A DNA stretch of 58,101 nucleotides from Bacteroidota bacterium (GTDB lineage Bacteria; Bacteroidota; Rhodothermia; Rhodothermales; Bin80): the NCBI GenBank assembly GCA_028875125.1, contig JAPPGC010000018.1:1-58101 (forward strand), in the 5' to 3' direction. Position numbers and translations under genes: made by a program. How positions within the stretch are numbered: position 1 is the stretch's first letter; the number at the start of each line of letters is the position of its first letter. Of the stretch, positions 1 through 58,101 are shown piece by piece. The notes under the pieces were generated by a model. The model searched no databases and was not told the DNA's origin. It saw only the letters and a program-made list of their open reading frames with translations.

Positions 1-275
1 AAAACACTAATTTTAACTGTCGTCAACTGTAGTTTTAATTGTCGTTGGACACAGCGGCCATCTGAAAGTTGACCTGTATAGTCCCACTCGAACCGAGCGA
101 GGTAGTCAGGAACCGAAGTTATGAGGACGAGGCTGTCTTCTTCTCCCCAATCGGCGCTTAAGAGTGCCTCTATTTCCGTGGAGGTATCTTGGGGCGCCTC
201 CGTTACAGAGGATTCGCAGGAGGCAAATAGCGCAAGAAAAATTGGGATTGCAAGTATTCGAAGTACGTGTTTCAT
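1..275 (-). CDS. Putative lipoprotein, cut by the window edge
   Basis: An open frame on the minus strand starts with ATG at 275 and runs off the left edge without a stop, so only about 91 residues are visible. The first 20 residues form a lipoprotein signal: basic start (MKH), hydrophobic core, and lipobox LFASC with the lipidated Cys at residue 20. An acidic Ser/Thr-rich linker follows (ESSVTEAPQDTSTEIEALL). The visible mature part matches no family I recognise. It lies downstream of, and on the same strand as, the propeller lipoprotein gene at 634-1653, so it may belong to the same envelope cluster. The frame on the opposite strand at 121-447 is a shadow. Confidence 0.6.
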   Translation of the reverse strand, partial: MKHVLRILAIPIFLALFASCESSVTEAPQDTSTEIEALLSADWGEEDSLVLITSVPDYLARFEWDYTGQLSDGRCVQRQLKLQLTTVKISV

Positions 276-633
276 TGGGCTAATGGTCTCACACGGCGTA
301 ATCACAGCTTTGGCAGCAAGCCTCAGTACAGACACTCGTCAAAGGTGTTTCCCGTCGTGCGTAGGTCATGTACAGATCACGATCCATCGTCACCCGCTGT
401 CAACTAAGATTGGCACAATGCCCACAAGCACGTCGAACCGGCCCTGATAAAAGTATCGCTTAAGCCTTGTGTTCTGGCTTACCCTGCGGGGCTATCACCA
501 TTACCTGGATCGAAAGCACCCGCTTCACGAATTCCTTGCGCTCCAGCACCTCAGAACGCAAGAAAACCGGTTTTTGCAATTGTCTGCTGACATTTGGAGC
601 ACACTAGACATTCCTTTCCCAACCCACACACGC
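276..633. other. Intergenic, no recognised gene
   Basis: No convincing gene is seen. On the minus strand an open stretch between about 470 and 605 encodes a plausible-looking run (EVLERKEFVKRVLSIQ) that ends in a stop and has no start or recognisable family. It may be a fragment of a lost gene. Confidence 0.4.
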
Positions 634-1653
634 CTACCGATACAGCAATCTATGCACCACAACGACCGTATCGCGAATTTCATATGCTCTCTCGTCTGTT
701 AATAGTTTAAAAAAACCATCCGGCAACTTCACTGATTCATTATAATTCCCGTTTTCTGCATCATAATAGTCAGCAATCATCTTCATGCGCGGATCCTTAT
801 TATCCCTCACTAACACAACAACTTGATCGTCGTTCACAAACATCGAATAATTCAGCGGAGGTCCGGGCCACCTCATGCCATTCTGCTCGACCATCTCCTC
901 AGGCGGCTCAAACCCAATCGCTCCAATAGTCCTACGGGCGTACTTCACTTCTCCGTTACTGTTGTACCTAATTAGCGCCGGATACAGATCGGGTACGAAA
1001 AGCACATCTTCACCGTAAGCACTCAAATCTCCCGGTATTAGATACTTGTTGCGGACATGCAAGTTTTCGTCCAACAACCTCCCAAACATTAGTGTATCAA
1101 CATTCGAAGAGGTCACAAAGAATTCCCTATATCTGTAGTCCGAAGGTATCAACCAATATTTTCGTCCACTGTTTGTTACGACCATTCTTTTAAAATGCTT
1201 TTCGGGTTCCTCCATTGCCAACAAAGAGCCATCTGGCTCAAAATACGTCAGTCGCCGGTTCATGCTGTCGTATATGAAGACTACCGAATCTCCGATTGTT
1301 CCTAAATTTGCCATTTGCATCACCTCTCCTGGCGCCCACCCCATGCCCAGCCCGTACGTCGTTGTGTGCCGCCCCAAACTATCGAATGCCTTCACACTCA
1401 TGTCTCCGTAATCTCCAACGTATACGTTATTTCCCGGCCCCTTCAATACACTGCCCGGGTTATAGAGCATCATGCTGTCATCAACTGGTAAATAGTGCAA
1501 TGAATCCAGCGTCACATTACGCCACGCACGACTCGTTGCATCTTGTTCGATCAACGGAATTTGAATTTCGACTTGTAGCCGACCAGGCTCCCCGCATCCC
1601 AAAGAACTGATCAACAAAAAGCCAACACTGGCAAGCTTCAATAATGCACTCAT
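634..1653 (-). CDS. 6-bladed beta-propeller lipoprotein
   Basis: Predicted outer-surface or periplasmic lipoprotein of 339 residues. The signal peptide ends in a lipobox (LISSLGC, Cys 20). The body has the repeats of the Bacteroidota-type 6-bladed beta-propeller family: VGDYGDMSVKAFDSLGRH near residues 90-110, then a glycine-rich YGLGMGWAPGEV segment, then blades with YNSNGEVKYARRT. The length and layout match the complete paralogue at 4256-5293. A thioredoxin-like gene lies just upstream (11-bp gap) and a second, shortened propeller gene beyond it, suggesting an operon reading leftward. Propellers of this family are often found with sugar-utilisation or peptide-uptake loci, but their ligand is generally unknown. 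Confidence 0.8.
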   Translation of the reverse strand: MSALLKLASVGFLLISSLGCGEPGRLQVEIQIPLIEQDATSRAWRNVTLDSLHYLPVDDSMMLYNPGSVLKGPGNNVYVGDYGDMSVKAFDSLGRHTTTYGLGMGWAPGEVMQMANLGTIGDSVVFIYDSMNRRLTYFEPDGSLLAMEEPEKHFKRMVVTNSGRKYWLIPSDYRYREFFVTSSNVDTLMFGRLLDENLHVRNKYLIPGDLSAYGEDVLFVPDLYPALIRYNSNGEVKYARRTIGAIGFEPPEEMVEQNGMRWPGPPLNYSMFVNDDQVVVLVRDNKDPRMKMIADYYDAENGNYNESVKLPDGFFKLLTDERAYEIRDTVVVVHRLLYR

Positions 1654-1664
1654 ATCACCACCTT

Positions 1665-2249
1665 CTACTCAAACAGGGTGTTATCAATAAATAATTGCTC
1701 GATTTGGCTTTCCTGTTTTGCATCCAGCATGCCAATCCAATTATGCTGTGCTCTACCCTCACCATCGACAATCAAAATGGTTGGTACATACTCAACATTA
1801 TAGTCAGACACTGGAATGACCATTAACGTATCTACCCGTACTTGATACTTGGCTAGCACGTGCTCTTGAAGTCGGCGGGATTGACTAGTATCAATAACTG
1901 CCATAAAAGCGAGCCGCCTATTCACTTGGCTGCCTTTCAATGTTTTCTGAAGTGTTTTTTAAAATGGTATAGACTGAATGCAGTAAGGGCAACTTGGCGT
2001 AAGGGCCAGAACCACCGCACCATCATGCTTATCCCAGTCTTCAAATAATTTGACTTCTCCTACTTTCTGTGTATCTGCTGTAGTATCAAGATCACTTTCC
2101 TTCCAGTCGGTAAAGACCGCGAACACAAGAAACACAATAATAGCTAGCAACAATGTGCTGTGGGCAACGATTTCCAATTTACCCATAGATTTAAGCGTGC
2201 GTCTGCAATTCGCAAATAATGATTTGATTATATAATCCATCAAAAACAT
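1665..2249 (-). pseudogene. Membrane-anchored thioredoxin-like protein with in-frame stop
   Basis: One reading frame is interrupted by TAA at 1959-1961. The N-terminal part has a membrane segment (about residues 26-47, HSTLLLAIIVFLVFAVF) and then the start of a thioredoxin fold with the redox motif SCPYC followed by IQSIPF. After the stop the same frame continues (KTLQKTLKGSQVN) through the second half of the fold, with VPTILIVDGEGRAQHNWIGML, the normal cis-Pro strand region. Because there is no frame change, one substitution (for example TAT or AAA to TAA) explains the break. Intact, it would be a TlpA/ResA-like envelope disulfide reductase partner. Its start overlaps the end of the upstream propeller gene by 10 bp, consistent with co-transcription. 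Confidence 0.75.
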
Positions 2250-2932
2250 TGTGGGTGTTTGATAGGCGGCTCTTCTATGTGGCTAGACAAATCGTGCCTG
2301 TAAACTGTCACTGTAGTGTCTCTATCGGCGGCAATTCGTTTTGCAGATAAAGTGATATGTCCAATGAACGGTATCTTCACTGATCCGATATAGTGTCCGG
2401 TCGCAATACTATAAGCATCAATGGCACGCTCACCATTTGGACGTACATTTATTAACAGCCAACCATTGACCACATTTGTTCCGTAATGCATTATGCTGGA
2501 GAGCGGAGCAAAATATACCGGTGCATCTTTACCCGACATTCGAGTCTCTATTTGTGCTTTTCCGGTTTCATAGGCCGTCATGGTACGTCGTGCATACAGC
2601 AAACTGCCGGTTGAATCATACACTGCAAACATTGGATAATATGCGGACGCAAGTGTCATGCAGTTCCCGTATGTGTGAATCCATCCCTCATTTCGCAGGG
2701 CTGTTGCAAAGTCACCTTGATTTTCGAAGACCTTGCCAAAGCGTCGCCTGCCCGTGTCGGTTACAACTGTAAATAGCGATTCTGACTCCAAATAGAAATA
2801 GTATGAAATACCGGACTCGGTGCGTGCTTGGCGAAGCGGGTTATCGAGTTGTTGCTTTGCCCAAAAGCGATTGGTTTGGGTTTCGAAGGTATATTCAAAA
2901 AAATGGCTCTTCGGCCAAAATCTATGACTCAT
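2240..2932 (-). CDS. N-terminally truncated propeller paralogue
   Basis: A 230-residue frame without a signal peptide. Its middle and end align by eye with the C-terminal two-thirds of the propeller lipoprotein at 634-1653: compare AVYDSTGSLLYARRT here with RYNSNGEVKYARRT there, and the closing RDTTVTVYRHDL with RDTVVVVHRLLYR. The first roughly 110-140 residues of the family (signal, lipobox, first blades) are missing. The upstream side is the IS110 remnant, with a 13-bp repeat in between, so the front of the gene was probably lost with the insertion. The listed ATG may not be a functional start. Confidence 0.55.
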   Translation of the reverse strand: MSHRFWPKSHFFEYTFETQTNRFWAKQQLDNPLRQARTESGISYYFYLESESLFTVVTDTGRRRFGKVFENQGDFATALRNEGWIHTYGNCMTLASAYYPMFAVYDSTGSLLYARRTMTAYETGKAQIETRMSGKDAPVYFAPLSSIMHYGTNVVNGWLLINVRPNGERAIDAYSIATGHYIGSVKIPFIGHITLSAKRIAADRDTTVTVYRHDLSSHIEEPPIKHPQCF

Positions 2933-2940
2933 CTCACAAT

Positions 2941-2953
2941 TAAGGCCGAAGCC
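2941..2953. repeat. Direct repeat left of IS110 remnant
   Basis: The 13-mer taaggccgaagcc occurs here and again at 4256-4268, on the two sides of the IS110 remnant. The match extends imperfectly with ctcaca on the outer side. In the right copy it encodes the last codons of the intact propeller gene (RLRP plus stop). Confidence 0.6.
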
Positions 2954-2989
2954 CCCTTTTTGTTACATTGATTAGAAGTTCTTGCAGGT

Positions 2990-4113
2990 TCATTTCTCAG
3001 GAACAGGTTGCATGGCCTCCCATAGGAAGCCGACCAGTTCGCGGGCAATTGCGACCACGGCAACGTTCGGTGGTCTGCGTTTGGTCAAGGATAGGTACCG
3101 CTTGTATAAGCGCTTTTGTGCTCGTTGACTGATCTGCACAACTCGTGCACCGCAGTGCTGTTGACGTTTCTGGAGAGATACCGTGACGCGAGGAAGGTAA
3201 ATATACCTCCACGCTGAACCGACCAGGGCTTTGCGAGTAAGTGAACTTCCCGTCTTTGTGATCCCGCCCTGACGGATCGTTCTCCCGGATGAATGCTGGG
3301 AAGGAATCAGTCCCAAGTACGCCATCAACGCCATTAGATGTTCAAATCGGCTAAAATCGGCAATTTCAGTCATCAGTTACATGGCCGTCATCAATCCAAT
3401 CCCTGGGAATTCCTGAAGGATCTGAACTGATTCCAAAAATCTGGGAAGCGCAGCGGTACGTTTAATCCGACGCTCCGTTTCTTGAGTCCTAGCCTGGATG
3501 TACGCAATCTCCTCCAAATGGCTCTGCAGTAAATACGCTTCGTTCGGCTCGTCCAACTTGATCTGATTGATCCAGATCATGAACCTCTGTGTCCAGTAGC
3601 CACCCGATGTATAAATCTTCCCGCGGCAGACAATAGATTCATCACGCGCATTATCGTCCGGTGAATATTCTGAATCAACCCCGTACGACTGCGTACCAAG
3701 CTCCGAGCTGCTTCAAATTCCTGATCTGGAATGAAACACTCCCTCAACAGACCCGCCGCAAAGTACTCCGCCAGCTTCCTTGCATCTCGTTGATCGTTTT
3801 TAATTCGATCACTACTGCGCCGAGGAACAGATCCCGGTGCGATCACCGCACAATCTATCCCGCGCGCGGTAAGATCCTTGTATAAAATATAGCCGCAGAA
3901 TGAGGCCTCGTAACAAGCACGAAATCCGCCGAACCTCCGACGGACAAGGTCCACGAAGCGCGTCAACTTAATCGGCGTCTGAGCGCAAAACTCCGTTTCG
4001 TAACAGGGACGACGTGCTACTGAATCGTAAACGTGGGCCGCGATCATGTCGCGGTGAACGTCTAAACCAACAAAGTAGCGCGTCGGTTTGGGTGGAGTAG
4101 ATAGTGCGTGCAT
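2990..4113 (-). pseudogene. IS110-family transposase, broken
   Basis: The N-terminal part (4113 down to about 3590) is the RuvC-like DEDD domain of IS110 transposases: FVGLDVHRDMIAAHV, CYEASFCGY, and the DQRDARKLAEYF signature. A one-base shift near 3588 moves to another frame (WINQIKLDEPNEAYLL). A TAA at 3374-3376 then interrupts the C-terminal transposase_20 domain inside FPGIGLMTAM / LMTEIADFSRF, which continues in the same frame with YLGLIPSQHSSG and ITKTGSSLTRKALV. With one frameshift and one stop, it cannot make active enzyme. IS110 elements lack obvious terminal repeats; element ends are placed roughly at 2956-4250, where a short direct repeat flanks it. Confidence 0.85.
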
Positions 4114-4255
4114 ATAGGATGAGATTTGGTGAGACCCCAACAGAATAAGCCCCGGCAGAGTCACCTGTCATCCTATTATATCTACACTAATTCCGAGGCA
4201 ATCTTGTCTCATTTTTATCGGCACACACCGCGACGCTCAATGGCCCACTCACAGG

Positions 4256-4268
4256 CTAAGGCCGAAGC
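4256..4268. repeat. Direct repeat right of IS110 remnant
   Basis: Second copy of taaggccgaagcc (see 2941-2953). It spans the stop codon of the propeller gene at 4256-5293, so the copy left of the element looks like a displaced 3-prime end of the same or a paralogous gene. Confidence 0.6.
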
Positions 4269-5293
4269 CGTAGTACTGTCCCTAGAGTATCCGAGAGGGC
4301 AAAGAAATAGTCGCCTGCAAGGTCCATGGACCGCCATCGACCCGGTACCTCAAACGAATAGTCGTAAGAGCCGTCGTCAGCGGAGTATACATCAATGACT
4401 GTGGCTTCCCGCTCGCGGGACAATGGAAGAGAGTCCATGTACAGCTTTCCGTTGGAATACGCCAGGGAGCTTTTCGCCGCGACGCTCACCCCACGCCGAA
4501 ACATCGTTGGCCAACCTTCCATGTTGTATGGTACCACCTCCGGGGGATCCACCTGATCCAAGGTTTCCCGCGCATAGACGACTTCACCTGAATCCGAAAA
4601 GCGTGCAATAAATCCGAAATACAACGGACTGTAAACCAGATCATTGTCAACCTTGGTGATCTCACCGCCGAGAACGAGACTGTGTAGATCGGACGTTCCA
4701 AAGGTGAAAAGCGGCTTGCCCGGTGCATCGGCAATGCCAAACAAACGGCCGTCCGCATTGTAACCCATCGGCATAAAGTAGTAGCGCCCATCTTCCGTCA
4801 GAGTCATGCGGAACGGCTGGAAATCCAGTTTGTTGGTCTCCAGCAGGTCTCCCCTTGGTCCAAATCGGAAAACCGCGAGGCGATTGGCGTCGGGGACCAC
4901 AACATTTCCCGCCTCGTCAATGGAAGGGGCCATCGGATTTTGGAACTCGCCGGGACCTTCTCCTTGTCCCTGCCCATACGTCCCAACGAGCTGCCCAGCC
5001 ACATTAAATCTCTTAATCAGGAAGTCACCGTAATCCGATATGTAGCTCCCGCCGTCTACGCGGCCGCTAATGATCAGCGGATTGTAGAGAAGGTGGTCGT
5101 CTGACATGCCAAGAATAGCAACAGTGTCTACGTCGATTTCTTTCCATTCGCGGGAGGTTGACCGCTGCCCGTAAATCGCAAAGTGAAACCCCTCTATCTG
5201 GCTGAGTGCTAACTTCTCTTCAAGCTGCTCCTCCGGGTTGCAGGCGCTGAGCGTGACAAGGAGGGCTAAAGCTATTCTGGCAATTGCACGCAT
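4256..5293 (-). CDS. 6-bladed beta-propeller lipoprotein
   Basis: Complete member of the propeller family (345 residues from the chosen start). The open frame extends further upstream to 5365, but the ATG at 5293 gives a clean lipoprotein signal (MRAIARIALALLVTLSAC, lipobox LSAC). Blade motifs include SYISDYGDFLIKRFNVAGQ, YGQGQGEGPGEFQNP, VVPDANRLAVFRF and RFSDSGEVVYARETL, which match the paralogue at 634-1653. Probable cell-envelope protein; the bound ligand is unknown. It is the only one of the three tandem paralogues lying upstream of the IS110 remnant, and likely led the original cluster. Confidence 0.82.
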   Translation of the reverse strand: MRAIARIALALLVTLSACNPEEQLEEKLALSQIEGFHFAIYGQRSTSREWKEIDVDTVAILGMSDDHLLYNPLIISGRVDGGSYISDYGDFLIKRFNVAGQLVGTYGQGQGEGPGEFQNPMAPSIDEAGNVVVPDANRLAVFRFGPRGDLLETNKLDFQPFRMTLTEDGRYYFMPMGYNADGRLFGIADAPGKPLFTFGTSDLHSLVLGGEITKVDNDLVYSPLYFGFIARFSDSGEVVYARETLDQVDPPEVVPYNMEGWPTMFRRGVSVAAKSSLAYSNGKLYMDSLPLSREREATVIDVYSADDGSYDYSFEVPGRWRSMDLAGDYFFALSDTLGTVLRLRP

Positions 5294-5460
5294 GGGCTTT
5301 GATGGCGATTGTGGTACGCCATACGTAGTTGGTGAAGGGCCTTCGCAGTAGCGTGGAATTGGCATTAAAATGTACTGTGTAACCTATGTGCGATTGTAGG
5401 GCCCCTCGTAGCTTCGAAAGATGCTCCGCCTGGGGAATCCGTCGCAAGTTACGAAGGGAT

Positions 5461-5510
5461 TGTGTATTGAGATGAATCTCACTAGGTGGGCAAATTCATC
5501 TCAATACACA
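5461..5510. repeat. Perfect 17-bp inverted repeat
   Basis: tgtgtattgagatgaat at 5461-5477 is the exact reverse complement of 5494-5510, with a 16-bp spacer. It can form a strong hairpin. The right arm overlaps the stop codon of the transposase fragment at 5501-5683. It may be a paired insertion-sequence end, a small non-autonomous element, or a transcription terminator for the minus-strand fragment. Confidence 0.75.
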
Positions 5511-5683
5511 GCCACCCCCGCTCTCAAAATCTCGAAAATCTCCACTCGCGTCTTTTCCTTCTTGTAAATCGAAAGCAACCCGCGCAATACCGCCGGAATG
5601 TCATCCCGGCTACGGGCATCAAGCTTGATCTCTTCAATCGGTACCTGCCCAAACTCTCGTTGGGCTTCCATTACTACACGCAT
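5501..5683 (-). pseudogene. Transposase N-terminal fragment (ISNCY-like)
   Basis: Sixty codons resembling the N-terminus of ISNCY-type transposases: REFGQVPIEEIKLDARSRDD, then IPAVLRGLLSIY, then REIF-like VEIFEIL. Intact members are several hundred residues long; here the frame stops inside the inverted repeat at 5494-5510. Only the start survives, so it is a remnant. The family call rests on memory of the consensus and is moderate. Confidence 0.5.
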
Positions 5684-6507
5684 GGCAACAAATGGGCGAA
5701 TGTGCAGGCTTAAACGCCCAAATCAGACCCCTTACCCTCATATTACCGCCAGATTCGCAAATTCATCACTTCCCCTAATCTGACGGCTCCTACGCGATGA
5801 CCACCCCAAATACGCGCTAAATCCTGACAAAACCCGCCAGAAACAACCCAATCTGTCCCCATATGCCCGAATTCATTGTATAATCCCATGACCAATATCA
5901 TTTTCTTTCAAGCACTGGTTAATAACAGCAGTAAGACAACAATGCTCAGGTTTCTTTTCATCACGGTTAGGAAGCGAGATTTAAGGTATTTCTTGGTTCT
6001 ATAAGACTTGGTTGATGGGTTTAACACAAGATTGCGCGGCAACATACAACACGGCAATCTTATTTCAAAATAAACTGTGAAGAACGGAGCCAACTGCCAT
6101 CGACAGATCCGCTGACAAGATAGGAACGCTTCAAATTATTTTTCTGTCAATTGTGCTCCTTACAAGTTATATAATAGGAAATACTCATTACATTAATGTT
6201 AACTCATGCTGGCTTGTGTCTTTGGGCCAGAGCATTAAAAAATCATAGTCGCTTTATCGGCTTGCGCACAGCGTTAGACCAGATGTTTCTTTCATAACCA
6301 GCCGACACGTGCAGGTCTGGTATGTCTTCCTTTTCCAACCACTTAACCCCGACCTCTGAACCCAACCTCGCCAAATTCCATGGCGAAGTTGTGCTAAGCG
6401 ATTATATTCGTGAGATCTCAGTTGAAGGGTATGAGGACCGGTTTTTGAAAACGATCGCAAGGGGGCGCTTGGCGCATGATCCCTGTGAGACAGATTCCAG
6501 ACAGAAA
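5684..6507. other. Remnant intergenic region
   Basis: No intact gene is recognised. At 5908-5961 (minus) a short frame encodes a signal-peptide-like start (MKRNLSIVVLLLLLTSA) that stops at once, as if a lipoprotein gene had lost its body. Between 6260 and 6390 (minus) there is a coding-looking run (KWLEKEDIPDLHVSAGYERN) without a start, ending at TGA near 6250. A plus-strand frame at 6322-6516 lies opposite it. Which of these was real cannot be decided by eye. Confidence 0.4.
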
Positions 6508-7950
6508 TCAGGATAAAACGATCTCCCTGCGCAGCCGGGCAACGGGCAGGCCCAGTTGTACTCGGTATTTTGATACAGTACGCCTGGCTATTCTGTATCC
6601 TTTCTCCTTTAGGATGGCTGTAATAGCCTGATCCGTCAGTGGGTCTGTCTTGTCCTCTTGTTCAATAATACCGGAAATAATCGCTCTGACTTCCTTGTTT
6701 GACACATCAACACCGGACGCCGTAGCAACCCCCTCGGAGAAAAAGTATTTGAGTTCGTAGACGCCAAAATCGCATTGAACATACTTTCCACTCACAACAC
6801 GACTGATCGTCGAAATGTCCATGTCAAGCCGCTTGGCAATATCCTTAAGAATTAGCGGACGCAGGTACCCCTCCCCCAAGGTGAAGAACGCTTCCTGAAA
6901 AGCGACAATCTCACGCATGACGGAGAGCATGGTTTGGCGGCGTTGCTGGACTGCATCAATGAACCACTTTGCCGACTCAAGCTTGGAGCGGAGAAATTGC
7001 TTCGTTTTCACATCCGATTTCTTGTTTGAGCCGGTTTGCCGATCAGCGGACATCTTTTCAATCATCTCTCTGTACGGTTTGGAAACCGCAAGCGTTGGAA
7101 AGTTGCCGGAGTTAAGCTGAATGACAAACGTGCCGTTAGTATTGCGAACTAGAAAATCAGGAGTCACATAGTTTTCCTGTGGTGTGAACGTGCCCTCACC
7201 AGGTTTGGGATTGCACGATTGGATGAGGTCTATGGCAGATTTGAGAACGGCATCATTAATACTCAGGCGTTCTTTTATGCGTTCGTACTGTCTTCGGGCG
7301 AAGGGCTTAAACAGATTGCCGACCATCTGGAGAGCAATATCGCGACCTGGGGTATCTTCCGGGATCAATTCCAGCTGGATTAGCAGACATTCCTGCACAC
7401 TGCGTGCCGCAATTCCGGGTGGATCAAGATGCTGGATAAGGCGCAACACGCGAATCACATCTTCATCTGTCAGTTCCTCGCGGTAATTGAAGGTGATATC
7501 ATCTACGATTGAGGGTATTTCTCTTCGCAGGTAGCCATCCTCGTCAATGGAGCCTATGATTTGCTCTGCGATGAGTGTGTCTCGTCGATCAAGGTTCAAG
7601 AATTTTTTCTGCCCGCGAAGATGATCAGTCAGAGTTTCGCCAGCCGCAAGTGGGATCTCCCGGTCTACCTGATTATGGTCTACGCGGGCCTTGTATCCGT
7701 ACAGATCGTTTGCATCCGGTAGCAGATCTTCCAGGTCAAATTCTTCGTCATTGGTGCTGTCAGCGGATTCTTCCTCCGGCCCAGATGATATCTCGTCGGG
7801 CGATCCCTCTTCGAGCAGTGGGTTATCCACCAGTTCCTGCTGAATGCGCTGTTCCAGTGCAAGCGTTGGTAACTGCAGCAGCTGGATATACTGAATCTGC
7901 TGCGGGGACAGTTTCTGCTGTAGCCTTAATTCTTGACTCAGGTTCAGCAT
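6508..7950 (-). CDS. rpoN: RNA polymerase sigma-54 factor
   Basis: A 480-residue sigma-54. The activator-interacting region I is clear at the start (LRLQQKLSPQQIQYIQLLQLP, then LEQRIQQELVDNPLLE), followed by an acidic region II, the core-binding domain (about 115-310, including LDPPGIAARSVQECLLIQL), the helix-turn-helix part (LKDIAKRLDMDISTISRVVS), and the RpoN box ARRTVSKYR at about 455-463 near the C-terminus. It directs core polymerase to -24/-12 promoters and needs AAA+ activators, none of which are in this window. It is divergent from ruvB, with about 150 bp between them that must hold both promoters. Length and motifs are complete. Confidence 0.95.
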   Translation of the reverse strand: MLNLSQELRLQQKLSPQQIQYIQLLQLPTLALEQRIQQELVDNPLLEEGSPDEISSGPEEESADSTNDEEFDLEDLLPDANDLYGYKARVDHNQVDREIPLAAGETLTDHLRGQKKFLNLDRRDTLIAEQIIGSIDEDGYLRREIPSIVDDITFNYREELTDEDVIRVLRLIQHLDPPGIAARSVQECLLIQLELIPEDTPGRDIALQMVGNLFKPFARRQYERIKERLSINDAVLKSAIDLIQSCNPKPGEGTFTPQENYVTPDFLVRNTNGTFVIQLNSGNFPTLAVSKPYREMIEKMSADRQTGSNKKSDVKTKQFLRSKLESAKWFIDAVQQRRQTMLSVMREIVAFQEAFFTLGEGYLRPLILKDIAKRLDMDISTISRVVSGKYVQCDFGVYELKYFFSEGVATASGVDVSNKEVRAIISGIIEQEDKTDPLTDQAITAILKEKGYRIARRTVSKYRVQLGLPVARLRREIVLS

Positions 7951-8100
7951 ATGCCCGGCACGCGTCCTTAGATTAAGTCGTATCTACCCTCTGAAACGTA
8001 GCGGGCAGTTACGGGGTTTGCAATTGTAATAGTCCAGTATCTTACGATCTTACGGTGATTCGGTTAATTACCGGAGATCAACACATGTTGCATCCAGTCA

Positions 8101-9669
8101 ATGATGAAGCGCCAAAGCATAGCCGCTCCTAACCTTCAAGACAAGGACTTTGAACGTCGGCTTCGCCCGCGTAAACTGAAGGATTTTATTGGACAAGAGA
8201 AAATCAAGAGCAATCTCAAGATATTTATGCGGGCGGCTCTCGAGCGGGGAGAAAGCCTTGATCACGTACTTTTGTCCGGCCCTCCGGGGTTGGGCAAGTG
8301 TGTAACGGCGGATACACAAATACAGACTCCCCAGGGCCGCGTGCCTATGGGGCGCCTGATTCCAGCCAATCTTAGTCCTGGTGAATGCCGGAACCACACC
8401 GTAACAGTCATTGGAGCACTTGGCGCGGAGCGCACCTCACATGTGTATGCCAGTGGATACGGTCCGACAATTCGTCTGCTAACAAGCTGCGGACAATCTG
8501 TGGAAGGTACCCCAGCACATCCTGTACTGGCAGAAGATCAGGGCTATATGACCTGGCGACCGCTCGGATCACTTGAGCTCGGAGACCGTGTTTTGGCGTT
8601 ACAGCAAGAGTCCGCAGAAGCGTCTTGCGAAAGCGAAGATTACCAGGATTTTCAGTTTACAAAGCGGGACTGGGTTGCCCTTGAAGCATCAAGCGGTGAC
8701 AGACCAAGAGCGACGGGGGACTTCAAGTGGAGTACAGTGGCGCGACTCGAATCTGCGGAAGCAGAAACGTTCGATTTTGTAGTTCCGGGTTCACATTCGT
8801 TCATCGGTAACGGGTTCTGTAATCATAACACAACGCTGGGGCACATTATCGCAGAGGAAATGGGAGCCTCCATTACCACTTCCTCTGGTCCGGTCGTGGA
8901 TAAACCTGCAGATCTGGCAGGTATATTGACCAAATTGAAGGAAGGGGATGTCCTTTTCATTGACGAAATGCACCGTCTATCGCCGCTGGTGGAGGAGTAT
9001 CTCTATTCAGCGATGGAGGACTACTACATTGATATTGTCATTGACAGTGGCCCAAATGCGCGGAGCGTGAAGATCCCATTGCCCCGGTTTACAATGGTGG
9101 GAGCCACGACACGAAAGGGGTTATTGACCGCCCCTCTGCGCAGTCGGTTTGGAATAGATTTTCGGTATGATTATTATAGCGCTGAGTTGCTTCAGGCCAT
9201 TCTTAAACGTTCGGCGGGGATTCTGGGCGTTCTGATTGAAGAGGAGGGCGCGTACGAGATTGCCCGTCGAAGCAGGGGGACCCCCCGTATAGCCAATCGT
9301 TTATTGCGCCGGGCCCGTGACTTTGCTCAGGTGGAGGGAGATGGCTGCATAAGTCTTAAGATGGCAGATCGCGCACTGACAGCCTTGGATGTAGATGCCG
9401 AAGGATTGGACAACATGGATACGCGTATACTGCTCAGTCTTATTGACAAGTTCAATGGCGGGCCCGCTGGACTCTCAACCCTGTCCGTATCGGTCGGGGA
9501 AGAGTCGGGAACGATTGAAGAAGTTTATGAACCTTATCTCATACAAGAGGGATATATGCAACGCACGCCGCGGGGGCGTGTAGCAACCAGAAAGGCATAC
9601 AAACATTTTGGGAGAAAAGCCCCAGGTGCAATGCCAACACTATTTAACACCGGAGACGAAGGAGAATGA
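8101..9669 (+). CDS. ruvB: Holliday junction helicase RuvB with intein
   Basis: A 522-residue precursor. The flanking parts form a normal RuvB of about 345 residues: [16 protein letters not shown], Walker A GPPGLGK/TT split after the Lys, Walker B FIDEMHRL, sensor [18 protein letters not shown], and a C-terminal winged helix ([22 protein letters not shown]). RuvB is the ring ATPase that drives branch migration with RuvA; ruvA and ruvC are not here. Residues 67-243 are an intein (separate entry) that must be spliced out to rebuild the P-loop. Start choice is uncertain: ATG at 8101 has no clear ribosome site, whereas GGAG at 8073-8076 sits 8 nt before another ATG (8085) that opens a 15-codon frame. 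The next small gene overlaps the stop by 4 bp (ATGA). Confidence 0.93.
8299..8829 (+). other. Mini-intein in RuvB P-loop
   Basis: A 177-residue in-frame protein insertion between Lys and Thr of the RuvB Walker A motif. It starts with Cys ([14 protein letters not shown], block A), has block B as GTPAHPVL with the T-x-x-H signature at about 137-140, block F-like [15 protein letters not shown], and ends with NGFCNHN, that is penultimate His and terminal Asn, followed by extein Thr. These are the residues needed for standard splicing, although Thr as the +1 nucleophile should be confirmed. The middle (about residues 165-210) has no LAGLIDADG endonuclease motif, so it is a mini-intein that probably cannot home by itself. 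Removing it restores GPPGLGKTTL exactly. Confidence 0.93.
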
Positions 9670-9848
9670 AACAGGTCATTATATCCTCGCTGCTGGTCGT
9701 GGGGGGCTTTACTGGTACAGACTCCCCTGCCAGTCCTGAATCTGCCCGGGCCAGGCCTACCGGTTTGGCGATGGGGCCTGATGGATCGGTATACATATCT
9801 GATTCTGTGACAGGCAGGATCTTGAAAATCGCTTTAACTGGATCTTGA
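9666..9848 (+). pseudogene. Remnant of secreted NHL/PQQ-type propeller
   Basis: A 60-codon frame coupled to ruvB by an ATGA overlap and preceded by GGAG. It begins like a signal peptide ([14 protein letters not shown]) and ends with a motif typical of the last blade of sorbosone/glucose-dehydrogenase or NHL propellers (RPTGLAMGPDGSVYISDS, then GRILKI). The several hundred residues normally in between are missing, suggesting an internal deletion. It could still be expressed as a short peptide but is unlikely to be an enzyme. Confidence 0.5.
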
Positions 9849-9855
9849 GTTGTTG

Positions 9856-12792
9856 ATGCAGAATGATGATCGGGCACTGACAGATTTTCTGCACGCGCTG
9901 CGGAAGGAAAGTCAGGGGGAGGTTCGAACTGATGATTACAGCCGTGTACTTTACAGCACGGACGCCAGTATTTACCAAGTGATGCCGCATGGTGTCTTTT
10001 TCCCGGCTTCGCGGGAGGATGTACACGCAGCGGTTACGCTCTCAGCAGAGTTTGGTGTTCCTCTCCTTCCTCGGACAGGTGGTAGCAGCCTAGCTGGTCA
10101 GGCGGTTTCGGAGGCCCTGGTGATGGATTTTACCCGTCACTTGAATCGAATACTGGAGGTCAATGAGGCTGAGGGTTGGGTACGTGCTGAACCTGGTCTG
10201 GTGCTTGACCGGCTAAACAAAAACCTGGAGCCTGCCGGATTACAGTTTGGTCCTGATCCGGCCAGCAGCAATCGTGCGGCTTTGGGTGGAATTGTGAGCA
10301 ACAACTCAACAGGCAGTCACTCTATTTGTTACGGCATGGCCGCCGACCACCTCCATAGCATGAACGTTGTGCTTAGTGATGGCACACAGGTACATCTGGG
10401 GCCATTAGAGGCCAAGGCACTTGAGCAGAAATTGAAGCTCAGTGGTCTGGAAGGCAGTCTGTATCGGAGAATGGTGGAGCTCACTCGATCGCCTGAAAAC
10501 CATAAGACCATCCTTGAAGGGACACCGCGTCACTGGCGGAGGTGTGGTGGCTACAACCTTGATCGGTTCATAGGTGAAGGTCCCTCTTTCAAAGTGCCCC
10601 GGGACGACCGCTTTAATCTGGCAAAACTGGTGTGTGGAGCGGAGGGGGGACTGGCGGTTATTCAGGATGTGACGCTGAATCTGGTCCCTGTCCCAACAGC
10701 GCGCGGGTTGGCTATTGTCCAATTTGGCAGCACACTAGAGGCGCTTAGGCGCGTTCCAGACATTCTGGAGGCCGATCCCAGTGCGGTGGAGTTGTTGGAC
10801 AATTTGGGTCTGCGTTTGTGCAAGGAGGTTCCCAAGCACGCGCGGCTACTTCAAACCTTTATTGAGGGAGACCCAGATTGCATCCTGATCACGGAGTTTT
10901 ATGGAAGTGGCGAGGTGGAACTGCGCTCGAAGATTGAGAATTTGCGCGCACTCCTTGTTAGGCGAGGACACAAGGGTGGCGTGCTGCCGGTATTGGATCC
11001 GGCCCGACAGGTAAATGTGTGGACGGTTCGCAAGGTGGGGTTGGGGTTGTTGATGAGTATCAAGGGGGACCACAAGCCAATCCCCTTTATTGAGGACGCA
11101 GCAGTTCCCACTGAGCATTTGGCGGAGTACGTGCGAAAGGTAGATGATTTTTGTACGGAAAGGGGGACACGTGTGGCCTATTACGCGCACGCAAGTGCAG
11201 GCTGCATCCATATTCGTCCATTGATCAATGCAAAATTGGCTGCAGAAGTGGCCAAGATCCCTGAGATCATTGATTTTGCGGTCGAGCTATTGCAGGGTTA
11301 CGGAGGCGCACTTTCCAGCGAACACGGAGATGGACGGGCGCGCAGTTGGATAAATGAGCGGTTCTTCGGGCCGGATCTATACCGGCTGTATCGAGAGGTG
11401 AAGGAGATGTGGGATCCCCGCGGATTGCTGAATCCAGGCGTGGTTGTGGATGCTCCGCCAGCGACCGAGAATTTGCGTTACGGCGCAGACTACGAGGTTG
11501 TACCGGTGGAGCTGAATCTGGATTTCAGCGCAGAGCATGGTTTTGATCGAGCCGTTGAAATGTGCAACGGGGCCGGAATCTGCCGAAAGGACACAACGGG
11601 GGTCATGTGTCCTAGCTTCATGGTTACCCGTGAAGAGGAGCACAGTACTCGGGGGCGTGCCAATGCATTAAGAGCTGCGCTTTCGGGGGTTCTGCCTCAC
11701 GAGGAACTGACCAGTGCACGCATGTATGAGGTTATGGATCTGTGCGTGGAATGCAAAGCGTGCAAGTCTGAGTGTCCCTCGTCCGTAGACATGGCCAAGA
11801 TCAAGTTTGAGTGTTTGGCGCAATACCACGCCAAACACGGTACGCCGCTGCGAACACGGCTATTTGGAGACATCGCAAGGTTTTCCCGTTTGGCCAGTGG
11901 AGCTCTCGCGTCTCCGATTAACGGGATTTTGGGCAGTATGCCGGTGCGGTTTGCTCTCGACCGTGGGTTGGGCGTTTCCCGACAGCGCAAGTTGCCAGCT
12001 TTTGCTCGGAAACCATTCACCAAGTGGTTCAAACAGCGCCCACAGAGCACGCAGGAAAGGGAACGTGTTGTGCTCTTCAATGACACGTTCAATACGTTTA
12101 ACGAACCACATGTAGCGATAGCGGCGGTAGAGGTGCTTGAAGCGGCAGGCTTTGAGGTAATACTTCCGGGACACCGCTGCTGCGGGCGGCCGCTCATTTC
12201 GAAGGGTATGGTAAAGAAGGCGCGTGCTGCAGCAAGGGATACGGTGGAGCGACTGGCGCCCTATGCAAAAGCGGGGCTACCCATCATTGGCTTGGAGCCG
12301 AGCTGTCTGTTGTCAATGCGCGACGAATACCTATATCTATTGCCTGATAGCAGTGAAGCGCGGGAGGTCGCGCATCATGCGGTACTATTTGACGAGTTTG
12401 TGGCCCGCCTCGCGGACGAGGGTAGACTATCGCTCTGCTTTACGGATGAAGCGCGCGAGATCCTACTGCATGGTCATTGCCACCAGCGTGCACTTGCAGG
12501 CACGGAATCAACATTGAAAATCCTGGCACTCCCCGAAAACTACCATGCGCGCGAAGTTGACTCCAGTTGTTGCGGAATGGCAGGCTCCTTCGGCTATGAA
12601 AAGGAGCACTATGAAATATCCCGAAAGATGGCTGAGCGCCGACTGGTGCCAATGATGCGCAACACCAGTGCCGACACACTAATTGCAGCGCCCGGCACCA
12701 GTTGTCGCCATCAATTGCAGCACTGCGGCATCGCGCACCCCCTGCACCCGGCAGAGGTGCTTCGGGACGCAATGCTCCAGCGCACGTCCTGA
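9856..12792 (+). CDS. FAD-linked oxidase / Fe-S oxidoreductase fusion (GlcD-GlcF-like)
   Basis: About 978 residues from ATG 9856; upstream TTG codons are possible starts. The N-half is a FAD-binding-4 domain (FPASREDVHAAV, LPRTGGSSLAGQAV, then LGGIVSNNSTGSHSI) with the FAD-oxidase C-terminal domain (LSSEHGDGRARSW). The C-half is a GlcF-like 4Fe-4S/CCG part: CNGAGICRK near 569, CVECKACKSECP near 629, HRCCGRP near 772, HGHCHQRA, and DSSCCGMAGSFGYE near 901. Such one-chain proteins (YdiJ-like) oxidise 2-hydroxyacids such as D-lactate, D-2-hydroxyglutarate or glycolate and pass electrons to quinone. Position beside sugar-acid genes, including a LarA-family racemase, fits 2-hydroxyacid oxidation. 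It converges with the MFS gene, whose stop lies 17 bp away. Confidence 0.9.
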   Translation: MQNDDRALTDFLHALRKESQGEVRTDDYSRVLYSTDASIYQVMPHGVFFPASREDVHAAVTLSAEFGVPLLPRTGGSSLAGQAVSEALVMDFTRHLNRILEVNEAEGWVRAEPGLVLDRLNKNLEPAGLQFGPDPASSNRAALGGIVSNNSTGSHSICYGMAADHLHSMNVVLSDGTQVHLGPLEAKALEQKLKLSGLEGSLYRRMVELTRSPENHKTILEGTPRHWRRCGGYNLDRFIGEGPSFKVPRDDRFNLAKLVCGAEGGLAVIQDVTLNLVPVPTARGLAIVQFGSTLEALRRVPDILEADPSAVELLDNLGLRLCKEVPKHARLLQTFIEGDPDCILITEFYGSGEVELRSKIENLRALLVRRGHKGGVLPVLDPARQVNVWTVRKVGLGLLMSIKGDHKPIPFIEDAAVPTEHLAEYVRKVDDFCTERGTRVAYYAHASAGCIHIRPLINAKLAAEVAKIPEIIDFAVELLQGYGGALSSEHGDGRARSWINERFFGPDLYRLYREVKEMWDPRGLLNPGVVVDAPPATENLRYGADYEVVPVELNLDFSAEHGFDRAVEMCNGAGICRKDTTGVMCPSFMVTREEEHSTRGRANALRAALSGVLPHEELTSARMYEVMDLCVECKACKSECPSSVDMAKIKFECLAQYHAKHGTPLRTRLFGDIARFSRLASGALASPINGILGSMPVRFALDRGLGVSRQRKLPAFARKPFTKWFKQRPQSTQERERVVLFNDTFNTFNEPHVAIAAVEVLEAAGFEVILPGHRCCGRPLISKGMVKKARAAARDTVERLAPYAKAGLPIIGLEPSCLLSMRDEYLYLLPDSSEAREVAHHAVLFDEFVARLADEGRLSLCFTDEAREILLHGHCHQRALAGTESTLKILALPENYHAREVDSSCCGMAGSFGYEKEHYEISRKMAERRLVPMMRNTSADTLIAAPGTSCRHQLQHCGIAHPLHPAEVLRDAMLQRTS

Positions 12793-12809
12793 CTTCTCGT
12801 GTACCCCGA

Positions 12810-14261
12810 TCAGTGACCGCCGAGCTTTTCGGCTTTGTAGCCCCCAGCACGAAGATCTCTCACGAGTAGAAGCCCGAAGACCACGATCAGTATAATCCCG
12901 AACGGTGCGAGCGTACGGAAGGAACGTCGACCGCCCTCATTGTCAGCGGGGTTCAGCTCAGCCTGTGCCCGTCCTACAATCTCTGAATCGACGCCGGATC
13001 CGCTAACGGACCTTAGGGCCTGCATTGTACTACCGCGGGGTAATTCACCATCGGCTTCATACGTCGCCAGCACGCCTGCCACGGTGGAATTGACGACCAT
13101 AATGTCAGCTTCCTGTGCTCCAGAATTTTCCGCGATGGCAGGGAATTCCGTGTTAACATCCTCAAATATCTGGATGACGGTCTCACTGTTGAGCGTGTCA
13201 TGTCCTCTGTCATCGGCGATGTCTCCCAACCAGGGCGTTACGAAGAAGGACGCAAGCATTCCTACAGCGCCCATAACCCCGAGACCCAGCGCACCACTTT
13301 TGGGGTTTCGTTCAGAAACGTAACCCAGCATAGTCGGCCAGAAGTAAGCAATTCCGGCTGCCCAAATCGCGGCGGTCAGGAAAGCCATCACGGTTGTTTC
13401 CGCCATGCTGAACAGGAATAGGCCTAACGTGGCTAAAACCGCGCTCCCAAACAGGATGCCGGTAGGTGTGAGGGCCTTGACCACTGGGCCGGCGAGTAAC
13501 CGAAGTGTGCCCATGATGCCAAATACAAATCCAAACACGAGCAAGCCATTAATTCCTCCTGCCTGGAGGACAGACGGGACCCAACTTGAGGGTGGGAGCT
13601 CCATAGATGCTGTGAGCAACATCATAGGTATCATGACGAGCATTATAGGAGCAAACAGTGCCTTGAATGACTCGCCCACCGACACGCCCGCTGTGACTCC
13701 TTCCGTTTGTGGGAAGGGGGCGGTGAACATCATGAGGCCATAACCCAGTGCAGGTACCAGGACCAGTATGAGCTGCGAGCGCCATCCGGCTCCAAGTTGT
13801 GCAAAGATCAAGGTCAGTATGACGGCTGCGATGAGGTTTCCGTACGGGAACCACATGTGAAAGTGGTTCAGTTTGGAGGTTTTATTATCTGGGTAGAGCG
13901 CGGCTACGAGTGGGTTGCACCCGGCCTCAACCAATCCCGCCCCAAGCCCGGCACAAAGAGAGCCGGCTACGGCCGGCACATAGCCTTGGGCTGTCATGAT
14001 CAGGATGGCGCCGGCCACATGACCAACAAACGCTCCCCGCACGATCCACCGCATTCCGATTACATCGCAAAGCGGAGAAAAAATAGCTTGGCTGACAGTA
14101 AAGCCGATAAAAAACACACCGGTGAAAACACCGAGTTGCGCATTCGTGAGAATGAATTCTGATTTTACAGAGAAGGCAATTCCAGCAATGACTGTGAAAG
14201 CGAATGCTGTTGTCAGCAGAGCAAGGCAGCTGCCGTAAAAGAGGCGATTGCGACTAATCAT
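12810..14261 (-). CDS. MFS transporter
   Basis: A 483-residue polytopic membrane protein with about 12 helices. The first helix pair shows the MFS pattern: LALLTTAFAFTVIAGIAF, then GVFTGVFFIGFTVSQAIFSPLCDVIGMRWIVRG with the loop 2-3 motif. A hydrophilic insert of about 80 residues lies between the last two helices (SETVIQIFEDVNTEF to AQAELNPADNEGG) and is longer than usual. The end is HTM helix 12 (FGIILIVVFGLLLVRDL). Likely a sugar or sugar-acid uptake carrier by context; the substrate cannot be read from sequence. Confidence 0.85.
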   Translation of the reverse strand: MISRNRLFYGSCLALLTTAFAFTVIAGIAFSVKSEFILTNAQLGVFTGVFFIGFTVSQAIFSPLCDVIGMRWIVRGAFVGHVAGAILIMTAQGYVPAVAGSLCAGLGAGLVEAGCNPLVAALYPDNKTSKLNHFHMWFPYGNLIAAVILTLIFAQLGAGWRSQLILVLVPALGYGLMMFTAPFPQTEGVTAGVSVGESFKALFAPIMLVMIPMMLLTASMELPPSSWVPSVLQAGGINGLLVFGFVFGIMGTLRLLAGPVVKALTPTGILFGSAVLATLGLFLFSMAETTVMAFLTAAIWAAGIAYFWPTMLGYVSERNPKSGALGLGVMGAVGMLASFFVTPWLGDIADDRGHDTLNSETVIQIFEDVNTEFPAIAENSGAQEADIMVVNSTVAGVLATYEADGELPRGSTMQALRSVSGSGVDSEIVGRAQAELNPADNEGGRRSFRTLAPFGIILIVVFGLLLVRDLRAGGYKAEKLGGH

Positions 14262-14694
14262 CTAAGCAGGCGAGTTTGGTTGGTTCAGGATTAGTTGGTA
14301 AAAGATACACCGACATCAAATATACAATGGAGATCTTGCAGATGTGCGGGCTTCCAGGATTGCGGGACATCTCCAGGTATGAACGAAAACTAGAGTTTCA
14401 AACGGAGAGGAAGCGAGCAGAACTTTATTGTTAATTCGCGCGGCCACAGGTGGAAAAAGTAAGTGATGCCGGACATTTGCCGGGGACGGACAGGAAGGCT
14501 CACCCGAAAAGTCGTCTGTAACAGTACGTTCGCCACCTCCGCACGGCTCCGAAAAAAACTGAACGAACTGGGCGTTGTCGGGGCCAGGTGAACGCTGGGA
14601 GTATTTGATCCATCCAGGCAGCGAAACCGCCGAAGGCTCTTTGCGTTAGTTGTCGCTCAGGTATTTTTCTGTTCATCAGCTTACACAACTAGTT
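14262..14694. other. Intergenic between divergent genes
   Basis: About 430 bp between the divergent MFS and DUF2911 genes. I see no gene, tRNA or clear terminator; it presumably holds both promoters. Confidence 0.4.
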
Positions 14695-15279
14695 ATGCAT
14701 CGCATCAAAACTCTCATGCTTCTTTTCGCACTCTTCCTGATTGGAGCCGATTACGTATATGCGCAACGCCCTGCTTCTCCGCGCGGAGAAGCTTCGACCC
14801 AGATTGGGGAGGCTTGGATCATTGTTGACTATGGACGTCCAATTCTTCGCGGGCGGACAGGAATATTCGGTTCAGGCGAGGAATATGGCACCGCGGTGAC
14901 CGGCCCTGCCCCCGTTTGGCGGGCTGGTGCGAACAAATCCACGAGGTTGCATACGGATGTACCCCTTATGATCGGCGGGACAGAAGTCCCTGCCGGCGAA
15001 TACAGTGTTTTCGCGGAACTGAACCAGGGTAGTTGGACATTCATTCTGTCCACGCATGAAGCCAAGGATTCCGGCAGAGCTCCCGGAGATGGATTGTGGG
15101 GATCCTACAACTACACGGCGGATAAGGATGTGTTACGTGCTGCCATGACGGTCAGCGATGTTGAGTTCAGCATTGATCAATTCACGATCTCGTTTCTTGA
15201 TGTGACCGACGAGGGTGGGACGCTCGCTATGGTGTGGGAACATACTATGGCAACGATACCCTTTACGGTAGTTCGGTAG
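14695..15279 (+). CDS. DUF2911 secreted protein
   Basis: A 194-residue exported protein from the ATG at 14695, chosen because it opens a good signal peptide (MHRIKTLMLLFALFLIGADYVYAQ). The mature part follows the DUF2911 pattern: the opening RPASPRGEASTQIG, DYGRPILRGRTGIFG, VWRAGANKSTRLHTDVPLMI, VPAGEYSVFAELN, and a closing WEHTMATIPF. DUF2911 proteins are periplasmic, common in Bacteroidota/Rhodothermota, and of unknown function. Its 3-prime end overlaps the 3-prime end of the convergent sulfatase gene by 17 bp. Confidence 0.85.
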   Translation: MHRIKTLMLLFALFLIGADYVYAQRPASPRGEASTQIGEAWIIVDYGRPILRGRTGIFGSGEEYGTAVTGPAPVWRAGANKSTRLHTDVPLMIGGTEVPAGEYSVFAELNQGSWTFILSTHEAKDSGRAPGDGLWGSYNYTADKDVLRAAMTVSDVEFSIDQFTISFLDVTDEGGTLAMVWEHTMATIPFTVVR

Positions 15280-16681
15280 TCGTCCATGTGATTGACCAAC
15301 GCTCGTTCGGCGTACGTGCGTGTCGCATCAACTCTACCAGACTGTCCGCCAATTCGGGCATCTGGGTCGATAGGTCGGTAGTTTCACCGAGGTCCTGTTT
15401 CAGGTCGTACAGCTCTGTGGTTCCGTTTGCGTGAAAATAAACCGCCTTGTAGTCGCCGCTGCGAATGGCCTGTTTGGGTCCTCCACCTTCATGAAATTCC
15501 CAGTATAGGTGACCGTGGGTCTCCTGCTCTTCTCCTTCCAGCGTAGCGAGGAAGGAAATCCCATCCGTTTCCGGTGCTTCAATGTCCGCTATTTCTGCTG
15601 CCGTTGGAAGGAAGTCCCAGAATGCCGATGGATGATCGGTCACGGTGCCGGCTGCAATTCGATCAGGCCATCGGGCTATGAGGGGAACGCGTATTCCGCC
15701 CTCATAAAGAGCTCGCTTGATACCACGTAGCGGCCCACTACTATTGAATAATTCTGGATCGCGTCCGCCCTCACGGTGGGGACCATTGTCGCTCGTGAAA
15801 AGAACCAGTGTGTTGTCCCCAATTCCCAGAGCCGTTAGATGATCCAGTAATCGCCCTACATCCCTGTCGAGGCGACTTATCATGGCAGCTGTACCTTTGT
15901 GAGCGTCCGCCCATTTCATGTCGGCGTAGATGCCATAGTCGGGAACCTCCATGCCGTGTAACCCGCCGTGGCGACTCTCATTGTTTGCGTGGGGGATCGT
16001 GTAAGCCAAGTAAAGAAAAAATGGTCCATCCGCGTGTCGGTCAATAAATGCAAGCGCTTCTTCTGTGAACAGGTCATGTGAGTAGTCTACCCTTTTTGTT
16101 GCGTATCCACCGAGGCCTCTAACGGGGATCACTTCGTTTCGAAGAGCCACTTGAAGGGTGTCGCGCCAGAGAAATTCGGGATAGAAGTTGTGTGCATGAA
16201 TCTGGTTCAAGTATCCGTAGAAATAATCGAAGCCCTGGCGGTTTGGTATGCCTGGAGATCCAGCCTCTCCCAGACCCCACTTACCAACGAGGCCCGTTGC
16301 GTATCCAGCATCCTGAAGCATTTCAGCCACCGTTACGTCTTCGTCCTCAAGGGGGACCCGGCCATTCCCGCGGATTCGACAGTGGCCGCTGTGGAGGCCA
16401 GTCATGAGCACACAGCGCGACGGGGCACAGACCGTACTGCCTGCGTAGTGACTGGTAAACCGGATTCCCTCGGCGGCCATTTGGTCCAGCCGCGGAGTCT
16501 GAATGGTTTCCTGGCCATAGCTCCCCAGATCTCCGTATCCCAAATCATCAGCCATGATGTAAATGATATTGGAGAGTGAATCTGATTCTGGATCAGATGT
16601 GGAACATCCGGAAAACCCCAGGATGAACGCGGCCAGCAATAATGTGCGACCAGAGTGATTAGCGCATGAATAATCCGCCAT
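15263..16681 (-). CDS. Sulfatase (arylsulfatase-type, FGly)
   Basis: A 472-residue lipoprotein sulfatase with lipobox GFSGC (Cys 26). It removes sulfate esters from sugars. It carries the metal-binding MADDLGYGDLGSYG, the formylglycine motif VCAPSRCVLMTG with Cys 85 as the residue converted by a maturase, then GKWGLGE, TIPHANNESRHG, the second metal site FTSDNGPHREGG and the C-terminal YDLKQDLGETTDLS. The maturase (FGE or anSME) is not in the window. The start overlaps the end of the upstream SDR gene by 23 bp, so the two are probably co-transcribed. The likely target is a sulfated marine polysaccharide; the subfamily needs a database comparison. Confidence 0.92.
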   Translation of the reverse strand: MADYSCANHSGRTLLLAAFILGFSGCSTSDPESDSLSNIIYIMADDLGYGDLGSYGQETIQTPRLDQMAAEGIRFTSHYAGSTVCAPSRCVLMTGLHSGHCRIRGNGRVPLEDEDVTVAEMLQDAGYATGLVGKWGLGEAGSPGIPNRQGFDYFYGYLNQIHAHNFYPEFLWRDTLQVALRNEVIPVRGLGGYATKRVDYSHDLFTEEALAFIDRHADGPFFLYLAYTIPHANNESRHGGLHGMEVPDYGIYADMKWADAHKGTAAMISRLDRDVGRLLDHLTALGIGDNTLVLFTSDNGPHREGGRDPELFNSSGPLRGIKRALYEGGIRVPLIARWPDRIAAGTVTDHPSAFWDFLPTAAEIADIEAPETDGISFLATLEGEEQETHGHLYWEFHEGGGPKQAIRSGDYKAVYFHANGTTELYDLKQDLGETTDLSTQMPELADSLVELMRHARTPNERWSITWTTTELP

Positions 16682-17384
16682 TGATATCTATAGTTTCGCC
16701 GGTGATGAAGGTATTCTCAATCAGGAGTTCGACGGCCTGAGCAATATGATCGCTTTCGCCATTGAAGCCCACAGGTGTATCGCTGGCAATAGTAGCCAGT
16801 TTTTCCTCAGTAGAGTATCGATCATGAAACGGTGTAAGAATAACACCGGGAGCGATGGCATTGACGCGGATTTCGGGTGCAAGCTCACGAGCCGCTCCTC
16901 GTGTGAAAGAGTCCAAGGCCCCTTTTGCCGCTCCATATGCCGTTGCTGTGGGCGCACCATGCCGCATAGCAATGGAGGTCATGTTCACGATGCTGGGCAA
17001 GTTGCCTCTCCGCAATAGCGGAACACACAACTGCGTAAGCAGGATTGCTGAATAAGTGTTCAGTGAGAAAATACGCTCCATGAGCGACCAAGTCAGGTTC
17101 TCAACCGTGTGACGCTCTAAAAGGCTGCCTGCATTGTTGACCAGTACATCGAGGTGATCCGTAACACGGGTTACATCTCGCATGAGTGCGCGACAGCCAG
17201 CTTCCTGCATGAGATCAGCCTGGGAAGTATACACAACTCCTCCCAGTTCCCGCACCTCTATTGCGACGGACTCAATGGGAGACTGGTTATGGTGGAGAAT
17301 GAGCGTGTTGCCTTTTGCCAGTCGTTGGGCTATTACGGCGCCTATGCCCGTACTGGCTCCCGTGATCAAGATTGTACGTTGCAT
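16659..17384 (-). CDS. SDR-family oxidoreductase
   Basis: About 241 residues from ATG 17384 (MQRTILITGAST); an in-frame upstream start at 17426 is possible. Classical SDR: cofactor motif TGASTGIG, NNAG at about residues 80-85, catalytic Ser in MTSIAM, and Tyr/Lys in YGAAKG, then IAPGVILTPF and C-terminal ITGETIDINGG. The enzyme is a cytoplasmic NAD(P)-dependent alcohol/keto reductase, with the sugar substrate inferred from context only. It is translationally overlapped with the downstream sulfatase. Confidence 0.9.
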   Translation of the reverse strand: MQRTILITGASTGIGAVIAQRLAKGNTLILHHNQSPIESVAIEVRELGGVVYTSQADLMQEAGCRALMRDVTRVTDHLDVLVNNAGSLLERHTVENLTWSLMERIFSLNTYSAILLTQLCVPLLRRGNLPSIVNMTSIAMRHGAPTATAYGAAKGALDSFTRGAARELAPEIRVNAIAPGVILTPFHDRYSTEEKLATIASDTPVGFNGESDHIAQAVELLIENTFITGETIDINGGLFMR

Positions 17385-17660
17385 GATTTTATCTGGAAGA
17401 GGTAAGTCTAGGAGAATAGGAGACAATGTTACCCATTTGTGGGATCATATCAGATTCGGGGTACAGGAAGTGTTGCATTACGTAGGATTGCGCGAAGAGA
17501 AGCGAAGGCCTAACAGGGCTACACACGGCATCCGGGATCGGCACAGCGTCACGATAAATCCCTCGAATATCCTGAATGAGGATTGAACTCATTCCGGTAG
17601 CGATATATCCGGGAGTGTGGGTCTGCGTTTTTGATGGCGTGTTCGGGTAGCCAGACTGAG

Positions 17661-19208
17661 TCAATTTATACGAACTCCGATGGAGTCCGCCCAGGCTTCC
17701 CAGCGACGTTGCAGGTGTAAGGCAATTTGAGGGGACTCCAACGCAAGATCGTAAATCTCTGTCGCGTCTGTCGCCAAATTGTAGAGCTCCCATTCTGCAC
17801 GGTTGCGGTCCCACACCAGTTTCCAGTTACCTTGACGGATTGCTCGATTACCAATGTGTTCCCAATAGAGTGTGCGGTCTGGCCACTCGAACTACTGTGT
17901 ATTCAGGAGTGGCAGCAGACTGGTTCCATCGGTTTGTGGCAGTGTGGCATGGCTGACATCAGCGATAGTTGCCAGCAAATCAATTACATGGCCGGGTTCA
18001 TCTACAATGCGGCCTGGTCCACCTATACCAAGAGGCCAGTGCGCAACAAGAGGGGTTGCAATCCCACCTTCATGTGTCCACTGTTTGTATAGCCTGAAGG
18101 GCGTATTTGAGGCATTGGCCCAGGCTTCCTCATAGGCCAGATATGAACCGCGCTCGCCAACAGCTGTGTTCGGGTCATGCAATCGTCGTCCATTTACGCT
18201 CTCGGCACATCCTCCGTTGTCTGACAGAAAAAGTACGAGAGTATTGTCAAGCTCTCCCACAGTTCGTAACTGATCAAGAACGCGTCCGATGCCCTGATCC
18301 ATCCGGTCGACCATGGCGGCATAGACCGCCATGCGCAGAGACCAGTCTTCCTTGTTGGGTTGATCTTGCCATGCGGGCAGACCAGCGGGCCGGGGAGAGA
18401 GCGCATAATTTTCATCGACAACACCCAGCGTCCGCATTCGTGCATAGCGTTCCTGACGCAGCACATCCCAGCCGTCATCATATTGGTTTTCATACCGGGC
18501 AATATCCTCAGGCAATGCGTGCAGTGGCCAGTGCGGAGCGGTGTAGGCCAGGTAGAGCAGAAAGGGTTTGTTGGATGTATGAGACTGCAGGAATTCAACT
18601 GCGTAGTCCGTGAAAGCGTCGGTCATGTAGAAGCCTGAGTCAGGTGGACTCCAGGGATCGTCGTCAAGAGCCATTTGCCGTTTACGCGGCTGGTTTTCGA
18701 TAATTTCGTAGTAACTACTTGCACCGCTGATGAGACCGAAATAACGTTCAAAGCCACGCACACGTGGCCAGTGCTGAGGACGTTCGCCAACATGCCATTT
18801 ACCGGACATGTACGTACTATACCCTGCGTTCAGGAGCATTTCTGCGAGGGTAATCGCGGATTCACTCAGGTAGCCTTGGTAGGGCCCAGTCGTGAGTTCA
18901 CTGTTCAAACTCGATACCATAGCCCCCATACCGGCTCCGTGCGGGTAGCGACCAGTCAGGAGCGAAGCTCTTGTGGGGCAGCAACGTCCCGCGTTGTAGA
19001 ACTGGCGGAAGCGAACCCCGTTTATCGCTAGTGAATCAAGATTGGGAGTATGGATTTCGCCTCCATAGGCGCCGATGTCCGAATATCCCAGATCATCGGC
19101 CAGAATAATCAGGATATTGGGGCGTTTGGGAGAACTCCTGCAGCCAATGGTGTTTACCGCCAGAAGCAGCAGAAATATTCCCCCGAGACAAACATTCTTC
19201 TGCATCAT
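17661..19208 (-). pseudogene. Sulfatase with in-frame amber stop
   Basis: Lipoprotein sulfatase (lipobox NTIGC, Cys 23). It has ILADDLGYSDIGAYG, the FGly motif CCPTRASLLTG with Cys 76 in the CxPxR position, GKWHVGE, and the second metal site FLSDNGGCAE. The frame stops at TAG 17892-17894 after 438 residues (LLPLLNTQ), but the same frame continues for 76 more codons with a normal sulfatase C-terminus (FEWPDRTLYWEHIGNRAIRQ, GNWKLVWD, EWELYNLATDATEIYDLA) and ends at TGA 17661. One base change explains the break. The truncated product keeps the catalytic core but loses the C-terminal subdomain that helps to shape the active site, so activity is doubtful. Confidence 0.85.
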
Positions 19209-19300
19209 GTTCGGATCTGAGAGCTTTTTCAGTACTAGAATAAAATCTATTACTTTGGGAAGGGATTATCCTGAATGTTGAACAACTGACTAAACCCCTG

Positions 19301-20575
19301 ATGGAACCCGCAGCGCCAGCGCGCCTGCTCACAGAGGCGGATGTAGCCCGGATTCTTGAACGAACACTGCGAAGCAGGTTTGCACACGGGGATCGAGTAT
19401 TGGTAATTATTCCAGACGCTACGCGCACTGCACCAATTCCGCTGATCTTTCGCCTGATATGTGATCTCCTATTGGAGCGGGTAGCTGCCTTGGATTTCCT
19501 GGTTGCCCTGGGTACGCACGCACCGATGAGTGAGTCAGCGCTTTTGGCTCATGTGGGGATTTCGCGTATTGAACGAGCAGGGAAATATTCGCGGGTGGGA
19601 CTTTTCAATCACGCTTGGGATGATCCGTCAGCGCTTGTGACACTTGAGACGATATCGGCCGAGGAAGTCAATGCAATTACACAAGGACTTATAAAGCGAA
19701 AGCTTCCCGTGACGGTAAACCGTAAGGTGCTTAACTACGACGCAGCCCTTGTGTGCGGCCCGGTCTTCCCCCATGAGGTGGCAGGATTCTCAGGAGGAAA
19801 CAAGTATTTCTTTCCTGGAATCAGCGGCCAAGAGGTGATTGACTTCACACATTGGGCGGGAGCTCTTATGAGCAACCGTGCAATAATCGGGACCTATGAT
19901 ACTCCGATTCGGCGATTGATTGATCGGGCTGCCCAAGGGATTCCTTGTGCACGCCATTTTGTGAACATGGTGGTGGACGGAGGTGGTTTAGTTGGAGTGC
20001 ATGTAGGATCTGACGGGGATGGATCCTGGTTGAGAGCAGCCAGACACGCTGCTCAAGTACACATTACCTGGTTGGATACGCCGGTCAAGCGGGCCTTTGC
20101 AGTTGTGCCATCCATGTATGATGATCTGTGGACGGGAGCAAAGGGGATGTACAAACTGGAGCCGGTAATCGCCGATGGTGGAGAAGTCCTCCTATATGCT
20201 CCGCATATTTCTGAGCTATCGTACACACACGGCAATTTGCTGGACGAAATCGGTTTTCACGGCACCGAGTATTTCAAGGCGAACTGGGACAGGTATGGCC
20301 GATATCCCTGGACAATTCTTGCGCACTCGGCGCATGTGCGGGGAGCCGCGACCTACGAGCGGGGCGTGGAAGTTCCTCGTATCAAGCTCACACTAGCCAG
20401 TCAAATTCCACGGGAACGTTGCGAAAAGGTTGGCTTGGGTTACCGGGATCCTAGGTCTATTGACCTATCCTACTGGAAACAACATGTGGAAGAGGGATAT
20501 TTGTACGTTCCCAGCGCTGGAGAGCATCTCTACAAACTCCGTGCAGCAGGGATCGGACCTGCTGCAGAAGGATGA
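19301..20575 (+). CDS. LarA-family nickel-pincer racemase/epimerase
   Basis: A 424-residue protein of the lactate racemase (DUF2088/LarA) family. N-terminal signature PDATRTAP and GTHAP (His 73). The cofactor and metal ligands known from Lactobacillus LarA (His174, Lys184, His200) are all present with identical spacing: His 158 in FPHEVAGFSGG, Lys 168 in GNKYFFPG, and His 184 in DFTHW. It should therefore bind the nickel pincer nucleotide and racemise or epimerise a 2-hydroxyacid such as lactate or an aldonate. The cofactor genes larB/C/E are not in the window. It sits beside hydroxyacid dehydrogenase and lactonase genes, suggesting a sugar-acid substrate rather than lactate itself. Confidence 0.88.
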   Translation: MEPAAPARLLTEADVARILERTLRSRFAHGDRVLVIIPDATRTAPIPLIFRLICDLLLERVAALDFLVALGTHAPMSESALLAHVGISRIERAGKYSRVGLFNHAWDDPSALVTLETISAEEVNAITQGLIKRKLPVTVNRKVLNYDAALVCGPVFPHEVAGFSGGNKYFFPGISGQEVIDFTHWAGALMSNRAIIGTYDTPIRRLIDRAAQGIPCARHFVNMVVDGGGLVGVHVGSDGDGSWLRAARHAAQVHITWLDTPVKRAFAVVPSMYDDLWTGAKGMYKLEPVIADGGEVLLYAPHISELSYTHGNLLDEIGFHGTEYFKANWDRYGRYPWTILAHSAHVRGAATYERGVEVPRIKLTLASQIPRERCEKVGLGYRDPRSIDLSYWKQHVEEGYLYVPSAGEHLYKLRAAGIGPAAEG

Positions 20576-20783
20576 ATTCAGAAAGGATTCGTTCATACGG
20601 CAAGGCCGAGGTGTTTGAGTCGCAGGTAAAGCACTTTTTTCTGGGCTGAGCAAGCCGGTGTGATTTCTGATTGCCCTCGTAACCGTACATTAACGGAGTG
20701 CGCATCACAAAAGTACTCATGCAAGGAAAGTCACGTGCATCAAGAGACATGGCGGATTCCATAAATGGGATTTTGATCCTCAG

Positions 20784-21680
20784 ATGAAAGAAACCATCGG
20801 ATTCATAGGTCTGGGTATTATGGGTAGCGGTATGGCCCGCAATCTGCTCAAGGCCGGGTTTGATGTGCACGTCTGGAACAGGACGGCGAGTCGCATGGCA
20901 CCCTTGGTATCTGCCGGTGCACATGGAGCACCGGATGCATCGGCCGTGGCTACCAAGGCGGACATCATTGTTGTCTGTGTCAGTGAAACCCAGGATGTCG
21001 AAGAGGTATTGTTTGGGGAAAGCGGGGTCATAAAAGGGGCCAGACCTGGCGCACTCGTGATCGATACCAGTACCATAAGTCCTCAGGCCACAATCACCAT
21101 GGAGGCACGGCTTCGTGCAGCAGGGCTGCGGATGTTGGATGCCCCCATCAGTGGGGGGAGTGAAGGTGCGGCCAACGGAACGCTAAGCATTATGGTTGGA
21201 GGTGATGCAGTTGACGTTGACCGGGCAATGGATGTTCTCAGCGCAATGGGCTGTCGCATTACGCATGTAGGCTGTACAGGGGCGGGCCAGATGGCGAAAC
21301 TCGTCAACCAGATCCTGGTAGTGGGTACGATGCAGGCGGTCAGTGAGGCACTTCTGTTTGCACACAAGGGAGGCCTGGATCTGGCGAAGACACTGGAAGC
21401 GGTGGAGCACGGGGCGGCGGGCAGTTGGATGCTCAGTAATCGGGGTTCACAGGCTATCGTGAGAGATTTCAGGCCCGGCTTTACAATTGATCTGCAGCAA
21501 AAAGATCTACGCTTGGTACTGGAAGCAGCAGATGCTATGGGTGTACCGTTACCGGTGACCAGTCAAGTGTTTCAGTGGTACCGCACGCTGCAGGATCGAG
21601 GGCTTGGAAGCGAAGGCAACCATGCATTAATTATGGCGCTTGAGCATCTGTCAGGAGTGCAGGTAGGCGAAGCGAAGTGA
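20784..21680 (+). CDS. Beta-hydroxyacid dehydrogenase (GarR/HIBADH-like)
   Basis: A 298-residue NAD(P)-dependent dehydrogenase. Rossmann motif FIGLGIMGSGMARNL, substrate-binding DAPISGGSEGAANGTL, catalytic Lys in GAGQMAKLVNQ, and the C-terminal helical domain with QQKDLRLVLEAADAMGVPLP. Family members reduce tartronate semialdehyde (GarR), oxidise 3-hydroxyisobutyrate, or act on related beta-hydroxyacids; the exact substrate cannot be fixed here. The stop overlaps the start of the lactonase gene by one base, so the two form an operon. Confidence 0.9.
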   Translation: MKETIGFIGLGIMGSGMARNLLKAGFDVHVWNRTASRMAPLVSAGAHGAPDASAVATKADIIVVCVSETQDVEEVLFGESGVIKGARPGALVIDTSTISPQATITMEARLRAAGLRMLDAPISGGSEGAANGTLSIMVGGDAVDVDRAMDVLSAMGCRITHVGCTGAGQMAKLVNQILVVGTMQAVSEALLFAHKGGLDLAKTLEAVEHGAAGSWMLSNRGSQAIVRDFRPGFTIDLQQKDLRLVLEAADAMGVPLPVTSQVFQWYRTLQDRGLGSEGNHALIMALEHLSGVQVGEAK

Positions 21681-22744
21681 TGGCAACCGTACTTGTAGGC
21701 ACGTATACAGAACCGCTGGACCATGTTAATGGGCGCGGTGTGGGTATCTATATCTATTCATTTAATGCGGGGCGATTGCGCCCTGAGGGTGCGGTTCGGG
21801 GGCTGCCGAACCCATCCTATTTGGCTGTGGATGCCGCCCGTCATAGGCTTTATGCTGTGAGCGAAACCCTGGAATTTGACGGGTTGGCTCAGGGAGCTGT
21901 GCAGGCCTGGGCATGGGATCCAGAGTCCGTCGCACTTGAATCGCTCGGTCATGCAGGCACGCGGGGCGGTGCTCCATGCTACATCAGTGTTCTTCATGAC
22001 CACCTTCTGATTGCCAACTATGTCGGTGGATCTGTCATTGCCGTAGGTCTGACCGATAATGGTAGCCTGGAACAGGTTACAGGAAATGTGCAGCATACGG
22101 GCACTGGTCCGAACACAGCGCGCCAGGAGGCTCCGCATCCGCATGCGATTGTACCAGATCCTACTGGAGAATATTGCCTGGTTCCGGATTTGGGTACAGA
22201 TCGAGTGTACGTTTACCGAATGGATGGATCGAAAGCTGACCTGCAAAGTGGCGGGGAAGCAGTAAACATCCACGCAGGGGCAGGGCCAAGGCATCTGGTG
22301 TTTAATCCCGCAGGTACAGGTGCGTACCTGATGAATGAGCTGGATTCAACTATTTCATTTCTCGAGTGGAAAGATGGGCGTGCAACACTGTTGTATACGC
22401 TGGATGCACTTCCCGAAGATTATACTGGAATTCGTTCCGGTGCGGATATTCATGTTCATCCTAATGGACGTTTCCTTTATGCGTCACTACGTGGATTGGC
22501 CAGCATCGTCTGTTTTCAGGTAGATAGCGGTACAGGACGCCTGGCGAAGCCTGCCTGGTTCCCAACCCATGGTACTACGCCGCGTAATTTTACACTTGAC
22601 TCTGCGGGAGAGCATTTAATTGTGGCCAATCAGGACTCAGATACGCTCGTTGTCTATCGTATCGACAGCAGGTCAGGGCATCTGATCGGACCCCATCAGG
22701 TGGTGAATGTGCCCAGCCCGGCCTGCGTGAAGTTCGCCTCATGA
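21680..22744 (+). CDS. Lactonase, 7-bladed propeller (YbhE/Pgl-like)
   Basis: A 354-residue cytoplasmic lactonase-family propeller; the ATG at 21680 overlaps the previous stop (TGATG), and an upstream GTG at 21677 is also possible. Motifs: VGTYTEP at the start, SYLAVDAARHRLYAVSE, ANYVGGSV, HPHAIVPDPTGEYCLVPDLG, GAGPRHLVFNP, GADIHVHPNGRFLYASLRG, and VANQDSDTLVVYRID. Members hydrolyse 6-phosphogluconolactone or other sugar lactones. Next to a hydroxyacid dehydrogenase, a Gfo/Idh enzyme and LarA it probably opens an aldonolactone made by sugar oxidation. Confidence 0.9.
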   Translation: MATVLVGTYTEPLDHVNGRGVGIYIYSFNAGRLRPEGAVRGLPNPSYLAVDAARHRLYAVSETLEFDGLAQGAVQAWAWDPESVALESLGHAGTRGGAPCYISVLHDHLLIANYVGGSVIAVGLTDNGSLEQVTGNVQHTGTGPNTARQEAPHPHAIVPDPTGEYCLVPDLGTDRVYVYRMDGSKADLQSGGEAVNIHAGAGPRHLVFNPAGTGAYLMNELDSTISFLEWKDGRATLLYTLDALPEDYTGIRSGADIHVHPNGRFLYASLRGLASIVCFQVDSGTGRLAKPAWFPTHGTTPRNFTLDSAGEHLIVANQDSDTLVVYRIDSRSGHLIGPHQVVNVPSPACVKFAS

Positions 22745-22819
22745 GTGATTCAGTGTAGTATCACCGGTTTGTTGACGTGATATTATGTAGATTCTTTTTC
22801 GCGAACGGAGAAATGCGCC

Positions 22820-22930
22820 ATGAATCACTTTTTTCGTAGTGGGCTTACCCGCCGAGATTTTCCAAATATTGCCGCGGGCACAACCGAGAGTACGTTCGCT
22901 CCCTCGGGCGGTAGCTTAATCATACCATGA
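22820..22930 (+). pseudogene. Orphan Tat signal peptide overlapping next gene
   Basis: A 36-codon frame from ATG 22820 (MNHFFRSGLTRRDFPNIAAG, then TTESTFAPSGG) to TGA 22928-22930. It has the twin-arginine motif of Tat leaders (normally TRRDFLK, here RRDFP) and a GGS/P tail such as precedes the mature part of exported Gfo/Idh/MocA proteins. It ends with ATGA, overlapping the start of the Gfo/Idh gene at 22927 in another frame. It therefore looks like a leader separated from its enzyme by a frameshift, or a tiny coupled leader peptide. Confidence 0.6.
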
Positions 22931-24066
22931 GGTCAATCGGTGTTGCTGTCGCAGGTACAGGATTTATTGGTCCAGTGCATGTAGAGGCATTGCAGCGCCT
23001 AGGCATGCCAGTTAGGGGTATTTTGGGTAGTTCCCCAGAAAAATCAAGGGCTGCCAGTGAGGCGCTGGGGCTGCCGCGCGGTTACGCCAGTTATGAGGAG
23101 ATTCTCTCAGATTCTACTGTGCAAGCCGTGCATCTGGCAGTGCCTAATGTCATGCATTACGATTTTGCATATCAAGCGCTTCTTGCCGGCAAGCATGTTA
23201 TGTGCGAGAAGCCATTGGCTATGAATGCCGCGGAGGCGGACGCGTTGGTAGCCTTGGCCTGTGAAAAAAACCTACATGCTGGAGTATGTTATAATATTCG
23301 GTTCTATCCGCTGAATCTGGAAGCGCGTGCGCGTGTCCAGGAGATGGGACGGATACACAGCGTTGTGGGGCGGTATGTACAGGATTGGTTGCTCTACGAC
23401 ACGGACTATAACTGGCGCGTGTTAAGCTCTGAGGGAGGTGCACTGCGGGCAGTATCAGATATTGGCACCCACTGGATGGATTTGGTCTGCTCTATCACCG
23501 GGTTACGGGCCGAGGCAGTGTTCGCCGACCTGAGCATTGTTCATCCTGTCCGCAAAAGGCCCACAGGTGAAGTCGCTACGTATGCGTCTACAGAAGGGCA
23601 GGAATTGGTGGAGGTACCCATCGAAACTGAAGACTGCGGTTGCGTAATATTGCGCATGAATGGGGGTGCGCGGATGGTCCTGTGGGTGTCGCAGGTCACG
23701 GCAGGGCGCAAGAATTACTGCAGTTATGAGATTGCGGCAGAAAACGGCTCGCTGTCCTGGTGCAGTGAGCGTCCAAATGAGTTGTTCATGGGTCATCGAT
23801 CGAAACCCAACGAAGTGCTGCCACGCGACCCAGCCCTGCTGAATGACTTTGCTGCGGGCTTCAGCAATTACCCAGGCGGCCATAACGAGGGGTTTCCAGA
23901 TACCTTCAAACAGTGTTTTAGAGCCTTTTATGAGGATATCGCATCCGGTACAGATCCGCGGGCAGCACGCTATCCGACTTTTGCAGATGGTGCCCACGAA
24001 ATCATGCTTTGTGATGCCATATTGGAGAGCCACCGTACAGAGCGGTGGGTTCACCTTCAGACATAG
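22927..24066 (+). CDS. Gfo/Idh/MocA-family oxidoreductase
   Basis: A 379-residue NAD(P)-dependent sugar dehydrogenase. Rossmann start [13 protein letters not shown], substrate region HLAVPNVMH, the family signature [13 protein letters not shown] (Lys of the EKP motif at about 100), and [11 protein letters not shown] in the C-terminal domain. The family oxidises myo-inositol, glucose and many related sugars. The frame begins without an export signal, but a detached Tat leader lies just upstream in another frame, so this protein is probably cytoplasmic as it stands. It is followed by a YdcZ carrier and an aldo/keto reductase. Confidence 0.9.
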
Positions 24067-24093
24067 ACGTTCACACAATCAAACTCTACGCAA

Positions 24094-24537
24094 ATGAAAG
24101 CAGCATTCTTCTTACTCACCTTGGGATTGGGAGTCATACTGGCGGTTCATCTGGCGATGAACGGCCGGGCCGGTGCAGCCGTTCAGAATCCGCAAATGGC
24201 CAATGCCCTGTTCTGGTGTATCGGTGCAGTTACGGCCATTCTCGTGGGCTTTACAGCTTGGGAACCGGAGTTTTTTGGTCGACTGCAAGACGTTAACCCG
24301 TGGTTATTCACTGCCGGCATGATGGGCGCGCTTTTGGTATTTGCTATTGCCGCACTTATTCCAAGGGTTGGCGCGGGCGGATTGTTTATGTCGCTCCTGG
24401 CGGGGCAGGTGATTACGGCCATGATATTATCGCATTATGGCTGGTTGGGCTCACCAGTGCAACCAATCACCATGATGAAGGCATTTGGCGTGGTACTCAT
24501 GCTGGGTGGGGCAGCCATGGTAACCTTTACTGACTGA
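24094..24537 (+). CDS. DMT-superfamily YdcZ (DUF606) membrane protein
   Basis: A 147-residue membrane protein with about five helices in the YdcZ/DUF606 pattern: LGVILAVHLAMNGRAG at the start, FTAGMMGALLVFAIAALIPRVGAG, then SLLAGQVITAMILSHYGWLG and a last helix GVVLMLGGAAMV. These half-size drug/metabolite-type carriers probably work as dimers. The substrate is unknown; the context favours a sugar acid or breakdown product. The stop shares one base with the start of the aldo/keto reductase gene. Confidence 0.85.
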   Translation: MKAAFFLLTLGLGVILAVHLAMNGRAGAAVQNPQMANALFWCIGAVTAILVGFTAWEPEFFGRLQDVNPWLFTAGMMGALLVFAIAALIPRVGAGGLFMSLLAGQVITAMILSHYGWLGSPVQPITMMKAFGVVLMLGGAAMVTFTD

Positions 24538-25505
24538 TGGATAAAGTAAAACTTGGAGGCACCGAGGTGGAAGTCAGTGCCCTTTGCTACGGAACGGACC
24601 TGATCGGTAGCCGCGTAGGTGAAACGCAGTCGTACAGGCTGTTGGATGTCTTTGCAGATAACGGAGGTACGTTCATTGACACCGGCAATTTTTATGCGAG
24701 TTGGTATCCGGGATGTGTGGGAGGCGAGAGCGAAAGTACGATTGGGCGCTGGATGGCGGCACGAGGTAATCGTGCCCGAATGGCCATCAGTACCAAACTC
24801 GGATTTGACTATCCGGGCTGCGAAGGTGGACTGAGTGCTTCAGAGATTGAATCGGAATGCAACAAGAGCCTTCAACGCCTCCAAACGGACTACATTGATG
24901 TGTACTATGCACACAGAGATGATTTTGATACGCCGCTGGAGGAGACCATGGAGGCCTTCCATCGTCTGACTACAGCTGGCAAGGTCCGTGTATTGGGGGC
25001 CAGTAATCTATGGATCTGGCGGGTTGCAGAAGCAAACATGGTGGCCGCCCTGCGTGGCTTAACGCCCTACAGTGTGGTCGAGCAGCGATATACATATTTT
25101 CGGCCGCGGCACGGAGCGGATTTTGGACCGCAGATTTGCATCTCCGAGGACATGAAGCAATTCTGTGACCATCACGGCATGTCGTTGATTGCGTATTCCA
25201 TTCTTTTGCAGGGAGCCTACTCCCGCGATGATCGTCCTGTGCCCGCGCAGTTTGCGGGCCCTGAGGCCGACGAACGCATGCAAGCGCTGCAGTCGGTGGC
25301 TTCGGAAACAAAGTCGACTGTGAACCAGGTCATTATTGCCTGGATGCGACAGAGCGATCCACCGGTGCTTCCGATTATTGGGGGCAGTAAACAGGAGCAG
25401 GTGCAGGAGAACCTTGCAGCCCTGGAGGTAGAGTTGTCAGGAGATCAGATGGAGCACCTGACACGCGCAGGAGACCCCGACGTGAAAAAAGCGTGGCTGA
25501 GATAA
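24537..25505 (+). CDS. Aldo/keto reductase
   Basis: A 322-residue cytoplasmic NADPH-dependent TIM-barrel reductase. Catalytic tetrad: Asp and Tyr in FIDTGNFYASW, Lys in ISTKLGFDY, and His in VYYAHRDD. Other family motifs are LGASNLWIWRV, YSILLQGAYSR, and PIIGGSKQEQVQENL. By neighbours, a likely role is reduction of a keto-sugar or sugar aldehyde in the same pathway as the lactonase and Gfo/Idh enzymes. The start overlaps the previous gene by one base, so it is probably the last gene of the operon. Confidence 0.9.
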   Translation: MDKVKLGGTEVEVSALCYGTDLIGSRVGETQSYRLLDVFADNGGTFIDTGNFYASWYPGCVGGESESTIGRWMAARGNRARMAISTKLGFDYPGCEGGLSASEIESECNKSLQRLQTDYIDVYYAHRDDFDTPLEETMEAFHRLTTAGKVRVLGASNLWIWRVAEANMVAALRGLTPYSVVEQRYTYFRPRHGADFGPQICISEDMKQFCDHHGMSLIAYSILLQGAYSRDDRPVPAQFAGPEADERMQALQSVASETKSTVNQVIIAWMRQSDPPVLPIIGGSKQEQVQENLAALEVELSGDQMEHLTRAGDPDVKKAWLR

Positions 25506-25648
25506 CATAGTGGAAACGGCTTCTGTGGGAACCCTTGGCGCCGATGTCTGGCTCATACATGGTATCTCGGTTTAGCCACATGGCAACATGGGCGCGTGAG
25601 GTGGAGCGACGAGAGTGGACGAAGCGGATGCTACGCAACGACAGAAAC

Positions 25649-26353
25649 ATGAGTATCAAGACTTTGCTTTTATCCCTAACGTTTTTGGTTGTCGCTTCTG
25701 CGTCTGCACAACACAAAACAGGCATGATCCTCAAGGACGGCGTTTTTGTAATTCCAACGGAAGAAGACGCACTTGAACAGTTTGTCATCAAGGGTAATCG
25801 CGAACCTGCGCTGGCAATTCTCACTCAAACCCTTGACAGCAGGTCCGCTTCAGCGCTCGATGCGCTGGCTGACAATCTTGTGCGAATAATGCTGGACGAT
25901 GATGATCCGCTAGTCCGGTTTGACGTGAGATTACTGCTTGAACAGGCGGCAAGTGGAATTGGGGGTGGCACTCCATATGCTGGAATGCAACAAACGTTTA
26001 TCACTCTTTACGAAGCGTCTTCGGATGCGGAAATGGCTGCCGAAAACCGTCAATCAGTATATGTGTCAGGAAGGCTAGACTACGTCAGAAACGTACATGA
26101 ATCTGCTGCTAAACCCGAAAAAGCCTGCACAATACGCGAGCCGCAATGGTCTATTATCACTGCAGACGGCATTGTATCAGATGAGCCTGAATTAAAGGAA
26201 GAAGACATTTGCCCCTACGACCAGAATACATGGTGTATGGCTGGCAAAATACTGATGTACAACAAGGACAGTGCCGTAAACGAATTTGAAGTGCGTCCCA
26301 CTTGCTTTGGCAGTGTCTACCGTGATGGAACGTGGTGGGAAGTAAGGCACTAG
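25649..26353 (+). CDS. Secreted hypothetical protein
   Basis: A 234-residue protein from the ATG at 25649, chosen because it opens a signal peptide (MSIKTLLLSLTFLVVASASAQ). The mature part has acidic helical stretches (LVRIMLDDDDPLVRFDVRLL) like a small HEAT-type repeat, and four C-terminal cysteines (AC-T, DIC-P, WC-M, TC-F) that could form disulfides. I do not recognise the family. It stands alone after the catabolic operon with its own upstream spacer. Confidence 0.6.
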   Translation: MSIKTLLLSLTFLVVASASAQHKTGMILKDGVFVIPTEEDALEQFVIKGNREPALAILTQTLDSRSASALDALADNLVRIMLDDDDPLVRFDVRLLLEQAASGIGGGTPYAGMQQTFITLYEASSDAEMAAENRQSVYVSGRLDYVRNVHESAAKPEKACTIREPQWSIITADGIVSDEPELKEEDICPYDQNTWCMAGKILMYNKDSAVNEFEVRPTCFGSVYRDGTWWEVRH

Positions 26354-26842
26354 ACTGATTGGCTATGTTCGAAGCGGTGATTTTCGGGATTAATTTTCTC
26401 GCGCGAAGATTACGGTCCAATCCTTGTCTTCTGCGGAGGATTGAACCTCCACACTCGATAATTCGTGGCAGGACCAAAATGCCTGAAAATTCCTCTTACA
26501 AACCCAAGGTTCCTCGCGTACATCAAGCAGACTCAATCTCCACATACAATGTGTGATCAATCGGGGATCTTCAGGACGATCAGTACGGGGGTTGCAGTAT
26601 CAGTCTGCAAGCTCTTTTGAATCCGCGACAAGGATATGCTGACGGTAAACGGTAAAAAACACATATTATATAATAAGAAGACTTCAAGTAGGAGTATGGA
26701 AGCGACACGGTCCTTGGCCGGGGTGTGCCATACTTCGGAATCAACCTCAGACGCATAGCGCAGAATGATTGATAAAGTCTGCTACGTTTGACTGCACGCA
26801 ACGGTGCTGCAGTTAGGTTTGCTTAACGAATTTTGTTGAATC
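26354..26842. other. Intergenic, no recognised gene
   Basis: About 490 bp. A short palindrome-like stretch near 26430-26460 (ggaggattgaacctcc) resembles a tRNA T-arm at first sight, but no cloverleaf can be built. An AT-rich stretch at 26656-26690 may belong to the promoter region of the next gene. Nothing else is supported. Confidence 0.4.
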
Positions 26843-29479
26843 ATGACACATTTCTTTCGTACCACACTCATGCTTTTGGGCTTGCTTCTGGCAGTGAATG
26901 CACAGGCTCAGGAGACCATTTTCATACCCGTTAAGATTGACGGGCCTGTACACGATCCGCTCCAGAACAGTTACTGGTTTGGACCCTTCTCGGAAACCGC
27001 CTCCGTGGCAGATCTTGACAATGACGGTGACTACGACATCGCAGCCGGCCGGAATTGGTACGAAGCTCCACTTTGGATCAAACATGAAGAGTATCGACCA
27101 GGCGCCGAAACCAATGGCCCAGAAACAGAGAGCAACAGCGAGTTTGCGCTGGATGTTGATTTTGACGGATGGGAAGATATCGTAAGCAGTGGGTGGATGT
27201 TTATGAAGGGAGCTTACTGGTATCGTAATCCCGGGAGACCACTGGAGCCCGGAGAGCAATGGGAATCGCATAAGATCCACCAAGCCTTCAATATGGAGGG
27301 TGTTGTCCACGGTGATATAGATGGTGACGGTGATGAGGATATCCTGGTTAATCACTGGAGTCTGGTCGAAGGACAGGGCATGACGTGGCTTGAGCATATT
27401 GATGAGGCTCCCTACTGGATAGAGCATATCGTTGGGACAGATGGAGATACGCACGGTAATGCGCTCGGAGATGTCAACATGGATGGTCGTCTTGATATTG
27501 TGACTGGGCAGGGTTGGTATGAGCAGCCGGATGAGCCGCGTGGGCCATGGCCATTCCACGCCGATTGGGATTTTAGGAGTGCACTCTCCGAAAATGCTAT
27601 TGCAACCGCGCATCCGAACATTGTACACGATGTTAACGAAGACGGCATGAATGATGTGATTCTCGGTAGTGCGCATGCATACGGACTCGCCTGGTATGAG
27701 CAGTCTGTGGATGAGTCTGGCAAACGGTCATTTACGAGGCACTGGATTGAGACTGATCATAGCGTTTTTCATTCTCTAGCTATGGCAGACTTGAACGGGG
27801 ACGGTAAGGATGATCTGATTGCGGGCAAGCGCCTGTTTGCACATTACGGGGGCGATGTTGGTGTTGGGGATCCCTCTTTCGTATTCTGGTACGATATAAA
27901 GGGCGGCGAATTCAAGCGCCACATACTCTCATACAACCATGTTCCCTACTATCCAGAGGAGGGAGGTATCAGCCCGCCCCCAAACAATGTTGTCGGCGTG
28001 GGAATGAAAATTAATGCCAAGGACATGGACAAAGACGGAGATATTGATGTTGTCTTGGCAGGTAAGACGGGACTCTATGTATTCTACAATCAGGGTACGC
28101 CGCCGAAGCCCAAGTATGCGAATGAACTCCCACCCTACTACACATATCCGACTTGGCGCCAATGGCCCGCGTATCGCGCACTTTTTAACGGAAAGGATTT
28201 TTCGGGGTGGAAAGTGCCCGAAGGTGACGGAGGACACTGGACGGTCAAGGAGTACATGATTGATTATGACGCGCTGTCCGAGGCGGAGGACAAGAGCCTT
28301 TGGACAGAGGAGGGGTTCGGGGATTTCCAGTTACATGTGGATTGGAGGTTTAAGGGAGCCAGCGGCATATTCGATATGCCAAACATACTTCCAGACGGTT
28401 CTTACGAGGTGGACGAGGATGGTGAAGTGGTGACCAATCCTACTCCCAATTCGGATTCTGGGATATTCCTTCGTGGCACAACGCAGCAGGTGAACCTATG
28501 GAACTGGGGCGTCGGATCGGGCGAACTCTGGGGGGTGCGCACCAATCCCGAAGCAACGCCTGAGCAACGCGCAGCGGCAGTCCCGAGCGTACGTGCAGAT
28601 AACGCAATGGGCGAGTGGAATTCAATGGACATAACGCTCATTGGCAACCGGATTTGGGTCATGCTCAACGGGGAACAGGTTATTGAGAACGCTGAAATTC
28701 CTGGTCTGCCCGAGAAAGGTGCTATTGCGTTGCAGCATCATGGAGGATGGGATGAAGCACGGGGTGCAATGAACCCCACAAGTGCGAACATTCAGTTCCG
28801 CAACATCTGGATTCGGGAGCTTGATGCGCCAATGGCTATCGAGGATCCGGCCAAGAACCCCGAAGGCTGGGAAGAACTCTTTAATGGCGAAGATCTGGGT
28901 GGCTGGCTTACCGGAGAAAACAACAAGTTTGTTGTTGAGAATGGGGAACTCACCGTGAAGCGCGAGAACCCGGATGGGGAAGAGCACAATCTGGATTACC
29001 TATGGACTTCCGAGCGTTATGGTGATTTCATACTGGAATTGGATTTCAAGGTAGTTGAGGGGACCAACAGCGGTGTCTTTTTCCGAACGAGTGATATTAT
29101 GGATCCCGTTTACACCGGACTGGAAGTGCAGATCGCGAATTCTTATGGACGAGCAGACTTGAGCCGTACGGGGACAGCAGGCGCGGTCTACGATCTTCAG
29201 GCTCCCGCAAAAAATGCCATCAATCCACCAGGAGAATGGAACACATATCAGTTGATTTGCAGGGGTAGCCGGATTCAGGTGAGCCTGAACGGCAAGCGTG
29301 TGGTGGATATGGATATTGCACAATGGCGGACCCCTCATGAGAACCCGGACGGTTCCTGGAACAAGTTTCCGACCCCCGGGACCGCATTTGCCCGTGAGGG
29401 ACATATTGGGCTCCAGGATCATGGCCAGCCCGTGTGGTACCGCAATATTCGTGTCAAGCGATTGGATGGAGATGAATAA
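26843..29479 (+). CDS. FG-GAP repeat protein with two DUF1080 domains
   Basis: An 878-residue secreted protein (signal MTHFFRTTLMLLGLLLAVNAQAQ). Residues about 50-420 are FG-GAP/VCBS propeller repeats with calcium-type loops (DLDNDGDYDIAAG, DIDGDGDEDIL, DLNGDGKDDLIAG, DMDKDGDIDVVLAG). Two DUF1080 (3-keto-disaccharide hydrolase, concanavalin-like) domains follow: about 446-655 from LFNGKDFSGWKV and about 675-875 from LFNGEDLGGWL to GLQDHGQPVWYRNIRVKRL. DUF1080 proteins include enzymes that cleave 3-keto-glycosides made by Gfo/Idh-type dehydrogenases; several such dehydrogenases are nearby. The next gene overlaps this stop, so the two are co-translated. Confidence 0.88.
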   Translation: MTHFFRTTLMLLGLLLAVNAQAQETIFIPVKIDGPVHDPLQNSYWFGPFSETASVADLDNDGDYDIAAGRNWYEAPLWIKHEEYRPGAETNGPETESNSEFALDVDFDGWEDIVSSGWMFMKGAYWYRNPGRPLEPGEQWESHKIHQAFNMEGVVHGDIDGDGDEDILVNHWSLVEGQGMTWLEHIDEAPYWIEHIVGTDGDTHGNALGDVNMDGRLDIVTGQGWYEQPDEPRGPWPFHADWDFRSALSENAIATAHPNIVHDVNEDGMNDVILGSAHAYGLAWYEQSVDESGKRSFTRHWIETDHSVFHSLAMADLNGDGKDDLIAGKRLFAHYGGDVGVGDPSFVFWYDIKGGEFKRHILSYNHVPYYPEEGGISPPPNNVVGVGMKINAKDMDKDGDIDVVLAGKTGLYVFYNQGTPPKPKYANELPPYYTYPTWRQWPAYRALFNGKDFSGWKVPEGDGGHWTVKEYMIDYDALSEAEDKSLWTEEGFGDFQLHVDWRFKGASGIFDMPNILPDGSYEVDEDGEVVTNPTPNSDSGIFLRGTTQQVNLWNWGVGSGELWGVRTNPEATPEQRAAAVPSVRADNAMGEWNSMDITLIGNRIWVMLNGEQVIENAEIPGLPEKGAIALQHHGGWDEARGAMNPTSANIQFRNIWIRELDAPMAIEDPAKNPEGWEELFNGEDLGGWLTGENNKFVVENGELTVKRENPDGEEHNLDYLWTSERYGDFILELDFKVVEGTNSGVFFRTSDIMDPVYTGLEVQIANSYGRADLSRTGTAGAVYDLQAPAKNAINPPGEWNTYQLICRGSRIQVSLNGKRVVDMDIAQWRTPHENPDGSWNKFPTPGTAFAREGHIGLQDHGQPVWYRNIRVKRLDGDE

Positions 29480-32315
29480 AGTGCTTGCAGCGGGGCTTAT
29501 CGGATTAGTCATCGCTGCTGTAACAGGACGGGATGCCGTGGCGCAGCACCGTTATGAGGTGCTGGTATTTTCCAAGACAGAAGGATTCAGGCACAATTCT
29601 ATTGAGTCTGGTGTGGAGGCCATCAGAGCCCTTGGAGCGGAAAACGGATTTGGTGTGTACGCAACCGAGGATTCGGACTATTTCCACACGGATTCTTTGG
29701 AGCAGTTTGAGGTTATCGTTTTCTTAAATACAACACTTGATGTCCTTGACTCAGGGCAGGAAGCGGCGATGGTGGACTACATCCAGTCAGGAGGAGGATG
29801 GGTTGGTGTTCATGCTGCCGCAGATACCGAATATGACTGGGAATGGTACGGTGGACTTGTTGGCGGGTATTTTGCGTCCCACCCTGCCGTTCAACCGGCG
29901 GATATTGTCTTCACCGACCGTCTTCATCCTTCCACAAAGGATCTGCCTTTGGTCTGGAATCATACGGATGAATGGTACAACTACGAACCTAATCCGAGGG
30001 CCAATGTGCATGTGCTGGCCGTGATCAAGGAGTCCTCCTACGAAGGGGGGACCATGGGCGACGACCATCCTATCGCATGGGCGCACCACTATGACGGTGG
30101 TCGTGCTTGGTACACAGGTCTTGGGCATACGGTGGAGAGTTATGCCGAGCCCTACATGCGAGCTCATTTATTGGGCGGAATTGAATGGGCTGCGGGTTTA
30201 GTAGAGGCCGATGTAACCGCAACACTCGCGTCAGCTTATGATGAAGTGGTTCTTACCACCGAACTGACGGACCCTATGGAGATTGATATTACCTCTGACG
30301 GGCGTGTCTTTATTATAGAATGGGCAGGTTCTATCAAGATATGGGAGCCCGCAACGGGAGCCATGCGCGTGATTGGGTGGTTGCCAGTAGATAAGAATAT
30401 CGAAGACGGTCTACTCGGCCTCGCGTTGGATCCGCAGTTCGACGACAACCAGTGGGGATACATCTATTATTCGGTCATTCCTGATGGGCCGAAAAAAATC
30501 AACCGGTTATCAAGGTTTGTCTATGACGGCCATATGCTTGATATGGATAGCGAAATCCCGATGCTGGAAATATCTGTTCAGCGCAGCACGTGTTGCCATT
30601 CCGGTGGTTCGGTGCAGTTTGATAAGGATGGGTTGCTGTACTTATCCACGGGGGACAATTCTGGAGGCGACCGGAATTCACCGGATCCAGATCTGAGACG
30701 GTGGGCAGACCAGAGTCGTACCTCTGCCAACACAAACGATTTGCGCGGCAAAATTCTAAGGATCAAGCCGGAACCGGATGGAACGTACAGTATCCCGGAA
30801 GGCAATTTATTCCACGCGGACTCGCTTCATCGCGGTGAGATTTATACTATGGGGCATCACAATCCTTTCAGGATCTCAATTGATGACTCCACAGGTTGGG
30901 TATATTGGGGAGATGTAGGTCCGGGGCTTGTGGATGGTTGGGATGAGTTCAACCAGGCACAGGAGCCAGGTTTTTATGGCTGGCCGCTGTTCACGGGCTA
31001 CAATGATCCATATCCACATTATCATCTGGCCGAAAAGGAATATGTGGAGCCAAATGCTGCTGCGCCGCTTAACGAGTCAGAATACAATACGGGTGTACGC
31101 GAACTTCACGAGGCGATTCCGGCCTGGATTCGGTATTACTACGGACCCAGCGAAGAGTATCCAGAGCTTGGTGCCGGAGGTTTGAATCCAATGGCGGGGC
31201 CAACATTTCATTTTGATGAGGTGAATGCGTTTGATACAGCTTTTCCCCCCTACTATAACGGGAAGGTCATGATCTACGAGTGGATGCGCAACTGGATCCA
31301 GGTTGTAACGATTGATGAAGATGGGAGTGTGCTGGAGATTGATCCTTTCCTGCCCGGCAATGACTACATCAGGCCAATGGACATTGAAGTGGGGCCGCAT
31401 GGCCGGCTCTACATCATAGAGTGGGGGGACGAATTTTGGGGCAGCAATGCAAACGCGCAGTTGGTGCGGCTGGATTATTACGGTGCTTCGGGTCCGCCGG
31501 AGACGGAGGTTCCCGAGATGCCTCCGGCACTTTCGTTGAGTCTCGACTGGCCTCCTGATGGTGGCGTATTTGATTTTGATTCGACGTATACCTATCGCGT
31601 TACGGTGAATGATCAGGCGCGCGCGGACGAAGCGATCATTCGCATATATACAGGGTTCGACACGTCCCCGATACCGCTGGCAACCTACACGAGACCAGAG
31701 GGGGAATTCCGGATTACACGCGACTATACACACAACCCAGATTTGCATTATGCGGACCGGTTTGCGATTGTGGAAGCATGCCTGGATGTTTCTTGTGCAC
31801 GTGCGAAGTTACATCCACGTCTGAAAGAGGCGGAACATGCGACCAGCACGGAGAAATCCGCTCGGAAGACGTATTCTGCTCGACCTGCGAGTAAGCATTG
31901 GGGGCGCACTGCGCTCACTGTTATGCCACTCGAGAATGGTTCCAGGCTCACATACAATCCCCTGAATCTTCAAGGGATTAACAGACTTACATTCCGCTTC
32001 CGGGCGACGGGGACGGGAACGATCTTGCTCTCTGCGGAAGGTAGTGAGATAGCTTTGCCGAGTATTCCAATATCTCCTGACACAGGTCAGGCCGTCGTGC
32101 CGCATCAGGCAGATTACACAGCCGGGGTACCGCCGGATTTTCCAGGTATGGGGTTGCTGGCAGAGGGCGCTTACGATAATTGGCGTGAAGTGTCGGTGGA
32201 AATCCCATCCATCCCAGAAACTATCACATTGATGCTTACCTTCGAGTCCGCAGAAGAAGAAACTGTTGCCGAACTCGATTGGATTCGATTTGAAGATGCG
32301 GGTTTCATATATTGA
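29472..32315 (+). CDS. ThuA - PQQ-type sugar dehydrogenase fusion
   Basis: About 948 residues from ATG 29472 (29466 also possible), overlapping the previous stop by 8 bp. Signal peptide MNKVLAAGLIGLVIAAVTG. The ThuA-like domain (about 25-250) has LVFSKTEGFRHNSIE, GGGWVGVHAAADTEYDW and WAHHYDGGRAWYTGLGHT. The glucose/sorbosone-type dehydrogenase propeller (about 265-690) has GLLGLALDPQF, GGSVQFDKDGLLYLSTGDN, NDLRGKILRIKPE and GHHNPFR. It carries a vicinal Cys pair (STCCHSGG). C-terminal Ig-like and sugar-binding-like regions follow, the latter ending in LDWIRFEDAG. This architecture is recurrent in Planctomycetota/Bacteroidota. It probably oxidises a sugar outside the cytoplasm, with ThuA implicated in keto-sugar handling. 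Confidence 0.88.
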   Translation: MNKVLAAGLIGLVIAAVTGRDAVAQHRYEVLVFSKTEGFRHNSIESGVEAIRALGAENGFGVYATEDSDYFHTDSLEQFEVIVFLNTTLDVLDSGQEAAMVDYIQSGGGWVGVHAAADTEYDWEWYGGLVGGYFASHPAVQPADIVFTDRLHPSTKDLPLVWNHTDEWYNYEPNPRANVHVLAVIKESSYEGGTMGDDHPIAWAHHYDGGRAWYTGLGHTVESYAEPYMRAHLLGGIEWAAGLVEADVTATLASAYDEVVLTTELTDPMEIDITSDGRVFIIEWAGSIKIWEPATGAMRVIGWLPVDKNIEDGLLGLALDPQFDDNQWGYIYYSVIPDGPKKINRLSRFVYDGHMLDMDSEIPMLEISVQRSTCCHSGGSVQFDKDGLLYLSTGDNSGGDRNSPDPDLRRWADQSRTSANTNDLRGKILRIKPEPDGTYSIPEGNLFHADSLHRGEIYTMGHHNPFRISIDDSTGWVYWGDVGPGLVDGWDEFNQAQEPGFYGWPLFTGYNDPYPHYHLAEKEYVEPNAAAPLNESEYNTGVRELHEAIPAWIRYYYGPSEEYPELGAGGLNPMAGPTFHFDEVNAFDTAFPPYYNGKVMIYEWMRNWIQVVTIDEDGSVLEIDPFLPGNDYIRPMDIEVGPHGRLYIIEWGDEFWGSNANAQLVRLDYYGASGPPETEVPEMPPALSLSLDWPPDGGVFDFDSTYTYRVTVNDQARADEAIIRIYTGFDTSPIPLATYTRPEGEFRITRDYTHNPDLHYADRFAIVEACLDVSCARAKLHPRLKEAEHATSTEKSARKTYSARPASKHWGRTALTVMPLENGSRLTYNPLNLQGINRLTFRFRATGTGTILLSAEGSEIALPSIPISPDTGQAVVPHQADYTAGVPPDFPGMGLLAEGAYDNWREVSVEIPSIPETITLMLTFESAEEETVAELDWIRFEDAGFIY

Positions 32316-32338
32316 GCATCGGTTAAAACAAATTCAAA

Positions 32339-33250
32339 ATGCGTACAACTCGTCGTGATTTCTTGAAAACAAGTGCGCTGGCGGCAGCCGCACTTCCTCT
32401 GTCCACTCGGGTGTGGGCTGGATCAAAGAGAAAACTGTTTGACATTTCGCTCGCTCAGTGGTCCTTGCATCGCTCAATCTTTGACAAAAAGATTGATAAC
32501 CTGGAATTCGCTTCCGTTGCAGCTGAAAACGGAATTTTGGGCTTGGAGTATGTTAACCAGTTCTTCATGGACAAGGCGGAGGACATGGATTACCTGAACG
32601 AAATGAAGGCTCGCGCAGAGGATGTCGGCGCGACGAGTATTCTCATTATGTGTGACCGTGAAGGGCGCCTGGGTGACCCAGACGAAAAGTTACGGCGGGA
32701 GTCTGTGGAGCGGCACTTTAAATGGGTCACCGCTGCCAAACATTTGGGGTGTCACTCCATTCGCGTCAATGGGTACAGTGAGGGCGACTACGACGAGCAA
32801 ATGAGGCTCGTTGCAGATGGCATGCATCAGTTGTGCAATTTTGGGGATGAGCATGGTTTGCATGTTATCATTGAGAATCATGGGGGGTATTCAAGTAATG
32901 GGAAGTGGCTTGCGGACACGATCCGGATGGCGGATCATCCTCGGGCTGGGACGCTTCCAGACTTTGGGAATTTCCAAATCGATGGGGAAACCACATATGA
33001 CTCGTATCGCGGAGTAGAAGAACTGATGCCTTATGCAACAGGTGTCAGTGTAAAGCCAAACGTCTATGACGACGAGGGCAACTCCAGCCCACTTGATTAT
33101 GAGCGAATGATGCGGATTGTTTTGGCAGTTGGTTACTCCGGGTATTGTGGCATTGAGCATGGACCGGCTGGCCGTGAGGTGGAAGGTATTTTGGAGGTCA
33201 AGGCAGCCTTGGAGGCGGTACACGAAACACTTGCAGCTGAGATGGAATAG
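32339..33250 (+). CDS. Tat-exported sugar phosphate isomerase/epimerase-like TIM barrel
   Basis: A 303-residue protein with a classical Tat signal (TTRRDFLKTSALAAAALPL). The mature part is an AP-endonuclease-2-like TIM barrel as in xylose isomerase/hexulose epimerases: QWSLHRSIFDK, GILGLEYVNQFF, IMCDREGRLG, VIIENHGGYSS (metal Glu), LPDFGNFQ (metal Asp/His-like position) and CGIEHGP near the end. Export suggests it acts in the periplasm, and several secreted family members are now known as 3-keto-glycoside eliminases or isomerases; that role is an inference from neighbours. It lies 23 bp after the ThuA fusion on the same strand. Confidence 0.87.
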   Translation: MRTTRRDFLKTSALAAAALPLSTRVWAGSKRKLFDISLAQWSLHRSIFDKKIDNLEFASVAAENGILGLEYVNQFFMDKAEDMDYLNEMKARAEDVGATSILIMCDREGRLGDPDEKLRRESVERHFKWVTAAKHLGCHSIRVNGYSEGDYDEQMRLVADGMHQLCNFGDEHGLHVIIENHGGYSSNGKWLADTIRMADHPRAGTLPDFGNFQIDGETTYDSYRGVEELMPYATGVSVKPNVYDDEGNSSPLDYERMMRIVLAVGYSGYCGIEHGPAGREVEGILEVKAALEAVHETLAAEME

Positions 33251-33865
33251 TGTTCAGCTTCGATAGTGTGGACGGGTATTCCAGCTAAACCGTATCATTG
33301 CGGCGCGTGTTTCAGATCAGCTTTACGTAGGCCCTCGGGGCGCTTTGATCACTAACTCACGCGGTGGGGGCGTGGGAGTGCGAGTGCTTCCGTAGATGCT
33401 GGAGTTGGCTCGCAACTGGTTAAGAGGAGAGTTTTCCAAAATTCCGGGTTATTCGTGAACCGGACGTTTCTCTACGGTACTTCGTTGGCATCCGTTCGAG
33501 AATCCCATATGATCACGATACCTTGCGTGGACGTTGTTTCATTGTGAGTAGAAATATCTGGCTGGAACAATCGGCTGGATTGCCAACATTCAACTTAGTT
33601 GGAACGTCGCGAATGTAAGCGTTTGAATTTCAAATTGCAGGACCTCGCCTGCGCGCAATTACCAGTTAGCCTGGTGCTCGGTAACATCAACCTAACTACC
33701 CTGGCAATATCGACCTGAATATACACGGGGCAAAAATCAACGCTTTTTGACACTGGGATGCACTTATTGCAGCGCTAATATTTGACCTAATCCCGCGGGA
33801 GGACCGAGCGGTGGAAAACCGCATGCAATCCGTGGTGAGGGCTGGCGAATGGATGAAATTCGGGT
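33251..33865. other. Intergenic, no recognised gene
   Basis: About 615 bp between convergent blocks. I find no frame with family similarity, no tRNA and no clear hairpin terminator. It may be former coding DNA. Confidence 0.4.
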
Positions 33866-34162
33866 TTATCTGTTTGCTCCAATGCTGGTACGCCTCCTTG
33901 GACCTATTCTTCTATAATCCCCACCAGTAAGCTTCGGAAAAAACTTAATCCACGCCAGAAATCCTGCCAAACCTAAGATAAATATAGCAATTTCATTTGC
34001 TGGCGCTAATACAGCTCTTCCTCCATCACCCATTATCACACTGCCGAACCCAATACCTAAAATTGGGAACAGGGGGAGTCCGATCAAGTGAATCCAATCG
34101 TAAACACGGCTACCTTTTTTCATTATTGTAAAACGTCTGTGAGCTGTTCTATATTCACTCAT
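33866..34162 (-). CDS. Small membrane protein, unknown
   Basis: A 98-residue frame, or about 85 residues if translation starts at the internal ATG before KKGSRVYDW. It has two hydrophobic helices (WIHLIGLPLFPILGIGFGSVI and EIAIFILGLAGFLAWIKFF) and a basic tail (RRIGPRRRTS). No family is recognised. Composition and two clean helices favour a real gene; there is no obvious operon partner. Confidence 0.45.
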   Translation of the reverse strand: MSEYRTAHRRFTIMKKGSRVYDWIHLIGLPLFPILGIGFGSVIMGDGGRAVLAPANEIAIFILGLAGFLAWIKFFPKLTGGDYRRIGPRRRTSIGANR

Positions 34163-34248
34163 GCAGGCCTCGGCACGTTGAACACGGGCCCTGTCAATAT
34201 TTGTCCAAAGAGTGAAAGATCCCCTGGATGCCGTGAAGAAAATTCAGG

Positions 34249-35580
34249 TTACCTAGCCGTCAAATTTTGTCCGTCCCAGTGGACTGTCTTTTCCATTTCT
34301 AGTGAGGAGTTGATCATGTGTGCACATGCGGCGGCATGATGTCCTACCTCTGCATTTTCCTTGGTGGGGCTGCCGTTTCGTATCGCATCCAGCCATTCCT
34401 GAATATGAGCAATGATAGATGACTGTCCTTCGGAGTAGTAAACTTCTTCACCGTCCACAGTTGCCTGGGGGCGGCTGGAGGGCATTTCCTCAAGGCGAAC
34501 GGCCGGATCGGCAATATAGGCGTCTGCCAAGTCCTTTGGCCAACTGTCAGTGATCCAGCCATTGCTTTCATTAACACGCTCAGGGATAAAGCGCAGTCCA
34601 CTTCCAAACACCAAAGAGCCTTCCGTACCCAGAATTCGCATACCACCTCCACTGCCACCCTGATTGTTGAAGGTGCCGCTCAGACTCACCATGAAGCCCT
34701 CCCTGTACTTCAGTGATGCATTAATGGTATCGGGTACATCGCGGGAGCGGGTCCGGCGATACAATCCGCCCATAGCCATAACGCTCTCAGGGATTTGTGC
34801 ACCCATGACATAGTTAATGTTCGTGCAGGTGTGGACATAGAGATCAGTGGACATGCCGCCTGAGTAGTCTTTATAACAGCGCCAGCGGAAGAAGCGTTCG
34901 GGGCTGTACGGTCGCTTGGGCGCTGAACCAAGGAATAGATCCCAGTCGACGGTTCTTGGTGAGGCGTCTGGCGGTATCGGGTATATCCATGCGCCGGAAG
35001 CCGTGTTGCGATTCATGGTCGCGCGTACCATGGTGACTTGCCCAAGTCTTCCCTCCCGGATCATATGCCGCGCTTTTTGAACAAGTATACTGCCGGGTCC
35101 GGGGCTACCCACTTGTACGGCAAGGTTGTGCTTCTTTTGCGCCTCAATGATGCCCAGGCCTTCCTCAACGGAATAGGTGAGCGGCTTTTCTATGTAAGCG
35201 TGCTTGCCCGCATTGAGTGAATCAACAGAGTGCTGATAATGCCAGTGATCAGGGCTGGAAATCACAACCGCGTCAATGTCGCTGCGGTTGATGATCTCCC
35301 GGTAGTCCGCCATTACGTCAGCCTTTTGGTCCGTTCGGTCCCTGATTCGAGACAGGCGTCCCGTGTATGCGTCACAGGCAGCAACGATCTCCACTTCGGG
35401 AAACCGCTTGAAAGCTTCGACCAGTTGATGTGCTCTGGCTCCCGCGCCAATCATGCCAATTGTGATACGATCACTTGGAGGCACAACTGTCGGGAGAGCT
35501 GAACCCATGGCGAGTCCGGCGGTGCCGACAACACCTGTCCGCATAAAATCACGCCGGGAAACTAAAAAACGTTGAGCCAT
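34249..35580 (-). CDS. Tat-exported Gfo/Idh/MocA oxidoreductase
   Basis: A 443-residue protein with a Tat leader (VSRRDFMRTGVVGTAGLAM). Rossmann motif IGMIGAGARAHQLVEAF, ISSPDHWHYQHSVD, signature IEKPLTYSVEEG, and the large C-terminal substrate domain (TVDWDLFLGSAPKRPY; FFRWRCYKDYSGGMSTDLYVH). This long, exported subclass is typical of Bacteroidota/Planctomycetota, where some members are glycosidases or oxidoreductases with tightly bound NAD. It is 11 bp upstream of a DUF1080 gene on the same strand; oxidation at C3 followed by DUF1080 cleavage is the expected joint action. Confidence 0.9.
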   Translation of the reverse strand: MAQRFLVSRRDFMRTGVVGTAGLAMGSALPTVVPPSDRITIGMIGAGARAHQLVEAFKRFPEVEIVAACDAYTGRLSRIRDRTDQKADVMADYREIINRSDIDAVVISSPDHWHYQHSVDSLNAGKHAYIEKPLTYSVEEGLGIIEAQKKHNLAVQVGSPGPGSILVQKARHMIREGRLGQVTMVRATMNRNTASGAWIYPIPPDASPRTVDWDLFLGSAPKRPYSPERFFRWRCYKDYSGGMSTDLYVHTCTNINYVMGAQIPESVMAMGGLYRRTRSRDVPDTINASLKYREGFMVSLSGTFNNQGGSGGGMRILGTEGSLVFGSGLRFIPERVNESNGWITDSWPKDLADAYIADPAVRLEEMPSSRPQATVDGEEVYYSEGQSSIIAHIQEWLDAIRNGSPTKENAEVGHHAAACAHMINSSLEMEKTVHWDGQNLTAR

Positions 35581-35591
35581 TGCCGCCGAGG

Positions 35592-36590
35592 TTACATGAT
35601 TGGAGTTAATACGAGATTTCGATACAGCACACGGCCGTGATCTCCCTGAAGATAAATGGGGCCAGGTGAGGCCTCATCAGCCGTCATGGCACCTCCAGTC
35701 ACTCCGAGAACAGGCTCATTGTCAATGATCTTCGTTCCGTTCAGAATCACCGTGAGGTGGCGCTGATAGAGCGTAATGTCCATTGATTGCCATTCACCGG
35801 CCGGCTTCTCCGCGCTGGCTGAGGGTTTGATTCTGCTGTAGAGGCCGCCCATGTGATGACTGTCCAAGTCCATTCCGTAGGTGTCTGCAACCTGAATTTC
35901 ATAGATGCCGCGAAGGTAAACACCGCTGTTGCTGCCCTTAGGTACATTCACATCCAGCGTCAGGCGAAAGTCCTCAAAGGTAGCATCGGTACGTAGATTT
36001 CCGTAACTGACATGCTCACCATTCTCCGGTTGCACCGGATCGTTAACGAGCATACCATCCTCGGCTTTAAAGCCATTGGTTTGCCGGTTGTTGATTAGAC
36101 TCCATCCGGTAAGATCTTCGCCATTGAACAGATCAATGGGTTCGCCATAGGTTGCCTGTGAGAGATCTGGTGCAGGGGGCAGTTCCGGAATCCGCACTGC
36201 CTCAAATTCTATTATACGGGTACCCATTGCGGATCGGGCTGGAAAATATGCCGTACCTGTCAGGCGATCGCCATTGGGCTTGAGTTTAAAAGTATTGGTA
36301 AGGGTGTGCCTCCGTGTACTACCGTCTTCGAGTTCTCTATTGACGGCTTGTATTCTTGTGACGGTTAGTATGTCGCCGGTGACGTTTACACTTGATACGG
36401 GGAGTACGCTGCCGCCGTACCAGAGAAGAGATGCATCTACAAATCCCTGATCATGGGTGACTTCAAGCCAGCCAACCCCACCAGGCAGGTACAGGGTCCA
36501 CCTACCTTCAAAGGCGGAGACATTATCCTGAGCAGTGGCTGAGATCGCAATGAGGGATAAGAAAATTGAGAGGGTTAGTCGCGAAAGCAT
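35592..36590 (-). CDS. DUF1080 3-keto-disaccharide hydrolase-like protein
   Basis: A 332-residue secreted protein (signal MLSRLTLSIFLSLIAISATA). An N-terminal lipocalin-like region of about 100 residues (GRWTLYLPGGVGWLEV) precedes the DUF1080 domain: DLFNGEDLTGWSLI, LTLDVNVPKGSNSGVYLRG, YEIQVADTYG, GEWQSMDITLYQRHLTVILNG, and the closing IYLQGDHGRVLYRNLVL. Likely a periplasmic lyase/hydrolase for 3-keto-glycosides. It lies upstream, in transcription order, of the Gfo/Idh gene and probably forms an operon with it. Confidence 0.9.
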   Translation of the reverse strand: MLSRLTLSIFLSLIAISATAQDNVSAFEGRWTLYLPGGVGWLEVTHDQGFVDASLLWYGGSVLPVSSVNVTGDILTVTRIQAVNRELEDGSTRRHTLTNTFKLKPNGDRLTGTAYFPARSAMGTRIIEFEAVRIPELPPAPDLSQATYGEPIDLFNGEDLTGWSLINNRQTNGFKAEDGMLVNDPVQPENGEHVSYGNLRTDATFEDFRLTLDVNVPKGSNSGVYLRGIYEIQVADTYGMDLDSHHMGGLYSRIKPSASAEKPAGEWQSMDITLYQRHLTVILNGTKIIDNEPVLGVTGGAMTADEASPGPIYLQGDHGRVLYRNLVLTPIM

Positions 36591-36638
36591 GACTTTGTTG
36601 TTGTTTAGGGTGAGATAGTAAAGAATCGGTCAAGCGGC

Positions 36639-37484
36639 CTATTCAGTGCGGCGCTCAATAGGTGTCTGAGGGCCTGTAAGGACCATGCGTCCCCACGTTG
36701 CGTCGTCGTCACCGGTGCCGTAAATCATGAAATGTCCGCCATAGGGGCCTCCATCTGGATCACAATGTACAATTTCGAGTCCATAAACATCCCCAACGTG
36801 AGGGGGCGTCCAGCGAGAATCACTGGCTCCCAGCGTAGGAGCCATCCTGACACGCGCTTCCAGCACAAAATCGGCTTCTCCTGTACCCCAGGGGTTGAAT
36901 TGGAAGGCGTATGACACGGCCTCGGACGGGATTGGCTCCTCCACGTATCGCTCCTCGGCAGTTCCATGCCGCCACCACGCCGCGTAATCCGGTCGGGATG
37001 CGTCTGCTACAAAGCAGAATGCGTTATCACCCTGACCAAAATATTCTGGAGCTTCGTCCCGGGGTGCCTCGACAAAAAAACAAATGCTATCGCGCAGGTA
37101 CCACGCGCGCGGCTCCTGCCCGGGAGCATCAACATCGTTGGCGTTGTCTTTCACTTCGGCCCCAAAGTATAGGTGCTCAGCATCCCAGGCCACATAATAC
37201 CGGGCTTGCAGGTCATCCTCCGGGTGTGGCTCATTTCCATGGTCCGTGAGCCGGTTACGCCGGCCATCGTCATACCAGAATGTGTGGCGAAGACGGTAGA
37301 TATCCCAGATTCCATCCGTGAACGCCAAATCTTTCCACTCAGATAAACTTCCATCTATATTGGGGGTGGTCTCCAATTGGGGGACCAGGAGTTGGACAGT
37401 CTGTGTTGGACGCGGGGCGTCCTGGCCGGCTGCCAGATATGCAGGTATGGTCAGTAGGAGCAGGAAAACTGTGCGCTTGATCAT
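36639..37484 (-). CDS. Secreted CBM9-like sugar-binding protein
   Basis: About 281 residues from ATG 37484, which opens the signal MIKRTVFLLLLTIPAYLAAG; the open frame runs back to 37535. The mature part has the carbohydrate-binding family 9 start PNIDGSLSEWKDLAF, then ARYYVAWDAEHLYFGAEVKDN, then SICFFVEAP, and ends with GGHFMIYGTGD. CBM9-type domains bind sugar ends; here the domain is most of the protein, so it may be a substrate-binding accessory or of another role. It sits between the DUF1080 gene and a sulfatase gene on the same strand. Confidence 0.72.
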   Translation of the reverse strand: MIKRTVFLLLLTIPAYLAAGQDAPRPTQTVQLLVPQLETTPNIDGSLSEWKDLAFTDGIWDIYRLRHTFWYDDGRRNRLTDHGNEPHPEDDLQARYYVAWDAEHLYFGAEVKDNANDVDAPGQEPRAWYLRDSICFFVEAPRDEAPEYFGQGDNAFCFVADASRPDYAAWWRHGTAEERYVEEPIPSEAVSYAFQFNPWGTGEADFVLEARVRMAPTLGASDSRWTPPHVGDVYGLEIVHCDPDGGPYGGHFMIYGTGDDDATWGRMVLTGPQTPIERRTE

Positions 37485-37547
37485 GATCGAAGTAAAAGCA
37501 GACTGTAGAAACAGAAAGTTAGCAGTTGTGCGCATACTGTGCGCAAT

Positions 37548-38909
37548 TTACTCATACTCCCATTTGAGAATCCAGGGATCGCCCGTCTTTTGCTGATATG
37601 CACGTAGTCTATTCTGGTAGTCTTCCAAAATAGAGTGATGGCCAGGATCTCCGGCAAGATTATGGATTTCGTGCGGGTCATTCACAAGATCATACAATTC
37701 AAACCTCGTACGTTCAAGGTAGTCCTTAACGGGGCGTTTGCCGTAGTGAGTCAGTCCTCTCGAAAGTGTAGCCTGCCAAGTCTCTGAGGCCCAGAGATCG
37801 GTGGCAAAGGGATAGGGTAGTCCGTGAGCAATATTCCAGATGAGTTTGTAGCGGCGTCCACGGACTACTCGCATGGGGTAGTACATTGTAATCTCATGGA
37901 ATGTATGTGATGCAAAGACCTCATTCCATCTCTCCGTTGAGCTTTGCGTCATTGCATTCTTGAAGCTGCGCCCGTGCATGGCGGGCGGTTCCGAGATAAC
38001 ACCTGCCAGATCCAGGAGCGTTGGCGACAGGTCGGCCCAGGTTACCATAGCATCACAGACCCCAGGGGCTAACCCAGGTCGTCTAATAACGCAAGGCAGA
38101 CGCATACCTGGTTCGTAGAGTGTGGTCTTTGCTCCAGGAAAAGCCACGCCGTTGTCTGAAATAAACACGACGACCGTATCCTCCCATTTACCAGAGCTCT
38201 GGAGGAGTTCAATCAGACGCAAGAGACCGCGGTCGGCACGCTGCACGGACATATAGTAGCGCGCAAGTTCTCTTCGGGTTTCGGGCAGATCCGGTAAATA
38301 GTCAGGCACGAGCACCTCGTCGGGCGATACAGGGTCACTTCCGTCTCGTACAAAGGGCCGGTGCGGTTCCCTGGTGCAGAAGTACAGGAAAAAAGGACGG
38401 CCATCTTCTTGATCAAAAATGGATGCGCAGGCCTCTGCGCGCTCTATAGGTGAGGTGCCGGCAGCCGTAATTTCTTCCTCAAATGCGTAAACAGAGGGGG
38501 GTGCAACATGGTACTTGCCCGTTCTTACAGTACGGTATCCTGCACGATGCAAAAGCGTCGGCAGCGATTGCACATGGTCAAAGGTTTTGAAATGATGGAA
38601 AGCATGCATATGGCCGTATTGCCCGTTAGCATGGTTATAGAGACCGCTCAATATGACGGATCGGCTGGCACTACAGGATGCCGTGGTACAGAAGCCATGG
38701 GTAAATCGTGTGCCATGTTCAGCCAGAAAGTCCAGTCCCGGCGTCTTGATCACGGGATTGCCGTAACAGCCAGCGTCATTGGTTCCTTGGTCGTCCACGA
38801 CAACCATAACAATGTTTGGTTGTTGACGGGGGGCGAACTTGCTTGCCAGTATCGCACTGGCAGATATGGATTGAAGGAATGACCTGCGTGTGAGGTGCCT
38901 GTCTTGCAT
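37548..38909 (-). CDS. Tat-exported sulfatase, sulfamidase-like
   Basis: A 453-residue sulfatase with a Tat-type leader (LTRRSFLQSISASAILASK). Metal site MVVVDDQGTNDAGCYG; FGly motif ASCSASRSVILSG with Cys 79 and Ala in the usual Pro position (C-x-A-x-R, an allowed variant); TGKYHV; REPHRPF; second metal site FISDNGVAFPG; and C-terminal RFELYDLVNDPHEIHNL. The overall pattern (GLYNHANGQYGH, HHFKTFD) resembles heparan N-sulfatase/S1_8-type enzymes, which remove N- or O-sulfate from amino sugars. It is likely the first gene of the leftward operon down to 34249. Confidence 0.9.
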   Translation of the reverse strand: MQDRHLTRRSFLQSISASAILASKFAPRQQPNIVMVVVDDQGTNDAGCYGNPVIKTPGLDFLAEHGTRFTHGFCTTASCSASRSVILSGLYNHANGQYGHMHAFHHFKTFDHVQSLPTLLHRAGYRTVRTGKYHVAPPSVYAFEEEITAAGTSPIERAEACASIFDQEDGRPFFLYFCTREPHRPFVRDGSDPVSPDEVLVPDYLPDLPETRRELARYYMSVQRADRGLLRLIELLQSSGKWEDTVVVFISDNGVAFPGAKTTLYEPGMRLPCVIRRPGLAPGVCDAMVTWADLSPTLLDLAGVISEPPAMHGRSFKNAMTQSSTERWNEVFASHTFHEITMYYPMRVVRGRRYKLIWNIAHGLPYPFATDLWASETWQATLSRGLTHYGKRPVKDYLERTRFELYDLVNDPHEIHNLAGDPGHHSILEDYQNRLRAYQQKTGDPWILKWEYE

Positions 38910-39092
38910 TATTGAAAGGTTGGGTCAGAGATTGCTAGTGTCGTGTCATACATCAAAAAATACTGAATGTATAGAGAGGGATAATGAAACATTGCTGCAT
39001 AATAATCCGTCGAACCATATATCGGCACGAATCCAGCCCGTCGGACTGCTGCCCAGAAAGGGGTTATATCGGGGTCCGGCTGACCAAACCCC

Positions 39093-39120
39093 AAGGACGC
39101 TATATGCGTCCTTGCGTTTT
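39093..39120 (+). terminator. Intrinsic terminator hairpin
   Basis: Perfect 8-bp stem (aaggacgc / gcgtcctt) with a 5-nt loop, followed on the plus strand by gcgttttt. No plus-strand gene that it would serve is recognised upstream; the nearest complete one ends at 33250. The tail on the minus strand is not T-rich, so it reads as a plus-strand terminator. Confidence 0.6.
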
Positions 39121-39150
39121 TAGGGGGAACTTATAACTGAGACTGAGAGA

Positions 39151-39519
39151 TTGGACAGGTTGTATTGCAGGATTCGTGTTTTCCTAGACTTCTGGAATTA
39201 TGAGCGTATAATGCGTGACGAAGACGACGGATCTAACTCTGATTGGGCAAAAATCGGTCCCTCATCTGCGGTAGTGGCAGCAAACATTGTAAAAAGTGCG
39301 AGTCCAACAGGGTTCCAAGGGTTGAATTTTTCCGGGTGCTATGGACCGACAGAACAAGGGAGAAAGCGTAACCAATGAGCGACAAGCCTGATCGGTACTC
39401 GTCCAAGGGTAAGCGTGCAAATGGTTCTCAGGAAGAGAAAGAAAGCCCATCCAAAATCGCTGGCATTTATTTTCTTGCTAAGCAATTTTGGGGAATTATA
39501 TACGAAAGTAACAAGCTGA
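39151..39519 (+). pseudogene. NYN-domain (PIN-like) nuclease fragment with opal stop
   Basis: The frame starts at a TTG (39151) and shows the NYN start RIRVFLDFWNYERIM with the first catalytic Asp, then DWAKIGPSSAV and FSGCYGPTEQGRKRNQ. TGA at 39376-39378 falls where family members commonly have Trp, and the same frame continues with ATSLIGTRPRVSVQMVLRKR until TGA 39519. The C-terminal half of the domain, with the further acidic residues, is missing. Intact NYN proteins are RNases, often of unknown targets or in toxin/defence settings. Here it is a decayed remnant. Confidence 0.6.
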
Positions 39520-39525
39520 GTTGAA

Positions 39526-39543
39526 GTTGTCAAACTAGTGTGG
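39526..39543. repeat. Direct repeat left of conserved unknown gene
   Basis: gttgtcaaactagtgtgg recurs at 40594-40610 as gttgtcaactagtgtga, one A shorter. The pair flanks the gene at 39661-40578 almost symmetrically. Confidence 0.5.
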
Positions 39544-39660
39544 GTAAGCGGATGAGGACCATAAAATAAAAAACAATTTTGTAGTTTTGTGCAGAGGACA
39601 AGCAACACGATATGTCGGGTCATTCGAGTCATATGGAATATTATTCTAGTTGATTGAACT

Positions 39661-40578
39661 ATGAAACGCACTGCGTTTAATATAGCCTACACTGGTCCCG
39701 CTGTTGACAGTGGAACTATGGATGTGACTATTCTTGCGCCGGCTTTGTTTGCAATAGGCAAACTTTTTGAATCTGTGAATGAGGTGGTGAATGAAGATCG
39801 GGCTACCATGAAGGTCCATGTAAAAGCTACAGACATGGGCTCATTCAGTGTGGAATTACAATTATTGCAGGACCTCTCAGATCACATACTGAATCTGTTC
39901 AAAGCAGCAGGAGGTGTCGCTGGTTTGTATACGATCTTTAAGCTAATATTTGGAAAAAGAGCTTCCTTGCTGACTCTGATCAGATGGATCAAGAATAAAA
40001 ATATAGACAAGGAGGAGTCATTGCCGAATGGTAATATTCGCATTACTGTTGAGGGTAGAACCGAAGATGTCTCGGAACTAGTATACAATCTATACAAGAA
40101 TGCAGAGGTTAGACGAAATCTTGACGATTCGATCCGTAAGCCACTGTTAATCGAAGACATAGATAAAGTAAAAATCCATCACAAGGATCAAAAACGGGAA
40201 ATTACACAAGAAATAACAAAAGAAGAAGCGGAATACTTCACTCCTCTCGAGCAGTCAGAACATGTTGTGATTGATGAGGTACGGAAAATAGGTTACACCG
40301 TTCAGGTTGTTTCCTTCATACGGGGGAATAGCTGGCGATTGTATGATGGATCAACATTGTTATACGTAAAGATTGAAGACAGTGATTTTCTCGAACGTGT
40401 GGATAAAGGCGAGATTTCCTTTAGGAAAGATGACTTTTTGCTCTGCGATGTTAGGGTAATGCAAATGCTTGTAAATGATAGGTTAACGACTAAACATTTT
40501 GTACAAAAAGTAATCAAGCATGAACAGGCGGCGCAGCAACTAGGTTTATTTGACACCTCTGATGACTTAAAGTCATAA
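39661..40578 (+). CDS. Conserved protein of unknown function (Argonaute-proximal)
   Basis: A 305-residue protein. The opening FNIAYTGPAVDSGTMDVTIL followed by ALFAIGKLFESVNEVVNED is the signature of a widespread uncharacterised bacterial family. A glycine-rich hydrophobic helix (AAGGVAGLYTIFKLIF) lies near residue 85-100 and may be a membrane-associated segment. The C-half has a beta-rich region (VQVVSFIRGNSWRLYDGS; DFLERVDKGEISFRKDDFLLCDVRVMQ). No enzyme motif is visible. It is isolated and flanked by a near-perfect 17-bp direct repeat, suggesting it arrived as a unit. A defence role is only a guess from location. Confidence 0.7.
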   Translation: MKRTAFNIAYTGPAVDSGTMDVTILAPALFAIGKLFESVNEVVNEDRATMKVHVKATDMGSFSVELQLLQDLSDHILNLFKAAGGVAGLYTIFKLIFGKRASLLTLIRWIKNKNIDKEESLPNGNIRITVEGRTEDVSELVYNLYKNAEVRRNLDDSIRKPLLIEDIDKVKIHHKDQKREITQEITKEEAEYFTPLEQSEHVVIDEVRKIGYTVQVVSFIRGNSWRLYDGSTLLYVKIEDSDFLERVDKGEISFRKDDFLLCDVRVMQMLVNDRLTTKHFVQKVIKHEQAAQQLGLFDTSDDLKS

Positions 40579-40593
40579 AGTGTTTAACAACTG

Positions 40594-40610
40594 GTTGTCA
40601 ACTAGTGTGA
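40594..40610. repeat. Direct repeat right of conserved unknown gene
   Basis: Second copy of the repeat at 39526-39543. Confidence 0.5.
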
Positions 40611-40636
40611 GAAAGGTGTGGATAGAAGAGAAGGAC

Positions 40637-40735
40637 TTATGGGAACTCTGGAATCTCTGTGGTTTGGAATAAGGTAGGTAGCGTTAACAGCAACACTATG
40701 GAGATAATGAGACCTATTATCGCACGAAAGGCCAT
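40637..40735 (-). CDS. Tiny single-helix membrane protein (putative)
   Basis: A 32-codon frame (MAFRAIIGLIISIVLLLTLP, then TLFQTTEIPEFP) with a strong Shine-Dalgarno GGGAGG 4 nt before the ATG at 40735. An in-frame ATG at 40765 lengthens it by 10 residues. One clean transmembrane helix. No family is recognised, and the evidence is only the ribosome site and hydrophobicity. Confidence 0.4.
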   Translation of the reverse strand: MAFRAIIGLIISIVLLLTLPTLFQTTEIPEFP

Positions 40736-40955
40736 CCTGCCTCCCTCTTCTTGGGTTCCAAACATATCCGGCAGTATACAGGGAGAATGAGTTGATAGCC
40801 CATTCTCATTGTGTCAGCAAATATTCGGTTTTTGGCCTTTTTCTCAAGTCAGGAATCCTGTCAATATATTTGCATCCGCAGGAACACGTGATAGCAGAAA
40901 TTGATAACTTGGGAAAATTTCTTGAAAAATGCCTACTCCCCTTAAAACATCAAAC

Positions 40956-43900
40956 ATGGCCTTGCACAGAGGAAGTATCTGCGCTGTGGTTGTACTTGTG
41001 ATATTCTGTGTGCAATGTGGATCTAGTCCACCGGGGCCAGTGCAGTCGATCAATGAAGGAGATCACATTGTGCTAATTGGCAACAATTTATGCTCGCGCA
41101 TGATGAATTTTGGGCATTTTGAAACGGAATTGCATCAGCGGTTTCCAGAGTATAAGCTAACAATCAGGAATATGTGCGATGGGGGAAATACTCCGGGTTT
41201 TCGGCCGCATCCGGGCCGTGTTTCTCCATGGGCTTTTCCTGGTGCAGACAGCTTCTACACGGAATTGGCACAGCCATCCAACAGTCAGGGGCATTTCGAG
41301 ACTCCCGATGAGTGGCTGACGCGATTGCAGGCCGATGTGATTGTGGCTTTCTTCGGCTTCAGCGAATCCTATGCAGGCCTTGAGGGAGTAGATACCTTTG
41401 AAGCAGAACTGGAGGCGTTCGTCCGGCACACGCTGACCCAATCTTACAACGGAGAGGGCGCACCTGGTCTCGCACTGGTGTCTCCAATTGGCTTCGAGGA
41501 TTTGTCACATGTACTGGATGTTCCTGACGGTAAGAAGGAGAATATTAATCTGGCGGCCTATACAGAAGCCATTCAGCGTGTGTCGCAGCGCCATGGACTC
41601 CCTTTTGCTGACGTCTTCTCGGCTTCCAGAAGGTGGTATAGACGTACGATGGAGCCGCTTACCATTGACGGTTCACAACTCAACGAAGAAGGATATGTCT
41701 TGTTGGCAGAAAGCCTGACGGATCAGTTGTTTGGGGGTAGTCGAGTACTTGACGATCAGGAACGTGTCCATTTGCTGGCCGCCGTGAGGGACAAGAATTG
41801 GCATTGGCACAACGATTTCAAAATTCCGAACGGCGTGCATGTGTACGGGCGTCGGTATAACCCGTTCGGACCGGACAACTATCCGGCAGAGCTGGAAAAG
41901 ATTAGGCAGATGACCGCGATTCGGGATACCGCAATTTGGCAGGTCCTAACGGGAACCACTATGGATCTGGAAGCAGCCGATGCGCGGACGCATGAGTTGC
42001 CGGAGGTGATTACTAACTACACTCCTAGCAACAAGAATGGGGACCCCGGTTATCGTTATGGAGAGGAGGCCTTATCGACGCTTACTACTGCGCCGGGATA
42101 TGAGGTAGCACTATTCGCATCAGAGGTAGAGTTTCCAGACTTGGCGAATCCGGTTCAGATGTCATTTGATAACCAGGGGCGTCTGTGGGTATCGGTTATG
42201 CCGAGTTATCCGCACTGGCGGCCGGGAGATCCGCCTCCCAACGATAAGCTTCTGATCTTGGAAGACACAGATCAGGATGGAAAGGCAGACCGGCAGATTG
42301 TATGGGCAGACGGTCTGCATCTCCCGGTTGGATTCGAATTCGCTCCAGAAGGGGTGTATGTAAGCCAGGGCACCAATCTCGTACTGCTCTCAGATACCGA
42401 CGGGGATGATCATGCAGACACACAGCAGATCATACTGAGTGGTTTTGACGATCACGATACGCACCATGTAATTAGTGCATTTGCGGCAGATCCATCCGGA
42501 GCCATCTATATGGGGGAAGGGGTGTTTTTGCATTCAAATGTGGAGACATCTTATGGTCCGGTTCGAGGAACGAATGGGGGATTCTATCGCTACAACCCAC
42601 AGCGACGCCACCTTGAGCGTACTGCGCAACTGATCATCCCCAATCCCTGGGGAATTGCTTTTGATGAATGGGGGCAGCCATTCTTTGCGGAAACTTCCGG
42701 TCCAGATGTGCGGTGGATGTCACCTGGAACCGTGAAACCACGTTATGGTGTGGCGACACATAAGTCATATAACCTGATTGAGGATGCACATCGTGTACGT
42801 CCCACTTCGGGATTAGAATTCGTTCACAGTCGACATTTCCCAGTCGAGGTGCAGGGGGACCTGTTGATCAACAACACGATTGGGTTCCTGGGAATGAAAC
42901 AGCACACGATGGCGGATGACGGGACTGGATACATAAGTACGCATAGACATGATCTAGTTCAGAGTACCGATGGGAACTTCCGGCCTGTGGACATGGAGTT
43001 CGCCCCAGATGGTTCGCTTTACTTTGTTGACTGGCACAACGTGCTGATTGGTCACATGCAACACAATGCGCGCGATCCGCTGCGCGACCATGAACACGGC
43101 CGGATCTATCGAATAACGTATCCGTCAAGGCCACTGGTTGAGCCTGCCAAAGTAGCTGGAGCCACGATTGAAGAATTGCTGGAAAACTTGACGTTACCGG
43201 AGTATCGCACCCGTTACCGTACGCGCCGGGAAATACGCGGTCGCTCACCTTCAGTGGTCTTGCCTCGCTTGAACACCTGGATAGCAGATCTGGACCAGGA
43301 TGACGAGAGGTATGAACATCATCTTCTGGAGGCCCTTTGGGTAACTTGGGGATTGAATCAGGTGGATGAAGCACTTTTGGAGCGGTTATTGGGAGCGGAG
43401 GATTTCCGGGTGCGTGCTGCTGCCGTTCGCGTACTTCGATACAATCCGCAGCTAGGAAGGCAGACAGAGCTGCTTACAGAAGCAGCAGCAGATTCGAGTG
43501 GTCGTGTTCGGCTTGAAGTGATGGCGGCCGCTTCTTGGCTGGAGCCGGAGCAGGGGCTACCCATTGTTGAAAAGGCAAGTCAGCGCACACTGGATAGGTG
43601 GAACATGAATGTTTCCGTAACGGCTATAGCTCATTTGCGAGGTCAACGTGTGCAGTCCGATCGGCCCGAAGAAGAAATGCCAGATCTGGAAGGTTCGGAC
43701 CTGGAGCTGTACACCGCTGGTAAGGGGATTTATGCGCGTGATGGTTACTGCATTACCTGTCATAGGCCCGATGGCAAGGGATTGCCAGCATCGGGTTTTC
43801 CTCCATTGGCTGGCACCGACTGGGTATTGGGGGATTCAGAGCGCCTGATCAAGCTCACATTGGATGGTCTCATAGGACCTATGGAAGTGTTGGGCGAGAG

Positions 43901-44099
43901 TTATCCCGGCCAGGTGCCTATGACACCATTCCGGGGCTTGCTGAGCGACGAGGAGGTTGCTGCCGTCCTCACCTATGTGCGCAATGCATTCGGGAATGAT
44001 GCATCAGCAACTACTCCGGCCCAGGTAGAGACTGTTCGTGCCAGTACAGCGACCAGGCAGGGATACTATACAGCAGACGAGCTTTTACGGGACAGATGA
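40956..44099 (+). CDS. SGNH - propeller - HEAT - cytochrome c fusion
   Basis: About 1047 residues from ATG 40956; ATG 40929 is also possible. Lipoprotein-like signal (VVVLVIFCVQC). An SGNH/GDSL-like domain (about 35-275: DHIVLIGNNLCSRM, VIVAFFGFSESYAG, and SQLNEEGY as a possible C-terminal block), then a membrane-bound-dehydrogenase-type propeller (about 370-715: PGYEVALFASEVEFPDLANP, DTDQDGKADRQIVWADGL, DHEHGRIYRITYP), HEAT-like repeats (about 740-900), and a c-type cytochrome with haem motif CITCH near residue 931 and a distal Met candidate in QVPMTPFRGLLSDEEVAAV. This is the PVC-type CxxCH architecture. Likely a periplasmic sugar-oxidising enzyme passing electrons to its own haem. The following sulfatase gene overlaps by ATGA. 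Confidence 0.87.
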   Translation: MALHRGSICAVVVLVIFCVQCGSSPPGPVQSINEGDHIVLIGNNLCSRMMNFGHFETELHQRFPEYKLTIRNMCDGGNTPGFRPHPGRVSPWAFPGADSFYTELAQPSNSQGHFETPDEWLTRLQADVIVAFFGFSESYAGLEGVDTFEAELEAFVRHTLTQSYNGEGAPGLALVSPIGFEDLSHVLDVPDGKKENINLAAYTEAIQRVSQRHGLPFADVFSASRRWYRRTMEPLTIDGSQLNEEGYVLLAESLTDQLFGGSRVLDDQERVHLLAAVRDKNWHWHNDFKIPNGVHVYGRRYNPFGPDNYPAELEKIRQMTAIRDTAIWQVLTGTTMDLEAADARTHELPEVITNYTPSNKNGDPGYRYGEEALSTLTTAPGYEVALFASEVEFPDLANPVQMSFDNQGRLWVSVMPSYPHWRPGDPPPNDKLLILEDTDQDGKADRQIVWADGLHLPVGFEFAPEGVYVSQGTNLVLLSDTDGDDHADTQQIILSGFDDHDTHHVISAFAADPSGAIYMGEGVFLHSNVETSYGPVRGTNGGFYRYNPQRRHLERTAQLIIPNPWGIAFDEWGQPFFAETSGPDVRWMSPGTVKPRYGVATHKSYNLIEDAHRVRPTSGLEFVHSRHFPVEVQGDLLINNTIGFLGMKQHTMADDGTGYISTHRHDLVQSTDGNFRPVDMEFAPDGSLYFVDWHNVLIGHMQHNARDPLRDHEHGRIYRITYPSRPLVEPAKVAGATIEELLENLTLPEYRTRYRTRREIRGRSPSVVLPRLNTWIADLDQDDERYEHHLLEALWVTWGLNQVDEALLERLLGAEDFRVRAAAVRVLRYNPQLGRQTELLTEAAADSSGRVRLEVMAAASWLEPEQGLPIVEKASQRTLDRWNMNVSVTAIAHLRGQRVQSDRPEEEMPDLEGSDLELYTAGKGIYARDGYCITCHRPDGKGLPASGFPPLAGTDWVLGDSERLIKLTLDGLIGPMEVLGESYPGQVPMTPFRGLLSDEEVAAVLTYVRNAFGNDASATTPAQVETVRASTATRQGYYTADELLRDR

Positions 44100-45835
44100 G
44101 AAATTACACGATCGGAACGCGCTTCACAATTCTTGTTATCTGGGGTATTACGATTGCTTTGGGAGGATGTCAGACATCAGAAGGTCCACAACGCCCCAAT
44201 GTTATTCTTGTCATCACTGATGACCAAGGGTATGGGGATATCGGTGCGCATGGCAATCCTGCCATCAGGACGCCGGTACTTGATCGCCTGCATGGCGAAA
44301 GTGTGCGACTGACTGACTTTCATGTAGATCCAACGTGCTCCCCGACGCGCTCGGCGCTCCTTACGGGACGCTACTCCACCCGAACCGGAGTTTGGCACAC
44401 GATAATGGGGAGATCCCTGATGGCTCCAGAAGAAGTCACGCTAGCCGAACTGTTTGCGGAAGCAGGCTATCGGACGGGTATGGTTGGTAAATGGCACTTG
44501 GGTGACAACTATCCACTTCGTCCGCAGGATCAAGGGTTTGAAGAAGCATTTTACCATCCGGCGGGCGGAGTTGGGCAGGGCCCCGATTATTTTGGGAATG
44601 ACTATTTCGATGACCCGTATGTGCGTAATGGAGTTTTGGAAGAGACCGAAGGGTATGTGACTGACGTCTGGTTTGATGACGCTCTGCGATTTGTGGAGGA
44701 GCACCAGGATGAACCATTCTTTCTGTATCTGGCGACAAATGCCCCACATGGTCCATACTTCGTAGAGGAGGAGTATGCGGCGCATTACCGTGAGTTGGGA
44801 TTCCCCGATGTCATGGCGCGGTTCAGTGGCATGGTTACGAACATTGATGACAATATGGGTAGGCTGCTGGCGCGGTTGGACTCCCTCGAGTTGAGTGAGA
44901 ATACCCTTTTCATCTTCATGACGGATAACGGTTCAGCGGAGGGCTGGGCTAACTGGCGCGGGCAGGAGGGAACATGGGAAGGGTTTAATGTGGGTATGCG
45001 CCAAGGCAAGGGATCCGAGTATGATGGTGGGCATCGTGTCCCTTTCTTTTTGCGTTGGCCGGCAGCTGGGTATGTCGGATCGCGGGAGGTGGATGCCCTG
45101 ACGGCTCACATTGATGTCTTGCCCACGCTGGCCGAGCTCTGTGATCTGCCGGTGCCAGCAGATCTGGATGGCGTAAGTCTGGTACCATTGCTGGACGGAG
45201 AAGAACAGGCGGAACGCACGCTCTTTGTCCACTCTCAACGTGTTCCGTACCCGATCAAATGGCGTAAGTCTGCTGTTATGACTGAACGTTGGAGATTGGT
45301 CAACCAGAATGAGCTCTATGACATTCAAGAGGATCCAGGGCAGGAAAATGATGTTGCCGAACAGTTTCCTGAGGTGGTTGATGAGTTGCGTGCTGCATAC
45401 GAGCAGTGGTGGGATCATCTTACCCCTTCGTTTGACGGTTATGTACGGATTGGGCTTGGGGCTGATGCGGAGAATCCGGTGGCATTGAATCCGCATGACT
45501 GGCATGTAGTTGATCAATCCCAATCAGTTTGGAATCACAGGCAGGTTGAGAACGGCAAGATGGGCAACGGTTATTGGGCGGTTGAGGTGGTCGAATCCGG
45601 CAGATACACTTTTGAACTTCGTAGATGGCCCAGACACATGGATCAACCTCTGGAGAGTACCGAGGCACGCATTAAGGTAGGAGACCAGGAGGCGCGTATG
45701 GCGGTTACCGAAGATCAGACGGCAGCAATGTTTTCGTTTGATCTTGCTGCGGGACCCACTACTGTGCAGACCTGGCTTGCCCAGCCGGACGGGCAGGAAC
45801 GGGGCGCCTACTTTGTGTATGCGGAGCGTGAATGA
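44096..45835 (+). CDS. Sulfatase with C-terminal extension
   Basis: A 579-residue lipoprotein sulfatase (lipobox ALGGC, Cys 25). Metal site ITDDQGYGDIGAHG, FGly motif TCSPTRSALLTGRYS with Cys 81, GKWHLGDNYP, NAPHGPYFVEEEY, second metal site MTDNGSAEG, and ELYDIQEDPGQENDVAEQF. Beyond the sulfatase fold, about 150 residues form a beta-rich domain (WAVEVVESGRYTFELRRWP; GPTTVQTWLAQPDG) seen in some arylsulfatase-B-like S1 enzymes. Translationally coupled (ATGA) to the SGNH-cytochrome gene, so desulfation and oxidation of the same glycan are plausible. Confidence 0.92.
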   Translation: MRNYTIGTRFTILVIWGITIALGGCQTSEGPQRPNVILVITDDQGYGDIGAHGNPAIRTPVLDRLHGESVRLTDFHVDPTCSPTRSALLTGRYSTRTGVWHTIMGRSLMAPEEVTLAELFAEAGYRTGMVGKWHLGDNYPLRPQDQGFEEAFYHPAGGVGQGPDYFGNDYFDDPYVRNGVLEETEGYVTDVWFDDALRFVEEHQDEPFFLYLATNAPHGPYFVEEEYAAHYRELGFPDVMARFSGMVTNIDDNMGRLLARLDSLELSENTLFIFMTDNGSAEGWANWRGQEGTWEGFNVGMRQGKGSEYDGGHRVPFFLRWPAAGYVGSREVDALTAHIDVLPTLAELCDLPVPADLDGVSLVPLLDGEEQAERTLFVHSQRVPYPIKWRKSAVMTERWRLVNQNELYDIQEDPGQENDVAEQFPEVVDELRAAYEQWWDHLTPSFDGYVRIGLGADAENPVALNPHDWHVVDQSQSVWNHRQVENGKMGNGYWAVEVVESGRYTFELRRWPRHMDQPLESTEARIKVGDQEARMAVTEDQTAAMFSFDLAAGPTTVQTWLAQPDGQERGAYFVYAERE

Positions 45836-46090
45836 GTGTATCTGTTTGGCCAGAAGCAAAGCATCCTTATAGAATCTACTTGGATGTGAACCTGGATCAC
45901 TCTGTTAATGATCTTGTGGACTGCACTGCCAAGTTTGGGATATGTCCCAAGGAATCCATTCACCCCTGGAACCCACGACTTTATTAACGGGTTCGTCTGA
46001 AAATTAAAGTTGCCCCCGTACTTCCTCTGAGTCCGTAGCTTTTATGCTTGATGACAGGGGTGTTATAAGTTGACTTGGAAGTCGCGAAAA

Positions 46091-49000
46091 ATGCTGATGC
46101 CTAAACCAAGAGAAGTTTACGACGATCCATCGAGCTATGAGGAGTTTCTAACTGAAAGTTCCGACGACCTATTTGAAGGTCAGCATTTTGAACGTAAAGA
46201 GATTCGCAGGGGAAGCAGTAAAGACTTACAATCACACCTAAATAAGGTGCGAGATGGAATAATCAAGACAATCTCGGCTTTCGCCAACACCAATGCTGAA
46301 GGAGGGTTACTTGTTCTTGGTATTGCTTCTGATGGTACCATCTCTGGAATCGATCATCTCTCGGAAGAGCAGATAAACAGCCTGACCAATTTCAACTCAC
46401 TGCTCCATTATCAAACAGCAGAAGGCAAACCTCACGAATGCGTTGACAATTTAGGCAACAGAAAAACAATCTTCCTAATTTTCGCCCCTTATTCAGAAAC
46501 TGGTATTTGTGAAACTCTAGGACAAAACCCTGATGCCTGGTGCAGAAGAGTATCTCAAAGCATCTATGCAACTCAAGAGATGCGTGACCGGATAAGAACT
46601 AACAAAGGGCTGCTGGACTCTGAGAACAATCCCTGCTGCGAATTCAATCCCGATGACATAGACGAAGACATTCTAAGAGAATTCCGACGCGTATTTCACC
46701 CTAAATCAGCAGCAGAGTTTAGCAATGAGCGTCTTCTTCGTGAGGCTGGGGCCATAATTGAGCTAGACGGAAAATACTGGTTTACTCATCCGGGGCTCCT
46801 GTTTTTCGGAGCTAATCCACAGATGATAATTCCGTCATCATATATCAGATTGTTGCGGTTTGAAGTTCCTTCCAGTATGTTCAAGGAAAGGGGGCTACCG
46901 ACTCATGATCAAAGTTTTACAGGCCCGCTTACAAAGCAGATCCGAGATACCCGTATATTCTTCAGAAAATCAGGCTTCTTCAAGCGCTATCTGAAGAGAA
47001 AAACGGGAGGGGGCTTCACAGTGGAGCCAGAATTTCCTCCCACAGCAATTGATGAAGCAATAGTCAATGCAGTTGCCCATCGCGATTACAGGACCAAAAA
47101 ATCGATTGAATGCGAGGCGTACCCTGACGCCTTTATTGTAAAAAACCCAGGACGAATTCTTCAACGCAACAGGGATCTTCCAGATAAGTTTTCACTTTCC
47201 GACACAGTTCTCGACTCGACGCCCAGAAACGCCAAATTGCTTGGGTGGCTCCAGATCATGAAAGATTCTGACGGCGCTGAATATGTCCAGGCTATCAGCG
47301 AGGGCACAAGACAGATGCTGCGTGAAATGACAGCCCTCAACCTTCCGGCGCCGGAATACAGTCTGGGAGGACATGAAACTCTTCTTAAGCTTGAAAACAA
47401 TTCCGCTGAACGCGAGGCGGCAATTCGTGCCGCAAGCCAAATAAAATCCACAGAATTCGCAAACCTTTTTCCGTTGAGCATTAGACTCGGGGACAGCCCA
47501 GTTGCCCATAAAGTACTCAGTGCTCATTACCGGGAATTTTTAAGGACATTCCGGGATGTCTTGGAAGGAAACGGCTGGTATATAGACAGGTTCGGGTTCA
47601 GTCGTATAGTGGCGCACAGACGAGGCATTAAACTTGACGCCCCTTCTGATGTCAAGGATATACTACAGTTTCACCCTGCCTACGAGTTTCAGATCCGGCA
47701 ATACCTAGAATATTTTTATCTGTGTCTTGACTACAAGTGCCAAGTACACAACGTTCAGCGTCTTAGCGTTATCGGCAAACATTTTGAAAAAGACAAACTG
47801 ACAAACCGCTTTTGTATCGTAAAAGATGTTGGCTGGAGGAAGGGGAAAATCGTGGATTTCAGTTCGGAGTTCGCCAAAATATTCTTTTTCGATACGAAAT
47901 CAGAACGGCGGGTCATGGTAGATTCGGTGATACCAGATTGCTCGCTGGAAATGCTGAAGATCTCTCTTCAGAAAACAAGGATTTCGTTTGATCTCTACCA
48001 GGCCATCAGAAAACACAGTCTTGCCTCAAAGAGAGGTTCAGCCAGGGACAGAATTGACAAAATGGAGAACATGATTGGTTATATCGCCAACACTTTGTTT
48101 CCAATTCAATTCGGTGACATGCTTGTTGATGCTACCACGGAACCCCTGCGACTCATTGAACATGGAGAAGTCACGCAGAACACTTTCCTAGTTAGTCGAT
48201 TGTCCGAACCGAAAGTAATGTTCCGGGATTCTCGCTCGTCTCCCAATGTTCGTACTGGCATTACGGAATACGGAGCCTATGATAGCACGGAACATGAAAT
48301 TGAGATTATACCGGTTTGCCTCAGTTCAATGGCCAACAACATGAAGGGGTTGATCAAACGCCTGCAATTCGGAAAATTCAGATACCGAGGGGCTGAACGT
48401 ACGTTCACAACGAAATTTTCTTACCCGTGGATTGTGGAGATAGACCGCGTCGAAGATGCCGAAGAGGAAATCAGTCGCCTGCTAGAGGAGCATCCAGACT
48501 GGAACGGCAACACCGATCTGGATCGGATTTTCCTTGTTCACGTTCCAGAGCAGGCCTACGCGAAGGATGACCATACCTCTCCCTATTACCACATCAAGCG
48601 GCTCCTGCTAGAAAGAGGCGTGCCTTGCCAGATGGTTAATACTCCGACACTCGAAGACCCTGACTGGAAGGATTTGAACTTGGCGCTTAACATCGTAGCG
48701 AAATGTGGCGTAAGGCCATGGGTGCTACCGGATGAAATCCCTGATGCGGACTTTTTTGTCGGGCTTTCATACACCCAATCAAGAGACGGTCAGCGAATCA
48801 TGGGATTCGCCAACGTATTTAACAGTTACGGAAAATGGGAATTCTATTCCGGCGATACATCTTATTTTGACTTTGAAAAGCGAACTTACCACATGGCTCA
48901 ATTGGTCGAAAAGACGCTGTCAAAGTTGAAAAATAAACTTTCTCCCACGTCTCAGATTTCATTTCATTATTCCTCCAAGCTGTCAGGTTCAGACCGGGAT

Positions 49001-49459
49001 TCGATAGTGAAAGTAGCACGCGAGATAATACCGGAAGGAACTTTCACTTTCGTATGGGTCAACTCTCATCACAACGTGAGATTCTATGATAATCGGCCGG
49101 AAACGGACGGCAGTCTGCGTCGCGGAAGTTACGTGGAGGTCGCAAAAAACAAAATCTACTTGTCAACAACCGGCTACAACGCGTTTCGTCAAGCTCTAGG
49201 GTCGCCAAAACCACTGGAGATTTCAAAGTGGGTCGAACGGCCCGAGGGATCGCTTGAAGAAAGACCGGATCTTCGTGTTCTTGCGGTTCAGATATTAAAC
49301 CTGACGAAACTGAACTGGGCCTCAACAGATTCTTTCTGCGGAGAACCCATTACTTTGAAGTATGCGGGTAATATTGCTTACCTGACCGCGGCCTTCCTGC
49401 GTCAATCAGGACCATTCATTCTTCATCCTGTGCTCGAAAAAACCCCCTGGTTTATCTGA
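46091..49459 (+). CDS. Schlafen AlbA_2-HATPase-Argonaute fusion protein
   Basis: One frame of about 1122 residues (ATG 46091; a TTG at 46070 would give 1129, used for numbering). Residues 35-165 are a Schlafen AlbA_2 domain: HFERKEIRRGSSKDL, KTISAFANTNAEGGLLVLGI and SDGTISGI. Residues 200-425 are the HATPase_c_4-type partner region, with PPTAIDEAIVNAVAHRDY (323-340) and the closing RQMLREMTALNLPAPEY. Residues about 450-1129 are Argonaute: N/L1 region (YLEYFYLCLDYKCQVHN), PAZ/L2 region, MID (810-885) with YYHIK, GVPCQMV and NIVAKCG matching the 5-prime-phosphate pocket, and PIWI (890-1129) with ILNLTKLNWASTD and PITLKYAGNIAYL. The first catalytic Asp is replaced (FVGLSY), so slicing is unlikely. 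Probable guide-directed defence protein with an AlbA_2 effector; stands alone. Confidence 0.88.
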   Translation: MLMPKPREVYDDPSSYEEFLTESSDDLFEGQHFERKEIRRGSSKDLQSHLNKVRDGIIKTISAFANTNAEGGLLVLGIASDGTISGIDHLSEEQINSLTNFNSLLHYQTAEGKPHECVDNLGNRKTIFLIFAPYSETGICETLGQNPDAWCRRVSQSIYATQEMRDRIRTNKGLLDSENNPCCEFNPDDIDEDILREFRRVFHPKSAAEFSNERLLREAGAIIELDGKYWFTHPGLLFFGANPQMIIPSSYIRLLRFEVPSSMFKERGLPTHDQSFTGPLTKQIRDTRIFFRKSGFFKRYLKRKTGGGFTVEPEFPPTAIDEAIVNAVAHRDYRTKKSIECEAYPDAFIVKNPGRILQRNRDLPDKFSLSDTVLDSTPRNAKLLGWLQIMKDSDGAEYVQAISEGTRQMLREMTALNLPAPEYSLGGHETLLKLENNSAEREAAIRAASQIKSTEFANLFPLSIRLGDSPVAHKVLSAHYREFLRTFRDVLEGNGWYIDRFGFSRIVAHRRGIKLDAPSDVKDILQFHPAYEFQIRQYLEYFYLCLDYKCQVHNVQRLSVIGKHFEKDKLTNRFCIVKDVGWRKGKIVDFSSEFAKIFFFDTKSERRVMVDSVIPDCSLEMLKISLQKTRISFDLYQAIRKHSLASKRGSARDRIDKMENMIGYIANTLFPIQFGDMLVDATTEPLRLIEHGEVTQNTFLVSRLSEPKVMFRDSRSSPNVRTGITEYGAYDSTEHEIEIIPVCLSSMANNMKGLIKRLQFGKFRYRGAERTFTTKFSYPWIVEIDRVEDAEEEISRLLEEHPDWNGNTDLDRIFLVHVPEQAYAKDDHTSPYYHIKRLLLERGVPCQMVNTPTLEDPDWKDLNLALNIVAKCGVRPWVLPDEIPDADFFVGLSYTQSRDGQRIMGFANVFNSYGKWEFYSGDTSYFDFEKRTYHMAQLVEKTLSKLKNKLSPTSQISFHYSSKLSGSDRDSIVKVAREIIPEGTFTFVWVNSHHNVRFYDNRPETDGSLRRGSYVEVAKNKIYLSTTGYNAFRQALGSPKPLEISKWVERPEGSLEERPDLRVLAVQILNLTKLNWASTDSFCGEPITLKYAGNIAYLTAAFLRQSGPFILHPVLEKTPWFI

Positions 49460-49730
49460 TCTTCTGGATCTGTGCTCTTTCTATCTATCGTGTAAAGGGC
49501 AAGTTATTTGAACGAATGTCTGTCCTGCTTAAACCTTGTTACCCTATACCAGACCTACTTGTGACATTTCAGATTCAATCTAATAACCTCTGCTATGATT
49601 ACAAAAGTTAGCAGTGCCATACTCACGGCAGCTGTCTCATCAAGCGTCCCGTTCTGCTTCGAATGTTGTGGATAAATGTTAGTACCTCTGCAAAAAAGAG
49701 TTGCAATTCTATACCAGATGTCCTATGTAC

Positions 49731-52166
49731 CTAATTATCGTCCATTTGCTCTTGACCGTGAGAAGACTTCCCACCCGTCAAACTAAATGCTTCCTGTCGC
49801 TTGAAAGTATAGATTGCTTGATTTAATATCTGAGTATTGAATACACCAAGTTTACAGAGTGCATCAAAGTCTTTGATTTTTAGTCCAGTGACCTTTGTAA
49901 AAAGAGCTGGCTCCACGTTACGAATCACATCCACTAGGCTCTCCTCTCTGTAGTCAGTCAGGTACATAAAAATGGGGACTCTAGTGAGGAGCTTCAAGAG
50001 AGCTTCCCGGATTTCTTTTCGACGATTTTTCATCTCCCTTTCCTCTTTACTCACTGTGGATTTCTTACTTCCCCCTACCTTCGCTTTTTTTACTGACTTT
50101 TCCAAGGTCAATATTTCCGATGTGTGCGTACGCAGCGCACGAAAGGCTTCCATGCTCTCCAGTGATTGCAAGAATTCTTCGTTGTTGAGGATTCCCTCCA
50201 ATACAGCTCGGTTCAGATTGACCAGACTAGATGACTGCCAACGCTTCGCCAACATGGCGGAACCAATACCCGAGGTTGCCATCTCCATCAGATTTGTTGC
50301 GTCGAGTTTAACCAATTTCCCGTCATCGTATGCGAGGATGGGGAGAAAATTCAGGAATTCACGTACCTCAGAGCTTGGATTCCCCTCACCTTTCGCGTTG
50401 GCCTGTTTTGCACAAAATCCATACACCATCTCCAACGCACGGTATTGAGCAAAATCGAATATATAAGCGACCGGCTTGACAATCTCTTCCTTATTTGGAC
50501 CATCGGCGGTTGTGTGTGTCCAAGGCGACTGAACCCGGAATGCGGCCTGAAAATAAGTTTCGGCCGATTTTGTATCCCGAAGCATAAAAATCACTCCCCA
50601 TTGAGGTACGGTGACACCTGTCAATAACTTGCCACACGTTAACGTAATGGTTTTCGTCCGCGAACCATCGCCAATTGCATTTCGTACGGGATCCAGCGCT
50701 TTGAGCCCTATACCTGCTTTTGCTCCAGCAGCACACACGACTGTGAACTCTTTGTAAAAAGGATTCTGGGGTGCATTAAGGAGCCTCTCCATTGCTCTAC
50801 ACGATGCTACGTCGGGAAGATGCCATACCGTATGATGTAAGCAAGTGCGAAGTTGGGGGTCGGCATAAGGGCCTGGATTATTCTGTTGCTCCGTAATCGA
50901 AACCGGCTTGTGGAGCCAATCTAACCACCTCTGTACCTCGCTTTCCTTACTGAATCTCGGGAGTCGATCCCGAACCTTCGCTTCAAAGAAACCGTTTAGA
51001 CTGAACTCATCATCAAACCCAGACTCCGCATAAGACCGAGTTGCATCGCTGATCTTATACGTGAACATCTTCAGCTGTGGCAAAGATTGGTAGGGGTTCG
51101 GTTCCCCCCTTTCTCCTTTCCAAGTTCGCTTAGCATTCTGCTCATCGGCATACGTCCAATTGTAGATCTGATCTTCACTGAATTCCCCCTCCGCCAAGGC
51201 CCGAAATGGGGTGCCTGATAGATAGAGTCGATGCCCAGTTGTGAGTTTCTCAAAATCCTCACTGGATGATGAGGCCGATCCATAGTTGTATAACAGACTT
51301 GCTTCTTCATCCGAATCGTCGGATGCATACAGCTCTTTTGGGCCGCTTCGCCAAGCACCAAAATGATACTCGTCAATGATAATACAATCCCATTCATTTA
51401 CGAATACCAACTCAAGGCGGTCTTTTATCTCTATCCCCCCTTTTGCGTTTCTCCACATGATGTCCTGAAAAGACACCAACCAAGCGTATGGGAACGATTC
51501 ATCAATGTCCTCAAAGCGTTCTCCCTTTCCAATAAATTGCCATCCCTGAAAATCTTGATGACGCTCCAAATCCTTCCTCCAGGAATCTTCAACTGCAGGC
51601 TTGTAGGTGAGGATCAGCAGCTTCGTCCAGCCCATCTCAAGAGCCAATTGGTATGACGCAAATGTCTTTCCAAATCGCATTTTTGCATTCCAGAGAAAAT
51701 GTTTGGCCTTATCCTCTTCCTGCCCCCGGTAGTAGGCAGCTGTTTGCTCCACGGCTCTTCGCTGCTCAGGACGCATTTTAAAACTGTACAGCGCGGTGAC
51801 TCTACGCCCCTGTTTTACTTCAGCAATCGCAATTTTGAGTTCATCCAATGTGACCTCAAACCATTCATTATGGACTTGATGCCCACCATTCGCTACGAGT
51901 TGTTTATGTACGTCACTATCTCTGAACGGAACACCATGATCTGTTATAGCATTTTCTTCCCACAATATCCTCACCTGACCCGGAACACTAGAACTCGTTT
52001 GTTCCTTGATGCGCTTGCGTACATCGCCGGTGGTAAATCCAACTTTCATCCATCCAGATCCACCACTGCGGTATTCCCATGTATTCTCACAATACTCACC
52101 GTAGGTGTATGCGTAAATCTTTGGGACCCCTCTCGTCCCCGACTGTTCTTTGCTACCTCTTCCCAT
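49731..52166 (-). CDS. GIY-YIG / SF2 helicase restriction subunit
   Basis: An 811-residue protein. Residues 15-110 are a T5orf172/GIY-YIG-type nuclease domain: KIYAYTYGEYC, GWMKVGFTTGDVRKRI and EWFEVTLDEL. Then a superfamily 2 translocase: NAKMRFGKTFASYQ (Walker A, GKT at 166-168), TYKPAVEDSWRKDL, DEYHFGAWR (motif II at about 265), LSGTPFRAL (motif III) and TLTCGKLLTGVTVPQW with AAFRVQSPW (motifs V/VI). C-terminal helical region rich in Lys. The layout is that of a restriction subunit that works with Eco57I-type methylases, whose genes lie upstream on the same strand. It probably translocates on unmodified DNA and cuts with the GIY-YIG domain. A conserved GIY-YIG Arg/Glu pair should be checked. 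Confidence 0.85.
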   Translation of the reverse strand: MGRGSKEQSGTRGVPKIYAYTYGEYCENTWEYRSGGSGWMKVGFTTGDVRKRIKEQTSSSVPGQVRILWEENAITDHGVPFRDSDVHKQLVANGGHQVHNEWFEVTLDELKIAIAEVKQGRRVTALYSFKMRPEQRRAVEQTAAYYRGQEEDKAKHFLWNAKMRFGKTFASYQLALEMGWTKLLILTYKPAVEDSWRKDLERHQDFQGWQFIGKGERFEDIDESFPYAWLVSFQDIMWRNAKGGIEIKDRLELVFVNEWDCIIIDEYHFGAWRSGPKELYASDDSDEEASLLYNYGSASSSSEDFEKLTTGHRLYLSGTPFRALAEGEFSEDQIYNWTYADEQNAKRTWKGERGEPNPYQSLPQLKMFTYKISDATRSYAESGFDDEFSLNGFFEAKVRDRLPRFSKESEVQRWLDWLHKPVSITEQQNNPGPYADPQLRTCLHHTVWHLPDVASCRAMERLLNAPQNPFYKEFTVVCAAGAKAGIGLKALDPVRNAIGDGSRTKTITLTCGKLLTGVTVPQWGVIFMLRDTKSAETYFQAAFRVQSPWTHTTADGPNKEEIVKPVAYIFDFAQYRALEMVYGFCAKQANAKGEGNPSSEVREFLNFLPILAYDDGKLVKLDATNLMEMATSGIGSAMLAKRWQSSSLVNLNRAVLEGILNNEEFLQSLESMEAFRALRTHTSEILTLEKSVKKAKVGGSKKSTVSKEEREMKNRRKEIREALLKLLTRVPIFMYLTDYREESLVDVIRNVEPALFTKVTGLKIKDFDALCKLGVFNTQILNQAIYTFKRQEAFSLTGGKSSHGQEQMDDN

Positions 52167-52308
52167 TGCCGAAAAACCGAGTATTCAAAATCAATATGTA
52201 TCTCAAAGAAAGCATTACGATCTCAATCCTGCTTGATGCGACCACATATCCACCCCTATAGTGAGTTGAAAATTGTTTTTGCTTATGTCTCGATTACTGA
52301 TGAAAATG

Positions 52309-53832
52309 TCAGCTGATAGGCTTAATCTTGCTTTCGATATGCTCTATTTCGGTACTGTCAAGCTCAAAGAGATCGCATAAGATCTCATCCGTCCAATTCT
52401 GGTCCATGGGAAGGAGCGGGGCAAACTCAAAACAAGGTCGAGAAACGTTGTGTGTTGGAGTTTTCAGAGATACGAGGAATCGAAAAAACTTGGACTTTAC
52501 ATAATCCAAAAGCCGTCCTGCCGGTTCGTGCTGGCTGAATAGATCAACGACGAGATATGTTTCCGTAATTGCACTTCCAGTGGGGATCACTCGTGGCTTA
52601 CTAAGCACATGGCGAAGACCTTGCTTGTCAGCTTTCCCACCCTGAGGATTTGTTTTTGAGACGATAACCTTCCAGTGATCAATGGTGGCCGCGTTTTTGG
52701 TAATTGCGTCTCTGGGGATATACTTATCACCCTCTTTGGTCACTAAGAGTATGTTCTGTATAGAATTGGGCTCATCAGTGACTGACGATGGTAATTGATG
52801 GGCTTGGAGTCCGTAGAAGTTTCTGGGACGCACAACAGAACTCATAGACTTCCATCCATGCTTTTTTGATATTCTTTGTACTTTTTCAAGTATTGCAACA
52901 TCTTTGCTATCCCGCACAAATACTTCATGTGCATCTAGCCTCCGACGCGTTGCTCCTTTTGTTTCTCCATTAGGCATGACCAAGCAATTCCCTTGATGAT
53001 ACTTGTCTCGTACAAATGAACAAACTCCTCCGGCGATATCAACATCTGGAAATACATCACGCGATTGCGGAAAATCTGCCAGTAGTGCGATTTGCGAATC
53101 CGATAGCATCCTCCGCCGAAAGTCATCCAGCCCTTTACCACCTGCATACCACCGGGCAGGAATTACAAAGGTCAGTAGCTCTGGCTCAAGCGCTTTCGCC
53201 TTATCGACAAATCGATTGTAAAGCGGGATAGCACTCTTTCCCGTACCTCCCCCATCCTGCATCTGATAAGGGGGATTGCCTATGATTGCATTTACCTGCA
53301 TGTTATCTTCTCCAAATATTTCACTTAAATCCATGTGGAGGAAGGGATGAATGTGTGCCTCACGCCCTTCTGCAACCCGCGCATTTTTCTCACGGGCTCC
53401 ACAATAAATACATCTCCCACCCTTCCATTCACATCGCGCTTCGGGAAAGCGAATATTGCCTTCCTGATCATCAAACTTAATTATGCTGTGTGTTTCCAGA
53501 GTTGCATCCTTACACTGGTACAAGGTACGACGCGAAATCAATCCCGTTAGCTCAGAAATCGCTATTCCATACACCATATTCCGATAGATGTGTTCAAGGC
53601 GGTCCTTGTAATCGGGGATCTCCGATTTTAGGCCGTCCATTAATCGCTGCGCCACCTGGTACAGAAAAACGCCGCTCTTGGTGCAGGGATCAAGCCATTT
53701 GAGTGACGGGTTTCGCCAAACCCGATCGGGTAAACGATCCAGCATCCCTTTGGCAATTGAGGGCGGCGTGAAAACCTCGTCACTGGATAAATTCGCGAGG
53801 CACTCAAGTATGTCAGGCCGGTGCTTTCTCAG
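52309..53832 (-). CDS. Eco57I-type N6-adenine DNA methyltransferase
   Basis: About 507 residues if translation starts at CTG 53832, which overlaps the previous stop as CTGA. I chose this because the family start (here LRKHRPDILECLANL, SSDEVFTPPSIAKGMLD) carries the conserved VFTPP motif X, and the first ATG (53745) would cut it off. SAM motif I is LDPCTKSGVFL, the catalytic motif is GNPPY (IIGNPPYQMQDGGGTGKS, then LYNRFVDKA), and there is a zinc-ribbon-like CEWKGGRCIYCG. The C-half is a probable target-recognition region. It methylates adenine to protect host sites from the helicase-nuclease at 49731-52166. A 142-bp gap separates the two genes. Confidence 0.88.
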   Translation of the reverse strand: MRKHRPDILECLANLSSDEVFTPPSIAKGMLDRLPDRVWRNPSLKWLDPCTKSGVFLYQVAQRLMDGLKSEIPDYKDRLEHIYRNMVYGIAISELTGLISRRTLYQCKDATLETHSIIKFDDQEGNIRFPEARCEWKGGRCIYCGAREKNARVAEGREAHIHPFLHMDLSEIFGEDNMQVNAIIGNPPYQMQDGGGTGKSAIPLYNRFVDKAKALEPELLTFVIPARWYAGGKGLDDFRRRMLSDSQIALLADFPQSRDVFPDVDIAGGVCSFVRDKYHQGNCLVMPNGETKGATRRRLDAHEVFVRDSKDVAILEKVQRISKKHGWKSMSSVVRPRNFYGLQAHQLPSSVTDEPNSIQNILLVTKEGDKYIPRDAITKNAATIDHWKVIVSKTNPQGGKADKQGLRHVLSKPRVIPTGSAITETYLVVDLFSQHEPAGRLLDYVKSKFFRFLVSLKTPTHNVSRPCFEFAPLLPMDQNWTDEILCDLFELDSTEIEHIESKIKPIS

Positions 53833-54778
53833 TTTTCACTACCAGCAGCAATTACACTCCAGTGCGCTGGAGGCAAGATTTCGGACGGTTCTATAATCTG
53901 TTCAAAGAGTGTTCCTTTCTGACGGTGTTTCGAACAAATCACTTCCGCAGGCCAGACCTTTCGCTCGAAGGAATGTTCGGTGTGCGGTATCCATTCTACC
54001 AGAGAATAGTTTTCAGACAAAAAATCACCAACAACAATATTCGTTTGAAGAATAAACTTTACTGCTCGATTGAAATCGAAATCAGGCTCACTACCGATTA
54101 CCGCCTCATATGCCTTGAAAACAATGGTCGCCATGCGCTCGAGTGCCTCCTCAGCCGTGTCGGCATTGATATCTATACCATATAGTTTCGATAGTGCCCG
54201 CATGCAGTCGAATTCATATTGTTCACAATCCAATGAGTCCCCAAAGAGTTTTGCAGCGGTCACCAATTTGCGTCTAAGTGCCTCGGTCAGGAATTGACCA
54301 CTCCCACAAGAAGGATCAAGCACGGACTTGTCTAAGTCTGCGACAGGATCACCGCGTAGATAATCCAACATCTGCTTCACGAGCCAATTCGGCGTGAAGA
54401 CTTCGCCGTAATGATCGACGCGATTGGTATCACGTACAAGTACGGGGAAATCATCCTCCACGAGAGCGGTCTCTAGATACTTGCTCACCCGATCCCGAAT
54501 CTCCTCAGCTCTCGATTGTTCACGAGTGGCTTGAGGCGAATCCTTGGTCAATGTCGCCTCAGGGTGGATTGTGTCAAAAAGAGGAGCCTCCATGCTTAGC
54601 AAAATATCCGACCAACACTCCAATAAGAACCGGCTGGGCTCAAGGAGCAGGTCCCAGATATACAACTCCAATCTAAACAACTAACAAGATAGACCTGGAA
54701 GGCAAAGAAAACCTGCTTCATTGCGTCCCGAGATACCACGTGACCTCTTTGTGAAAGTTGCTTGATTGCCGTGATCAT
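53829..54778 (-). pseudogene. Second N6-methylase-like gene, N-terminal frameshift
   Basis: The main frame (from about 54680) has LYIWDLLLEPSRFLLECWSD, motif X-like GEVFTPNWLVKQML, SAM motif I LDPSCGSGQFLTEAL, and the acidic GIDINADTAEEALERM. I see no NPPY catalytic motif, unlike its neighbour. Upstream, a different frame beginning at ATG 54778 encodes a matching N-terminus (MITAIKQLSQRGHVVSRDAM, KQVFFAFQVYLV) that runs into the main frame near 54685, so one indel seems to break the gene. A shorter product from ATG 54593 remains possible. Such methylase-like partners accompany GIY-YIG/helicase plus Eco57I systems; this one may bind SAM without catalysing. It is coupled (CTGA) to the next gene. 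Confidence 0.7.
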
Positions 54779-55323
54779 CTCAGTGACCGTCCCGATCTCA
54801 AGATAAGATAATCGAATCTAATTCAAGCTTCGGAACAGCTTTTGTAGGGTAGATTCATTTTGCTCTATAAGTTGGAAGTGTGAGAGGGCGAGGACACGAG
54901 AGTCAGTATTTGTCTTCGCTGTCGCACCGGTGAAGACGGGACTCCTATGCTCTGGAATCGGAGGTTGCGGCCCTGTTTCGCTCTCATGTCCTTGTGCGAA
55001 TTGAAACCGTATATTATCAATCCCACAAGCACTCGAAGCACCTCTGAACCATGATCCACACACCAAATACTATCGGACGACCATAAGAAACAGTGCGATT
55101 CTGCCTACTGCCCCAAGATGCTCAGTTTCATGAGCGACTGTTACGACTTGAAAGTCTTGGGCCAAATGTGATACACTACCTGAGGATACTCGTGTGGAGA
55201 GAATGGGTAGCCACTGACCGCCACGTCAAAAGCTCTAGCAAAGAAGCAACGCTGCCAACCCTTGGCATTCTAACTTGTCAGTTAAGCAACGACGCCGCTA
55301 GCACATCAAATGCTGACGGCATC
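54779..55323. other. Intergenic, no recognised gene
   Basis: About 545 bp. Small frames exist on both strands (for example plus 55093-55464) but none has a recognisable family, ribosome site or codon pattern that convinces me. It separates the methylase operon from the NDT-like gene. Confidence 0.4.
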
Positions 55324-55377
55324 TTAGTTGGTCGACCTATTACGGGGTCCATGACCCATGAGCTTTATAGTCCGGTT

Positions 55378-56328
55378 CTAAAGCACTGTTTTCAATTTGT
55401 CCTCTTTGCCTGTCTCCCACACAATGTGATTGTGTTGTTGAGTATCGAAATGCACCTTCTTTAAAATTGCCTTTTTGCAAGTAGAAATAACTTCAAGCCC
55501 CATTCCATCGGCGTATCCCGCTTCGTAATAGACACTTCCGCGCACCCCCGGTCTTCCGTGCGTATAGTTGACTACAACGAAACGAGCTTCGCGTATTTCG
55601 CTGATGATTTGATTGACAATCAATCCCACGAATTGCTGTTCCTTGACCAGCACCGGTTCGTAGCCCAATTCCTCAATGGCAGGTTTGATGCCTTTTTTCC
55701 ACACATTTTCGGTAGACTCGTGATACCACATGACTAAGAGCACCCGATCGGAGGCTAGGTTAACCCCTTCTTTATCGGTCGGGTGACTCAGTTTAGGATT
55801 GTTGTTATTCCGAAGGCGGGCTGGGGTAGTCAAATCAACGTCAGCATCCTCGTTCAAGAGATCTTCAACGAGTGGAATCAGCGACTCAATTACCATCCGC
55901 GCCTCATGAGTGGATGCGAGATTCCCAGCGATATCGGTAGTCTCAATCATTTCCAGTCGCGCGATGGATTCGTGGGGAAGAAAAGGTCTCTCCAAGGATC
56001 TGAAACGGACGACCCATCCGGCAACTGTAATCCCTAGAAGATAGACACCATCGGGATCATCAATATTTACGAAAAGGTCTCTGGTTTTGATCTCGTCACA
56101 GAGTTCCCTCAGTGCTATCTTCTGAGCCTTCTGCAAAAACATTATTAGAAGGGGCTTGTTTAGGGTAATTATTTTGGCACCAACTATAAGCGCGAAGACA
56201 TTGATCGAGGCATCGTGAACGAGAGTCTGAATGCCCCCAAAGCGAGAGTGTTTATGAAGGATGCCTTCCGCACTGGTGCTACACCCGACGCCGGTATCGC
56301 CATTACAATAACTTTCTACCAACGTCAA
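55378..56328 (-). CDS. NDT/TIR-like effector-type protein
   Basis: A 316-residue frame; the true start is uncertain (ATG 56142, at residue 63, is an alternative). Residues about 195-316 are a nucleoside 2-deoxyribosyltransferase/TIR-like domain: VLLVMWYHESTENVWKKGI, KPAIEELGYEP, EIREARFVVVNYTHGRPGVR and GSVYYEAGYADGMGLEV with candidate catalytic Glu 269, then KVHFDTQQHNHIVW. The N-half (LYLLGITVAGW-like stretch near 95-107) looks like a winged-helix or regulatory part. The frame stops at TAG 55378, but the same frame continues for 17 codons with the usual end of the domain (NRTIKLMGHGP) to TAA 55324, so an amber stop trims the C-terminus. Related domains cleave nucleosides or NAD in anti-phage systems. 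Confidence 0.72.
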   Translation of the reverse strand: MTLVESYCNGDTGVGCSTSAEGILHKHSRFGGIQTLVHDASINVFALIVGAKIITLNKPLLIMFLQKAQKIALRELCDEIKTRDLFVNIDDPDGVYLLGITVAGWVVRFRSLERPFLPHESIARLEMIETTDIAGNLASTHEARMVIESLIPLVEDLLNEDADVDLTTPARLRNNNNPKLSHPTDKEGVNLASDRVLLVMWYHESTENVWKKGIKPAIEELGYEPVLVKEQQFVGLIVNQIISEIREARFVVVNYTHGRPGVRGSVYYEAGYADGMGLEVISTCKKAILKKVHFDTQQHNHIVWETGKEDKLKTVL

Positions 56329-56670
56329 GATTAAGTCGGAACAACGATAACGCCCTAGAGAAATGAGCGATACTTAACTAGCTTGAGAGATTCTCCCAGC
56401 GTTTCTATAGTGTGATCTGAAGGTAATCGTTGAACTGTGTGGCAGGGGAGAGCCGGAATCCACCATGTATTGCCCCCGGCGATTGTGCAGATAGCCGTTG
56501 GCCGTTGCATGTGTGACATTTTTGAGTCTGCCTCTTCTGTCATCTCACGACCACAAGTAAGATCGTCGTATGTCCTAGGGCTTTGTTGACATTGGCAAAT
56601 ATTGAGATCCAGTTTTCATAGGGCATGCGAAAAACTTTTCTGGTAAGATCAGGGGGATAAGGACGGAGTA
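56329..56670. other. Intergenic, no recognised gene
   Basis: About 340 bp. A minus-strand frame at 56355-56543 encodes 62 residues with no recognisable family. Nothing else is supported. Confidence 0.4.
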
Positions 56671-56940
56671 TCAATTCCGTGTGAGTGCCTTAAGGAAACC
56701 TTTATAGGCGGGCTTGGGTCTGTACTCCGCATCAAACAGTAGCCCCCACTCTGGATTACCCCAGAATTCAATCAGCCAACTCTCTGGATCACGTAACCCC
56801 CACCATTTGATTACAAATCGATTAGCTTCGGGTAGGTGCATGAAGGCCGTTACAATGTCCTCTACGCATTGCTTCTGAAGTTCACTCCGTTCACAAGTGC
56901 AAAGTTTAGTTGTGTAGGTGCACCTCCCAGCCTCACTAGA
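56671..56940 (-). pseudogene. GH10 endo-xylanase C-terminal fragment
   Basis: An open stretch on the minus strand without a start encodes the end of a glycoside hydrolase family 10 enzyme: LQKQCVEDIVTAFM (helix 8 region), RFVIKWWGLRDPESWL (the GH10 strand corresponding to VWGxTDxxSW), WGLLFDAEYRPKPAYKGFLKAL, then a TGA at 56671-56673. GH10 enzymes cut xylan, and this C-terminal motif is very characteristic. The upstream (right) side is replaced at about 56942 by an ISL3-like end, so the gene was cut by that element. A non-functional remnant. Confidence 0.72.
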
Positions 56941-56941
56941 G

Positions 56942-57186
56942 CGGCTCTTCGGCTATTTTTGTGAAAAGTTGATTTTTCGAATTCTGGGGCTTAGGTCAAG
57001 TCCGCCCAGATGGAAGTGAATTGCATCGACGAACCGATCTTTGTTGCGGAATCCGCGTGCGCGTGCTTTGATCGTCTTGCTCCGACTGTTGATGCTTTCT
57101 GCGGGGCCATTACTGACCTTTAGAATGATGGCATTGAGCATGCCCCACAAGCGATTCTTGATGGTTTTGGCGGCCTCTTTGACGGG
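56942..57186 (-). pseudogene. ISL3-type transposase C-terminal remnant, copy 1
   Basis: Encodes the end of an ISL3-family transposase: VKEAAKTIKNRLWGML, ILKVSNGPAESINSRSKTIK, ARARGFRNKDRFVDAIHFHL, GGLDLSPR, stop near 56953. The sequence ggctcttcgg at the left boundary resembles an ISL3 terminal repeat start. Upstream similarity ends near 57186, so the catalytic domain is absent from this copy. Confidence 0.75.
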
Positions 57187-57443
57187 CACAGTGGGACCAC
57201 CGACAAAGAAGAAACTCGGAAAGCCAAACTGGAGATCTTGTTTTTGAGTTCCTATTTGCATTGGAATAGTTACAATAACTCCATTTGGTATGCATTTGCC
57301 GCCGTTGGAAAAACCCTGTCGGTAGACGTCTGGTATAGCTTTTATAGTGGGTACAGAACCCTGGAACCTACATATTTGGCTCTGATATACACGATTGTAG
57401 CGTGGCCTGCGAGGCCACACAACCATTCATAGAAAAGTCGAAA

Positions 57444-57587
57444 ATGAAACAGAATAAGATTGAGAATACGAAGCGGGCACTAAGGGGCGCGTTCAAGAAC
57501 AGTGAGGCCCCTCTCGGAATGGGTTGGTGTGTATTTGGTGTGATCGTTTTGGCGGTCATTTGGTTTGCTTTTCGGCCATTATTGTGA
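57444..57587 (+). CDS. Small single-helix membrane protein (putative)
   Basis: A 47-codon frame (MKQNKIENTKRALRGAFKNS, then EAPLGMGWCVFGVIVLAVIW) with one C-terminal transmembrane helix and a basic N-terminus. Its stop lies at the edge of ISL3 remnant copy 2. It sits between two transposase remnants, so it may be a passenger or chance frame. No family is recognised. Confidence 0.35.
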   Translation: MKQNKIENTKRALRGAFKNSEAPLGMGWCVFGVIVLAVIWFAFRPLL

Positions 57588-57710
57588 AAAGTTGATTTTT
57601 CATATTCTGGGGCTTAGGTCAAGTCCGCCCAAATGAAAGTAAATTGCATCGACGAATTGGTCTTTGTTGCTGAATCAGCGCGAGCGGACTTTGATCGTCT
57701 TGTTGAGCCT
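57572..57710 (-). repeat. ISL3 remnant, copy 2 of the 3-prime end
   Basis: This segment repeats 56948-57080 with many substitutions: gtgaaaagttgatttttc, ggggcttaggtcaagtccgc and attgcatcgacgaa occur in both, in the same order and orientation. Translated on the minus strand it reads TIKVRSR, stop, FSNKDQFVDAIYFHLGGLDL, stop, with two in-frame TGA codons, so it is more decayed than copy 1. Confidence 0.8.
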
Positions 57711-58095
57711 CAACAACGAAGACCGAAGCATTTGCAATTACATGGATAACCGATAATAGATGACATAATACACCGATTTGGACAGGTGACGCCCTTCAAG
57801 AATCCACACAGTTTGCAGATTGCGGGAGGTGTGTGTTAAACTTTGTTTATCAAACGAGCACCGTTGCCGTATCTGCATCCAAAACAATCGTCAGATATTT
57901 GCGCCGCTTCTTTTAAGAAACTTCATCCACAAAGATGTGCGCGACCACCCGAACCATTATTCGATCCAGCCCCCGTTCCACCGCACGATGGAGGACCCTG
58001 TTTATCGCTTTTCAATCAATCCCCCAACTGTCGGGACACCGCCAAAAGGGCTTGTTTCAATCATTGAGGAAACTTTTGATTGTTTTTGTGACTGA
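57711..58095 (-). pseudogene. ISL3-type transposase middle fragment, several stops
   Basis: On the minus strand a broken frame gives KAINRVLHRAVERGLDRIMV, VVAHIFVDEVS, stop, KKRRKYLTIVLDADTATVLV, which matches the DDE region of ISL3 transposases (the Asp-Glu of VDEVS is the expected first catalytic position). In-frame TGA, TAA and TGA codons interrupt it. Together with the two C-terminal copies it represents a collapsed ISL3 element that runs to the window edge. Confidence 0.6.
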
Positions 58096-58101
58096 TAGGG
58101 C

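Follow-up and report, generated by a model that had tools for sequence, protein, structure and literature searches.

A rare fusion of a Schlafen AlbA_2/HATPase-like module with a prokaryotic Argonaute of predicted inactive PIWI, found on mobile DNA

Results

One unbroken frame from AlbA_2 to PIWI

The window analysed here, a 58,101-nucleotide stretch from a Bacteroidota bacterium, carries on its forward strand a Schlafen-pAgo fusion gene (46091..49459) encoding a protein of 1,122 amino acids. Candidate starts are TTG 46070, ATG 46091 and ATG 46097, and the frame runs without an internal stop from TTG 46070 or ATG 46091 to the stop at 49459. The PADLOC profile PDLC02394 covers residues 3-1122, that is, the protein from end to end, with 1,602 bits. 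The joining of AlbA_2, a HATPase_c_4/GHKL-like region and an Argonaute in one chain is a real and rare architecture that occurs on mobile DNA. Such an unbroken frame had been proposed in a sequence-only reading of the window, and the open frame, the Pfam matches, PDLC02394 and the AF2/Foldseek results all bear it out.

A modelled Schlafen core with an incomplete active site

The Schlafen AlbA_2 domain (46163..46585, + strand, residues 25-165) is matched by Pfam PF04326 (SLFN_AlbA_2) at residues 29-96 with E=1.1e-8. It is followed by a linker or helical region and a GHKL-like HATPase_c_4 domain (46586..47410, + strand, residues 166-440), assigned by Pfam PF13749 and Foldseek. The PF13749 match (E=3e-4, residues 338-429) falls under the curated cut-off of 26 bits in the window protein and exceeds it in three homologues (L008, L043 and L108, 30.0-30.8 bits). 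An AF2 model of residues 1-440, built from 23 sequences, has a mean pLDDT of 88.8. Its best Foldseek match in the PDB is DIP2311 (3LMM, E=9e-20), with the core domains of SLFN11, SLFN12, SLFN5, SLFN13 and SLFN14 at 5e-5 to 8e-4 and the GHKL domains of histidine kinases (HK853/VanS CA) weaker, at 6e-3 and beyond. Judged from this model, AlbA_2 and HATPase_c_4 are genuine folds within residues 1-440, and the Schlafen core fold is present.

The HATPase region contains the invariants E322, N326, H330-R331-D332, P353-G354 and E404-G405-T406. The sole signs of a GHKL ATPase are the putative N-box-like E322-x3-N326 and the likeness of fold; the G1-like motif reads NPG and lacks the usual D. ATP binding is predicted at most.

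Is the AlbA_2 domain a nuclease? The active site of SLFN13 consists of E205, E210 and D248, of which the two glutamates are essential, E205 and E210 mutants being fully inactive (PMC5862951). This three-carboxylate E-E-D site is incomplete here. E29, E34, R35 and K36 are kept in the window protein, E29 and K36 are invariant in the fusion family and either E or D occupies position 34 throughout, but the third acid is gone, its position being occupied by A79/S80. When positions 79 and 80 are equated with SLFN D248 through the 'G[IV]-x-x' motif rather than by superposition of structures, an acid is found at one or the other in 0/7 fusion members, as opposed to 26/26 stand-alone AlbA_2 proteins recovered in the genome search; phage AlbA_2 proteins are mixed at these positions. 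Its loss throughout the fusion family and its retention in the stand-alone proteins make nuclease activity doubtful: it is possible but unproven, and constitutes the main doubt about the mechanism proposed below. The invariant D25 could replace the missing acid.

Stand-alone AlbA_2-HATPase_c_4 proteins are strongly expanded in the genus and family of the window (G001-G014), with up to at least seven matches per genome.

A predicted guide-binding, non-slicing Argonaute

The remainder of the chain, also on the + strand, comprises an Argonaute N-terminal half with N, L1, a reduced PAZ* and L2 (47438..48190, residues ~450-700, beginning at EFANLFPL), a MID domain (48191..48745, residues ~701-885) and a PIWI* domain predicted to be inactive (48746..49456, residues 886-1122). 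A Pfam search of the window protein gave no PIWI match, whereas the PADLOC pAgo profiles do match. PDLC02436 aligns to residues 702-1106 at 1e-76, and the class II pAgo profile scores 2.6e-34 versus 4e-24 for class I. The sequence-only reading had named the lack of a MID/PIWI match at residues 800-1129 as its refutation; the pAgo profiles align over ~700-1106 and answer that test. A profile search of the PDB with the family alignment returned RsAgo first (1.4e-13) and, behind it, SPARTA Agos, Aquifex Ago and CpAgo.

In alignment with RsAgo, MID residues Y832, K836, Q847 and K871 coincide with the YK-type 5'-phosphate pocket, whose RsAgo residues we take to be Y463, K467, Q478 and K506, and all four are invariant in the six complete family members. 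The PIWI catalytic positions, identified by alignment to CpAgo and RsAgo, are substituted in all six: the CpAgo catalytic acids align with S893 and S962 (S or A in the family), and the YA[D/H] position is G1093 (G, S or K). From these substitutions the PIWI active site is predicted to be dead. Together with the intact MID pocket, this predicts an Argonaute that binds guides and does not slice. With a PIWI that cannot slice, the fused N-terminus has to supply the output.

Between L1 and L2 (~residues 555-640) a full PAZ would not fit; the space accommodates a reduced PAZ* at most. The alignment of the class II (long-B) profile begins at residues 582-605; AF2 pLDDT is mostly 60-83 over residues 460-690, with small-barrel-like strands at 574-615 of low-to-moderate confidence; and hhalign of this half against long-B N-halves reaches a P of only 0.02. 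The full-length AF2 model, made with five homologues, has a pLDDT of 43.9, and only the 1-440 model is relied on. A reduced PAZ* between L1 and L2, weakly supported here, would fit the long-B pattern; most long-B pAgos are described as having PAZ* in the text of Ryazansky et al. 2018 (PMC6299218). The earlier description of a complete Argonaute is accurate in the long-B sense only, the reduced PAZ* being weakly supported.

Tree placement

The MID-PIWI regions of seven fusion family members form one clade (100/99), and L086, an Argonaute from Adhaeribacter, branches as its sister (98/95). In the unrooted tree the fusion clade together with L086 sits on the path from the RsAgo/BPAN-type core to the short plus long-A pAgos (branch 92/82), outside the RsAgo core (100/96); the references are few, long-A and SPARTA being represented by a single fragment each, and the tree contains several long branches. 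The family is likely a deep long-B pAgo, the class to which the text of Ryazansky et al. 2018 (PMC6299218) assigns AlbA_2-fused pAgos. Membership of the short pAgos with APAZ was rejected, as these form their own clade (100/99) that excludes the fusion family.

The sister Argonaute itself (L086 2987-6816, NZ_CP055152.1, an Adhaeribacter radiodurans plasmid) carries an N-terminal topoisomerase-type zinc ribbon. A gene of 504 amino acids, without Pfam or PADLOC match, overlaps it downstream and is a possible undescribed pAgo effector.

Homologues, distribution and selection

The same architecture, for which the sequence-only reading had proposed to search other genomes, is found full length in MAGs, on a plasmid and on a prophage-like contig. 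Full-length homologues occur in a Rhodothermales MAG (L005, 77% identity), a Bacteroidetes MAG (L006, 64%) and a Gammaproteobacteria MAG (L008, 44%), and a further homologue of 75% identity (L007) is interrupted by a contig end. WP_200805567.1, on plasmid 3 of Rubrobacter radiotolerans RSPS-4 (a closed isolate record), is 50% identical over its whole length. Viral contigs searched with the full-length alignment yielded nothing; the N-terminal alignment as query recovered two fused copies, an intact one of 45% identity on the prophage-like IMG/VR contig IMGVR_UViG_3300035010_000006 (G543) and one that is interrupted at residue ~825, close to the contig end, on a second viral contig (G542).

Four of the 10 genomes searched in the window's genus carry the fusion (G000, G003, G005 and G006). 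No further full-length copies were found among 395 genomes of the phylum, nor any beyond those already known in two further sets, of 369 and 297 genomes, around L008 and L009. Across phyla the fusion is rare and its occurrence patchy.

Selection was estimated by NG86 on the window gene against L005, L007 and L006, dS against the last being near saturation. On this basis, AlbA_2 is the fastest-evolving part (dN/dS 0.19-0.38); the other values are 0.14-0.26 (HATPase region), 0.17-0.20 (N-PAZ*) and 0.07-0.14 (MID-PIWI). Purifying selection acts throughout, and neither half is decaying.

In Candidatus Binatia (L009 8001-9464, OX638322.1), a copy of 487 amino acids lacks residues ~41-697 through a deletion that keeps the frame. 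The first ~40 residues and the entire MID-PIWI are retained, at 74% identity; either the protein was naturally reduced to a short pAgo or the deletion arose in assembly.

Genomic context

Downstream of the fusion lie restriction-modification genes on the opposite strand (49731..54680, -), identified by Pfam and PADLOC; they are context only and are not conserved with the fusion. The first encodes T5orf172 with a type III/IIG-like helicase (49731-52166, -). An Eco57I-type methylase follows in two frames (52309-53745 and 53829-54680, -), with the SAM motif in one and NPPY in the other; this is probably one frameshifted gene beside the T5orf172-helicase restriction protein. At ~46 kb of the window, where the fusion and then the restriction-modification genes start, GC content declines from 0.53 to 0.44. 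Further along, at 55378-56328, a protein of 316 amino acids without Pfam match weakly resembles a TIR effector according to PADLOC (3e-6).

Elsewhere the neighbours are SIR2, HATPase and OLD-like genes (L005), a restriction methylase and a transposase (L006), an ATPase (L008) and, for the R. radiotolerans plasmid copy, toxin-antitoxin genes and an adjoining Tn3 transposase. On the IMG/VR contig (L108/L111), the fusion gene occupies 750-4121 and a large serine integrase 4581-6512, 460 bp away, and the contig also carries a tail tape-measure gene; this copy is a probable prophage-borne Argonaute.

No separate effector gene follows the window pAgo, as the next gene is on the opposite strand. Since the neighbours differ between homologues, no conserved partner gene is required. 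With the GC drop and the plasmid and phage copies, these differing neighbours indicate that the fusion behaves as a stand-alone, mobile and probably defensive gene.

Discussion

Relation to described systems

The fusion architecture is not new. In its main text, the survey of Ryazansky et al. 2018 (PMC6299218) reports AlbA_2 fused to several long-B pAgos and annotates it as DNA-binding; together with the full-length PADLOC-DB model PDLC02394, this shows that fusions of this kind were already catalogued. The best match of that model is WP_200805567.1 of R. radiotolerans (1,973 bits), and the domain order, full-length alignment, sequence and tree place the window protein in the same family. A 2023 review adds that long pAgos may be fused to Schlafen-like ATPases. 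A literature search for Schlafen with pAgo found the fusion only in PMC6299218 and this review, with no functional study of any member. The earlier judgement that this is not a characterised system is therefore true of function; the fusion itself had been reported in 2018 and has a PADLOC-DB model. Our analysis adds to that catalogue the GHKL-like second domain, the missing third carboxylate, the family-wide intact MID pocket and the prophage copy.

Where the effector of a long-B pAgo is a separate nuclease, SIR2 or membrane protein, the system acts by abortive infection, and BPAN recognizes DNA with an RNA guide (Song et al. 2023, PMC10620215, where Schlafen is not mentioned). In common with BPAN, BPAS and BPAM, the fusion has an Argonaute of predicted dead PIWI with a YK-type MID pocket, perhaps also a reduced PAZ, and what would be an associated effector. 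It differs in that the Schlafen module is fused, whereas theirs is a downstream nuclease, SIR2 or transmembrane gene, and, as regards BPAN, in that its MID-PIWI clade falls outside the RsAgo/BPAN core. Fused SIR2-APAZ-pAgos of the short clade (L045, L046) likewise carry an effector and a dead Argonaute in one chain of ~1,050-1,120 amino acids, but the effector is another one, the MID-PIWI clades are separate and, for the fusion described here, the class I profile scores below class II. Finally, residues 1-440 share their fold and the E-x4-E/D-x-K motif with DIP2311 (3LMM) and the SLFN11/13 cores, from which the protein differs in its fused Argonaute and the loss of the third active-site acid.

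Two related loci were seen in the genomes searched. Both the fusion (L006) and a pAgo of BPAN type accompanied by a DpnII-like nuclease (L050 4499-7827) are present in G006, which would allow the two to be compared in one host. In G017, an operon-like locus (L044 2962-8968) contains an AlbA_2-HATPase gene, HsdS, a 254-amino-acid protein resembling an Ago N-half, a MID-PIWI and an Aga_HEPN gene. We read this locus as a long-B system that is split (AfAgo-like) and possibly in decay, and rejected it as a two-gene version of the fusion, given the HsdS between the AlbA_2 gene and the Ago pieces and an in-frame TAG in the MID-PIWI.

A guide-gated Schlafen module?

Why would an Argonaute that probably cannot slice be fused to a Schlafen module? 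The reading we favour, although we credit it with only about an even chance, is that of a single-chain immune protein of long-B pAgo type, in which guide-directed target binding would license the fused Schlafen module. MID would bind a short guide by its 5'-phosphate, and the guide would pair with nucleic acid of the invader; the examples of RsAgo and BPAN suggest an RNA guide and a DNA target. As PIWI would be unable to cut, target pairing would shift the conformation of the Argonaute half and thereby release or activate the AlbA_2/HATPase-like module. The activated module would attack or bind cellular or invader nucleic acid, and growth would be arrested or the invader blocked. For the steps past guide binding this model borrows from BPAN/BPAS and Schlafen biochemistry, and guide and target type, activation, effector chemistry and immune role are all inferred.

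The pairing of guide recognition with a Schlafen effector, already suggested in the sequence-only reading, is reasonable given the predicted dead PIWI, the intact MID pocket, the lack of a conserved partner gene and purifying selection along the chain; the word nuclease is weakened by the third carboxylate being absent in every member. The immune reading draws on the restriction-modification neighbourhood and the plasmid and prophage-like copies, and on the analogy with dead long-B pAgos, which with separate effectors cause abortive infection upon RNA-guided DNA recognition; a BPAN-type system, with its DpnII-type nuclease, also occurs in the window's genus. A narrower proposal, which we consider unlikely, is that the dead Argonaute would gate a two-acid Schlafen site (E29, E/D34, K36, perhaps D25), with GHKL-like gating, and would serve plasmids and prophages against competitors.

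It is possible, if on the unlikely side, that AlbA_2 is a nucleic-acid-binding platform rather than a nuclease, and that the fusion silences or sequesters its target and leaves the cell alive, as RsAgo acts by itself in a heterologous host. The third carboxylate missing from all fusion members, the DNA-binding annotation of AlbA_2 in the main text of Ryazansky et al. 2018 (PMC6299218) and the suppression of plasmid expression by RsAgo without catalysis of its own (background cited in PMC10620215) all point this way. Yet the invariant E29 and K36 and the acidic position 34 correspond to pivotal SLFN13 residues, not obviously needed for pure binding, and the invariant D25 could serve as an acid.

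Alternatively, the biochemistry may be the same and the beneficiary the carrying mobile element, through inter-element competition or superinfection exclusion. The copies beside the Tn3 transposase and near the phage-contig integrase, as well as the rare and patchy spread across phyla, would suit this, but the window copy lies on a 58-kb contig with metabolic and restriction genes of chromosomal type and no phage genes among those checked, and we consider such a role rather unlikely. It is quite improbable that guide production, guide loading or its regulation is the task of the Schlafen/HATPase module, in place of acting as effector: the family has no separate guide-generating partner and an RNase-like domain could trim transcripts, but no such domain is needed for guide loading in RsAgo and BPAN and, with a dead PIWI, the system would have no output. 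There is next to no probability that the gene is a decayed fusion or a chimera of misassembly, an error that the sequence-only reading had allowed for, for although the window comes from a MAG of 129 contigs, the same unbroken frame in independent assemblies (44-77%) and a closed isolate plasmid rules out the chimera, and every part of the gene has a dN/dS well under 1.

If the single-chain, guide-licensed reading holds, what would it mean? Dead prokaryotic Argonautes need an effector, and to our knowledge those described are nucleases, SIR2/TIR NADases and membrane proteins. With sensor and effector in one chain of ~1,120 residues, guide gating is testable with one protein and point mutants. 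Human Schlafen members cleave tRNA and restrict viruses, and a Schlafen module as effector would link Argonaute immunity to the Schlafen family.
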